This document shows positions 1-64,000 of a stretch of 64,000 nt of DNA, piece after piece. Source of the stretch: Phytoseiulus persimilis (lineage: Eukaryota; Arthropoda; Arachnida; Mesostigmata; Phytoseiidae); assembly GCA_037576195.1 (NCBI GenBank), contig CM075102.1:18286745-18350744 (forward strand), written 5' to 3'. The notes under the pieces were generated by a model. The model was not told the origin of the DNA. It searched no databases and saw only the letters and a program-made list of their open reading frames with translations. The position numbers were made by a program, and so were the translations under genes. Each line of letters opens with the position of its first letter. The stretch's first letter is position 1.

Positions 1-1895
1 TACAGAGTTCGCTGTAAGACGATAATCCTATGTGAAGTTAAAGCGTTCGACAGCGTAATCCGGAAGGCCTTATCGGAACAGACGAGCAGTGGACCCGCCA
101 GCGCGCGAGCGTACCTTTGGGGAAATCCCAGATTTTTGTTCCCGTTTTTTCTACGTCCCCTCTACCGAATGTCTAAAAACTGTGTATTCTACCACGGAAT
201 CACGGAGCAGTTCTCGGTCACCCATACACAGTCAGAGGAGCGGCAACAGTGAGGGACGAAACATTGATAGGTGGCTGCTGCAACACACGACGGAACAAGA
301 TTCCTCGAAGGTGGAAAGCGCAGAAGAAAAGCGATCACGCAGCGTGCGAATCGAAAAGGGTGCAAGCATTGCATGTTGCGTGATTAGCTTCCAACGATTA
401 ACGGTTCGTCACAACAATCGTTTACGATGGGACATGACGCCTGTCTTTTTTCGGGGTCCACGATTCCGAGGTGGATCTGAGAAACTTGTTCGGGGTATGA
501 CAGAACGGGGACATTGATTGAGAAGCAGGAATGTATTGAAATTCATCGTTGTGTCGGAAAAAGAGCAGGAGACACAGCAGCTACCAAAGTACAACGAAGG
601 GAACGCGAGCGACGTTGGTTCGATTTGTGAGACAGTTATGTTGAAAAGTTCCGATTCGACAGCGAGCGATACAGTCCCCAATGCGAGCTGAGGAGAGAGA
701 GAGAAAGAAAGGGAGCGGCGATGAGCACAGAAGGAGATTCCGGGACGCGGTCCAGGAACTTTGTATAGGAACGCATCGCATCGCGAGAAGAAGTGCAATC
801 TTTGACACCGCCGTTCCATGTTGCAAACCGGAGCTGATTCGAATCGTGACTTACTCCTCCGTTCTATGTAGCCAACGATGTGATATCCTCCCCACGGAGG
901 AAGTCTCTCGACAAGGGGATCGGGCTGCAACGAGCCAACGGTCGAGTTGCGAGAACTGTAGTTCGGATCCAGGAAAGTGGAGCCGCGTCATAAGCCATGA
1001 TAGCTTCAGAATTAGGAGACGACAGAGGAGACGAAGCATCCGTCGTTGAATATGAGGTCATCCATCGTTTGAGCGACGCGGGGTCGTTGAGCAGGAAATA
1101 CTGCTGCTTCGGCTCGCGTCGCTGCGCCACGAATCAGGACATAACGGGACACACATGGACAGAAAAATGGGGTGTAGAAGGCATACGATACTCCGCCGGG
1201 ACACGGTTTGGAGCCCGAACGACTTCCTCCCAGAGAACTTCAAGAATATTTCCAGAATGGACGTTACTCTTTCGAAGCTTCCATGCCATCGCAGCTCGTC
1301 TCAAAATCGCGTCGTTCGTCTGACCAGCGATCAGGCAGCTCGGCCCGTCCGTCCGTTCGTTCTTTCGTCCTTTCAGATCATCAATAATCCACGAAGATAC
1401 AACGGGCGTATACCTTTCGGATGGACATTCGCTCGTAGCTTCTGGTGTCTACGAATCTGTTTCGGACTCATCTCTCGCCGCCGCGGCCGGAGAATCACTT
1501 TAACCAACCGTAGGCCTTCATCGCTCATTCGCGGTGATCGTACGTAGGTAGCCTTCTTATTCTTAGCCAACCCGCCGGCCGGCCAGCCAGCCGACCGAGC
1601 GACTTGTGTCTCAGTGAAGTCGACTCATCTGAACGAGGCAAGGTATCCGAGTGAGTGAGTGACCGAGCGCGCGAGTCACTCCCGAGCAAGCCGGGCAGTC
1701 GACCCAACGAGCAAGCAATTTGTGTTTAGTTAAGATTAAAGATAATAATTCTCAAAAATGATCGAATACCCCGCAGGAATAATCTAATAGAGCTGGCCCT
1801 GGTACTTCGGTTTCTCGTTGGGTTTGTTGGTCAATGTGCTGCTCGTCTATCGACTTCTGCCCAGATTCTGAACGTCAAGTGGAAGCGACCCCACG
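1..1895. other. Unannotated region with period-4 tracts
   Basis: No recognisable gene. Two pyrimidine/GC-rich tetranucleotide tracts stand out: CCGT/TCGT-like at 1,338-1,372 and GGCC/AGCC-like at 1,567-1,605. A (GAGT)n stretch follows near 1,650. The last 300 bp could be a 5' untranslated leader for the weak candidate that starts at 1,896. Confidence 0.4.
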
Positions 1896-2886
1896 ATGCA
1901 CAATCGAGGGAGACTAACAAAGTCTTCTAAGCTGTTGGCGTCGTTGCAAACGTAAGTCGGCCGCTCTGCATCTTAGGAATCGCTCTCGCTGATCGATGCG
2001 ACAGGGTTTCCGATACATTCTCACACCACTCTCATGCTCTTCAGCTTGGCTTCATGCTTCCTCATCACTCAACTCGGATCACTCGGTGGAAGAACGTGAG
2101 AAGTTGAGGAATCTGAAAGCTGTCGATATGCTCGGCAGTAACGACATGAGTCTTGTCAAGTCTCCGGGATTCTCCCTGAGTCCGTTGTTATGAATATTAG
2201 CTGCGAATCTAGAAGCGTTTGCGGTAACAGTCTGAGGCTCAGTGAAGTGTGTCCATGTTTCGCCAACAAACATGAGCATCAAGAAATATTATGATCTCTC
2301 GACAAACGCAAATACGCGTTGATCTCGTATTCTGGAACATAGATGCACTCAAATTCATCTACATCATCCCATATTCGAGTCGAATCCCAATAAGTCATTC
2401 TGTTGATGCTGCACTCCCGATTTGAGCGTTGATCGAAGCTGGAAAGTATGCTCCAATGTCCCTCTCGAGACACGGAATATGAAACTTTGTTACCGGTTGG
2501 AAGGCTCCTCTATCCGTATCCTGGGCCCACTTCTCGATGTGAGATCTATAATCCGGGAAGTCATTCTGATTTCCTGAGGTGTGGATCCTTCTTGATTCGA
2601 GCCAGTTTGGGACATTCGACGCCCTGCCAAGCGAACAGAGCACAGGTCTCCAGCTTCTATCCGACTAAGACCGTCAAGAGTGTCTCTAGTCCCACTCACA
2701 GTGAATGCTCGTGCAAATAGAATGGTTCGTTTTGCTGTTCCACATGAAGCTCAACTCGGATGCACACATGATGACGGGTATGGTTCCTGAGAGCTAATTC
2801 TTCTTCCCATCAGAAACGTTCTGCCGATCGTGGTCCCTCAATCTAAGTTTTTCCTCCGAAATTTCTGTTCACCCCTCGTCTCATAA
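1896..2886 (+). CDS. Weak candidate: 59-residue three-exon ORF
   Basis: Splicing 1896..1951, 2045..2095 and 2814..2886 gives an uninterrupted frame from ATG to TAA. An in-frame TGA lies upstream of the ATG. The donors are GTAAGT and GTGAGA. Both acceptors (GCTCTTCAG, TTCCCATCAG) have pyrimidine tracts, and the first intron is 93 bp, like the short introns of TBC1D16. The product would start MHNRGRLTKSSKLLASLQT and contain a short hydrophobic segment (LASCFLITQLG). I recognise no family. It could equally be the start of a longer gene, a non-coding transcript, or chance. Confidence 0.2.
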
Positions 2887-3394
2887 TGAATTGAGTTCGT
2901 GAAATAATATATTTTCTGGCACAGATTGGCGTATCGATCTCTGTCGGCAGTTTTTCCTCAGTACCTGCCTTCCCATGACGTAAAGTAAAGCACCTGAGTC
3001 AGCCTGATTGAAGCTTGAGCAGCGTTCAATGTGCTTAAATAAGTATAGCACACACGGTTGTTTGAGTGAGTGAGTGACTGACCGGCTTGCTGAAAGCTCC
3101 CCATCAACGGGCGGTACGAACATCGATCCGTCAACCGATCTTGACGTTTCTCTGTCTTCGGCTGCCGCCGTCGCCGTGGCTGGCCCGATCTCGCAGTCCC
3201 TAACAATTTTAATTATCAATGGCTGAGCAATCGTCTCTTTTGAGTAAGAACCAGAGTCGGTTCAGAGCAGAATGGAACCTGGTTCAATAGCAGCGGCACA
3301 CGAACATCGCTTGTCGATAATCAACAAAGACCACAGAAGAAACGACAAGACGCTCTTATCTACTGCAGCTATCTCGGCTCGTGTGGAGGATATC

Positions 3395-3442
3395 TAATCA
3401 TCTATCTATTTATTCGCCTATCCACCTATCTATTTATTTACT
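3395..3442. repeat. Degenerate (TATC/TATT)n microsatellite
   Basis: A period-4 run of ATCT, ATTT and ACCT units, interrupted by single substitutions. Confidence 0.7.
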
Positions 3443-5317
3443 GCGGCAGGATTAGATTTATGTGTGCCGGCTCCAAAGCTGGTTTATTCTGCCGAGCTCT
3501 GCAATAGAGGCGGAATCATCCACATATTTACTGTTATCCCCGGCCAGCGGACAACGTCTCCCTCCTTCCCCGATTCCTCGCATTCTCATATTCATATACG
3601 ATCCGAGGATTTCTGATCACGAACACTGCAGGATTCTCTTTGAACATGAGCCGGAAGGTCCGAGTGCGAATCGGCAAAGTCGACCCTCGGCTTTAGCCGA
3701 TATTCCCAAATTTTGTCCGGCGGGACTCTCACTCGAGTTTCGGTCGGCAATACGCAGGTCCTCGGCGATGAAGACCTGCATGGACTCGTACGGGACAGCA
3801 TCGACCGCTCGAGAACTTCGAAAGAGTTTCAAAGGTCACTCTCACAGAGGAGCAGATAGTGAGTGAGACAGAAAGCGTGCGCTGAACTTCCGCGATGCGA
3901 GGAACGCGGAGGAAACGCTGATTGGACGCACACCCCCGCGGAAAATTGAACGAAAGCTACGTCCATCTTTCTGTTGGGCGGAGCCTGCTCAGCACAAGCA
4001 GCGGAACAGGCTCGAACACGATCGGGAACGAATCCGACGTACCTGAAAAACTCTTGCCTCAACCAAAATAGGTCCCCTCATCCAGATAGGCTCACTTTCG
4101 GACAAGCTCGCTCCGCTGTGAAATCCCCGGATGCGATTCAAGCGCCGAAGTTAACGGCGCTAAAAGAGAAATATTGAGGGATCCTCTTTGGAAAATAAAC
4201 GTTTCTCCATTCTTGACAGGCGGCTCCGCAATGCCACGACACCTGAGATATAGCCAATCGTTAACTAGACGAAAAATATGATACTTAGGAGTCGTAATGG
4301 TCATAATGCCGATTCCAGTAATTTGTGGAAGACACATTGTTATTGATAGCAGAATGGTACAGCAGACCTTTGATCTTGAACAGTCGGCCGTGGTGAGCAA
4401 TGGAGCCTCTGAGCTGGGGCGAGAAAATTTATCAAAATTTTGCCTGAATTTATCGCCGTCCACATTTCGCGTCGTCATCTTGACCATCAGAAAATTGTTT
4501 GACCGTGACAGCCGCGACGTTGTACGATGCCAGAAAGAAGCAGCCCTCTCACGGGCGATATTTATGTGGGAAATGGTTGAAAGCGACATCGAGAATGATT
4601 TTCCGAGGATGAAATGATAACAGCAAATCAAAGGCATGAATTCACGGACTGAACCGAAGGAGACGCCTCGCGAAGCTAAGAGGCTCCGTGTGCACCGTGC
4701 GCATAGGTCCTCGCCGTCCAAACCGCCTGGAGTATTGCGTCAGTTCTTCGAGGGATTCGTCGTTCTACCTCCGAGGCAGGGCGCCGTAAACTCGACACAT
4801 CTGGAGCTCCATCAGACCTGCTCGATCCAAGGCATGAACTAACGGTCTGAGATTCGGGATCGAGACCTCTAGTGCTTAGTACCGCCGCAGCTCAACTAAA
4901 CGAGGCATGTCGTTCAGATTTCTCCGAGGACGAACTTCCGGTTCCGAGGTCATCAGCACGCGTCTTACGTTGTCATTAGTATGATTTCCGTCCAATTTCC
5001 CGGCTCGCACGACGAGCGGATTCGCTATCTCAAACTGTGATCGTCGAACAACCGTATACTCCGTCCGTAATGCTCTAATTATCTCGCCAACGTCTTAGTC
5101 GTTCAAAATTTCTCCTTCCGTTCAAATTTCTCCGCCCGTTCAAATTGCTCGAGAAAATTGGTCGCTACAGCGTCGTTATCAAAACTCAAAGGTTTACTCA
5201 AGCCATCTAAGGGAGAGCGTATATCACAATGGAGCGATCATAATGAGCGGGGAGACTCATCCCAAGACGAGACCTCCGCGTGACATGACATCTCCTTCAG
5301 GGCACAGCGCTAGCGGT

Positions 5318-5337
5318 TCTGCTGCTGCTGCTGCTGT
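5318..5337. repeat. Short (CTG)n run
   Basis: Five to six consecutive CTG units followed by TAGC; non-coding context. Confidence 0.7.
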
Positions 5338-8300
5338 AGCTGGCGCCCTTCATCCCCCAACCAGTTTCTCGTTTGCTCGGCGGCAGAGGGACCACTGAAC
5401 TGTCATCTAATTAACAAACTGTCGCGTGTTCTGGCAATCCTTCTTCAAGGATATCTGTCGGATTTATTTGATAGCAATCTTCCAAATTCACTCTCAGCGG
5501 AGTGATACCTTTTCAACGGACTCCCTGTCTCGGTCGAATGTTCCCTTCGCCAATTTCCATGGGTTGCGCATGAGCCAGTCGCTCGACTCCGCACGTTTGG
5601 CACACGGGATCCCGAGTCGACCTGATTTTCCGTGATACGGAGAACGCGGCAAACACTCCGTAATTTTTGATGGGTCCGTACGGCAGGCTGCAGGGCGTTT
5701 GCGGTATTCTCCGTGTCCCGGAAAACCAGGTATAATCCCGAGCCCCCAGCTTAAGCTGCTTGCTCCTCGATTTCAATCTGGGTCTTCCACTTGGTGCGCG
5801 GGATCCTCCTCGAACGGAGTGGAGTCGGGACAGCACTACTATTCTCAGAACTTGCTGCGCTGACTTCAAGGACCGATGCGGCCGACGTTGAGCGGCAAGC
5901 GTGCATCCCAGGGACTCATCAAACGTTCCCGTTCAGGAGTGTGCGAAACAACATCAGGGTCGGTTCAGAAAATGAGTCATAAGGCCGACTGATGTGCGGC
6001 GAGTAGGGATCTGCTCAAAGTATCAATCGTAGAACATCAATTCCGGCGATGGTTCCGCGGTTCTTCTCCCGCGAAATCGTGGAGCCGCCTCTGTCTTCCC
6101 ACAGGCCAACCGATCGACCTGGTATGATTACGACGGCGCACTGAAAAATTCATCCGAGCCCTCTCAGACATATGACTTCATCAATAACTAAACATCACCG
6201 GCCGTTAGGGCGACGCGACGTCAGCGCTGAAGGCAGCAAATTGACGAACAACAGAAACGACGCAAAACACCGCCACTTACTGAAGAATAGTTAAGATCAA
6301 GTGTTGACGATAGCTCGGCTGGATGTAGATATCTGTGATAACATCGTCGTCCATAGATCAGGTTGTCACTTTGGCAACTTTACCTAAGCTCTACCTCTAC
6401 CTTTCCGTTATTTTCTCTCTTCTGATATGCCAGCGAGGCAACCGGCCGGCTAACCCTGCGGGTTAACAGCAGATCTTCAGATAGTAATCTGCATCATCAT
6501 ATCGAGACAAAATATTCAGCGAGTCCACCCGTTCTTCATGTTTTGTGAGTGTTTCTTGAGCCATTACAGAGGCCCCTCGACACCGGCGTGAGAAGTTAAA
6601 GCAGCACGACAACGCGGAGTGAGTATTCGCTCGACCCGATTCGATCTTCAATAGTCATTGGTGGTTGAGCGTGTTGAACGAACCAGAATCGGACACCGGT
6701 GTCAGGAAATCAGGGATCTCAGAAGATTCACATACGTCTGATGTTAGAGGCGGACCCCCCTTCGGAAACCCCTCCCGATAAGCTTTCTGTGCCTCGGGCT
6801 CTCGGGTTCGCGGGTAATAATCAACGATGAATAGTCTCCGGGCCTAATTTTCCGGAGAAGTTCAAGACTCCGCGGTTTGAAAACGCGCGGGCCCAGAGCA
6901 CTGCGAACGGCGCGATTCGACGAGCCATCGGACCATCGGGTAATTGAGTAGAGTCAATAGATAATGCAAAGATGGGGAGATAAAGTGCCTGATGTTTGCG
7001 GTTCGTTTTGTCGGACATGAAGCAAGTGAAACGAGCCGCACCGCTCGCAACGTAACAGCGATATCTCACGTCTCCGAGTCAATACGAGCTATGGCAAACG
7101 AGCATGCGTCCAGAACAGATGGACCGAACCCTCGGCTGAGCATCGAACAAAACTTCTCCTGCACATTCCTGCTTTCTCGCCCCCTCTCTCACCATGATGT
7201 GATGAATCGGCGACTCCGCGAGCTGAGCATCACTGAGAACGCCTTCCACACGCTCGCCGGTGATCCGGTGGACCGAATAGCCGGAGCTTTCATCAGTAAG
7301 TGGAACGTACGTCATAACCAGAACGAAACACCAGGTCGCAACCGAGTGTCAGGAGCCCTGGTCTCGCAAAAACGTCGAACTACTTCAGTGCTCGAAACTG
7401 TCGCTGATTCCGCTTTGACCAACTTCAATTGGAGCCCTTCGATTGCTCCTCAGACCCTGCTCGCGGATCTGTTTGCATGTGGGGGCACATCGGCGACCGT
7501 GGCAACAGTAAGACCTCGTCGAGCTCGATACGGACGTTTGTCGTCCTGCTACAAACGAACCCTTGGGAATCTTCGTCAAAGATCCTTACAATTACATTTG
7601 AGTGCGAACTTGATTTGGTGGACATGAGGTCTGATTTGAAGAATCCCGTGGAGCACAGCTCCAATTCGGTGACAGGTGGGGTCGCGTTACTCCACGCCGC
7701 CCTGTTACCCTTTCCCCGATACATTGACACCGACGGGGATCTCCCTGGTGGGAGAAACGGATTCGGCAGAACAAAAAACATACGCGTTACGCATCGAATG
7801 ACGTCTCTCAGTGCTCAGGGCCTGCGCGGGGTCCCACGCACCATCGCAGAGGATCGGCAAGATATCGTCCGGCTCACGCAGTCGAATCCGGTGAACACAG
7901 CAGGAGCACCAACGGCTGCAACGAGATTCGCGCGCAGGAAATCTCCTCTGAACGGATATCTTACACGGGTAGAAACGTGTAGTGCTTTAGATTAGCTATG
8001 GAGCAAGAAACGGAAAGATTTGGTCCCGTTAGCCGGTCGACCGCGTCTCTCCATTTCTCCGCTTGGCGGCGACGATTAGTTTGGGTCCGCCACGCTTTGT
8101 GTACTACGCATGGCGCGTGAAACGATGGAAACGGGCGGGCAGTCTGAATAAGCAATTTTTCTCGTCTCTCCGCATTTCAAGCTCCTTGTGATTCTCCTCT
8201 CGATTCGTTGTTGCGGTTCCCGCTGCAAGCCGTGTCACCCGAAACCTCTTCCGAGTGCGCTTCTCTCGGCTTTTCTCGAACCTATTCCCAACAAACCCTG

Positions 8301-9777
8301 TTTTCAGAAACCAATTCGTCAGCGAACTTTTCGGATGGATCGGCCCCTCGGAGCTGGGATGGCGCGGGCGAGCAATGATGCGATTCGTTTGATAATAATC
8401 GCTGTCGTGAGAGGATTGCTTCCATTCCTGGTCCGCCTTTTCTCACCCGTTGCGTTGCTAGTTTGTTTGCGATGGCGTTGTCGTTGGGTGGAGGGTTTCT
8501 CGCCGTCCGCCTCGTTCCGCTGTCGTTACCACCGTCGTGCGACCCGGCGGAAAGACGAACGTCTGACCGGCCGGCAGTGCGGCGCCCGCGCGGGCATCGG
8601 TGGCGCCTGGAAGCCTGTTCCAGAAAGTGAAATTACCGAAGGACGCCGGAGTGCCGACGAAGTTTTCTGTTTCATATCGAAGAGAACACTGAGCCAGTTT
8701 TCGGGTAGATGGACTTCTTCTTTCAGCAGAGGTTGATGACACCGATCCGTGCTCGACGATAACACAACAATCGTTCCTCTCAGATTTTCTGTCCTCGGAG
8801 TAGCAGTCTGACAATTGCGGAACTGAATCCTCATCGACCAACGAGCGCTCCTTTGAGTGCGTTCACAGGCTCGTGTCCAATGGCCGCAAAGACGGCTGAG
8901 CCTAGGTCGTGATGGGCAAAAACCAAATCAGGCGGGCCGTTGTGAAGAGATTCACGCATTTTATTAGTTACCGGGGAATCGAACGTGCTGGATCCGCTCA
9001 TGCTGTGGAGTCACGCGACAGGAAGACAGCTCTCAATGAGCATGAGAGCTCGTTGACTCGAGGGCAGGGAAAGGACAACGCAGGAGAAGATGGCGGTGTT
9101 TCTCTCGGCGCCATCTGCCCAAGGGAAGGTACTAGGACTCTTCCCGTCCTTCATAGCTTGACAATGGGATATCGGTGAGACGGGAAACCAAAGTCGATCG
9201 TGCACATTGAATGGTTCACCTAGTTCGATACTATCTTCATAAAGCTAATTCACGCCTAAAGTTCGCGCTTTGCCAACTCGATCACTTGTTCAGATTTGCT
9301 GACTCGTCAGCAAATGATGTCCATGTCCACCGGATCAGCCAGTTCGAGATCGAGTTTTTTCCATTAATTCGTCGAAAAAAACGCGAAAATTGGGCGAAAC
9401 CGGAGCGGAAAATGCGACTCGTTCCCCCAGCTTTCCAACGGCTTCAATTCTCCGAGAGTCCCTTCGGAGTCGGCCACCGGACGCAAGAATATCGGAATTA
9501 GTGCCCGTCTTTCCTGCGCTACACTCTGTTGGAACTTCCCGTCCGGAGCGGCGCACAGAGGGAGCCGTTTTTCTCCCCAGACTCATCCAATGTTCTGCCT
9601 CGGCTCTGCATCCCATCGAAATCTAATATTCACTCAAGAGTCGTAGTCGAACCGCATGAGCCATCGAGATGGCTGACGTGATTTTCGGATTCTCGGCTGC
9701 GACGCCTTCGCGCCCTCATTGTGCGCAGCTGTGGATGTTGAGCTCTGGATCAGATGACAACGGAAGAAAACGTCTTC

Positions 9778-9797
9778 GTGTGTGTGTGTGTGTGTGT
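9778..9797. repeat. (GT)10 dinucleotide microsatellite
   Basis: Ten uninterrupted GT units. Confidence 0.9.
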
Positions 9798-12199
9798 TTG
9801 CTCAGCTAGCACACCCAATCGCTCCCAATTCATTGAGCCGCGAAGCAGCGAACCGGCGTCGCGACTGAGCGCGCAAGAATCGAAGAATAATATAAAGAAT
9901 TCTTGCTGGCAGATAAATCACGAAGTTATCACCTCCGCAATCACATGTTTTCCGCGGACTCGGGACGAAGGCATGATCCAGGCAAAGCCTGACAGCGAAG
10001 AGACGACATGAAAAGAATTGGATGAAATTCCTTCGCCATGGGTTGCAATGACCGCTCTTTGTTTCGGAAAGACATTGTCATATTGCTGTGGCTAATACGT
10101 ATTGAGAGATATTCCCACTGTCGAATGGCTCCTCGCCAACTGTTGCCGAATTCGCTTGACGAATGGGTTCGAAAACGGAGAAAAAAGGAATTCCTTCGCG
10201 ATTCGTGCACGACGCTGCGGTGGCGGTGCATAACTGTATCTTGGGTCAAACAAGGGTCACCAAGCTTTGAGTTATGAACGCTCGTTTCTCTTCAGCTTTT
10301 TGTTTGTCTTCCAGACGGAGTTTCGCTCCGCTCGGCGCCCTCCCCTCCTCGATCCGTATCTGCTCTGGAACTGCTGTCAATGATTCCCCGTCTTCTTCCA
10401 CGAGGTTTGGGACAGGACGCTGTCCTTCTCGATGCCTGAATTTCCCGAGCCGGCGGACTGCCAACGATTCTCAAACGATTCTCGGAGGTGGCGTTATTAA
10501 AGTCCAGCTCGACCACAGGACGAAAACAAATCATGGCTTTCGACGGTTGCCGGCGAGATATTACACAACGGAAGTTTTCCGTTGGTGGCGCGAGAGCGTT
10601 TTTCGAGTAACCGTAGAAGAAATTAGATGACGTCACGAGGAACAACGTGCGCTAGCCCGCGTGGATTCGTTCCAGGAATGTTCAGTAGTCTGTATAACAC
10701 GCGCTTGCCCCATTAATTCACACGGCTGAAGAGATGATACCGAGATAATGGTGAGATAAACTGTTGAAACGGACATCGGTGCGGCGTGGGGAATCTCCTC
10801 CATCCCGTTTACTGGAGCGAGCATCTGTCAGCTGAGAGTTCCGTGAACTGCATCGCTCGACGGAAACTGGTGCAGTGCTCGGCAGAACGAAACTTATGCT
10901 GCCTGTCGTTAACAAGACGAATTTCGCGCCATTATCGGTTCCAAGTCCGCATCGAGGTGCAAACTCAGAAACACCAGCGGAGAAACGATGTTCTATCCTG
11001 GTGCTGCACTTGTAGATCGCTTCCGGCCGATCGAACACTGCGAAACATGAGTGATCAGTGATCACGGCAGCCCTGTGGCTTCATAATGATTGCCAAGCAG
11101 ATGAAGATTTATGCAGAGGGGAACACCACACAGAAGACGAGAAACTATCAGCGGCGTTAAATCACAACGGATCGAGCCTCGGCAGCTGCGAGCAGTCCCG
11201 CACGAGTTCCAGCGCCACTTCTAAAATCATCCTCCACAGCAACGAGATTCCAAAGGAGAGCTTTGGGCTGATCGATATTCTTCGTGCCTTCGACAAATTG
11301 GTTCCCCAGATGACGACTACGCGTGAGGCGCGCTTCTTGATTCACTTTGCCAGTCAATCCATACTCTTCTCGGGAAACTAATCCTCCAAACAACAATCAG
11401 CGGTCGATGTCGGAGTGTCTGGTGATGAGACGAGTTGCATCACCAGAGCGGTATTTCACCTAGTGTCAGAGAACATAGCAAATCTGAGGCTCCGTGTTTA
11501 CTACGTCCCTCTTTCCCTGCTCCCCTGACGTTTGGTTACGGCTTCTCGGGAAACCATGGCTAAAATCTTTCACCTCGTGCGAAGTCCCATTCTTAGACGA
11601 CAAAAGAAGCGATTTCTGTTGGAGCTCACTCCTGATATCGTTCTCGCTGAGATCAATAGAAAACTCATTCGTCTTCGAACGCAAGGATGAGAATCAAGCT
11701 GACTTTTCTCACTTCAACCAGCGAGCAAGAAGAATTGATATCCGCGGCATCGATAACATCCAATCTCACCCACAACTCGAATCTTGGTCACCGGGAAGAA
11801 GTTCAGAAACCAGGCGATTCGACCCAGACACGTCTCTGACCGGTGCTCTCGTCAGGATTCTGGAATTTCTCCCCTCTCTCCGACTGCAGCCGCCGGAATC
11901 GAGGAGATCTAATACCTCCAGAAGTTCAGGCCTAGAACAGAACTGAATGTCGGGTTACGTACCAGAAGATGGTGTGACAGCCGGAAACGGCCCAATCCTC
12001 CACAGGTTGAGAACCTGGCGGTCATCCATTTTGGCTTCAAGGCCGCCACGACCTCCACAAACTGGCGCCGAACTCCCACATCACAACAAACAAAGGGACA
12101 GCTATCGACTTATTGTTCTCGTAGCTGAGATATTGCCGGGGGTTTCCGTGGCCGATTGCTCAGTCGTCTCCGCAGTTTTCGTAACTGTTAACTCCGACA

Positions 12200-12451
12200 T
12201 ATCATCAGAAAACCACGACAGACGATGAAGAAGGCACTGATGATGACGAAGGCGGCAGTGGCTAGCCCAGTGGTGAGATCAGGTATAACAGCTCGAATAA
12301 TAATAATGATGAAGGCGTTGTTAGCGATGATGCCAGGCAACTGTTTGTCACGACTTCATTCGGCCTTCTGGAGGACTTCGACAACGGTGTTGTCTTCGAC
12401 GATGCGCAAACCACACCGGAGAGAAGAAGATCTAAACCTCGAGGAGGGTAA
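12200..12451 (+). other. Triplet-rich acidic open stretch with one stop
   Basis: One frame reads TTDDEEGTDDDEGGSG, then TAG at 12,263, then PSGEIRYNSSNNNNDEG and on through FGLLEDFDNGVVFDDAQ to TAA at 12,449. Both sides of the stop are acidic and Asn-rich. This could be a decayed exon or simply GAT/GAA/AAT triplet DNA. No splice pair that removes the stop was found. Confidence 0.2.
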
Positions 12452-15400
12452 AGAAAGGGAAACAGAAAAAAGAAGACCATCGGTAGGAGGTGGAGCCAAG
12501 TTACCACGCGCCTCAGAATCGCGCATCGGTATCAGATGTGATCGCGGCGCCGTTACTGACGTTACGTCCGCGTTCCGCGCCGACGTCCAGGGGTGGAACC
12601 CGAGGTATAATGGGGAAGAGGGAAAACCTGCGTCAGGATTCGCATAATCCCCCCGTTATCTGTTAACCGTTTGACAAGTCAAAGGGCCCCCAATTTTTCT
12701 GAACAGCCTCGCCACCGATTTCGGTTTGTTTGGCTCCTTTCGGGAGGCAGCGGCCGTTTTGTTCCGTATTCGGTTGCTTTTGGAGCTTGGCGCCACCACC
12801 GCTAAGTGACGTCTGCCGTTGCCGCTGGAATTCTGCCACCGCTGGTTGCTTGCCGTCGCGTGGACGAACTTCGGGAAAGTCCTCGACCGGAATCGTCGTT
12901 CGTTGATCTTTTTTTCGCCGATGTCGTTTATCACTCACTCTGAGATTGATCTCGGGGGCGATTGGGTCAGGACGTCGGAGAGAGGTGATCGCGTTCGAAG
13001 TGGAGTGGAAAGTTTGCGGAGATACGATAGAATTAGTTCCTTCGCGTGAAACTCGATTTGTACCCTCTTCTGTTCGACTTCGGTTCGGATTCGGAGAAAA
13101 AGCAAATTTCTGAGATCGATAGCCCTCGTCAACGATTCGATCGATTGGTTGCGCTTTTGACGGTGCCGGGTCTCAGACCGTCGGAATTCGCGGCGGCGAT
13201 CGCAAATGCGCAAGGATGTTCGAATCGAGAGCCGACTGAAGCTAGAAGAGCTAACGGAGCAGCGAGACAAGTCTTCGACAAGAGAGAAACGACTTCCTCG
13301 CATACGTGGGCAGCGGGCGACCCGAGCCGCTAATTGAGAGCTTCTCGTTGACAATTAATAATAATAGTAATCATCCGACACTGACCGATGGTACGTGCGG
13401 TTAAAACTTTCAATCAGATAGGCGCCCGACACACACAACGTACGAGTACCATGATGCGCGCCGAATCCCCGGAGGAGGCATCTCAGATTTATTGCCGACA
13501 TCTTTTTTCTCCTCTTCTTCCTCTTTCATCGAAGCCTATCATCTTTCCCCATCGATGCTCGCTTCACTGAAAGACTGACTGACATTGAAGTCTTAGTTAG
13601 TTTAAGTGGCGTGAGATTTTGATCGCTAGCTAGCCGCAATTATTCCCCGGGGAAAACAAGCGGAACGGCCCTTGCCGTCGAGCAATCTTTCGGGTGCCCT
13701 CCTCTTCAATGGTATTTGTCAACTAGCCGCGGCTCGTTGATTCAACAGCGGGCTGTACACCGCCCGGTCGACCGGAGGGAAACACAGAGCTCCTCATCGA
13801 TGATATGGAGATCTCGTTTCGGATGCCGGACTCCGACTGCACGGAACCGCTGTCCGAGCAAAACCTATCCCGAATGTGGCAGAAGCTCTGAAAGGAGACT
13901 GACGAATCGCAGGTGCCCCCTTCAACTACTCGCGAGCTTTCAGGGAAAGAGTGACACTCGTTGAAGCCACGTCGATTCACTTCCGTGCTGTACTTGCACT
14001 GCGCACGCGCACTTGCATGCGGTGGCCGTGTGTGCGTGTCTGGGAGCAATCTCGGGGTCGCTTCTTTTCGGAATATTTCCCGCAGGGATGGAAAGTCTCG
14101 CACAGTCGGATCGAGCGGGTCGACGAAAGAATATCGGGACGCGACCGCTCGCGTATCCCAAGAGGCTGACTGGATTTTCTTCAGACTTTATGCGCTCGTG
14201 GAGCTACAACTTCAACCCCTATGCCACGCACACCACCGCTCAAGTCGTGCTCTGTTCGACGTTTCGTTGGATTGGTTTTGTTCGCTGGACGCTTTATTCA
14301 TCCCCCAAGCGATCGGAAACTCCTCGAGAAAATTGAAACTCAATCAATCAGGATTACGTTCTGGCTCAGCTGCTCAGAGCTCCTTTGTAGTCCTGCCCGA
14401 GAGGACTAGCTCAAGGGACTGTGGACACATTCGGCCGCTCTCGTGCCGATGCGACTCGCGGCTGACCCTCGTCCGCGTTTCGTTGAGCTATCCCTCCCGA
14501 ACAGAAAGAAGATATGTCTGTCACTGAGTGGATCCCGCAAGCTTCCGGGAATATTTCCGCTCCGATCAGTTGTTTCTGAGAGCGATGTACGGGTCGAGAA
14601 GAAGAAGACTACATCTCAGCGAACCCGTCTCACAAACGGGCAGCTAGTCAGTCCGACGGACCACGGAGGGGTTTTAGAGAAATTTATTATTGCTCAAGTT
14701 TCGTCTTCTTTTCTCCCTAAAGTCCATTCGGTGACTCTTCAAGAGCAGCTTCTCACGATTCGCTCTTCGGGGACGATTCCCGGTACTAACAAGAGTATTT
14801 TCGAGGAGGAGCCCAACAGGACGACCGGCGGCGGATGTTTTTTCGCCAGAGCCCGATAGGAGCTCAGACTCGGGTCGTGGCCGGGGTCCTTGCAGAGAGT
14901 TCGGAGTCTCTGGCAACCGCACTGCAAGCGAGACCCGTGTTTGAGTTATGTTTTCCGAGGCGAACTCTGGGACTTCAACGTTTTTGAGGGTCCCTTCTGC
15001 CCTGAGCAGGATCGCCCGAGCCAAGACCCCGAGCCGCGTGTATTTCAAGTCGCGTGAAGGATTGCTCGGAGACCGAATTCGGGAAGCCGACGGAATATTC
15101 ATGAGGATCAAGCTCAAAGTCGAGCGGGGCCTAGAGCGGGATATTTCCAGGTCGGTTTCGGGCCGCATCCGAATTTCTTCGTCGTTGGAACGAATTCCTA
15201 TCCTGCGTCCCGTCAGCGTTCTCTATTTCTGATAATACTGTACGAGAAGTCAGGGTCTGCGCAGTCGTAGTCGGCCGTCGGCGGTGTACCACTGCTGTTG
15301 CCACCCCGACGTCAGCACTCGTTGCCATTATAGCTGCTTTCCGCTGGTTCGAAGATCAGAATTCGGGTGAAACAGCAATTACGATTTTGAGCACGACTCT

Positions 15401-18400
15401 CGATAACGATTCCAATGTAAATGTTTTAATATTGACGACTTCTGTGAGCGACGACCGCACTCTTGCGCAGAACGAACCTCAGCTTTCGCCGCTCGCTACC
15501 TCGATCGATCGATTGAATGTTACAGAAACATCCGGGACCGTTGTGGAATCACCCAAAACAGATCGACTCCTTCCGCTGCGATCCATACTGTGTTCTCCTG
15601 AGCGGCTCGAAGTCGGCGTCAGTCGCTCTTGCTCGATCGAAGCGAGCAGAATTCCGCGATAGATGTGAGACGAACGAGCCGGGAATCGGAAAACGCCACA
15701 AACGAAGACTGACCACCGTTGACTCCTCGAACCGTGGCTAAATATGTTCACTTTGGAACGCGTGGAAGAGTTCTGATTTGAAGCCAAGTGGAACTCGGCG
15801 AGTCGCGTGTCTTATCGCCGTTTAGGCGTCAGAGCGGAATTCACAATCGACAGGACTACAATAAGAGACGCTCACGGAGAAGCGGCCGACGACACCTCGG
15901 ATCAAAACGATACTGACCGCTGAAGATGTCGGAAGGCCGAGGAACGAGAGGAAACCGACTCCCATTCAAATGGCAAAGCTGAACGGATCGCTCTGATTGT
16001 GATACTTGGCCGGCTCCGTTCACCCGACGCCTCCGAGTGCGGAGTGCGATAGGAACGGAACTAGGGCTCCGGCCGGGTACTTGCACTCGGAGCCGCGGTT
16101 TCGATGCGGGAGAGGAAACGGGCATCGGGAATCGCTCCGATAGCTACTTTTGTCTTTCGTCGTCGAAATAATTCATGCTCCTCTCCGTTGTGGTTTGGCT
16201 CGATGAGTAGCCTTATTCTCCGAAACCACAATTTTCTCCCCAGGTGAGCTCATGAATCCAGATTAGATCTGTCAGTCAGTTAGCTGGTCGGAATGAACGG
16301 AATGAACGTCAACGGCACACGCAACAGCCTCACCGAACGCTCCCCATTGTGTCCGATTTTATGAGACCAGGTTCTATCTAATTCAACTCGATTCAACTGT
16401 CGATACGCGCCTCGCTGCCGTGAATACCCGCGAGTTCCCGCGCGGATGGGTGACAAGATCGCAGAAACGGGTTGATGGCAGCGGGCGTGTTCCAGTTCGA
16501 GCGTTTTTCAAGTGAATTCCGATGGCGAGTACTATCAAAACTAGAAACAAATCCTCCGGGAGAGCTCTCGCGGTCATCGGGGTAGTTCGATAAATTGTCT
16601 GCGAAGCGGAGAGCTCGGAGCGAATCGTTCCTGCTCATGTTCGTAACGTCGCTGCGAGCGCGGAACGTGAACGACTGAGCTGTTCCGACCGCCTGCGCCC
16701 GCGGTGCGAGTTTCCACTCATCAGGACTTCCCTCACTCGGTTTCTTGAGTGGCGCGGGGGCGGTTCCGCCTCCGACCTCATGTTTTAGTTCACACCAGGA
16801 CATACATGCGTCGTTTGCATCTCTCGGGGCTGGCTGAGGCGATCGTTCAGCGTTTGCTTGTCCTCGCCGAGAGCGCAACGCTCGCAAGCGAGTTGCCTAT
16901 GTAAATCCTGAATCAGCAGTCCTCCCGAACCAGGAGAACCGCCTCAGAGACTCAAGCCCCTGCAGGAGATAACCTTCGACGACTGGAAGGCTCGCTCTAA
17001 AACTCACCGGAGAGCGGAAAAATAGAACTCTGCTCGGTGGATTTTCTTGCCCAAATGTCGGAAGACAACTCCATTCGACCCACTCGATCAGCCACGAGGG
17101 CCCGCATCAGCATCACATTAGATCCGATGACTTTTCGCAAGATAACCTTTCGCTCGAAAGCTGTCACCTTCTGAAGTCAGATCTGATTCGGAAGCGCAGA
17201 TCCGCTCTGACAGCACTCATTCTGGTAGCTTATGCTTTCTGTGTTCTGGATCTCTAGCGATGTCTCACCACGAAGCCGGACACGCAGCTCTTGATTTCGT
17301 GGGCACTAGAGAAAGGGAGAGAGTCGATTTCCGGACGATGAGGACCGCAGGCCACGACGGCACCGGTGCTCCTCATTGAGTGGATCGTTTACTGGGAGTT
17401 GAGCCGACGGGGAAATCGACCGCGGTCCGACCGCATGAGACAATGGATTCCGATTGAACTGGGTGCGACACTTCCCGACGATCGAGTACTATCACCTTCT
17501 CCCTCTTGCAGGCAGTCGACGGAAGGCGCTCACCATCCCGGTGCTCTGGCCCGGCCTTGAGCCCGGGGTCAACTCCAGGAGGGAGCGAGTTCCAGCTCGG
17601 GATCCACTGCGGGCTAGGATGCGGGTGGGCGGCTTCAATGCTCAAGGCGCTCGGGAGTCCTCCTTAAGATCATCCTCAGAATGTTTCCCCGCTGGAGATC
17701 TTTCCCGAGATGTGATACCCGCAACTCGTCTGCATTGTTGAGGAGCAAACATGTCTCCGAGCCAAAGCCTGTGGCGTCGCATGCGGTGACGGGAACGGCG
17801 AAAATCTCCCTCTCATAACTACTCGTCATCAACGAACGGTATCCGACATTGCCCATACCGACTGAATAAGTCGAAGATACTCTGTGGCTCTTCGCGACGA
17901 GAGCGTGATGGAGCCGGTCACCCGATTCTGGTTTTTGTACGCGGGCCACTTCGTTAGCGAAGCTTGCGAGGGCTTCGGATCCATGATAACCGGAGGGACG
18001 GGCTGTCCGCTGATACCGAAGCTGACGGCACCGGACTCACACAGCGATCAAGGCCGAGTTTGATAACTCCGTGGCTTCTTTTGACAGAAGCGAAGAGAAC
18101 GAGCTGAACTCGACAGAGTTGCGAAACAGCTTCTGAAGAATGAACGCGCAGAAGACCGCAGCCTCTCGTACGACGATAGGGCGCTTTTTCGAGAACCTTA
18201 ACGATTGACTTCCGAGACTCCCAGAGCTGCGCTCGCTTCACGGGACCCGACGTGATCTCCACTCTCGCTGCAAGATGTACGTCGTCCCCACTCACCTCTG
18301 GCTTGATTCCGATTGTCGCGCTCGACCGTAGAGTCCTGGATTCATTTCTTCCTGTTGATCTTAGAGAGCACAGTTTTGTTCCTGAACTGTCATTGTCACC

Positions 18401-19584
18401 ACCGGGTCGAGCAGCTGTCAGAAGTACGCCGCAGCCCCGGAACACACACGCGCGATCGGAGGGGCGACTGCCACGCTTGCGGCCACTCGTCCTCTAGAGC
18501 CACATGCGAAGAACTTCCACCTTCCCCGGCCCAGGTCAGGACGTCATCAATCGGTGGCGGCGGTGGCCTCAGTCTGAACGGGTTCTCGACGGTTGAAGAA
18601 CATGCACTGATCATCCAGCAGCGAGGAGTCGCTCGATCTCAGATGGACTTCCCAGCGCGACTGACGCCACTTGCTGCTGACTGATAGAGAGGAGCGAAAG
18701 CAAACGAAAGCGCGCGCGTTCTCCACCGAAAGGGGTGCATAGCGACGACGTCAACAGAGGCAACGCAAAACACTCGCCGGCGTCTTCTTTGCCCTGCGTT
18801 AGCGTCCTTCGCAAGGACGTCCACTCGGCGAGAGAGCGAGCAAACCGTCGGCCAGCTCGACGCTTCGTGCGATGGCCGGACGATCGCTCGCCCCGTCGGC
18901 TCCAGGAAGGCGCGTTCACGTCCTCGTCTCCGTCGCTGGTGTCGTTGCCGGCGGACTACGGCGCCGGTCCGGCGCCTCATAGTCGGCTTCTACAATGCAA
19001 CGGTCGTCGGGAATCTCCTCGTTCTGGTACCACTTCTGGAAAACAACAACGTCGACGACGACGACGAAGATTAAGAAGGCGAAAAAGAAGACGACGACGG
19101 CGTCCACGACCACCACGGAAACTGCACGGACAGCACGCTACAGAAAATGTTCTCGACTTTCAAGCTTGCGCCAGGATCGATTCCGCCCGGACGCATCGGG
19201 TCAGGTTCGGAGGAAGCGAGGCCGAAGTCTGAGCTCTGGACGAGCCTCGTTGATGGCGTCCTCAGATGCCGCGACAGTCATCTGGGCCGCAAACCTTCGG
19301 CGTCAGGCCCTCCTGCCCGCGGATCGCGCGTCGGATCCAGCATCGAGTGCGTTCTCGGAATGATCTGGAACAGCAATCATCGCGCAGCAAGCTAATAATC
19401 ACGGCAGGCGCCGCGCCGGTGCGACGCGTTCTCTTCTAAACCTCTGCTCCAAATGGAAACGGTGGACGATTAGGACAAACACACAATCGTACAAACAATG
19501 AAACGCGGGGCAGGAATTGGAAGACCCCGGCTCGTCCCCGACATGCATCCTTTCGGGGCTGGCCGCTCCGTATTTTGGCTTGCT

Positions 19585-19632
19585 CACCCACCGACCCGCC
19601 GGTCGGTCGGCCGGCCGGCTGGTTGGCTGCCT
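19585..19632. repeat. Drifting period-4 tract (YYGG)n
   Basis: Successive tetranucleotides CCGG, TCGG, TCGG, CCGG, CCGG, CTGG, TTGG, CTGC: period 4 with one-base changes between neighbours. Confidence 0.7.
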
Positions 19633-20066
19633 GACAGTCTGCTGTTTGGAGATTTCATGATCACTGGGAGCGCCATCATGGCGGACATTTTCCGTGTTTG
19701 TGTGTTTCACTTTCCGCTTCCCATTTGTCGGTGCTGGAACGTTGAAACATTGACACTCTCAGCCGCCGCTGAAGGCTGCCGCCGAAAGATTCACGAGTCA
19801 TTGGACTGAAAGCATTAGAAGGCGCGTTCTGAGACAACCGCTCCGTATGAAATTGTATCACGGGACTTTCGTTCGCACCCTCCGGCGCATGTCAGCGTCT
19901 TCGAGGCGCATCGGGCTGCGGAGCGTCGCCGAAGAAGTTGAGATCTCGTATCAGGTGGCCGCGGTGACATGACCTCTCGCCGCAGAAAACGGAGCCGCGG
20001 GTTCCTGCGCCCACCCTTCATCAGTGGGAGATTTTCTATTGACCCGATCGATCGAGACCGAAAGTT

Positions 20067-20077
20067 CCCCCCCCCCC
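20067..20077. repeat. 11-C homopolymer
   Basis: C-run followed by T and a second 5-C run. Confidence 0.9.
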
Positions 20078-23000
20078 TCCCCCGCCAATCGGGGATTGCC
20101 TCCGGTCGATAGAAATGGGCACGAATAGCGTTCGAGTGTTTTTCCCTTCTGAATATCTTCGCGTCGTCTGGCTCACGGCAAAAATCGCCGAAAAATTCGG
20201 AGCCATACGCTGGCCAGAAAATGTGAAACGACAGTTTCCCGTTCCTTCATATCTCCACTTCATCCGAAAGCCTGCACGTTCCGAGTATTGTCTGGGAACA
20301 TCGATCTTCTATCTATTATGCTTCCATCTGTTACGCTTATCGGTCCCACACATCTCACAGCGGAATCGGATCGAGTGTGATCTCAATCGAAAGCGCCGGC
20401 GCGAGACACCGCCGGCGACGGACGTGAAGACACATACAATGCAGGGAGACGCGCGACTGCCGTAGGATTATGTCGTTGCGATGTAGAGTTATATCGTTGT
20501 CACAGATCAAACTCGCCTCGGTTCCGCGATTTGGGCGAAGGGTGCCGAAGGAGGACGGCTTCTTACTGCCGCCGTCGATGACGCAGAAAAGGAAGGAGTG
20601 AAACAGAAAGCCGAGCAAGAACACAGACGATCCGATCGGATACCCCGCCGAGTCGAAAGATGATTGAGTCTTCACAGAGGACACGAAACAAAAAACGAAC
20701 GAAAGTCGTGGATGCGCCGAGCTTAAGCCCACGAATCTGATTTATTGGAGCGAACACACAGAAGAGGGAAAAGCGCACAGAAAAAAAAGAAACTCAAAAC
20801 CCGACCAATAAAAGCTTGCCGTCGTCGGTCACAGGAGGCAGAGCTCACGGAGGCGGCGGTCGAGGGAGCACCGAAAGGTTCGACCGGAGAACAAACGAGA
20901 ACGGAACTGTTCCCGATGAGCGGCTCGCCCGAGGAGTCCTCCGGAGATGGATTCCGTTTCTTCTTCTCCTCCTTTGCGGTTCATCGAGGGCACGGGGAAG
21001 TTGCCTGTTCTCGGAAGGGATCCTCTGCAGTGCGGAATCGCTTTTCTCGGAATTCGATCCGACACGGCATCATACCGATGGCGACACCACGAGCGGACTT
21101 GCACGCGAGGAACCGTTCATGACGACCATCCGGTAGTTATTATACATTGACTTCTGAATTTGGAGCTCCTCCTACCTTGTTTAGATTATCGATAATGTAC
21201 AGCTACTACACTGCTCTCAATGTTCTTCGTTGACCAGCATTCCGATGGCGAGGAGATGGGAACTATCCGAAGATGGGAGGCCGGGAATTTCGATGGAGAG
21301 GGAAGAAACGCTGGCTTTCTGCCCGTTAATTGTGGTCCACCGAGTCGGGGGACTCCAGGGTGGAAGCTGGATCGCCACACAGACCCATATTCGTACAAGG
21401 AGGCTTCAAGAGGCTCGTGCCAAAGATTCCTGCTCAGTAAGTAGGGGACGGAGCATTTGTCTCACTTTTTGAACTTGTGAGAGTTTCACAAGAGAATCGC
21501 CGTTCTCTTACAACCGTGAAGTCTCCCGGCGGAGCCCCGATGATCACGGTGCCTTTGCATCCAGCTTTGCAAAGTCAGCTTTCCTTCTGGTGGAGGACTG
21601 GATGAGATGTTTGCGGGAGATGGACGTTGGAAAAAATAATGCCACCGGATCGGGATCATTCCGTATTCTCGTCTCTGCTGGATATAGTTTCGGCAACGTT
21701 CGTGATCTTTATCCGACATTGCGTTTGAGTGGTCGAACGCGAGCAATCGCGGGAGGTTGGAAGCATTGTGCGATGATTTTCAAAGTCGCATGAACCGTAT
21801 GACTTCCGTCGGAATTCCCCCGTGTGCTCTCCCCAATGGAGATATCGGAGCCGGATCACTCCGCTGAGAGAGGGATCCGACGTTTCCTCGAGCGATCTTT
21901 GACAACTTGAGGTTTTAGGATAACACTGTTTCCATGACGAGGTTCATCGTGTGTTCACTAGTTCAAGAGTCGCGTTGAAGAGGAAGATCGTCCCTAGGAT
22001 AGCTTCCTCCAACAAAGTTCAGTTGCAGTAGATGAGGCTCCCTCCTCAGGATCCTGCTTCGGGAACGGATTCCACACTCCTCGGCCGAAGCACGACGAAA
22101 TTCCCGCGCCGTCCTCTGGAGAGTCTATCTGTGTTAGATATTCGCAGCACACCTGGCCCTCTTTGCACAAGTGAAATCTCATCACGGTCGAAAAACGCCT
22201 CAATTGGACAGCACACTGCAGAAAGCCTATTCTTTTCGAACCTCGCATGAGTCGGCGCGATTCTGATTTGAGTGTCGATTCACGTCCACAGAAACGGTTC
22301 TTTCGTTCAATACCGCGCAGTCTCACGTGTCCAGCGGAGCGAGTTAATTATGAGCCCCAGAAACGAGAAGAGCACAACGGAAAAAGTAAGACGGAAAGAC
22401 TAATATTTTCACCGGCGCGCGCGATCCGTCGCTATGCGGGTACGCTAAGTTTGGTGTTGCTCGAATTTATTTAACAGCCAGCTGGGAGTGAATTTATCGC
22501 AAGCATAGGGAAAAGTCGGGAGTGTTCCATCGCAGGTTCGTGCGCTAGCAACGTTTGAGTATATTCTCCCTGAGCGAATCAGTTGCCGCGTCATGTGTAT
22601 CCGGAATCGAATTTTCATTCAACGTCGCGACATTCAGAGGCGGCGGGCAAGATATTCAAAACATTATTTTTTCGTCCATCTCTGTCGTCCAAACTCACAG
22701 CGTGTCTGAGCACTGGATATTTTTGACTCATTATTGCCAGGTTTAATACTTAGGAGCTCAGCGAATCGTCATCGCGTGTAGCATTTGCTTTTCCCCAGAC
22801 GTGTTCGAGCCCAGGGGAAGCCGCAAGCCTCGAACATTGGCCTGGCCGAGCCCTCTCCCTGGAACATGGTCGAATACGCTCCGCTAGATCTCCCGGAGTT
22901 CCCATTTTACACAGGGGCTGTGACATTCGTCGCACACCGAGCCGCTCAACTTCTGGAAGATATTGCCAGTATTTCTTCGTTTCTTCTTCTGCCGGAACCG

Positions 23001-24451
23001 GAAGAAAAGGAGAAACCATTCCAAGCCAGAGCTTCAGCGGAGTGGATAGTGCCGCTGTCCGGCTTCCCGTCGAATACGCGAGTCCTGATCATGGGAGTCG
23101 ATCCTTTGTCCGCTGCTGGAGTTCAGGCATGCATTTCCCGCGGGTCAGAGGGGGCCATCTTGCAACAACCCGGGTGTTTCCACACTCACTTCGGAAACCC
23201 CAAGCTGGCTGCTAGACGGAAAACTTCACGCCGCGCTCGTTCCGGAGCGACAGCGGCATCCTTCGAAGTATCGCATTCGCTGCTGACCCCAACGATCCTG
23301 GAACGGTTGGAAGCTGAAATGAGGAACATCGATACTCGGCTCACGATACTCCGATGCGGAGCCTGTTCATCGTGAAACGAGATCGATTAAGCGTTGATGA
23401 GTAACGATTTGGCATGCCAAACTCGGAACGATTTGATCGAGAGGTGCGAGTGGCGCAGCCCACAAGAATGGAGAAGGTCATTCTGAAAACAATGAGAGCT
23501 CTCGGACACGCACTGGCAATGGACCTCTCTGAGCTACGACTTCGAATCGATTTCTGAGCAAATCAAGATCGCCCAAGTTCCTTCAAAATATCGACCAATC
23601 ATGGAAGCTCGAGCACTTCGACTTCGTTGAGTATTTCGACTGAGCACGACGGTTCGAAATCGAGAGTTTTCAAAACTTTTTCGCCAAGTCTGCGTCCGAA
23701 CTAATTCGGTCTCAGTTCTCGTTATCACATTGAACGGGAATTCCACGGGAATATTTCTCTGGCGCGTCTGTCCTGAGATCGATTCCTGGGCGAGAAGCTG
23801 GAGCGAGAATGACTCAACAATCGTCATGGCCGATCTCGACAATGACACTGAATAACTTCGACGATAAATCTGATCGTATCGAATGGAACGACGGTGGCAG
23901 CGTCTCATATAAAAATGGCTCATTTAAGGGCACCCGAGGAGCCACCTGAGCGTGATGACAAAGGAGAACAGAGCTGAGCAGCAGAATAAAGACAGAAGGG
24001 ATGTGCAATCCAGACGGGCTGGGTCTCCAGGCGAGAGAAAGCCGCCGGACTAGGTAAGTTGCTGAGCGGTCAAATCAACGACAACAACAGCGTCATTCGA
24101 AAAAGTTCCGAATACAGGACGGCTACAATCGCTTCGCCTCTTCTTTAGAAGAAGAAGGAGCGAGCAGGCGAGAAAGCGGACGAGCGTCAAAATATCTGAA
24201 ATAGCGGCGATGGCAAGGAGCGGCGCTGAGAGGGAGCGGACGAAGAAAACTAACCCCGATCGAGCGAACCATGGTCGTCTGGCCATAAACGGCAAGAATC
24301 ACCTTTCGACTGACATTGGTTGCTTGGCTGGCTTGGCTGACTGACTCTTGAACAACCTGTCGGGGATAAAAGGACATAAATATCGTTTATGGCGAAATAA
24401 TAACTCAATTCAGACTCATCTTCAGAATCCGGCAAGGGAGACGTCTCAGCC

Positions 24452-24502
24452 GGGCTGCCAGCGGGTTGGTCAGCCGCCAAGCCGCTTGGCCAGCCGTCCA
24501 TC
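24452..24502. repeat. Drifting period-4 tract (CAGC-like)
   Basis: A degenerate period-4 run with CAGC recurring every 8-12 bp. It is the complementary-strand type to the TTGG/CTGG tract at 24,318-24,345. Confidence 0.55.
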
Positions 24503-27500
24503 GATAGCGAAGGCAACCTGCACCACTGTCGGATGTAGCAGCAGCAGGATCACCACTTCTTTTACCACTGGCACCACTGGAACCACTACTACCTAAGCAC
24601 CACCACACCAACGGCAGCGACGGCAGCCAAAGGAGAAGAAGGAGAAACAGAATCCGCACCAATAGGGCCTCAAAGCAGAGCGAATCATCGGGAGGATCGA
24701 TTCTCTTCCCGTTGGAGCGGATTTTTTTTGTCTAATCGAAGTCGATTCCGTCAAATTGTATCTGTGTTGTACCGAAAATCACCAGTGCTGCTGTTGCTGC
24801 CGCCGCCGCCGCTGCTGCCGAGATCACGACCACTGGCCATATTTGAGCTACAGCGGCGGAGCGGCAGCAACAACAGCAGTAACACTGGCATCGAACAGCA
24901 ACAGAAGTGGGTACCGATCGACCCGATTCTTCCGTCTGTCTCATTACTCTTTGCCTCCTCTTGCCTCGTTATCCCCGACGTTTCACTCAGGCGTCGTCAC
25001 CCTGTTCTCGGTTGAATTGGTCTGGTTACACGCCATGCTAGAGGCGTGTGTGTATCTATTTGGTCACGTGGTGCCTCATTCTCACGTCGATTGCTCTCTG
25101 TCAGCGTCGGTCGGAACGCGACGACCTATGATGCACAAACGGCTAATTCTTCGGTTGTGATCGGACCTTCCACTCCAAGCTCGGCTAATGTCGCCGCTCA
25201 CTCTTGCGCCCCAACCGGAGTCGAGCCCGCGGTCTTGCTTGCTCCCTGTGGAGCAGAAGCTTCGCTCCAAATGCTACAGTGGACATCACTCCGAACACTA
25301 AGCTGCTGATGGGAGTCTAAAGTCGCCCCGTAGAGAAGACTCGAACGCAATGAGCACGAAATGTTGGCAGACCTTCGTTCCTAGATTTTCCGCTTGGTTA
25401 TCGTCTCATTAGAAATCACAGCAACGTGACCGGTGTAAACGACTATTGTGTCTGTTTCACAAAGTGTTGTCTGATCGCTAGTTCGCTGCCGTTAGTTACT
25501 CGAATATCCTGCGCCACCTTGATACGCACTGGCAGACAGAATATTTGGACTCACAATCATCAACACCAAAGCGTCAGTTTGTATTTAGCAGCCCATCGAG
25601 TACTCACTCATTCCTCCTGTCCATACCACATGTCGTTCTGCAAGGGTATCAGACATTTGGAACAGCTGGTCTGGTTAAAAAAACGTTGAGAGGCTCTGAG
25701 TCCCTCCGTGCACCTCCTATCAAACTCCTTATGAAACTGCGCTCTACAGACCCCTCCATATTTGGGACTTGGAACGTCTCAAGCGCTCATCGGAAGCGAT
25801 GCTCAGGAACATTCCGGGAAATTCATCCACCCGCGTCCTCTTTTTAGGGTGCGCGCCTAACCAGTGCACTGAGCTTTCGAAGTTTCCAACGATGTCCTCC
25901 CAGCAGAGGAGGGAATGATTCTGTCGCAGCTTTCGACAGTTCAAATACGGTTTTCGGAGCCCAGAATATTCCATCTTGTCTGCGAAATCGTGCGGGCGAG
26001 CAATGCGGCCAGCCACTGTCAGCACCGAAAGTTTTTTTTAACGTTATGGCGGTTTTCACCCGAAAGAGAGTTTGTGACGTCTGGAGTTCGGGACTCCGTG
26101 TAAGTGAGTCCGAGGATCGGCTTCTGATCGCGGCTGAAACGGAGACGCAAGGAGATCTGGGGGTTGAGCAGCTTCGACAATTGAATCGTCTTCACGAACG
26201 CCTTCCGCTCTGACGCAGAGCAGTGAGATCTGAGAGATTCTCTGTCCGTCTCTCGATGCTTTTTTTGTTTGGGACGTTCCGTTGCATTGCTTGAAACAGT
26301 AGATAGACAGCCGCTGGAAGCAAGGGTTGATGCGGTCTCAGGTTTTCAATACAGCTCGAGCGTATCGAGATCTGACAGAGTCATCGGTATTCAACCACAT
26401 TCCTCGTTGATTTCGCACTCAAGAAGCACCTCATTTTATGAACGAACCACCGGAGGAGCTTCTACATGTACTATATTACCTTCGAGATGTAAAAGTCAGT
26501 GGTGGATGAATGCATTCAGGACATCAAATATTCACTCCGGGGGAACTCCGGTCCTTCTGCGGGTATCCGGACCGGGGCGGGGAAAGGTAGCCAATCTTAA
26601 CATGGTTGTCGCTGTTCTATAGAATCTAACCCACGTGCTGCTTTTATTTTCGAATTCTGTTGGACGCGAACGATGTCACGAACACATCGTCGTGGAGCGC
26701 GCTGAAGACAAAGGATGCGGAAAAAAATGGGAACCCATCAATATTTCGCGATCGTCCCTTCGTTCAGTGGTCGATTGGTAGAGTTGTCGGTAATCAATGA
26801 TTCCACCTTGTCAGCCGCAGTCAGTCCAAGAGGATTTCTCGTTCCGATAGGGCCCGTTGAAAACGAAGACACAATGGACGGAACAAGCCGAGAGCGAAGG
26901 CGTCATTGTCTTCCAGAAGTTCACACTTTTGATGATCAATTTCGGCTGCTCGCCCGAGTTCAGGAACTCATCAAGCACGCGTAATAACGAGAAAAATCTC
27001 TCACGGAATGAGCTCGGCAATCATTCCCGGAGAAACGCGTAACTCCGCGGACCCATGAATAAATTAATGGCAAGTGTTATTTTCTGATTTCTCCCGTTCA
27101 CCTCAAGACCCGATTCCTCAGTTCGCGGCAGAGCGGCGCGAAACGCCCGTGCGTTATCAATGAAATTCCCGTTGGAAGATTCCACGTGAGGAGGACTGCA
27201 GAATCGCGGGACTCAAACCATTCGGTGCTAGGCAAGACCCCGCGCAATAATCGATGAACGTCGGGAAGCAGCCCCAGAGGCTCGTACGGGATTGCCTTCA
27301 AGGGAATATTCGTCGAAAATTCTCGGTTGACTCGCGAAATTCATGGTTGAGTTCTTCCTTAACAACGAGAAATGAGGCAGAGTGATTAGCTTCACATTCG
27401 CAGGACCATGCCCAGGTTTTGATCCCTGCCTTCTCCTGCCTCCCTTGAGGAGGCTGATCGGTGATGATGATCGAAACGGAGCTCCATGGGACGCGCGCGA

Positions 27501-28237
27501 CTGTGGGAGGGCGCGGGCTATACGCCCCTCTGCTTCCCCCCTCCTCCTCCGAGATGAAAGAAGCCAGATGATGAAGCTGCTGACCAGAGGCTGCTCACCT
27601 AGCGCAGACAACGGGTCTACCTGTATCGGGGGGAATTCCAAGATTACTCGGGCGAATCGCTGAGCTTTGTCCGCGGATCCTTGACCACCGCCAGCTTGGA
27701 CCAAGTTGTTCGCGCTCCTGTGAATACATGTGGATTAATGAGCACGGTGTCCAAACACGCGGAGACTCTGGCCGAAGCGGGCATATCCTAAAACCCATGA
27801 ACCGCTCTCGGCCCCGAACTACAATAGAATATATGTCCATATTCATACTTGATAGCGACTTCCTCCGAATATCGCCGCTCTCAGAGTCCGGATAGCTTTG
27901 ATTCCGTTCCTCTGCTCGCCAACATGGCCGGAACGAGTTGAGGCGCGCTACTCGGCATCGCCGGAGATCTCCTCGGAGTTCTTAGCACTTTTATGAAAGA
28001 TATCGCTGCGATAATTGAAGTTGCAGCTGCTTACCACACCCAAGAGTTCAATTGTCGATCAAAACCACCAAAAGTGGTTCGGACCGCTGTAATTTCTCGA
28101 TTTTCAACTCTCCGAGCGGCTGCCGTTCACGACGATGACACAAATTGGTCGGTTCCCATCGATAAGCGGAGACCACCTCATAGCAACGGGACATAAATTT
28201 CAAGATGTCGTACTTAACCCTTTGAAGATTGAACGAA

Positions 28238-28318
28238 GGGATTGAGCCGGCTTGCCAGTCAGCTATCCGGCGAGCTATCTATCTATCCAGCCGGCCAACG
28301 CCGAAGCCGACTAAATTG
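28238..28318. repeat. Drifting period-4 tract (AGCC/ATCT)n
   Basis: The units shift from AGCC/GGCT to AGCT, ATCT, ATCC and back to AGCC/GGCC, with period 4 held over about 60 bp. Confidence 0.65.
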
Positions 28319-28699
28319 GCTGGATCATTCGACGGGAGTGATTAAACTTTAATCATAATGTAATTTGACGTATTTACCTTTTATAGGAGAATCCCAATCA
28401 CGGGAGACGGCATCAAAGAGCTTCTGGGGTTTATTTTTCCATCTGCGCCAGTATTTAGGGTGTTCACCGCCAAGGCGAATTACATTTTAGCGTATCGCCT
28501 CCGATTCGTATCTAGGTACTGTCATAACTTATACCACACCGACCGAGAAACCGACGGACACCGCTGATCGTCAACGCTGTGGCTGTCTTAAACTTCTGTG
28601 TCGGAGCCCCGGACAGCGGTTAGGCTTCACACGTAGTCGGCGAAGTCCTGAGGGGGATCGGATTTCACTTCAGTCACATCTCCTCATGAGCCTGGCTCC

Positions 28700-29636
28700 A
28701 CGAGCTCCCTAAGCATTCAGGGAGCCTTCCTTTCCTCGCGCTCACTTCTTGAAGAGCTCACAGAGCTTCTTCCTGAGTTCGGAGTTTCCGCTCCATCAAT
28801 AGTAACTATTGGAAGGTCCCCCGTCGACGTTGCAGCAGAGCTCAATTTTCTCCCGTCTCATAGCTGAAGTGCCAGGATATCCCTGCGGTGAGCACTATGA
28901 TTGAAATTCCACTCCTTTGCGGCCATCTTTTATCAAAGGAAGGATCTTGAATTCCAAATGTTAACAAGATTCGTTACGAAACGCCCACTCAGCTCAGAGC
29001 TGGTGGATTCCCTTCGTATTTCATCCTTCCGGAGTGCGTTGATGAGTTTCCTCCGGGATATCCTTCCATCTCTCTGGAGCACTCGAGACCCTGTCACGAC
29101 CTCAGGAGAAGTTCCTTCAACATGGAGTCGTTTTTGCTTCGGAGTTCCGGTTCTGATGCTTCGACCGAGGGTGGAGACAACTTTCATGAGAATATGGATG
29201 ATCGTCCATTTCTTCCCAACAGATCAGGCCTCGATCGTACTCACTATGTTGAGTAGATTTCAGGGTGACCACCAGACCGCTGAAAATTTATCCGGAAGGC
29301 AGCGCAGGCTCTTTGTTTGAGTTGTGCGCCGTCGACCACGTTGTTGTTGACAATAATGACCTGAACGACATCTGGTCTCAATATCAAGGCTTCATTGACA
29401 TAATATGACGAAATGGAAAGCTGAATCGACGAGGACAGGTTGTTATTGAGGGAGCCCTGCTCCGCTGTCAGGGTTTGCGATTACAAAGGTTTTGCAAGGG
29501 AAAGAAACGGAGGTTGAAATTCAGTATTTTTCCGTTCTTGACTGCGAGCCTGCGGAGAAGCACCGAGGCTCGCTTAAGGTTTATCAAGGAGGAAAACTTT
29601 GAGGAAGGGATTCTTCGTGCATCTACACATCAGTGA
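28700..29636 (+). pseudogene. Possible decayed coding region, unknown family
   Basis: Four adjacent plus-strand open segments end at 28,867, 29,256, 29,408 and 29,636. The first reads SLLEELTELLPEFGVSAPS, the second KIRYETPTQLRAGGFPSYF, the third RPLKIYPEGSAGSLFELC. The third and fourth share one frame across a single TGA. Composition looks protein-like, and a TTTCAG precedes the third segment. No family was recognised and no donor joins the parts. A degraded mobile-element ORF or chance are the alternatives. Confidence 0.2.
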
Positions 29637-30011
29637 GCCGCTCTCACCGACGATAGTGCTCTCCGAGGTGACCCGAAAAACTCATGAGGCAACTTTTTGA
29701 AGTGAAATTCGAAGCCACCGTTGCAGCCCTGTGTCTGCACGTTGCACGGAGCACGCTGCTCCACGCCATGACTCTGCATCACCACCCGAAGATTCGGAGT
29801 TCCACTCCAGAAAACTCATCGCCGCGATGTTCATCAGCGGCTGAAATATCAAGCCAGCGGAACGTCCTTGACCCATTTTGCTTTGAAACGCTCAGGTACT
29901 AGAAGGATGCCGAGATCAGATCCACAGATGTTTCGAGTGTCGCTCCATTTCGTTTGAAGTCAACGCTCGGTAAGGCTTTCATGCCTCTCACATCCGTTAC
30001 TCCTTCTCCAG

Positions 30012-30459
30012 TCTTTCTCTCCTGGAGCGCCGGGAGGATCGTTTCCCAGCAGCTCGTTGGGATCGGTTGCGACGGTTTCGAACGAGGCTCGGGAAGCCCT
30101 ATTCTATCCGACGGGCATGTATTTTTTCGTTCTCGACCGCCTGGCGAGGGACCGAGTCCGCAAGCTTGGGGAAGAATCACTCGCTGCAAGTGGAGAAAGG
30201 GAATGGAAGAGAGTAAGGGCGGAGGGTGTCTGTGTCTACCGAAGCCGCACTGCAGTCCCTTCCGAGAGCCCCGCTATGACAGAAGTCGAGGTGAGTAATC
30301 GACCGATATTTTGAGCGATTCTCTCACGATCCGTTTCCGCAACGCCTTCAGAGTTGCGCTCTGATCCCTGCGGAAGAGGAGATGTCGCCGGCACGCGCGG
30401 TCGATCTGGCAGAGATTGAAGCACCGGAAGGACAAGAGCTTGACCGATATCAGCGCTGA
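30012..30459 (+). CDS. Weak candidate: last two exons of unknown gene
   Basis: An open segment 30012..30290 follows a strong acceptor (ACTCCTTCTCCAG) and ends at a consensus donor GAG|GTGAGT. After a 61-bp intron and the acceptor AACGCCTTCAG, 30352..30459 continues in phase 0 to TGA. The product contains FYPTGMYFFVLDRLARDRV and ends PEGQELDRYQR. No domain was recognised and no start exon found. Confidence 0.27.
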
Positions 30460-31465
30460 GAGGAGCGCGGCTGGGTGTCCGAACTCAGATCGCTCACAGC
30501 TGTTCGGTGCTGGAGGCTCTCGAGGGCATTTCAGCTGACGCCTTCCCAGCCTCTCGGTGACGATTCGATGTTCTGGGCAGCTCGAAACGTTGGAATTCGA
30601 TGTCGATGACAGGTGTAAAAGGACAACAAGTCCGATATGGCGCCACTCAACAAGTTAGGTCGGCGACTACCGATCTGACCTCTCCATTAAACAACACAAA
30701 GGGCCGCCGCAGGGCCGAGCGGAGGGCTGCTTGCCATATGGTGTTCGCAGAGCGCCGTAGAAGCAGCGACCAACTTTCTGTCCGTACTAGACGGCGTCGA
30801 GGAAGTGAGATCGCTCTGAGGAGAATCGCAGTTCCATCTGCCGGCGCCAACGAAACCGCAGCTATCATCGCAACCGATCGCTCGCTCGTCCCACCCACCG
30901 AGCCGAGTGGAAAAACCGTTAACCCAGACTGGAGCGTCTAGTTCATCGAGCTCCCCACAGTGAGACCGGGAATCCGCACAAACGGTAGAAGTGAACGCAA
31001 CGAACCAGCGAAACGAGTGTATCTCAGCGGGTTCCGTCGATCAACGGTAAATAGGACTTCTTTCGAGAGTGATCCGGAAGCTTTTTCCTCCAAATCGTGG
31101 AGCAGCGTAAAGAGTTTTTGATTGACTGAGCGCGCGATCAACTTCCTCGGCTGTTGCTTGTCGGTCCGCTCGTCGGTCAGTCACTTCGGTGGCCTGACAA
31201 CTCAGGGTAACGGTGAGTGTGCGAGTGACTCATATTTCCCGTATGAGAAAACATTTCGATCGCACCTACCGTATCCTTGAACTGCGCAGAATATTATGTG
31301 ATTATGTGAGGAAACCCGGGTCGGAGCTACTTGGGGAATACACCGGAATCGGCGGGAACTATCGGGAGAACGTAGCATCACAGAATCCAAGGATACTAAG
31401 CAGGGCGAACCGTAAACATGCGGCGAATCGAAACACGAAGTTTTGTTTTCCGGTGGCCTTCGCTT

Positions 31466-31478
31466 CCCCCCCCCCCCC
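31466..31478. repeat. 13-C homopolymer
   Basis: Uninterrupted run of 13 C. Confidence 0.9.
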
Positions 31479-31987
31479 GTCTGCTCGAACTCTTCATGTT
31501 ATCAGAAACCATCGTTTCCTCCTCGTCCTTCCCCTAGAAAGTGAAAATCGAGGGAGTCCCGAACGCTTCGACGGCCTCATCGAAACGCGAGATCGCGGTG
31601 CTGCTATAGTGATCGGGCCGGTGGTCTCCACAGCAACAGAAGTTCACCGAAAACCTGGTTTTCGGGGAGGAGCTTCCAAGTTCCCTCACACTGTGAGCTC
31701 AACAGCTCGACACGGTGGGCTGGGGGCGATGGATCCCCCGTTGGCGTCGACTCCCGACGGAGGTTGAAGACTGGCAGTGATATTTGTTAATAGTATTCAT
31801 GAGGCTTAGGAGGAGAAAGACGTGACTCGAATGATTAGAGCGCTGCGAGCCTGACGCAGAAGAAAGCGGGGGAAGGAATCATGATGCATAGTGGACTAAA
31901 AGCCGCGGCTCGGACGAGTGATGCCATTCTTGTCCCTCCATATGTTCCCTTTGTTCCTCGCTGCGGCTCCGGTCGCGGTTCTTTCTC

Positions 31988-32353
31988 ATGGAGCTGCTCT
32001 GTGCTCTAGCGGCGTGTTGTTGCGTGATAGTTGTGAGTTGCACGCCAGCTATTCACGATATATTTAACCCACAAACGTCTGTGCCAACACAGACCGGTCC
32101 CGATGCAGCTTCCGCTGTTCTTGGCCAAGTTTTTCGTTCGAGAAGCCCACGTGCAAGCAAGCCGGTTCGCGTACTCGAGCCGGGGCATCGACGAGCTTCT
32201 GATGGTTTTCGCAGCTTTTATCGCATCATGGTCTCGCATTCGTGTTTCAAGTCGGAAACCCGGCACGCAAACTACGGACTCTCTGTACGACCTCAGAGCT
32301 CCTTCGTGCCGCCACGTCCTCCTGGCGATAATGCGATATTGCTCGAGGGGTGA
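31988..32353 (+). CDS. Candidate ORF with signal-peptide-like start
   Basis: A 121-codon frame starting MELLCALAACCCVIVVSCTP, which has the shape of a secretory signal (short charged start, hydrophobic Cys/Val core, small residues near a possible cleavage site). The rest is basic, without Cys pattern or dibasic peptide sites that I can interpret. A 177-codon frame covers the opposite strand, so chance is possible. Confidence 0.2.
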   Translation: MELLCALAACCCVIVVSCTPAIHDIFNPQTSVPTQTGPDAASAVLGQVFRSRSPRASKPVRVLEPGHRRASDGFRSFYRIMVSHSCFKSETRHANYGLSVRPQSSFVPPRPPGDNAILLEG

Positions 32354-35300
32354 ATGAGATCCCCCTAGAGTACTCACGTTCGGGTCTGCATTTTCGATTC
32401 GTCGCTCAGAGGAATGATTCAGTATGTTCTCTGACCGTTGTTGCGCCTGATCGGTTTTGGCGCGAAACGTGCAGCGCAGGCCTCCGCCGCCGTCCAACAG
32501 CTGACAAAACACTGCGAAAAGTTCTGATCGAGTCGACATTCACTCGAGTAATGTGAACCTGGAATGAGCCGGTCTGACCTCTGGAAGGTTCTACAGTGTC
32601 CTTCAGAGGCTCCGATGGTAAGTTCGCGAAAAGGGCGGTCGGAGAAAGACTTGAATGAGGAAGACTGTTTCATCAATCTCGAAACTTCGAACTCAACTCT
32701 CATATGTCAGATTAAACTTCTGCGCGAAATTGTGGAAATCCACTCGGCTTCAGAAAGAACTCTCTCTCTGAATCCGGAAATTCGACGAGTTTCCGAATGA
32801 GGCGAGTCGTGACGGGAGAGAAAATCGAGTGGGAGAGGTCGTTGTCCCCTGCGAGCCACCTGGATAAAGTGTTTTGTGCGAGTTAGGTTCGACTGAACGG
32901 ATCGTTCTGCGGGCGGGGCGTATCCGCCGGGTGGGACGTTTCAAACGTTGGCTATTCGCTGTTCCTGCTGCTCGGTCGGCGTTTCTCGACAATGGCCTTA
33001 CTTTTTAGGCGAGAACAGAGGCTGTCGGATGTCCTCATGACCGTGAGATCTAATGGCTCTGTATAGCCTGCCCGGTCGGCCGGATCGCTTGGAGAATATT
33101 TTTGGATTGCTCAATGCTTACTTGAGAAGCGAGAACTAAATGTCGCGAGACTCTTTCCCTGAAAGATGCGCTATCGCTCGGTCCCCGTCCGGTTTGTTCC
33201 TACCACGACGAGCATATTCAAGCTCCGACGGGCTCCTTCGAAGGGCTCCTGACGAAAGGGCTTCTGCTGTCGCGTACGCGGTTGTTGTTGAAGTTGTTTC
33301 TGCGCAAATTGTTGGGTAGAGCGATGTTCTTGTACAATACTCCGCTGTGCTTCCTCTCACCGATATGAGGCGAGATCCGGGCATGTCTCGAGACTCGAAT
33401 CGAGACCTGTTCCCCTAGTCTTCTTTCTAACGCCGAGTTTGGAATCAGTGCCTGATTTGGTCGATCTCGGCTTCGCAATCAATCGATTGCTGCCGATGAG
33501 CAAAGAAACTTGATCAACGTTGTGTGTCGTTTCGCAATCAACCATTCCTCTATCTTGGCCATTCTCGCGCCGCTGGAGATTCTCGTTGCAACTTTCCCAC
33601 GATATAAACAATTTATCGACGCTGCTGCTGCTGTTGTAGTGGTTTCCACCGGCGTTGCAGAGAGGAAATGTTTAGTTCGAACCGAAAGGTTAACAAATTG
33701 GTACGCGCCGCCCTTGTCGGGGGAGATCCAGCTAATCGAGTTCGCGAGTTTCGCTTGATGATCCGATGCGGCGCATATTAAATTTTCTGTGCTGGGGCTG
33801 CTGTTGAGAGCATTTAGGTCGTGGACAGGTGAGCAAAGTTCATAATCGCAATGGCGACCTAGATTGAAGTCTGCCAGGCCAGAGATATCGCGCCAGTCGG
33901 CTGTCTGCGGAGGAGGCGCCAGTCCAAGGATGGGCTGTACCGCGAGTCTGGCGCGCAACGAACGCGCAACAGAATTCCTCAGGTCGGAAGGGAGTCAGGA
34001 GACGAAACTAGTTCTACGGAAGCCTCTCAATCACCGCGTGCTCGGTTCGAGAGGAAAATAAACAGGACGGGCAGGGAGGATGGGACGATTTCTCTAGAAG
34101 ATGGAAACCTCGACAGCGCTGCTCCCTCGCTGGTTTCCGAGCGCTTCTAGAGAAGAAATCATGTTCCACTTGGATAAGGAAGGAGTCTGCTCGTCGGAAA
34201 CGAATTCCTGCTCGCAGAGGGTGGCTATAGGGGTGACTGCGGTTGAGACGACCTCGGCACGCAGCGCGTGTCAGCACTTAACGAAATTTCTTCGGTAAAT
34301 ACGCCGAGCAATGAAGAAGGAGAAAATTCCCCATCCACTCGCACACTTCAAGCGCTGTAGACAGGTCGTCGAGAAACTTCTCCCGCTCGATAAATTGAAT
34401 GTGGGCTCTACACATTCTGCAGAGATTGGATTACCCAACGGCTCCACGAGTCCTCAACAGCTTCCGTTCAGCTCCGCTGGTCGGTGAGCTGACATTTCCA
34501 AACATTTACTTTGAGTACTTAACGACGACTTTCCTGAATCATGACTTAATGAGGAAGGCTGACTCAAACGAATCCGATGAAGCGCGCAAACTTCTATCTG
34601 TTTGGGAGGGAATCCGTACGGAAAACCGTTCCAGATCGGGCGGCGGTTCCATCTTGACGGATAGTGATACCGCTCCGAACTTTTCAGAGCATTCCGTATG
34701 AATCATGCCGTCACATTCGTCATACTTAGCGAGCTCTGATGTCAAGGCTTGATTGCAGGCTCGACGAGGGCCATGAATTATTAATGCTTACGAATCCCTT
34801 CGAAGACACTTGGTATTCGTCCTCGACATCGGAGGCAACACAGGACCTCGAAGCAAGTCATCACAATCGACGACTGCGTTTGTAACGCTTCCACTGAGTG
34901 TTGATCCGCGGCTTCAACTGCGATGCTCGCGGAGCCTGCATGAGTGCGCGCTGTTATCGATTACTACCCGCACCTGCCATCGAAAACAGTTCGGGAAGAA
35001 ATCAATCTGTTCAGGCACAGTTCGAAGAGCCGCCTGGCCGATATCCGAGATCAAGAATACCGCGATCAATTCATCGCGCTTGTCGGAAGGATCGCTGGGA
35101 AAGAAAGTTCCCACTAGATGCGGCCTTGCTTGTTCGTGGGAGCTCCCGAACAAAGGATTATTCTGTTTTCGATCCGCACCAACATTCAGTCCAGCAGACT
35201 CGGCCGATGGATTACGATCCTTTTCGCTGCTCAGACCAGCCCTGGCGAAATCAAGGCTTCGCCATTAGAGTTTGTGAGGTTTTCTCCGAGTAAGTCAAAG

Positions 35301-36880
35301 GAGGCCGTCGGCAGTTTGGCATCGCGACGGATTCCAGCAGTTCCGTGCTGAATCAAAAAGCTCCGCATTTTATCCACGAGCTCTGAATATTGGCGACAAG
35401 GAAGATGACGGAAGTCAACAGTGATCCAACAGACCCTGCGTCTTCCGCCAAGACTCCAGATGCGAGTGACTTTCGCTTTCGAAGCAAAAACAAACTTCCC
35501 GCAATCCGCCTCTCTCTAGATTTCGGAGTCGAGGCTCCAGATACGAATGAAGAGCACTGAAAACTCCGGGCGCCCAGTCGATATATCGCGTTTATCCACC
35601 GTCTGAAGACTCAACCTCGATCTAATTCGCGACAAAGCTCCCTGCGCTCCGCAGCGGAGCTGTACGCTCACGTACTCGCAGGCTGCTCGGTCAATTGACG
35701 CTCCACTCAGTGCGAAAACTCCTTGCACGCGGTCAACTCCCCGTGGACGCCGCATTCCCGACACGAGAATTTGTGGCCCTGGTTCAGCCTGGCGGCCGTG
35801 GTGTTCCTCCGCCAAGCCGGTAACCCTTCGACAATCGAGGCTGAGATGAAAGAAAATCCGTATAGAGGTCCGTCGCGCTCTCCAGGCTCACGACGAGGGA
35901 GGCATACCCGGCCGAGCTTCAGCCAGTCGAAAACAAACCGCAGATCTTGTTATGCAGGCCCATCCAGGGCGCCTGCGAGCTCTATCACCGCCTGGCTGTC
36001 GGAACTTCGTGATCATCGGACGCATGCGCACATACGTTCGAGCTCACGAGGTCCCTGAGTTGATTCCACGAAAACTTCGTCTGGTCCATACCCTCGAATG
36101 AATCGGTTATTGCGTCACGATACCTTCGCAGACATCGGATCGAGCGAGTTGAGGTTATCCGGGGCTGCCACTGCCAGTAATTCGCGGAGCTCGGTTTACG
36201 AGGTGATCGTGGAATGATTGACTCGTTAGACCGGGTGGAACTCCCTCCGCCACCACTATCGGGAGAGCGTTCAAAGATTCATCCTCGAGCTCTCTCGCTT
36301 GGTACCCTCCTGGACGAGGTTGATCGCAGATTCCGGGCTTTCCGTGGCGAACAGAGACAATGTCACCCATCGACCGCCCCCGCAACGAATGAAGAGCCGG
36401 AGGGCGCCGCTTGAACGAACGCAATCAGCTGAGACCCCCGAAAATGATTTAGTTCACGGCAGTGGGAAGAGAGGCCTACTAAGTCAGACAAGATACTCGA
36501 GGCGCTCTTGAGGGTCCAGTGAGGGGCTCTCAAGTGCTCGCGTCGGATAGTGAAAGCTTTGCTTGCACATCTACGATAGAGGACGAAAACTCTGGATACG
36601 AACCCAAGCCGCGCAGTTCGGGCTCCTCCTATCCCCGCACTGACAGTGTGAACGAGCATGCGCTGACCGGGTTCCAGAATCCGGTAATGGAAGATAGTGC
36701 GAATCTCGCGCAACCTCCGGTGCCATCACTTCGAAGTTCTACTCGGTAGCATCGGGAAAGAATGCGGCAGTAGAAGCCGTTCACACCGAGATTTTTCGGA
36801 ACGTTTTCCTAGTTGTTCACAGAACGGTGCTCGCACCCTGTCCGATCCAATCTTCGAGCGGCTTGAATTCCTTTTTCCAG

Positions 36881-36916
36881 GTGTCATGTGACCAGCGCGA
36901 TTGTCAGCGGCGATCT
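36881..36916 (+). promoter_or_regulatory. Probable 5' leader of TBC1D16
   Basis: A pyrimidine-rich CCTTTTTCCAG ends at 36,880, so the coding exon may begin there as a spliced 5' UTR of 36 nt. The leader holds GTCATGTGAC (36,882-36,891), an E-box of the M-box/CLEAR type. No TATA box or transcription start could be placed. Confidence 0.3.
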
Positions 36917-37180
36917 ATGGCGCTAAACCAGCTGGTGAGACGGGCTTCCGACATCTTTCGTTTCCCGCCCCTGCTCCGCGAGTCAGAAGAGGAGCGGGGA
37001 AGAAGACGGAGCGCTCCATCACCGGAGCATCTGCGGAAGATTGCAAATGCTCTCGATGGCGAAATAATTTTCTGCAAGAACAACGTCTGCGTGCATCCAG
37101 CGCAATCGTCGACCGGAATCGTTGAGAACGGCATCATGCACAAACCAGGATACTTCACGATCAAGGCCCAGCACGACCCT
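36917..37180 (+). CDS. TBC1D16: TBC1D16 exon 1 (start codon)
   Basis: This exon encodes residues 1-88: MALNQLVRRAS, an Arg/Ser/Glu-rich linker, DGEIIFCKNNVCVHP and HKPGYFTIKAQHDP. The donor is CCT|GTAAGA, phase 0. The conserved block corresponds to the family's N-terminal DGEIIYSKNNVCVHP segment. Two C-runs follow the donor within 70 bp. Confidence 0.93.
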
Positions 37181-40100
37181 GTAAGACCTTGAGAGCGATG
37201 CCTTGAGAAGATTTGACCCCCCCCCTCCCTCCTTCCCTCCCCCCCCGATCCACCCCGTTTCCCCGTTGATGGGTGGATTTCCTCCCACTAGCGTGGTTTG
37301 TTGGTAGGGCAGAGTCAAAGGGATTGTTCATAGCAGCTCTTCGGATGCACTACGCGCTTCGACCGTTGATGTATTAGTTAGCGATCCCGCGTGTAATGCG
37401 TCGTGGGAGTGGAATTAGTGCATATGAAGAGAACTCACGCGGAGGAGCAACTCCGAAGCAAATAGAAAATTGTGTCATCCCGAACACTACGGAGCACCAG
37501 ACTCTGAACCCAGCAACGAACGTTTCGGGGAAGGCTCGACGGAATGGAGTGATCCGCACTCTCCGATTGAATGGAGAGTCAAGGATGATCCAGAGGCAAG
37601 GACGTGCAGTTGCGGGAGCGAGGGAGGCAACGAACGCGGCTTGTTATCTCCCGGGTAGTTGCTGAGGCGAGACATTCACTTGACGAGGTTGTTGTCGAGA
37701 TCGTAATTCTAGAACACACTGTTTGGATGATCTCGTCTGTCAGTGCCCTACGATTGGAGGCGGCGCTCGTTCTCGTATTCTGTGTTTGTCCATGCGGACG
37801 AACACGATATAGTTGTCGTCGTTCGATGACGAGACATCTGCAGATCGAGTGGATGGACGTGACGTTCCCGCAGGAGCTTCCAAATAATATCGGCGGCTGG
37901 GCGCGTCCACCTTGTTCCATATGAGCATGCCCAGCTCCGGCTCGATCTACTAAGTGGGTCTGGTAATGAGCTTGACAATGCACGTAGCATCTGTTTGCCT
38001 CGGAGCGCCTATACGGAGTCTGCGACCCTTCACCTGAGACTCCAGGACCTTGGAAGCTCCTCGCGTGCCGCTTGCTCCGGTATTTCTCCAGTTGAGCTTT
38101 CTTTGTGATGTCTGGAAGAGCACTCGAGAGTAACGCAGTTTCCATCCGGCTATCGGAGTCCGAGGGATTCGAGCGAATTATTTTCTCGTCGAGTGGGATT
38201 CTCTCGGGGCGCGGCAACTCCAGACTTATAAGACGACGGGACAGAGTAATCCGCTTGACTGCACCAAGCTTCCAAACCTGGAAGTGGGGCGCGCGTCAAT
38301 CGTCCCCTGGGGAACGCGATTCATTCGCTCTTCCATCGGAAAACTGGGCGTCAAGACAGGATTCGGAAAACTTGCGCTAGTCAACGCGTGTTGCGCTCCT
38401 GTTGACCTTCGCGCCATCAAAAACGTCGGAGCTCACCTGATTCTCGTCAGTTCTGAACGAAACACCACAACTCGGGATTCTCGCACTTCCCATCGGCCGA
38501 CAGGTTGCCAGACGAATGGTTCTGTGGCTTGACTGGCTGCTCGAGGTCCATTCGAGGAAAATCGAATCCGATCTAGTCAGACCTATGAGTATCGCTTTCC
38601 GATGGCTGTATCATCGGTTGGGGTATCGACTCCCGCGAGGGTCAAATGGCTTCGCTATTTCTCCTCTCCGACGTTTTGTCGAGCTCCGCATTCGCCGCAC
38701 GAGGGACGAGCTACGAGGTGTTCGACATCTCCGAAAATTTCGTCGCTCGGAATGACTCTGAGGCTCATTGGATGAAGAACTTCTACTCTGGCTCCCATGA
38801 CGGAGGAGTGTCCTCGCAACATGGCGCTTCTGGGGGTTCCCCCTTTCCGAGATTCCAGAGCAGTCGGCAGAGACGTAGAAGGACCGAAGGGCGCTCGGAA
38901 TCGAACTGAGGATATTCTAGAAACGTCGCCCCTCGGGCGCCCCCTCCCCTCCACTAGACTCCCTCTGCACGCCGTTGGCGACGGAGATACTTCGGATGCT
39001 TCGTCTCCCAATCCCCTTGGCATTCCCGCCCTCTCGTGTCTTTCAATCGCGTTGCGTTCTCGTGACATTTTCGCGACGGTATTGAATGTTGGCGCGGAAA
39101 CTGCCGGGCTCGAGCCACCATCGGGGGGAGTCAAGATTCCGTCCAAGTGGCAGGTCCGCTCTGTTGTCCAGAGTTACATGCTCCTCGTGTTTCAGTTTAT
39201 CAAGTAGTTTCTCCGTGCTCGTTTGTTCTTCGTTAGTTATTCAGCGGAGTCTTGGACGAACTAATATTTTTAAACCTGCCATGAATGATCCCCCCGTTGT
39301 TGAATTATTCCCCTCCCTTAGCAAGTCATGCTGTTCTTGCTGAGGTGGTTTTCGAGCCGAGGGAGACAATCCCGTCAGCTGCTTCCATTGGCGCAGCGAA
39401 GAATGCCCGCGCTTCTTTTGTGTTCCGGCACGAGTCTCCATCGATTTCATTGAAACTACGAGCTCTGTGGGACGCTCTGCAGCGATCGGCGCTCTCGAAA
39501 ACCCGAGTTTGTGTGTTTTTGACTCAGTATTCCGAACGTCATCATCTCTAGTTGAGGTTCGATCTCATCTCGATAGGACTCCCGTTCCGGATGAGTTCCG
39601 ACGATCTGAAAAATTCCGTTTCAGGTTATTGGATGCAGTCTTCTACTGACATGGATCCCGAACATTTCGCTTCAAAGAAACCCCAGACACTTGGAGAACC
39701 GAGGGTCGGCCAGCTCTATTTATAACTCATGTGGCGAAATCAGGCGAGTGTCCTGCACCAGCTTCGAGTGAGTGGAACAAACTTTCGTTGTTTCGTCGCT
39801 TTTCCTGCACACCTGCTTTTCGCAGTCTGCCTCTTTTCCTCCCTCCGTAATTTGTGCCCTTGTTTTCCGGCTTAGTAAGCTCCCGGGGGAGCTTAGTTAC
39901 AGAACGGCAGGAGCTAGTCTCGTTGTTGATGAGGCCTGCATTAATTATCATTGAGCGCCAGAGTACAACTCATGGAAAACTGACCGGGTATGGGACTCTC
40001 TCATATGTCAGTTATATCAGGTTTTTTGGAACAATGGGAACTTTTTCGTTTTTCCCCTGTGGATTCCGTCGCCTCTCGGAACGATCGTACACATCCAGAC

Positions 40101-43100
40101 GGATGCCTCCTTGCTATCTGCCGATCCAAAACAGGCTACCACTGCCGTCGGAGTAGTATTCCCCAGTTCTGGGAACCTCGGTCAGCTCTCGGAAGACTGG
40201 AGCCCTGGCTTTGGAGCTCTATACCCGACTTCAAATTCATGGAGTCGACGAAGTCTGTGTCTACCCTAGTCACTCATCACGATGATCGGCTCTTTGGTAG
40301 GCCCGGTCACAGGCGCGTAGACAGCCTTTTAACCTTGAGCGCCAGAGCTTGAGTAGAGGTCAGAGTCTTAAGCCTGGCCAGCGGCTAGATTCCTTCGCAA
40401 GACGCGGCAGTTGCCATGATCGGGCCAGAATCAATTTATCACAGCTCCTGTCGTCCATGTGTTCCCGACTGAAATCAGATATCAATCGAGCTTGTCGAGG
40501 ATTCCCGTCGGTATCGAAACACTCATCTCCATTCCGATTTCCTCCCTGCCCAGGGGAGAACGAAAATAACGTTGGTTCAGAGTCATGCTGAGCACAGCGG
40601 TCTCACACTCGAGCGAGATTCATTGCTATTAAAGTTAGTTAGCCTGATTTTCCGTCAGTTGACTCAAGTGTGCCTCCTGCTTCCGATCACAAGTCTGTTC
40701 CGTTTCAGCGACGCAGCTCTTTCCCCGAACTCTTGTTCAGACAAGGAGAGCGTCCAGAGTTTCGGCGGGAGGCGACCGAGCGACGACTTCGAGATGAATC
40801 GGAAAATCGTCCAGGAATGGCGCAGTCGGTGAGCAAAATTCGATCTTACAGCGGAACTTTGTTCCCGACCTGAAACTGAAGTGTGAAGTGCGGCGATAGC
40901 TGGGGAAGTTCAGGGAATCGAATCACGATGGCTCAGGCGAATCGAGCAGCAAGAGTCAACTGCGCGAGCACCTTTCCAGGGTGCTTCCTCCGCTGAGTCT
41001 ATTCCTCGTCTAGCTTTCTTGTCACGCCACCAGAGGCGAATTCGTTCTCGTCTAAGAGCTGTCTGTCGGGAAAATAATGCGAGGCTCGATCCGGTTCCGC
41101 CTCGCCCAGTTTTCGCGTCACTCTCCGGAGCAGCTCCAGCATTCTCTCTTTCCAAACTTCGAGGAATTTTCCCGAGATGATATAGCGGCCAGGAGTCTCG
41201 AGGCTGATTCAAAAGTGGAAAACTCCCTCGCGTGATCACGACGAGAACATTTGTTTCCCGGGTCTGCAAGGGATTGAGTTCTCTGAGTTCGCTCGCTGCG
41301 TAAACCATCTAGGAACGAAACACGCAAGATGTGAGTGGAGGGCAGCAGGAGATTCCGTCGAAGCAGAAGGACGACAAGATTTTAATGTTTCTCTCGGCGC
41401 GTGCTACTCTGCTGGACGGGAATGAGTCCCCTGAGCGGGCTCCCTACCACTGAGTTCCTTCATTGTGGAGCATCTTCAAACCCGGTGCGACCATTTGACA
41501 GAGCTATGTTTGTGAAAGCAGATCCGGAATAACTCCTCGCTGGAATGTCCGGAACAGTGGCGTTCTTCATCGAATAGCTGACCACGTGATGAACTTTTCA
41601 AAGAGAGAAGATCACGATGTTCATCCACCACAGGGAGGGTCGTGAGAGCGTGGTTTCAAGACCGCAAGCGGAAGTTTTCATCCTGTCTTGCCCAAGGTCT
41701 TACAAAATCTGTCTCGCACATCGGGAGACTGACTCTGTGACGAGCGTCTGGAAAAAAGCCGCAGAGTGGTCTCAGCGAGCACTGAAGCTCTGTCGACTGA
41801 GTTTTTTTCGACAGGAAAAAATCCAGATGCGAAAACAACGTGTCGAGAATCAAGATCCCACCTGAACCGGTCCGGAACCGTTTTTTCTCGAACTTCGCGT
41901 GAGCGATCGCAGGGAACTCCAAGGAGGGTCCAGAAAACTCATGATCGTTACGGTTCTCACCCTCCACAAATGGTTATACCACGCTGCCTCCAAAACTATC
42001 CAGCAGAAATCCGTTCCGAAGAAACCCACTCCGCCGAAAACTTCGTTGATCCAGTCGGAGGTTGATTCGGCGGCAACTAAATGATTTCGGCGCTGGATGA
42101 CTGCCTGCGCGTCATATTTTAGAGATTCCACGGAGTTACCGCACAGCAATAATGAATTCTCGGGTATGGTCTGCCAACTGCCCTGGGGGAAAGGCCCTTC
42201 TGACCCCCACATTTGTAACTCAACTTCAGACAGGGGGAACAGAAAACCCTGCGATCTCCATATGGATATTGTCGCACCCAATCACCAAGAGGAATCAGCA
42301 GCAATCAATCGAGAGTGCACGGCTGAGACTGCGGACACCCGATCAAGCGCGCTCCGGACGGGCATCAACGAGGGCCGCTGTCCCTTCAAGTTAACCTGCG
42401 ACGCGGGAAGATGAGTTTCCACCCGAGTGGGTTTCTACGAGGGAGATTCCTGAGGAGGGCTTTTCGGGAATGTGGGGCGACATGCAGCATTTTTCAAATT
42501 GTAGGGTCGTTTCCTCGACAACTGTCTAAATCCACAATGTCGAGTCGACGCGGCTTTTGGAGAATCAGCGGAGTGCCTCTTCTGGAATGAGAATTTCCCC
42601 GAACAAGCCGACGTAGGACTGAAGGCCGACTCGGTAACCCCACTTGGTTAGCTTCGGGGGCTCCTCAGTGTTCGGATTGGATGTCGGAGCGATTTCCAAA
42701 TTCGCTGACGAAGATGCCCTCGAGTTGCTCCCCTTTCACGCTCGAGCCCCGCTCCCAGAGAGCTCCGGAAGAATTCCACGATGACGTCACCTGAGCATCG
42801 GATTTCTAAATTTAGTTTCCGTCTCCACTGAACGAACCCTGCGATTTCCGCCCGAGTCAAAACACCTTTGCGCTCATCGTTTTCTTGGTTTTTCCTTCGA
42901 AAGATCAAACGAATGAGCGAACTTCTGCTCACATTACAGGTTCACTAGGAATTGAAAGAGGAGAAGAAAACTGACTCTCAGTCACCAGCTCTCAGAGGAC
43001 TCATCCGGACAAAACTCATTTTGGGAGGAGTGTTTTCGCAGAAGTCGTTCTGATGGTAACAGCGATGCATCATCGTTTGTGCCAGATCCGTGGGGAGGCT

Positions 43101-46100
43101 TCTGAATCGACATCGAGAATAATGGTGGGGGAGAAATCATGAAAAATTCAAGCCTCGTGGAAGATCAATCTCTCGTGAGTCGAAACATCCACGTCTCGAC
43201 GGACCATACCGCGGCTCCTTTTGCTCCCCCGGATCAGGTTTCAACTTCCCGAACTGAACGGGTGGAGAGAATTCTGCGTTCGGTGCCCTCGCCGGATTCC
43301 GCAAAAGTGTACATCGGGTCTCAGCGAAGAAACAAACAAAGGAAAGAAGAAGACGATTTGATGAAAGAGTAGACAAAGCAGCGAACAAAAGCACATCCGC
43401 CCCTCGCTCTGTCCCGAAAAGGCATGCCAGACGAGCAAGGCAATGTTTGCGCAGGCAACGCGGTTGAGAGACGCTCAAGCTCTGGTCTCCCCTGCCTGCC
43501 TGACTGCGGGAACTTTGGACACTGCACACCCCTCATATCTGACCCTCCATTGACGCTGTTCCGAGCGCAAGGTCAGGGGATGAGAGGTAGATGCGATCCG
43601 CATCGCTCACGCTCCTAATAGAGGAGTGGTTCTCATGGTTCCCAATCTGCTTGCGCCTCAGACCCCGATACGTGCTGGGGTAAACATCCCGGGTACTGGC
43701 TGGATTCTCGCTGGTGACCACCCGGAGACCGGATTGGTTTCGTACGGAAACGGAGGCCTCGATTGGGGGGCAAGAACCTGCTCAACGATAACTTGGATTT
43801 GCGTTTTGCTCACGACCGGTATGCAGCTAAGCACGTCCAAAGCTGACGTATCCATTTTAGAAATCGCCGCTCCTGCGTGTGAGAGAGTGGCATTTCAATC
43901 TCGAAAACACAAAGAGCTTGCGCGACGAGGTCTCACGGGTCATGCGGAAGGCTACATGGCGTGAAGTTTCGCTTCGCAATGCTCATGTTTCGGGGGGATT
44001 TTTTTCATGGACTAGCGCTGCTTTTCCCATTCTGAAAACGACTGGCTTTCAGACTGGTTCCATATGAGCGGCGAATCACGAGGTCACATCGTGAGGTTAT
44101 CCGCCACGATACGAAGCTGATCTTATTTCATGCATTTCAGCTCTGATGATGATTCCTCTGATTCGGACTCGGTCACCTCAGACGATTTGGCGACAATGTC
44201 TTGCGAACGACCGGGAAACGCGTTCGTTGGAGCCGGTGAGGACCAGTTGGATAACGAGAAAGTTTTCTCAAATGCCACTACGTGCTCTGATATCGCTCAA
44301 TTCGACGTTGCTGACAAGGAAATTCCAAATGGTAAGTTCAAGTGCAGGAATTCGCCGACCTCAAGCGACTTTTATCCGTCGCTGTTCGGACATGCGAATG
44401 TCTGCATGCAAACACGCAGCTCGCCCGAGTTCGACCGTCCCACTCTCTGCGTTATAAGAATAGAGTTCCCGGCTGCTGACGACTGCTACAGTGCATCTAA
44501 CTTCTGACACCAGTAACCGAGCTAATTCAGATCACAGCCACAAGCTCGAATAAATCCTCTCTGAATTTAGAATTCCACTCCGAGCTCACCGAGTCAAGGT
44601 CATCGCTCTCAATGAACTCATCGCGAGACGAGGGTGGCCCGATCCGTTGGCCTCCTACTTACTAAGTCATTCAGATCGCTCCATTCCATTCTGCAGATGT
44701 GCACGCTCCCGATTCGGGGATCGGACCCGAGGAAGTCACAGCGGCGCTGGAGTCGATGATCTTGGACCTCAACCAGCTGGAAGACGTTTGGCTGGAGAAG
44801 AAGGGCTCCGTCACGCCGGAAATCCACGTCATAAAGAGTGAAGACACCCAGCCGGAGACCGATCAGGCCGAGAGCCAACAGCAACAGTCACAGGACACCG
44901 TGAATATCGATGTGAACGTGAAGCTTTTGACGCGTTCAGCAACAAACTCGAGCATCTCAGCATCCACCCTCAGCAACCGAGATCCGAACTCGATACGCTC
45001 GACACCCGTCGGTAGCCCTGAAAGCAGTCCGCAAACCATGTGAGTGAAATCACGCTGGGGTGCTAATCCCTCAATCGAAACCGAGACTCCATTGAGAGAA
45101 CGAGCACCTTAAATTCGTCGACCCTTCCACACTTTCGAGGCTCGGAGATCGAGCTCACGATATTCGCTGAAACTCCAGTCCAGTTTCCAGACGCGAGATT
45201 CGGTCGGGAACCAACACGCACTCCTTTCTTGTTCTGAGTCCCCGACTGCACTTTCGATTTTGCATTCGGAGACTCTTCATACGAGGATCTTGATAATGAG
45301 TTCAGCAATGTCGCTTGGGCGGAGGCCGGAATCCGAGACATGCTTCCCTCGTTTCAGAAGGAAGAAGTATGTCATAGTGGAGGGAACCCCGGAGGACTTC
45401 GCAAGACGCCACAATTTATATTTCCCGGAACCAACCTCAACAAACTCATCGCGATGCGTCACTCCGTCGAATCCCACAAATAACGTATTTTCGGTAGACT
45501 TATCACAAATGAAATCGATGAAGCTATTTTTTTCGAACATTGATGCAACCTGCGGCCAGCTCGTGATCGCCTCGCGAGAAAGCCAATACAAGATCTTCCA
45601 CTTCCATCACGGAGGACTCGACAAACTTGCCGAAGTTTTCAAGGTGGGTGTTAACCTTCACCTCCCACTCTCGAAGCTCTCGTAAAATCCCCTTACTTGA
45701 TCCATGAGCTCTTCCTTAGAGGAACGATGGAAAAAGTAGGATCTGGGCGAATTCATCGGCACAACCAAGTTGGAGGGACAATAGTTCGTTTTTCGCCAAA
45801 ACAGTCTAGTCATGAGGCATAACTGCCGTTGAACCTCGTTCGCAAGCACGCAGTCTCACGGCAGGAATTCGTTCCCGAGATATCCAGGATGAGCGGATGA
45901 CAGTGATCTCCAGAGACTGTCACGCAAGCTTCCTGAAAGATTGGCCGATCCAGGCCATCGAACCTTCGCTCTGAGATCGCGCTGACAATGGCCGTCGAGA
46001 TGGAGAAGTCTCGGTGGGAAACATTTCGTCTGAAGGCAGCACGAATGCACAGAGATATTCCGAAAAGAAGAGAGCGCGAGATGCGAGCAAAACACGAAAC

Positions 46101-49100
46101 GTTGCTATGATGAAGGAAGCCATGAAGTCAGAGAATGATGTCGTTGTGGTGTGTTTTTCGCTGCACAGCGACCTTCCGCTAGAACGGAACGAAACGAGAA
46201 CGGGACAAAATTGAGGATGGAATGAAAAAAGAACAAAAGCGAGCAGGGAGCTTTGACCTCCAAGTGGAGAGGAAGTGGAATGAGTGCTCCACATCTTCTC
46301 GCTCAGAGGATGACCGAACCATATGTTGAACGAAGAGACAGAGGAAACCACGGGCACAGAATATGGAGCTGAATCCAGATCCGCCAAAACGCAGTCCGGG
46401 AGAGGAGAGCCATCGTTATCACCCCCTCCCCTCAGATGCCGCAAACTCATTGCTGGCAGCTCGAGTCCTTCTGCGGCTCTTCCACGCTTCTTCATATAAC
46501 AGCCGACTATTCGAAGATGTTCTTGAACACAACGCTTGTAGGATAGAAGATTGGAGCCAGTTCTTTGCAACGGAAATTCCGGTGGTTTCGAATGAAGGAT
46601 ATGGCCGAGCGCGGTCTTGACCTCATGTCTCGATTACATAAGCTACCACAACCAAGCGCACATCTCAGTGCAAGCTCTCATCTGTACTCTCACTCAGTTC
46701 TTCCCCACCACATAGGTTTCGGAGTACATGCAGACGATTCCATCGCCTATGGGTCTTTGGGAATTCGCTTTGTGGGAGGGAGCGGATTGCGTTTCGGCGG
46801 CGCGCCCCTGAGCATAGGACGGATGAGTGATCCTAGCGTGACGCAGGACCGACGGAACCGTTTGTTGCTGACCGATTGATCACAACGACCAAGGGCGAAC
46901 AGGACCGAATGCGCGCCTGACGATCATCTCACAAAACTCTCGCGTACAGACTGTTAGACCGCTCCGGCCAGCACTGCGAACTGGAAGGGTGAGGCGAACG
47001 AACGCTACTTGAGAAAGTTTCGTGAGGCGTTAGGCTGGGGCGAACAAGAAGTCTGCAGGCGGTGCCAGGCGAGGTAAGAAGTATGTTCGCACGCCGTCGG
47101 CCGCTCTTCGCGTCACGCGATAAGCAATGCGGTGTCGCCCAGCCCCTGCGACCTCCGGTGGCTCCCGTGCTCTGCCACCCTCGACGAGAGGCCTTGGTTC
47201 GATCTCTGCTGCCTGCTCTCGCCGCTTAGGAACATCGCACGACGGCGCTGTCTATGAGCTTGACATTTCGTGGATGCGCGACAGGTGACCGAACTGAGCG
47301 CAATATCACGCTGCCGACTGCCTTAGAAAGTAGGAGCTCAGCAGCGGAACTCTCGCAATAACAATTACATGGCTCATAAGCTTTACTACTGACGTACAGC
47401 CTGAGCCTCCACTACGAGCCAGGCCTCCAATTTTATGTGTCGCCTCTCTCTGTGGGGTCTGAGCGTAGAACGTCAAAGCAGACGATCCCGATGGGACTCG
47501 CAGACTCGTGGCTTCTGAGGTGTATTTTAACGAAGTTCTCCAAGCGCATGCGAGCAGCCTCCACGGCCCAAGGAGCTCCGCTGCCGGTTCTGGCACGTGA
47601 ACACGAACCGAGCCCTCGGATCCGGATGGAGTTTTCCATGGGGTGACGGCATACATCCAGATGCTCTACAGTCATCCGTACATGTCGAAGCTCACATCTC
47701 AGAAATGTACATGTGCGGAAAACGGTGTTTGCGTTGTGTTGCTGGACGAAGCCCTTGGAACGAGACGTGAGAAGTTCAGACTAACAACCTCCGCCACTGC
47801 GTGCCCGTACAGGGCACGAAGAAACCACTCGAACGTCCCCAAGCATTGTTGTTAGCGAGTCGCACAACAGCATAGATCAGCTGTTTCTTGAAACTCCCCG
47901 GTGGGACATTGCAGGAAGCGTTTCCCACGCACTGTGTCCTCAGTGAGCGAGCGAGAGCGACGGAATCTGTCCGCAACCTCCTGGGCTCCGCTTGCGATTG
48001 CTTTCCTCACCAAGAGGTCTCGCAAGGACCCTGTCCTATCACAGTCCCGATCATGAACTCGATGCAACCACTGTCCGGAGTGTCGATTGCTTCTGGTTTC
48101 GTGGAAAAAACTCAGTCTCGGGGATTTGCCTCGAATTTCCGTGGAACGAGTCCCAGGATACATGTATCCTCTCAAACCGCCCTCTGAGCTACCTCAAGCG
48201 CGACGATGTGAACTTAGTCGCGAGAATCCATTCAAGGTCACTTGCCTTGAATGGCTCGTTTCCCACATTTCCTGCAAACACGTCAACATTTCACGTATGC
48301 TACAACGAATCCAACCCAAGCGATATGCGATGCACAACGAGACGTGAGGTCTCCCGACACCGCTGGACCGGTTCATCTGTAACGGAAAGCTGTCGAAATC
48401 CGGGTGATCGATGACAAATCTGCTCGCAGCCGCGCTTCTCCTGGGAAGAACCCAATCATTCGAGAGCATAGAATCACCTACAACGCCCTTCGATGCTCTC
48501 CAGCCTTTCTCGAGGCCCTAGCGCGGTAAAAACATCGGATGTCCACCTACCAGGTGTCCCCTTCCGGACAAGACTCGGAAACTGTCACAGGGTTAACTCC
48601 ACAGCGAGCTTCATTCACAGAACTTGAGTTGGCGCTGCGTCAGCTGCACCTCCCCAGCGAGGAATCGCAGCGGGTATCCTAGTCGTTGTTTTTGAGAGAC
48701 CTGTGAAGCTCGCTCCAGCGGTCAAGATTAGCTCCAGCTCGGTCGTGGGATTTCGAAGTCAATTTTCTAGCTCATACGCCCCTTGGATGGTCGGATTTGA
48801 ACCGGCCCCCGGTCCTAGGAATTCCACGCAAGCGTGAATCCGCGAGGATATTTTTTCCGCTTATGAGGCAAGTGCGGGGGACGAAGTATGATCAGGGTAT
48901 CGGAATAATCCGGAACACCCAACCTGAAACCGAAAGAGTGGTATCGAGCGAAATCCGTTCGTCGTTCTTCTCGCTTTCCCTTCGCAGGCGATCAAGAGAT
49001 GACATCGACGGAGTCAGAATCGGCAGAAAAAAAAAGCTCTCAAAACAGTAGTCAGCACTCGAATGTCACGCTCCGCCCACCACAGTCCGCTATCTCTTCG

Positions 49101-51227
49101 TTTCAGGATTTCGACTTCCTCATGAAAAGCCGAACGGAAAGAATCCGAGAAGATAAAGATCGCAAAACCATTTCCCAGTTCTTCATATTCAGCAAGCCTC
49201 GTCTCGCGCCCGAAGAATGCCATCCCGAGGAGGATACAGTTCCTCTCTGCGATTTTGACTTCTGGTTCAGTCACGAGAACGAGGATGGAGTTTTCGAGAA
49301 CGAGATCGGGATACGAAAAGCCGTCTTCTTCCGAGGTGCGCCTGCGCATTCGAGACGGTTTTGAATTGACGACAAGATGGGGAAGTGGGAAGCTGAACAA
49401 GATCCCGATCGATTCCTCCGTTACTTTCCAGGCGTGGAGGCTGGCATCCGAAGACATGTCTGGCCTTTCCTGCTTTACGTTTATTCGTTCGAATCCACGC
49501 AAGAGGAGCGCGACCGGATCCGGACGGATAACTACGTAATGTATCAGGACATCAGACGACGAAGAATCCTCATGACCCCCGAGGAGAAAGACAAATTCTA
49601 CAAAGACTACGAATGCACCATCGAGAAGGATGTTGTCAGAACCGACAGGTGAGTCCCGCAATTTCAAGGTGGGATCGACCAAACCGGAGCCGGGAGAATT
49701 CATGGCGCGAGAGGATAGGCAATGTTCATCGCGACACAATTTCAGGAGCAACCCATTCTACGCTGGCGACGACAACATGAACGTGGAAACGATGAAAGAG
49801 ATCCTCCTTAATTACGCTGTTCATAATCCCAGGATAGGGTACACTCAGGTAAGCAGGCATTCGACCTGGTCGCTAAAAGACCCACTGAGAAGGAAAACAG
49901 GATTTCAGCTGGTCGGTCCTCGTTCCGCGCACCTGCCTCCCTCCCTCCCCCGAAATGCGCAGTGCCATCAACACATGAAGCCGATTTCACGCTGTTACAG
50001 GGCATGTCTGACCTGCTCGCGCCGATCCTGTCGGAGGTTCACGAGGAAGCGGAGGCGTTTTGGTGCTTCGCTGGGCTGATGCAGAGAACTTCATTCGTCT
50101 CGTGTCCGACCGATGTCGACATGGACAACAATTTGGTGAGTCACGAAGCTGAGAACTTAGAGTGGCAATTGTAGCCGAACAACGCAAGCTCCCGAGCGTA
50201 ATGGGAGGCTCGTCTCCAATGAGTCCTCCAGAATCTTATCTTCGGGCTTTTCCGACGGAAGTGACTCGTATCGAATATCTTTGAGGGATTAGTTCAGCTC
50301 GGGAACGCGTGTGGACTTTGAAGGCATCGGTCGACCTGAAGCCCTACGATTACTCCGAACGGGTGCGTCCGAGCACAACTGAGTCAGGTTCGGCTCTGAG
50401 TTTTGTTTAGATCGCGGCGCTGTGCCCCCGACATCCCTTGAGCTCGAGCCTCGAGTTATAGCGCTTCTCGTGAATCTCCCAAAGGGAAGCGAGGTTGTGC
50501 AGGCAGAGGGGACGGAGGGGCAGTTGAGATCGAACGAATGTCCCTGCCATGTACTCGGCTCTGATGTATGCGGCCGTACCTTTTCGAGCCCCAAAAGCCT
50601 CACAGCTCGCTTCTATTTCTCTGTCAGAACTATCTCCGAGAACTACTGAAGTTGTTCTGCCCGGCGTTCCACAAGCATCTGTCTCAACACCTCGACGCTC
50701 TCGAGCTCTTGTTCGTGCACCGCTGGATCCTGTTGTGCTTCAAGCGAGAGTTCCCCGCGGATCAGTCGCTGCTGGTCTGGGAAGCGTGTTGGTCGCAATG
50801 GCTGACCACGTTCTTCCATCTGTTCGTTTGCGTCGCGATAATCTGCATCTACGGACAGAACGCCGTCCACCAGAACATGACCCTGGATGAGATGCTCTTG
50901 CACTTCAGCTCATTAGCAATGCACATGGACGCGCGTACCGTCCTCCGCAAGGTTGGTTCCCTCCCTCGTTTCCCGCTCTTAACGGCTCACTCCCACTAAT
51001 CTCGATCGGCGCAACCTCACCTATTGGAATTTTCCCAGGCCCGCGGTCTCGTTTATCAGTTCAGATCTCGACGGAAGATCCCATGCAGTCTCGTGGTGCT
51101 TTGCAGTCAATCAAGCGGCTTCGACTCGACCTGGGACTCTCACAGCATCCCGTCCGTCGAGTGCGTTTGCCCAGGTTTCCACGAAACCGGTCTCTGTGTG
51201 AATCGACGGGATCTCGAGGATTTCTGA
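36917..51227 (+). CDS. TBC1D16: TBC1D16-type Rab GTPase-activating protein, 12 coding exons
   Basis: Model: join(36917..37180, 39625..39767, 40709..40828, 44141..44331, 44697..45039, 45358..45643, 49107..49335, 49432..49648, 49746..49848, 50001..50135, 50628..50951, 51039..51227), 2544 nt, 847 residues. All introns are GT-AG and all phases agree. Established role of the family: TBC-domain GAP; the mammalian protein acts on Rab4A in endosomal receptor recycling. Seen: N-terminal DGEIIFCKNNVCVHP and TWIPN blocks, an acidic Ser/Asp stretch, a Gln-rich stretch, ASRESQYKIFHFHHGG (about residue 430), then the TBC domain from about 525 to 785. I589-x-x-D592-x-x-R595 supplies the arginine finger and Y630-T-Q632 the glutamine finger, so catalysis should be intact. 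Human TBC1D16 is about 767 residues; the extra length lies in the low-complexity middle. The start ATG was chosen because MALNQLVRRAS matches the human N-terminus; the frame is also open upstream. The assignment is by recalled homology and is firm; exact edges of exons 3-5 are less so. Confidence 0.93.
37181..39624 (+). other. TBC1D16 intron 1
   Basis: A 2.4-kb GT-AG intron. It starts with C-runs (37,217-37,225 and 37,239-37,246) and contains a 132-codon open frame at 38,134-38,532 on the plus strand that I do not recognise. Confidence 0.8.
39625..39767 (+). CDS. TBC1D16: TBC1D16 exon 2
   Basis: The acceptor is TTCCGTTTCAG and entry is phase 0. Translation begins VIGCSLLLTWIPNISLQ, matching the family's LILAWVPNS segment that follows the exon 1 block. 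The donor is GA|GTGAGT, leaving phase 2, which exon 3 completes as an Asp codon. Confidence 0.88.
40709..40828 (+). CDS. TBC1D16: TBC1D16 exon 3
   Basis: The acceptor is CCGTTTCAG and the donor CG|GTGAGC. It encodes a non-conserved linker (DAALSPNSCSDKES, then FEMNRKIVQEWRS). It was picked from splice signals and because both phases (2 in, 2 out) fit exons 2 and 4 exactly. It has little homology of its own, so it is the least certain exon. Confidence 0.72.
40829..44140 (+). other. TBC1D16 intron 3
   Basis: A 3.3-kb intron with no recognisable coding or repeat content. The open frames on both strands are of background length. Confidence 0.65.
44141..44331 (+). CDS. TBC1D16: TBC1D16 exon 4, acidic serine-rich
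   Basis: The acceptor is TGCATTTCAG and the donor G|GTAAGT. It encodes SDDDSSDSDSVTSDDL and an acidic linker, matching the position and composition of the human segment around SSFDSDSDTFSS. Exit phase is 1; the next exon completes an Asp codon. Confidence 0.85.
44697..45039 (+). CDS. TBC1D16: TBC1D16 exon 5, Gln/Ser-rich linker
   Basis: The acceptor is CATTCTGCAG and the donor AT|GTGAGT. It encodes a 114-residue low-complexity linker with ESQQQQSQDT and several SP/TP pairs, ending GSPESSPQT. Entry needs two bases and exit leaves two, matching its neighbours. Confidence 0.85.
45358..45643 (+). CDS. TBC1D16: TBC1D16 exon 6, PH/GRAM-like region
   Basis: The acceptor is CTCGTTTCAG and the donor AAG|GTGGGT, phase 0. 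It encodes RKKYVIVEGTPEDF, then VDLSQMKSMKLFF and ASRESQYKIFHFHHGG. The last block is nearly identical to the human protein, where it precedes the TBC domain. Confidence 0.93.
45644..49106 (+). other. TBC1D16 intron 6
   Basis: A 3.5-kb intron joining phase-0 ends. The minus-strand open frame of 216 codons inside it (45,920-46,570) has no recognisable motif and is treated as chance. Confidence 0.75.
49107..49335 (+). CDS. TBC1D16: TBC1D16 exon 7
   Basis: The acceptor is TTCGTTTCAG, phase 0. It encodes DFDFLMKSRTERIRE through QFFIFSKPRLAPEECHPEE to GIRKAVFFR, aligning in length and content with the human segment ending in RKVIFFGG. The open frame extends upstream past another CAG at 48,987, but that acceptor would give the wrong phase. 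Confidence 0.9.
49432..49648 (+). CDS. TBC1D16: TBC1D16 exon 8, arginine finger
   Basis: The acceptor is TTACTTTCCAG and the donor CAG|GTGAGT. It encodes VEAGIRRHVWPFLL, FESTQEERDRIR, MTPEEKDKFY and TIEKDVVRTDR. The last contains the IxxDxxR motif whose Arg (residue 595) is the catalytic arginine finger. Confidence 0.97.
49746..49848 (+). CDS. TBC1D16: TBC1D16 exon 9, glutamine finger
   Basis: It encodes NPFYAGDDNMNVETMKEI and LLNYAVHNPRIGYTQ. YTQ is the YxQ glutamine-finger motif of TBC GAPs. The acceptor is CACAATTTCAG and the donor CAG|GTAAGC, phase 0. Confidence 0.97.
50001..50135 (+). CDS. TBC1D16: TBC1D16 exon 10
   Basis: The acceptor is GCTGTTACAG and the donor TTG|GTGAGT. It encodes GMSDLLAPILSEVHEEAEAF and FWCFAGLMQRTSFVS, a hallmark TBC helix segment. 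Confidence 0.97.
50628..50951 (+). CDS. TBC1D16: TBC1D16 exon 11
   Basis: The acceptor is TTTCTCTGTCAG and the donor AAG|GTTGGT. It encodes NYLRELLKL, FVHRWILLCFKREFP, VWEACWSQW, FHLFVCVAIICIYG and MLLHFSSLAMHM. This is the C-terminal half of the TBC domain, nearly colinear with human TBC1D16. Confidence 0.97.
51039..51227 (+). CDS. TBC1D16: TBC1D16 exon 12 (stop codon)
   Basis: The acceptor is TTTTCCCAG. It encodes ARGLVYQFRSRRKIPCSL, then a Cys-containing tail (IPSVECVCPGFHE) and a TGA stop at 51,225. The human protein has the same ARSLLYQFR...RIPCSL block followed by PAVEC. Confidence 0.95.
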   Translation, partial: ARGLVYQFRSRRKIPCSLVVLCSQSSGFDSTWDSHSIPSVECVCPGFHETGLCVNRRDLEDF

Positions 51228-52120
51228 TCCAGGTTCCAGCCGCAATCGCCAGAGTTCGATGCGGCTCCCGGCTACTCGTGCATGCTGCCCAAAATTACAT
51301 GCGCCGTGCGACTCCGCTAAACAACGCTGCGCGCTCGTTAGACCACGATACCGATATTACTCTGGAGCATTCCGAGATATAATACGACGGCTTACCACGA
51401 ACCAATTCGGGGATTCGTTCAGCCGGCGTAAGTCGCTGAAGTTAAGAGACTTGAATATCCGTAATGGAACTATCACCGTGGCTGGAAACGGACGTCAAGG
51501 TGGGTTCATCAGGATTTCTGTCTCCTCGGCGAAGTTGCAGCGGAGCATGTCTCGACAGTGAGTAGAAGTTCCGATGGAGGACCGCGATCCATGTGGTCAT
51601 GATTCTTGAATTCAAGGAAGGCGAGAACCATTCATTCTTGTCGTGATCCATGCAAGGTTTTGGAAGTGCCAATCTGTGTCGGCCACAGAGTGAGGAACCC
51701 CAACTATGTGATCTAGAAAAGACGAGAATAGAGCAATTTATCCGAGTGGAAGCGATAACAGTGAGAAAGTTCAAATGTTGCGGAGACGAGCCGGTATCGG
51801 AACGGAATATTTATGATGAAGTCGATACTTGTCGAGGAACTCAGCCGGAGAGCGCTGAGCTGAGTGGGCCTGTAGCGCAAGACGGTTCGTAAAATTCTTG
51901 AACAACGAATTATATTCTGGAAGACTAAGCGAGGAAACTACGTATGTACATATTCGAGTTCCGTAGGAGAACAAGTATACACGGATGCTGATGTTGATTA
52001 TCCTTGAGCGAATAACACGTGAAACACTCATCTACCCCTCCTAAGAGCCCCTCACAATTTCCCTCTACATAGATTCATCCAACTGTGATCGAAATAAAAA
52101 ATCTGTTGAAGAACTGCAGA
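51228..52120 (+). other. TBC1D16: Likely 3' UTR of TBC1D16
   Basis: No recognisable coding sequence follows the stop. AATAAA occurs at 52,093-52,098, with a T/G-rich stretch about 40-50 nt downstream, and would give a 3' UTR of roughly 0.9 kb. Placement is inferred from that one hexamer. Confidence 0.4.
52093..52098 (+). terminator. Candidate poly(A) signal AATAAA
   Basis: This is the first canonical hexamer I noticed downstream of the TBC1D16 stop codon. It is followed by further A residues and then TTTGTCTTG. Confidence 0.4.
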
Positions 52121-52987
52121 TCTCAGTTCAGTGAGTGAGATTTGTCTTGAGAGCAAGCCTGGTAGCACCCCTCAATGACTCGATGATTCTCATTACCACG
52201 AGATGTGCGACTCCTCGATTCTCTTGCTAGCTATCACAGTGTGTCCTAGGTTGGGAGGCGCACCGTCGCAGGAATCCGCGAATTCTCGCAATGTTTCAGG
52301 CCGATCCTCTGAAGAGAAACAATGGAGCTCAGGCCATACCGGCTTACAGACCACAAACTATCCAAACTCAGAACAGAGCCAACAATTCCAAATGAAGCGG
52401 TTGATAAATGTCCGAAGATTTTGACATTCAAACAACCCGGCCCATCTGCCGACGACGGTTCCGGAACATCAGGCGGGACTGGATTCTACGGTTCCGGACT
52501 AGCGACCTCGGACGCCATGCCGTGCCTTCATTGCCTCAATCTGGATGAGAAGTCTGTCGCGGGTTATTCGTGATCATCGGAGACCTAAATGGTCGCAGAC
52601 TCTCATTATCTTGACCCATCCTCTCCGATTTTTCCAACAACGTGAAAGATCGATTGCACAAATATGTCCGATGGAACGGTAGTCGGGGTTGTCAAGGTTT
52701 TGCCACGAAGGACTTTGACTTGCGAACTGAATGCAGGGATATGCTGGGTTTTCGTCTCTGAGGATGTCCTGCTTCGAGAATAGCTAATTAAAGTTGAAGA
52801 CGAGCGTGTCCGAGGACTGGGCTCGGCATGCATCACCTCGTTTGAGCGGGTATACCTCGAAGCGTCAAGAGGCCCGAGCAGGCTCGAACGCAGGATTCTT
52901 CTCGGAGGGGGGCCAACGTCTTTCTTTCCCCGGAGGCTTCCTTGGCGAAGCCTGATTCCGACGAGGCGAATGATTCTCATCATATCC
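52120..52987. other. Spacer between TBC1D16 and the repeat block
   Basis: Contains an 83-codon plus frame (52,322-52,573) with a Gly/Ser-rich stretch and a 127-codon minus frame (52,606-52,989). Neither is recognisable. Confidence 0.4.
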
Positions 52988-53010
52988 ATATATATATATA
53001 TATATATATA
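52988..53010. repeat. (AT)n microsatellite, target of the repeat block
   Basis: About eleven AT units directly abut the CTAG end of the Helitron-like dimer. Confidence 0.9.
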
Positions 53011-56000
53011 CTAGCCGGCCTTCGGCCGACTACGCTGGCCGGCCCGTCCCTTGCTTCGGGAGTCTACTGCTGACAGACACACATTGCCTTACATGTAAGG
53101 TCATGAGACCTTCGGTAGTGGCCACCGATTCTCGAAAGGATTCCGACCTGGAATCGAGGCACTTTCCTCTCTCTTCACTTGGTCAGCATCATGGTCTCGA
53201 GGAGTATGGTCAGATTGGTGTCGTAATCACCCCTCTAGATTCGGAGAAGCATGGTCAGATTGGTCCCGGAATCACCCCTCCAGAGTTGGAAAGTGATGGC
53301 CGGATTGGTCCCGGGATCACCCCCCCCCCCAGAGTTGGAAAGTAATGGCCAGATTGGTCTCGGAATCACCCCTCCAGAGTTGGAAAGTAATGGCCAGATT
53401 GGTCTCGTAATCACCCCTCCAGAGTTGGAAAGTAATGGCCAGATTGGTCCCGGAATCACTCCTCCAGAGTTGGAAAGTAATGGCCAGATTGGTCTCGGAA
53501 TCACCCCTCCGAAAATGGAAAGCAATGTCCAGATTGGTCTCGCAATCATCCCTCCAGAGTTGGAAAGTAATGGCCAGGTTGGTCTCTGAATCACCCCTCC
53601 AGAGTTGGAAACTAATGGCCAGATTGGTCTCGGAATCACCCCTCCAGAGTTGGTAAGTAATGGCCTTATTGGTCTCGGAATCACCCCTCTAATGTTGGAA
53701 AGTAATGGCCAGATTGGTCTCGGAATCACCCCTCCAGAGTTGGAAAGTAATGGCCAGATTGGTCTCGGAATCACCCCTCCAGAGTTGGAAAGTAATGGCC
53801 AGATTGGTCCCGGAATCACTCCTCCAGAGTTGGAAAGTAATGGCCAGATTGGTCCCGGAATCACCCCTTCAGAGTTGGAAAGTAATGGCCAGATTGGTCC
53901 CGGAATCACTCCTCCAGAGTTGGAAAGTAATGGCAAGATTGGTCTCGGAATCACCCCTCTAATGTTGGAAAGTAATGGCCAGATTGGTCTCGGAATCACC
54001 CCTCCAGAGTTGGAAAGTAATGGCCAGACTGGTCTCGGAATCACCCCTCCAGAGTTGGAAAGTAATGGCCAGATTGGTCCCGGAATCACTCCTCCAGAGT
54101 TGGAAAGTAATGGCCAGATTGGTCCCGGAATCACCCCTTCAGAGTTGGAAAGTAATGGCCAAATTGGTCCCGGAATCACTCCTCCAGAGTTGGAAAGTAA
54201 TGGCAAGATTGGTCTCGGAATCACCCCTCTAATGTTGGAAAGTAATGTCCAGATTGGTCTCGGAATCACCCCTCCAGAGTTGGAAAGTAATGGCCTGATT
54301 GGTCTCTGAATCAGCCCTCCAGAGTTGGAAAGTTATGGCCAGATGGGTCCCGGAATAACCCCTCCAGAGTTGGAAAGTAATGGTCGGATGGGTCTCGGAA
54401 TCACCCCTCCGAAAATGGAAAGTAATGTCCAGATTGGTCTCGCAATCATCCCTCCAGAGTTGGAAAGTAATGGCCAGATTGGTCTCTGAATCACCCCTCC
54501 AGAGTTGGAGACTAATGGCCAGATTGGTCTCGGAATCACCCCTCCAGAGTTGGTAAGTAATGGCCTTATTGGTCTCGGAATCACCCCTCTAATGTTGGAA
54601 AGTAATGGCCAGATTGGTCTCGGAATCACCCCTCCAGAGTTGGAAAGTAATGGCCAGATTGGTCTCGGAATCACCCCTCCAGAGTTGGAAAGTAATGGCC
54701 AGATTGGTCCCGGAATCACCCCTTCAGAGTTGGAAAGTAATGGCCAGATTGGTCCCGGAATCACCCCTCCAGAGTTGGGAAGTAATGGCCAGATTGGTCC
54801 CGGAATCACTCCTCCAGAGTTGGAAAGTAATGGCCAGATTGGTCTCGGAATCATCCCTCTAATGTTGGAAAGTAATGTCCAGATTGGTCTCGGAATCACC
54901 CCTCCAGAGTTGGAAAGTAATGGCCGGATTGGTCTCGGAATCACCCCCCTAAAGTTGGAAAGTAATGGCCAGATTGGTCTCGGAATCACCCCTCCAGAGT
55001 TGGAAAGTAATGGCCTGATTGGTCTCTGAATCAGCCCTCCAGAGTTGGAAAGTTATGGCCAGATGGGTCCCGGAATAACCCCTCCAGAGTTGGAAAGTAA
55101 TGGTCGGATGGGTCTCGGAATCACCCCTCCGAAAATGGAAAGTAATGTCCAGATTGGTCTCGCAATCATCCCTCCAGAGTTGGAAAGTAATGGTCAGATT
55201 GGTCTCTGAATCACCCCTCCAGAGTTGGAGACTAATGGCCAGATTGGTCTCGGAATCACCCCTCCAGAGTTGGAAAGTAATGGCCAGATTGGTCTCGGAA
55301 TCACCCCTCCAGAGTTGGAAAGTAATGGCCAGATTGGTCCCGGAATCACCCCTCCAGAGTTGGAAAGTAATGGCCTGATTGGTCTCTGAATCAGCCCTCC
55401 AGAGTTGGAAAGTTATGGCCAGATGGGTCCCGGAATAACCCCTCCAGAGTTGGAAAGTAATGGTCGGATGGGTCTCGGAATCACCCCTCCGAAAATGGAA
55501 AGTAATGTCCAGATTGGTCTCGCAATCATCCCTCCAGAGTTGGAAAGTAATGGCCAGATTGGTCTCTGAATCACCCCTCCAGAGTTGGAGACTAATGGCC
55601 AGATTGGTCTCGGAATCACCCCTCCAGAGTTGGTAAGTAATGGCCTTATTGGTCTCGGAATCACCCCTCTAATGTTGGAAAGTAATGGCCAGATTGGTCT
55701 CGGAATCACCCCTCCAGAGTTGGAAAGTAATGGCCAGATTGGTCTCGGAATCACCCCTCCAGAGTTGGAAAGTAATGGCCAGATTGGTCCCGGAATCACC
55801 CCTTCAGAGTTGGAAAGTAATGGCCAGATTGGTCCCGGAATCACCCCTCCAGAGTTGGGAAGTAATGGCCAGATTGGTCCCGGAATCACTCCTCCAGAGT
55901 TGGAAAGTAATGGCCAGATTGGTCTCGGAATCATCCCTCTAATGTTGGAAAGTAATGTCCAGATTGGTCTCGGAATCACCCCTCCAGAGTTGGAAAGTAA

Positions 56001-57366
56001 TGGCCGGATTGGTCTCGGAATCACCCCCCTAAAGTTGGAAAGTAATGGCCAGATTGGTCCCGGAATCACCCCTTCAGAGTTGGAAAGTAATGGCCAGATT
56101 GGTCCCGGAATCACCCCTCCAGAGTTGGGAAGTAATGGCCAGATTGGTCCCGGAATCACTCCTCCAGAGTTGGAAAGTAATGGCCAGATTGGTCTCGGAA
56201 TCATCCCTGTAATGTTGGAAAGTAATGTCCAGATTGGTCTCGGAATCACCCCTCCAGAGTTGGAAAGTAATGGCCAGATTGGTCCCGGAATCACCCCTTC
56301 AGAGTTGGAAAGTAATGGCCAAATTGGTCCCGGAATCACTCCTCCAGAGTTGGAAAGTAATGGCAAGATTGGTCTCGGAATCACCCCTCTAATGTTGGAA
56401 AGTAATGTCCAGATTGGTCTCGGAATCACCCCTCCAGAGTTGGAAAGTAATGGCCTGATTGGTCTCTGAATCAGCCCTCCAGAGTTGGAAAGTTATGGCC
56501 AGATGGGTCCCGGAATAACCCCTCCAGAGTTGGAAAGTAATGGTCGGATGGGTCTCGGAATCACCCCTCCGAAAATGGAAAGTAATGTCCAGATTGGTCT
56601 CGCAATCATCCCTCCAGAGTTGGAAAGTAATGGCCAGATTGGTCTCTGAATCACCCCTCCAGAGTTGGAGACTAATGGCCAGATTGGTCTCGGAATCACC
56701 CCTCCAGAGTTGGTAAGTAATGGCCTTATTGGTCTCGGAATCACCCCTCTAATGTTGGAAAGTAATGGCCAGATTGGTCTCGGAATCACCCCTCCAGAGT
56801 TGGAAAGTAATGGCCAGATTGGTCTCGGAATCACCCCTCCAGAGTTGGAAAGTAATGGCCAGATTGGTCCCGGAATCACCCCTTCAGAGTTGGAAAGTAA
56901 TGGCCAGATTGGTCCCGGAATCACCCCTCCAGAGTTGGGAAGTAATGGCCAGATTGGTCCCGGAATCACTCCTCCAGAGTTGGAAAGTAATGGCCAGATT
57001 GGTCTCGGAATCATCCCTCTAATGTTGGAAAGTAATGTCCAGATTGGTCTCGGAATCACCCCTCCAGAGTTGGAAAGTAATGGCCGGATTGGTCTCGGAA
57101 TCACCCCCCTAAAGTTGGAAAGTAATGGCCAGATTGGCACCGGAATCACCTCTCCAGAGTTGGAAAGTAATGGCCAGATTGGTCTCGTAATCACCCCTCC
57201 AGAGTTGGAAAGTAATGGCCAGATTTGTCTCGTAATCAACCCTCCAGAGTTGGAAACTAATGGCCAGATTTGTCTCGGAATCACCCCTCCAGAGTTGGGA
57301 AGTAGTGGCCTTATTGTTCTCAGAATCACCCCTCCAGATATTTTCATGATAGATTTTTATGATAGA
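53011..57366 (-). mobile_element. Helitron-like element, copy 1 of tandem dimer
   Basis: A 4,356-bp unit. Read on the minus strand it begins TCTATCATAAAAATC (at 57,366) and ends GGCCGAAGGCCGGCTAG (at 53,011): a GGCC/GGCC hairpin directly before CTAG, followed by host T. Established Helitron ends are 5' TC and 3' hairpin plus CTRR, with insertion between A and T. The interior is about 92 units of a 45-bp minisatellite, with a unique 3' part at 53,011-53,202. No Rep/helicase frame is present, so it would be non-autonomous. Its hairpin is closer to CTAG than usual. Confidence 0.7.
53203..57338. repeat. 45-bp minisatellite array, about 92 units
   Basis: The unit is 45 bp (an example is 53,341-53,385). 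On the plus strand it translates to SNGQIGLGITPPELE, on the minus strand to LLSNSGGVIPRPIWP. Variants change single codons (LGI/PGI, PEL/LML, NGL). A CTCTGA variant introduces in-frame stops. A higher-order repeat of 24 units (1,080 bp) recurs at 54,505, 55,585 and 56,665, with a 20-unit (900-bp) spacing before them. The open frames on both strands follow from the length being divisible by three, so I do not call them genes. Confidence 0.95.
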
Positions 57367-60300
57367 CTAGCCGGCCTTCGGCCGACTACGCTGGCCGGCC
57401 CGTCCCTTGCTTCGGGAGTCTACTGCTGACAGACACACATTGCCTTACATGTAAGGTCATGAGACCTTCGGTAGTGGCCACCGATTCTCGAAAGGATTCC
57501 GACCTGGAATCGAGGCACTTTCCTCTCTCTTCACTTGGTCAGCATCATGGTCTCGAGGAGTATGGTCAGATTGGTGTCGTAATCACCCCTCTAGATTCGG
57601 AGAAGCATGGTCAGATTGGTCCCGGAATCACCCCTCCAGAGTTGGAAAGTGATGGCCGGATTGGTCCCGGGATCACCCCCCCCCCCAGAGTTGGAAAGTA
57701 ATGGCCAGATTGGTCTCGGAATCACCCCTCCAGAGTTGGAAAGTAATGGCCAGATTGGTCTCGTAATCACCCCTCCAGAGTTGGAAAGTAATGGCCAGAT
57801 TGGTCCCGGAATCACTCCTCCAGAGTTGGAAAGTAATGGCCAGATTGGTCTCGGAATCACCCCTCCGAAAATGGAAAGCAATGTCCAGATTGGTCTCGCA
57901 ATCATCCCTCCAGAGTTGGAAAGTAATGGCCAGGTTGGTCTCTGAATCACCCCTCCAGAGTTGGAAACTAATGGCCAGATTGGTCTCGGAATCACCCCTC
58001 CAGAGTTGGTAAGTAATGGCCTTATTGGTCTCGGAATCACCCCTCTAATGTTGGAAAGTAATGGCCAGATTGGTCTCGGAATCACCCCTCCAGAGTTGGA
58101 AAGTAATGGCCAGATTGGTCTCGGAATCACCCCTCCAGAGTTGGAAAGTAATGGCCAGATTGGTCCCGGAATCACTCCTCCAGAGTTGGAAAGTAATGGC
58201 CAGATTGGTCCCGGAATCACCCCTTCAGAGTTGGAAAGTAATGGCCAGATTGGTCCCGGAATCACTCCTCCAGAGTTGGAAAGTAATGGCAAGATTGGTC
58301 TCGGAATCACCCCTCTAATGTTGGAAAGTAATGGCCAGATTGGTCTCGGAATCACCCCTCCAGAGTTGGAAAGTAATGGCCAGACTGGTCTCGGAATCAC
58401 CCCTCCAGAGTTGGAAAGTAATGGCCAGATTGGTCCCGGAATCACTCCTCCAGAGTTGGAAAGTAATGGCCAGATTGGTCCCGGAATCACCCCTTCAGAG
58501 TTGGAAAGTAATGGCCAAATTGGTCCCGGAATCACTCCTCCAGAGTTGGAAAGTAATGGCAAGATTGGTCTCGGAATCACCCCTCTAATGTTGGAAAGTA
58601 ATGTCCAGATTGGTCTCGGAATCACCCCTCCAGAGTTGGAAAGTAATGGCCTGATTGGTCTCTGAATCAGCCCTCCAGAGTTGGAAAGTTATGGCCAGAT
58701 GGGTCCCGGAATAACCCCTCCAGAGTTGGAAAGTAATGGTCGGATGGGTCTCGGAATCACCCCTCCGAAAATGGAAAGTAATGTCCAGATTGGTCTCGCA
58801 ATCATCCCTCCAGAGTTGGAAAGTAATGGCCAGATTGGTCTCTGAATCACCCCTCCAGAGTTGGAGACTAATGGCCAGATTGGTCTCGGAATCACCCCTC
58901 CAGAGTTGGTAAGTAATGGCCTTATTGGTCTCGGAATCACCCCTCTAATGTTGGAAAGTAATGGCCAGATTGGTCTCGGAATCACCCCTCCAGAGTTGGA
59001 AAGTAATGGCCAGATTGGTCTCGGAATCACCCCTCCAGAGTTGGAAAGTAATGGCCAGATTGGTCCCGGAATCACCCCTTCAGAGTTGGAAAGTAATGGC
59101 CAGATTGGTCCCGGAATCACCCCTCCAGAGTTGGGAAGTAATGGCCAGATTGGTCCCGGAATCACTCCTCCAGAGTTGGAAAGTAATGGCCAGATTGGTC
59201 TCGGAATCATCCCTCTAATGTTGGAAAGTAATGTCCAGATTGGTCTCGGAATCACCCCTCCAGAGTTGGAAAGTAATGGCCGGATTGGTCTCGGAATCAC
59301 CCCCCTAAAGTTGGAAAGTAATGGCCAGATTGGTCTCGGAATCACCCCTCCAGAGTTGGAAAGTAATGGCCTGATTGGTCTCTGAATCAGCCCTCCAGAG
59401 TTGGAAAGTTATGGCCAGATGGGTCCCGGAATAACCCCTCCAGAGTTGGAAAGTAATGGTCGGATGGGTCTCGGAATCACCCCTCCGAAAATGGAAAGTA
59501 ATGTCCAGATTGGTCTCGCAATCATCCCTCCAGAGTTGGAAAGTAATGGTCAGATTGGTCTCTGAATCACCCCTCCAGAGTTGGAGACTAATGGCCAGAT
59601 TGGTCTCGGAATCACCCCTCCAGAGTTGGAAAGTAATGGCCAGATTGGTCTCGGAATCACCCCTCCAGAGTTGGAAAGTAATGGCCAGATTGGTCCCGGA
59701 ATCACCCCTCCAGAGTTGGAAAGTAATGGCCTGATTGGTCTCTGAATCAGCCCTCCAGAGTTGGAAAGTTATGGCCAGATGGGTCCCGGAATAACCCCTC
59801 CAGAGTTGGAAAGTAATGGTCGGATGGGTCTCGGAATCACCCCTCCGAAAATGGAAAGTAATGTCCAGATTGGTCTCGCAATCATCCCTCCAGAGTTGGA
59901 AAGTAATGGCCAGATTGGTCTCTGAATCACCCCTCCAGAGTTGGAGACTAATGGCCAGATTGGTCTCGGAATCACCCCTCCAGAGTTGGTAAGTAATGGC
60001 CTTATTGGTCTCGGAATCACCCCTCTAATGTTGGAAAGTAATGGCCAGATTGGTCTCGGAATCACCCCTCCAGAGTTGGAAAGTAATGGCCAGATTGGTC
60101 TCGGAATCACCCCTCCAGAGTTGGAAAGTAATGGCCAGATTGGTCCCGGAATCACCCCTTCAGAGTTGGAAAGTAATGGCCAGATTGGTCCCGGAATCAC
60201 CCCTCCAGAGTTGGGAAGTAATGGCCAGATTGGTCCCGGAATCACTCCTCCAGAGTTGGAAAGTAATGGCCAGATTGGTCTCGGAATCATCCCTCTAATG

Positions 60301-61722
60301 TTGGAAAGTAATGTCCAGATTGGTCTCGGAATCACCCCTCCAGAGTTGGAAAGTAATGGCCGGATTGGTCTCGGAATCACCCCCCTAAAGTTGGAAAGTA
60401 ATGGCCAGATTGGTCCCGGAATCACCCCTTCAGAGTTGGAAAGTAATGGCCAGATTGGTCCCGGAATCACCCCTCCAGAGTTGGGAAGTAATGGCCAGAT
60501 TGGTCCCGGAATCACTCCTCCAGAGTTGGAAAGTAATGGCCAGATTGGTCTCGGAATCATCCCTGTAATGTTGGAAAGTAATGTCCAGATTGGTCTCGGA
60601 ATCACCCCTCCAGAGTTGGAAAGTAATGGCCAGATTGGTCCCGGAATCACCCCTTCAGAGTTGGAAAGTAATGGCCAAATTGGTCCCGGAATCACTCCTC
60701 CAGAGTTGGAAAGTAATGGCAAGATTGGTCTCGGAATCACCCCTCTAATGTTGGAAAGTAATGTCCAGATTGGTCTCGGAATCACCCCTCCAGAGTTGGA
60801 AAGTAATGGCCTGATTGGTCTCTGAATCAGCCCTCCAGAGTTGGAAAGTTATGGCCAGATGGGTCCCGGAATAACCCCTCCAGAGTTGGAAAGTAATGGT
60901 CGGATGGGTCTCGGAATCACCCCTCCGAAAATGGAAAGTAATGTCCAGATTGGTCTCGCAATCATCCCTCCAGAGTTGGAAAGTAATGGCCAGATTGGTC
61001 TCTGAATCACCCCTCCAGAGTTGGAGACTAATGGCCAGATTGGTCTCGGAATCACCCCTCCAGAGTTGGTAAGTAATGGCCTTATTGGTCTCGGAATCAC
61101 CCCTCTAATGTTGGAAAGTAATGGCCAGATTGGTCTCGGAATCACCCCTCCAGAGTTGGAAAGTAATGGCCAGATTGGTCTCGGAATCACCCCTCCAGAG
61201 TTGGAAAGTAATGGCCAGATTGGTCCCGGAATCACCCCTTCAGAGTTGGAAAGTAATGGCCAGATTGGTCCCGGAATCACCCCTCCAGAGTTGGGAAGTA
61301 ATGGCCAGATTGGTCCCGGAATCACTCCTCCAGAGTTGGAAAGTAATGGCCAGATTGGTCTCGGAATCATCCCTCTAATGTTGGAAAGTAATGTCCAGAT
61401 TGGTCTCGGAATCACCCCTCCAGAGTTGGAAAGTAATGGCCGGATTGGTCTCGGAATCACCCCCCTAAAGTTGGAAAGTAATGGCCAGATTGGCACCGGA
61501 ATCACCTCTCCAGAGTTGGAAAGTAATGGCCAGATTGGTCTCGTAATCACCCCTCCAGAGTTGGAAAGTAATGGCCAGATTTGTCTCGTAATCAACCCTC
61601 CAGAGTTGGAAACTAATGGCCAGATTTGTCTCGGAATCACCCCTCCAGAGTTGGGAAGTAGTGGCCTTATTGTTCTCAGAATCACCCCTCCAGATATTTT
61701 CATGATAGATTTTTATGATAGA
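57367..61722 (-). mobile_element. Helitron-like element, copy 2 of tandem dimer
   Basis: A head-to-tail copy of the preceding unit at a constant offset of 4,356 bp. All long reading frames in the two copies give identical translations, including the 11-C run. On the minus strand its CTAG (57,370 to 57,367) is followed immediately by the TC of copy 1. Its own TC start at 61,722 is preceded by A. The two copies therefore look like one dimeric insertion. Assembly duplication is the main alternative. Confidence 0.68.
57559..61694. repeat. 45-bp minisatellite array, second copy
   Basis: The same array repeated 4,356 bp downstream, with the same order of variant units and stops wherever compared. 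Confidence 0.95.
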
Positions 61723-62045
61723 TGTATAAGAGAGGGGGTAGGGAAGGATATCCGATGACGATGGGATGAGGCCTAAGAGTCTGGCTGGCGTCATAACGGG
61801 GCGGTGCACCTTATCGTCAGAATTTGGATGCGGGTGACAGTATGGAGGGGGTCAAAGTTGGGGTAAATCGCGAGGGGTGGAGGAGGGGAGGGGGAGGAGG
61901 GGAGGGATGGGTGGCCTATGTCCTTCCCGGTGAGCCGCCCCACATTATGCAGTTTGTTCCAAGTCGATCCGATCAATCCCAGAGGAGCCTATTGAGGACA
62001 AACAAACAAACAAACAAACAGACCCTGGATTTTTATATATATAGA
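61723..62045 (-). mobile_element. 323-bp Helitron-like 5' unit, copy 1
   Basis: On the minus strand it starts TCTATATATATAAAAATC at 62,045, followed by a GTTT-repeat stretch and a C-rich segment, the style of many Helitron 5' regions. Its far end (CTTATACA) lacks CTRR and a hairpin, so the unit looks like a 5' fragment. It contains an (ACAA)n run near 61,998-62,020 and a purine-rich GGGGAGG stretch near 61,880. Confidence 0.6.
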
Positions 62046-62368
62046 TGTATAAGAGAGGGGGTAGGGAAGGATATCCGATGACGATGGGATGAGGCCTAAG
62101 AGTCTGGCTGGCGTCATAACGGGGCGGTGCACCTTATCGTCAGAATTTGGATGCGGGTGACAGTATGGAGGGGGTCAAAGTTGGGGTAAATCGCGAGGGG
62201 TGGAGGAGGGGAGGGGGAGGAGGGGAGGGATGGGTGGCCTATGTCCTTCCCGGTGAGCCGCCCCACATTATGCAGTTTGTTCCAAGTCGATCCGATCAAT
62301 CCCAGAGGAGCCTATTGAGGACAAACAAACAAACAAACAAACAGACCCTGGATTTTTATATATATAGA
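62046..62368 (-). mobile_element. 323-bp Helitron-like 5' unit, copy 2
   Basis: A tandem repeat of the preceding 323 bp at constant offset, identical as far as I compared. It ends on the plus strand with GATTTTTATATATATAGA (62,351-62,368). The base before its minus-strand TC is A, as at the other starts. Confidence 0.62.
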
Positions 62369-62440
62369 TATATATTTACCTCTCCTGGATGATAGCCGCA
62401 CATTAACCGCACGACTGAAGATTTCAATACTTACTCCTTT

Positions 62441-62466
62441 GATAACCGCACCTGGGTGCGGTCAAC
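62441..62466. repeat. Inverted repeat ACCGCAC/GTGCGGT
   Basis: ACCGCAC and GTGCGGT separated by CTGG form a 7-bp stem inside the left subterminal region of the DNA element. Confidence 0.8.
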
Positions 62467-62668
62467 ATGTCTTACAGGACTTATTTGCTGTATACAAAAA
62501 AATGATAACCGCACACCCGAATTCGAGATCATGGGTGTGAAAACGAAGTCGGAATTACTTGTCTGCTGGTTCGCAAGAGCCGATTTCTCTAAAATTCGAG
62601 TAATCTGCGGGGAACTGAGGCCTATGCTCACTTGATCCATAATTTTACTTGAACCTATTTGATCGAAA

Positions 62669-63121
62669 ATGGCGTCGTCTGTGAAGGAAGACAATGTGAT
62701 CCGCAGCACTCGTTCAGAACATGCGTGGTCTCATTTGCTGAGCCAGTTGGGAGCAGATATTTCGAGTTTTCACACATCGACTGTGATCTGGGTGAGTTAT
62801 GCTGATTACTCATCCTATGGAGATGCCCGAGAGATCCAATAATCTCATCCGCAACGGGGAATCCGTCGGATTGTTCGCGCTGAGCATCCGTTTCTCCCGT
62901 TCTCTCGAAGCTCGAAGGCCAAACTGAGCAAAAGAAGAAAGGCTCACTTCTGCAATTTCTGCGGAAAGCTCGTCCCGTATTTTTCCCGTCATCTGATCGA
63001 TCAACACGGCAATGAACATGAAGTCATCGAGATGGTACGCGCCTATGGAGTCGACAGGACGAGAGAGCTTAGAAAAATTATGGGAGAAGGAGACCGTGTG
63101 CACCATGAGCAGAACCCCTGA
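62669..63121 (+). CDS. Zinc-finger protein of the DNA element
   Basis: Exon 62669..62791 (MASSVKEDNVIRSTRSE..., donor TGG|GTGAGT, phase 0) may join 62885..63121 after GCTGAG, a poor acceptor. The second part is basic (KLSKRRKAHF), then has C-x2-C-x9-H-x4-H (CNFCGKLVPYFSRHLIDQH) and a helical tail (EVIEMVRAYGVDRTRELRK). Similar finger-plus-helix segments are common in proteins of invertebrate and fish DNA transposons. The frame stops at TGA 63,119 and would stay open for 16 more codons (RAFRKQHKSEYDGRIE), suggesting decay. Confidence 0.42.
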
Positions 63122-63225
63122 CGAGCATTCCGCAAGCAGCACAAATCCGAATACGATGGCAGGATAGAATGAAGATGTGGGGCAGGCGGAGCTGGTGAGT
63201 AGAACTCGACGTCTCCAGCTTTCAG

Positions 63226-63461
63226 AGAGGAGCCGACGTTTCGCCAAGCGCCGATCGGCACCACGTATACAGTGGACCCATGAAATCATCGAATGTATCA
63301 AGGAGCAGATTCCAGAAGAGCTCCGGACGAAGAAGATTCCGAGTTGTGCTCGATCGCGAGAGATCTGTGCCGTCCTTTCTGCTCGGTTCCCGGCGCCCGA
63401 GAACCTGACTGTCGCCGAATCGAGGTCTCTAGTCAGCAATCTTCTGAAGAAGCTCCGTTGA
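63226..63461 (+). CDS. SANT/Myb-like C-terminal exon of the DNA element
   Basis: After the acceptor GCTTTCAG the frame reads RSRRFAKRRSAPRIQWTHEI, then IKEQIPEELRTKKIPSCARS, and ends SLVSNLLKKLR at TGA 63,459. A basic stretch followed by W-T-x-E and a Lys-rich three-helix segment resembles Myb/SANT-like DNA-binding domains that follow zinc fingers in transposon proteins. It could join the zinc-finger exon in phase by a weak donor (ACC|GTGTGC near 63,094). The link is inferred. Confidence 0.35.
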
Positions 63462-63903
63462 TGATCCAAGCGTGATCAACAGATGCGCGTCCAGTGGTGA
63501 TCTCATCTGGTTCCAATATAGAATTATTCTCAAAGTGATTCTCCCACTTCCTCGTTCCGATTCGAATGTTGAGTTTCCTGCATTCGAGTGCAGCGCCCAT
63601 CTCTCAGAGCTAACCCGCGCCGTTTCACTTGTCGAAAAGCTCACCTCACGGGAGCGATGAGCGCAGAGCGAAATTTCCTGTCAGTAGGGGCTAGCTTCCC
63701 TCACAAACTCCAGTTTTGAGCCTTCATACTGCTAGTTCTCACAACTTCTCGTCTATATCGCTGGGACGGAGAGGTAGGCAGATTGTGAATTCCGTGCGGC
63801 ATCCCAACCTCAAGACCGAAGAAGTTACGAGGTGTGCGGCTATCAGTCGAATAATAGCCGCACATCGCTGGTAACCGCTCGCGGAGAAAAACTCAGATTG
63901 GAT

Positions 63904-63928
63904 GATAACCGCACAATGTGCGGTCATC
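63904..63928. repeat. Inverted pair of GATAACCGCAC motifs
   Basis: GATAACCGCAC followed three bases later by GTGCGGTCATC, mirroring the left-end pair at 62,441-62,466. Confidence 0.8.
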
Positions 63929-63982
63929 ATTGGGATAAGAAGCAGTTTGTGTGCAGCTATCATTTTTTTGGATATATATATA

Positions 63983-64000
63983 TCTATATATATAAAAATC
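63983..64000 (+). mobile_element. Start of another Helitron-like element (truncated)
   Basis: TCTATATATATAAAAATC is identical to the 5' terminus of the 323-bp units but on the plus strand. The element would continue beyond the window. Confidence 0.5.

Follow-up and report, generated by a model that had tools for sequence, protein, structure and literature searches.

Nested self-insertion as the best reading of a tandem non-autonomous Helitron in Phytoseiulus persimilis

How do two Helitron units come to lie head to tail with not a single base between them? Tandem Helitrons have been taken as a sign that termination is missed during rolling-circle transposition (such arrays appear as support for rolling-circle transposition in the accessible text of PMC5876387), and one lies in the stretch of Phytoseiulus persimilis DNA analysed here (64,000 nucleotides of contig C2, hereafter the window). 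The original prediction had described two units of 4,356 bp on the minus strand that abut as CTAG/TC (the slash marks the join), with A before and T after the pair, and this description was confirmed: the units differ at 0 of 4,356 positions, both start with TCTATCATAAA and end with GGCCGAAGGCCGGCTAG, and zero bases separate them. The upstream unit, U1, occupies positions 57,367-61,722 and the downstream unit, U2, positions 53,011-57,366 (window coordinates; features are on the minus strand unless stated otherwise), with the CTAG/TC junction between 57,367 and 57,366 (57,361-57,372). The element consists mostly of a 45-bp minisatellite, present in U2 in 91.8 copies (53,206-57,338) and, given that U1 equals U2, identically in U1. 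The 3′ end of U2, GGCCGGCCAGCGTAGTCGGCCGAAGGCCGGCTAG (53,011-53,044), is capable of forming a hairpin, and the same letters close U1 at 57,367-57,400.

The outer limits of the insertion were read from its relatives in the genome (181 Mb, 127 contigs), where 449 3′ ends of this type are found at ≤3 mismatches. The sample comprised the window and 20 loci, top-ranked among the 40 best 3′-end matches outside the window units. In the sampled loci CTAG is followed by diverse sequence that begins with T, so that 53,011 is a real terminus. On the 5′ side, the relatives carry a conserved head of about 323 bp, which begins with TCTATATATATAAAAATCC and ends with TATACA; of the unit starts that could be placed in this sample, 18 follow such a head (including L023, whose head ends with GATACA), 5 follow another unit's CTAG, and none is bare. 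Position 61,722, previously taken for the 5′ end, was therefore rejected as the left end, since in relatives this TC follows a head or another unit's CTAG, and two identical heads lie upstream of U1, which moves the outer ends to 62,368 and 53,011.

The first head, H1 (62,046-62,368; 323 bp, TCTATATATATAAAAATCC...TTATACA), carries the true left terminus, and the second, H2 (61,723-62,045), has the same sequence at 323 of 323 positions, microsatellite included. The whole insertion is accordingly H1-H2-U1-U2 (53,011-62,368, 9,358 bp), with its outer 5′ end at 62,368 and its outer 3′ end at 53,011. To the left of the head, flanks in relatives turn diverse and end in A in 16 of 17 cases of the first sample, later exceptions being L050 and L055 (both T) and L056 (G). 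Three loci (L017, L021 and L025) are short forms that have neither the second half of the head nor its internal TCTATC site, the first ~130-150 bp of the head running straight into the 45-bp array.

An empty site had been proposed as a check, and the flanks provide one in part. The left flank belongs to a dispersed repeat, other copies of which, recovered by querying with the two flanks joined, continue into (TA)n without interruption where the insertion lies, and these uninterrupted paralogues support the outer ends; the 5′ flank (62,369-62,518) is the end of this repeat, ...GGTAAATATATA leading into (TA)n, and is continuous in the paralogues L105-L107, while the 3′ flank (52,988-53,010) consists of (TA)n from the host repeat that the insertion interrupts. 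Since the insertion point falls within a microsatellite, however, the paralogues do not show the exact base. A sharper empty site exists for L021, whose flanks CCTCTTTT and TACCAAATAAG are found joined in a flank of L034 as CCTCTTTTTACCACATAAG, the target being T/T. The repeat at 62,369-62,518 carries GTGCGGTTATCA motifs and ends in (TA)n, and its left-flank part was matched at about 40 scored places.

The window element is a non-autonomous canonical Helitron. Its termini are of the canonical kind (5′ TC and 3′ CTRR, here CTAG), T follows the 3′ end in 27 of 27 non-self flanks, and insertion takes place between A and T without target duplication; the Helitron-type 3′ end and A/T target claimed by the original prediction are upheld, and a sibling that shares these ends codes for RepHel. 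This sibling is the second unit of the array at L009 (C4:1889575-1882848, 6,728 bp, TCTATCATAAA...GGCCGGCTAG), which holds an open frame of 1,288 aa with Pfam matches to Helitron_like_N (1.7e-61) and PIF1 (8.2e-62). Residues 92-1,271 of the frame match Helraiser (PDB 7lcc, E=8e-243), and its HAH and KY...KY stretches, which we take to be catalytic, align with those of Helraiser; the predicted product of this sibling unit is a Helraiser-like RepHel protein, as expected of an autonomous family member. Across the genome Helitron_like_N has 101 matches, not all of which belong to the family of the window element. At L049 a 307-aa frame with repeats (7,335-8,258, minus strand) lies upstream of the RepHel frame and overlaps it, and has a weak STPR-repeat match below the curated cut-off.

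Helentrons (Helitron2) are recognized by a T/T target, an endonuclease domain in the protein and subterminal inverted repeats. In the family studied here A precedes and T follows the element in nearly all cases, and Pfam detects no endonuclease domain in the 1,288-aa frame, which may be less than the whole protein. In canonical Helitrons a hairpin of 16-20 nt precedes the 3′ end by about 10-15 nt. The letters of the hairpin reported before CTAG are present and can form a stem, but this stem lies only ~2-3 nt from the CTAG end, and its folding as DNA is only 1 SD better than that of shuffled sequences (z = -1.0), which is no better than composition gives.

Because the head acts as an internal marker, the order of parts is informative: read-through of the whole element leads to HUHU, and insertion at the left end to HHUU, the order found in the window. 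We consider it probable that an HU copy entered an identical HU at the border of its H and U, an internal site resembling the left end. The mobile form would be H+U (~4.68 kb in the window). The RepHel protein of an autonomous sibling would peel off a single strand of it, beginning at the left end (TC) and stopping at the first 3′ end (CTAG), and join this strand into an A/T target with an ATAA box ~7 nt downstream. As both the left end and the H-U border resemble this target, each insertion offers sites for the next, and an HU entering the internal A/TC of an identical HU would yield A/H-H-U-U/T with the exact CTAG/TC join. A single HU insertion is the simplest account since heads and units alike were doubled and neither pair shows a difference, and the best reading pairs H1 with the outer unit U2 and H2 with the inner unit U1; the two identical copies in the window hold no order information by themselves, and the order of events is inferred, as are the reading of the ATAA box by the enzyme and a common recognition behind donor and target cuts. 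The perfect junction does not favour termination failure, which had been drawn from it, as HU self-insertion makes the same CTAG/TC join. The single dimeric insertion that had also been proposed is possible if the HHUU array moved whole, but no observation requires it. On the best reading we are dealing with a self-targeting canonical Helitron, an alternative to the usual read-through account of head-to-tail Helitrons, and the question becomes testable in one genome, which contains 38 unit-unit joins, three subtypes and relatives whose RepHel frames are intact.

These joins were counted as follows. The pattern of GGCCGGCTAG directly followed by TCTATCATAAA has 43 matches at ≤1 mismatch (backwards control 0), and inspection of the right side of all 43 identified 38 as true unit-unit joins; the remaining 5 (C1:8506903, C1:11284696, C2:51853889, C3:21295011 and C3:24167280) were rejected, their right side being a look-alike site and not a unit. 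Unit-head joins number 38 (≤2 mismatches), head-head joins 41 (≤1) and head-unit joins 176 (≤1), with backwards controls of 0; the unit-head matches in L010, L011, L018, L022, L032 and L103 were inspected individually, and head-unit positions comprise 100 of the 176 among the matches listed, plus 51 from a related pattern. At least one head-head match, that at C4:23147618, was rejected as a look-alike in the flank, so that the array there has two heads and not three. Exact self-insertion joins thus amount to 38 unit-unit and 38 unit-head joins against 449 3′ ends, and given that some unit-unit joins arose without self-insertion, 76/449 is an upper bound.

If HU copies nest at any A/TC, units counted from the left never outnumber heads. 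A true unit-unit join and a placed head run are available for 23 arrays, which together hold 29 of the 38 joins (the other 9 being unplaced); one of them (C3:24188514, L102) is known from junction positions alone, and L054 is bounded by N on the left. At least two heads are found in 20 of the 23 (exceptions: L052, L055 and L067), and 17 keep the rule throughout. It is broken in six (L050, L052, L053, L055, L060 and L067), where units exceed heads at some point, and in four of these the surplus unit starts like its neighbour or is nearly identical to it, as local duplication gives. Hence, unit-only duplication occurs too, and nested HU insertion alone is insufficient to explain all arrays. Since the 23 arrays were picked for their unit-unit joins, it is the untargeted sample (20 loci and the window) that allows a fair comparison: two heads are present in 5 of 5 runs with such a join, and at least two in only 3 of 16 runs without one (L011, L015 and L016; Fisher p=0.0028; 21 head runs tabulated by hand, with the partial heads of L017, L021 and L025 counted as one and the headless L027 dropped). 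Single copies of the form H-H-U would be expected if H-H-U-U were copied from its leftmost start to the first CTAG, as proposed for Fusarium. A candidate array of one head and three units (C2:20266065-20272885) was rejected, as together with heads further upstream it reads HHHUHUUU. At L060, two miniature units of 500 bp lie in tandem (1,624-2,623) and are 1 base different.

The end of the head and the start of the unit distinguish three subtypes (A, B and C), and directly adjacent heads and units share their subtype in all 35 readable pairs (23 A, 9 C and 3 B; 3 more were unreadable). Under nested insertion the outer head should also agree with the outer unit, and in mixed arrays it does so in 6 of 7 pairs: B with B in L018 and in L022, C with C in L050, A with A in L054, and C with C twice at C2:20261340. 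The corresponding bracket structures are B(AA)B for L018, B(CC)B for L022 and C(C(AA)(CC)C)C for C2:20261340, and the mismatched pair is that of L069 (C head, A-like unit). If outer units were random picks among the unit types present at unit-unit joins, 6 of 7 matches would have P ~0.001, where the outer pairs were assigned by hand before the draw, A is the commonest type and the pairs are not fully independent because two come from one array (C2:20261340).

Further evidence comes from the target. The idea of an ATAA box was noted after the first 20 flanks, upon which 18 more were fetched; ten flanks at self or tandem joins were left out, as was L033, where no end is visible. ATAA starts at +6 to +10 of the A/T in 18 of 27 non-self flanks (9 of 14 among the suggesting flanks and 9 of 13 among those fetched later), whereas equally sized control windows placed farther out in these flanks contain it in 2 of 216 cases. 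As background, 70 of 5,780 A/T sites in the window from 1 to 52,000 (1.2%), and 43 of 858 A+T-rich ones, have the box; the binomial p for the second set is 4e-15 against all A/T sites and 1e-9 against the A+T-rich ones. The same box is found at the element's left end (A followed by TCTATATATATAAAAATC) and at the internal H-U border (A followed by TCTATCATAAAAATC), and two independent look-alike sites, TGTATCATAAAAATCGG and TCTATCATAAAAACAAG, have each been used as a target twice. Near position 1,490 of L061 a head is inserted at the second TCTATCATGAAAA micro-repeat, 13 bp inside the unit start, so that more than one A/TC near the H-U border serves as target. Our literature search returned no published report of an ATAA target box, which falls short of proving its absence in print; the accessible text of PMC5148889, PMC13286980, PMC4778049, PMC3288121, PMC4067079 and PMC5876387 does not describe one.

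A tentative extension, to which we give somewhat less than even credence, is that RepHel reads one single-strand signal, A/T with ATAAA ~6 nt later, and cuts both the donor's left end and the target by it. Target choice would then mimic the left end, insertions would recreate the preferred target at their own border, and tandems would arise through bracket-like nesting instead of missed termination. A shared signal for donor and target, if true, would parallel IS608 and IS91, which are site-specific HUH transposons of bacteria.

The arrays in which units outnumber heads make duplication of the unit alone the main rival for the window, as such duplication is seen in this genome: an H-H-U would have been inserted once, and unequal exchange, conversion or replication slippage would then have produced a second, tandem copy of its unit. 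Suitable precursors exist as H-H-U and H-H-H-U singles (L016 and L015, respectively), units are in surplus over heads in 6 of the 23 arrays, and some neighbours are nearly identical (two 500-bp units differing at 1 of 500 positions, and three 2,151-bp units differing by 0 and 4). Yet the window heads are identical over 323 bp, whereas the two heads of L016 differ at 19 of ~271 positions; one event doubling heads and units is simpler than two; and matching outer subtypes are left unexplained. We therefore hold this route to be unlikely in the window.

Rolling-circle read-through, in which the first CTAG was passed without termination and both units went in together as a dimer, would also make U1 and U2 identical, and such bypass is the published account of tandem Helitrons in bat and silkworm (as given in the accessible part of PMC4067079), for which reason it keeps a small share of our belief. 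Circling an H+U template, however, gives H-U-H-U with a unit-head join, so that H-H-U-U would require a circle of the unit only and a separate doubling of the head. Moreover, many unit-unit arrays join units of unlike length and subtype (3,991 and 3,006 bp in L018, 2,241 and 1,382 bp in L022), and such joins are not obtained by copying round a single template. Whole-element read-through predicting HUHU, it is improbable for the window. Finally, a perfect repeat may have been collapsed or duplicated during assembly, and 0 differences over 4,356 + 323 bp are just the condition under which assemblers err, but the assembly also contains H-H-U-U arrays whose units are clearly distinct (L018 and L022), which indicates that the arrangement is real in this genome and renders an artefact very improbable.

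Nested insertion of an HU copy, the preferred reading, can be set against what is known of other systems. Helraiser (Helibat1) shares with the window family the 5′ TC, the 3′ CTAG, the A/T target, the lack of target duplication and a matching RepHel; unlike it, the window family has a defined ATAA box at about +7, a second, internal left-end-like site and a hairpin that almost touches CTAG. According to the accessible text of PMC4778049, the preference of Helraiser for DNA rich in A+T is strongest on the 3′ flank, and a region of high A+T content lies near the cut at its left end; the same text reports that new insertions in cell culture are not clustered around donor sites, which counts against self-targeting. 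For FoHeli of Fusarium oxysporum, self-insertion has been proposed to give several 5′ termini and one 3′ terminus (PMC5148889, in part), and multiple 5′ termini are likewise seen in the H-H-U copies of the window family; FoHeli differs in its non-canonical termini and target, and the window family was tested across arrays by counts and subtypes. Nested maize Helitrons have multiple termini and tend to insert near other Helitrons, and the pattern used to search for 5′ ends of helB, ATC-N7/8-TTAAAA, resembles the left end studied here; their multiple 3′ termini are mostly without CTAG, and the accessible text does not describe exact tandem joins (all from PMC3288121, in part). The HINE/Helentron elements of Metaseiulus occidentalis are non-autonomous elements of the rolling-circle type, and some contain internal tandem repeats; they differ from the window family, with its A/T target, in having T-rich targets and subterminal inverted repeats (PMC4067079, in part).

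Some observations on the neighbourhood and make-up of the window element can be added. A copy at C2:13327420 was tried as a source copy, since it is 100% identical over the first 120 unit bases, and was rejected; it has a single head and identity ends after 193 bases. The last 201 bases of the window unit (53,011-53,211) are 100% identical to type-A units on C4 and C1, and the 5′ part of the same unit is of type C, which suggests that subtypes may exchange modules. A separate relative starts at the right edge of the window (63,983-64,000, plus strand) and runs beyond it to contig position 18,353,250; this single HU copy (L012, C2 18,350,727-18,353,250) has a unit of 2,197 bp and lies head to head with the nested pair, ~1.6 kb apart.
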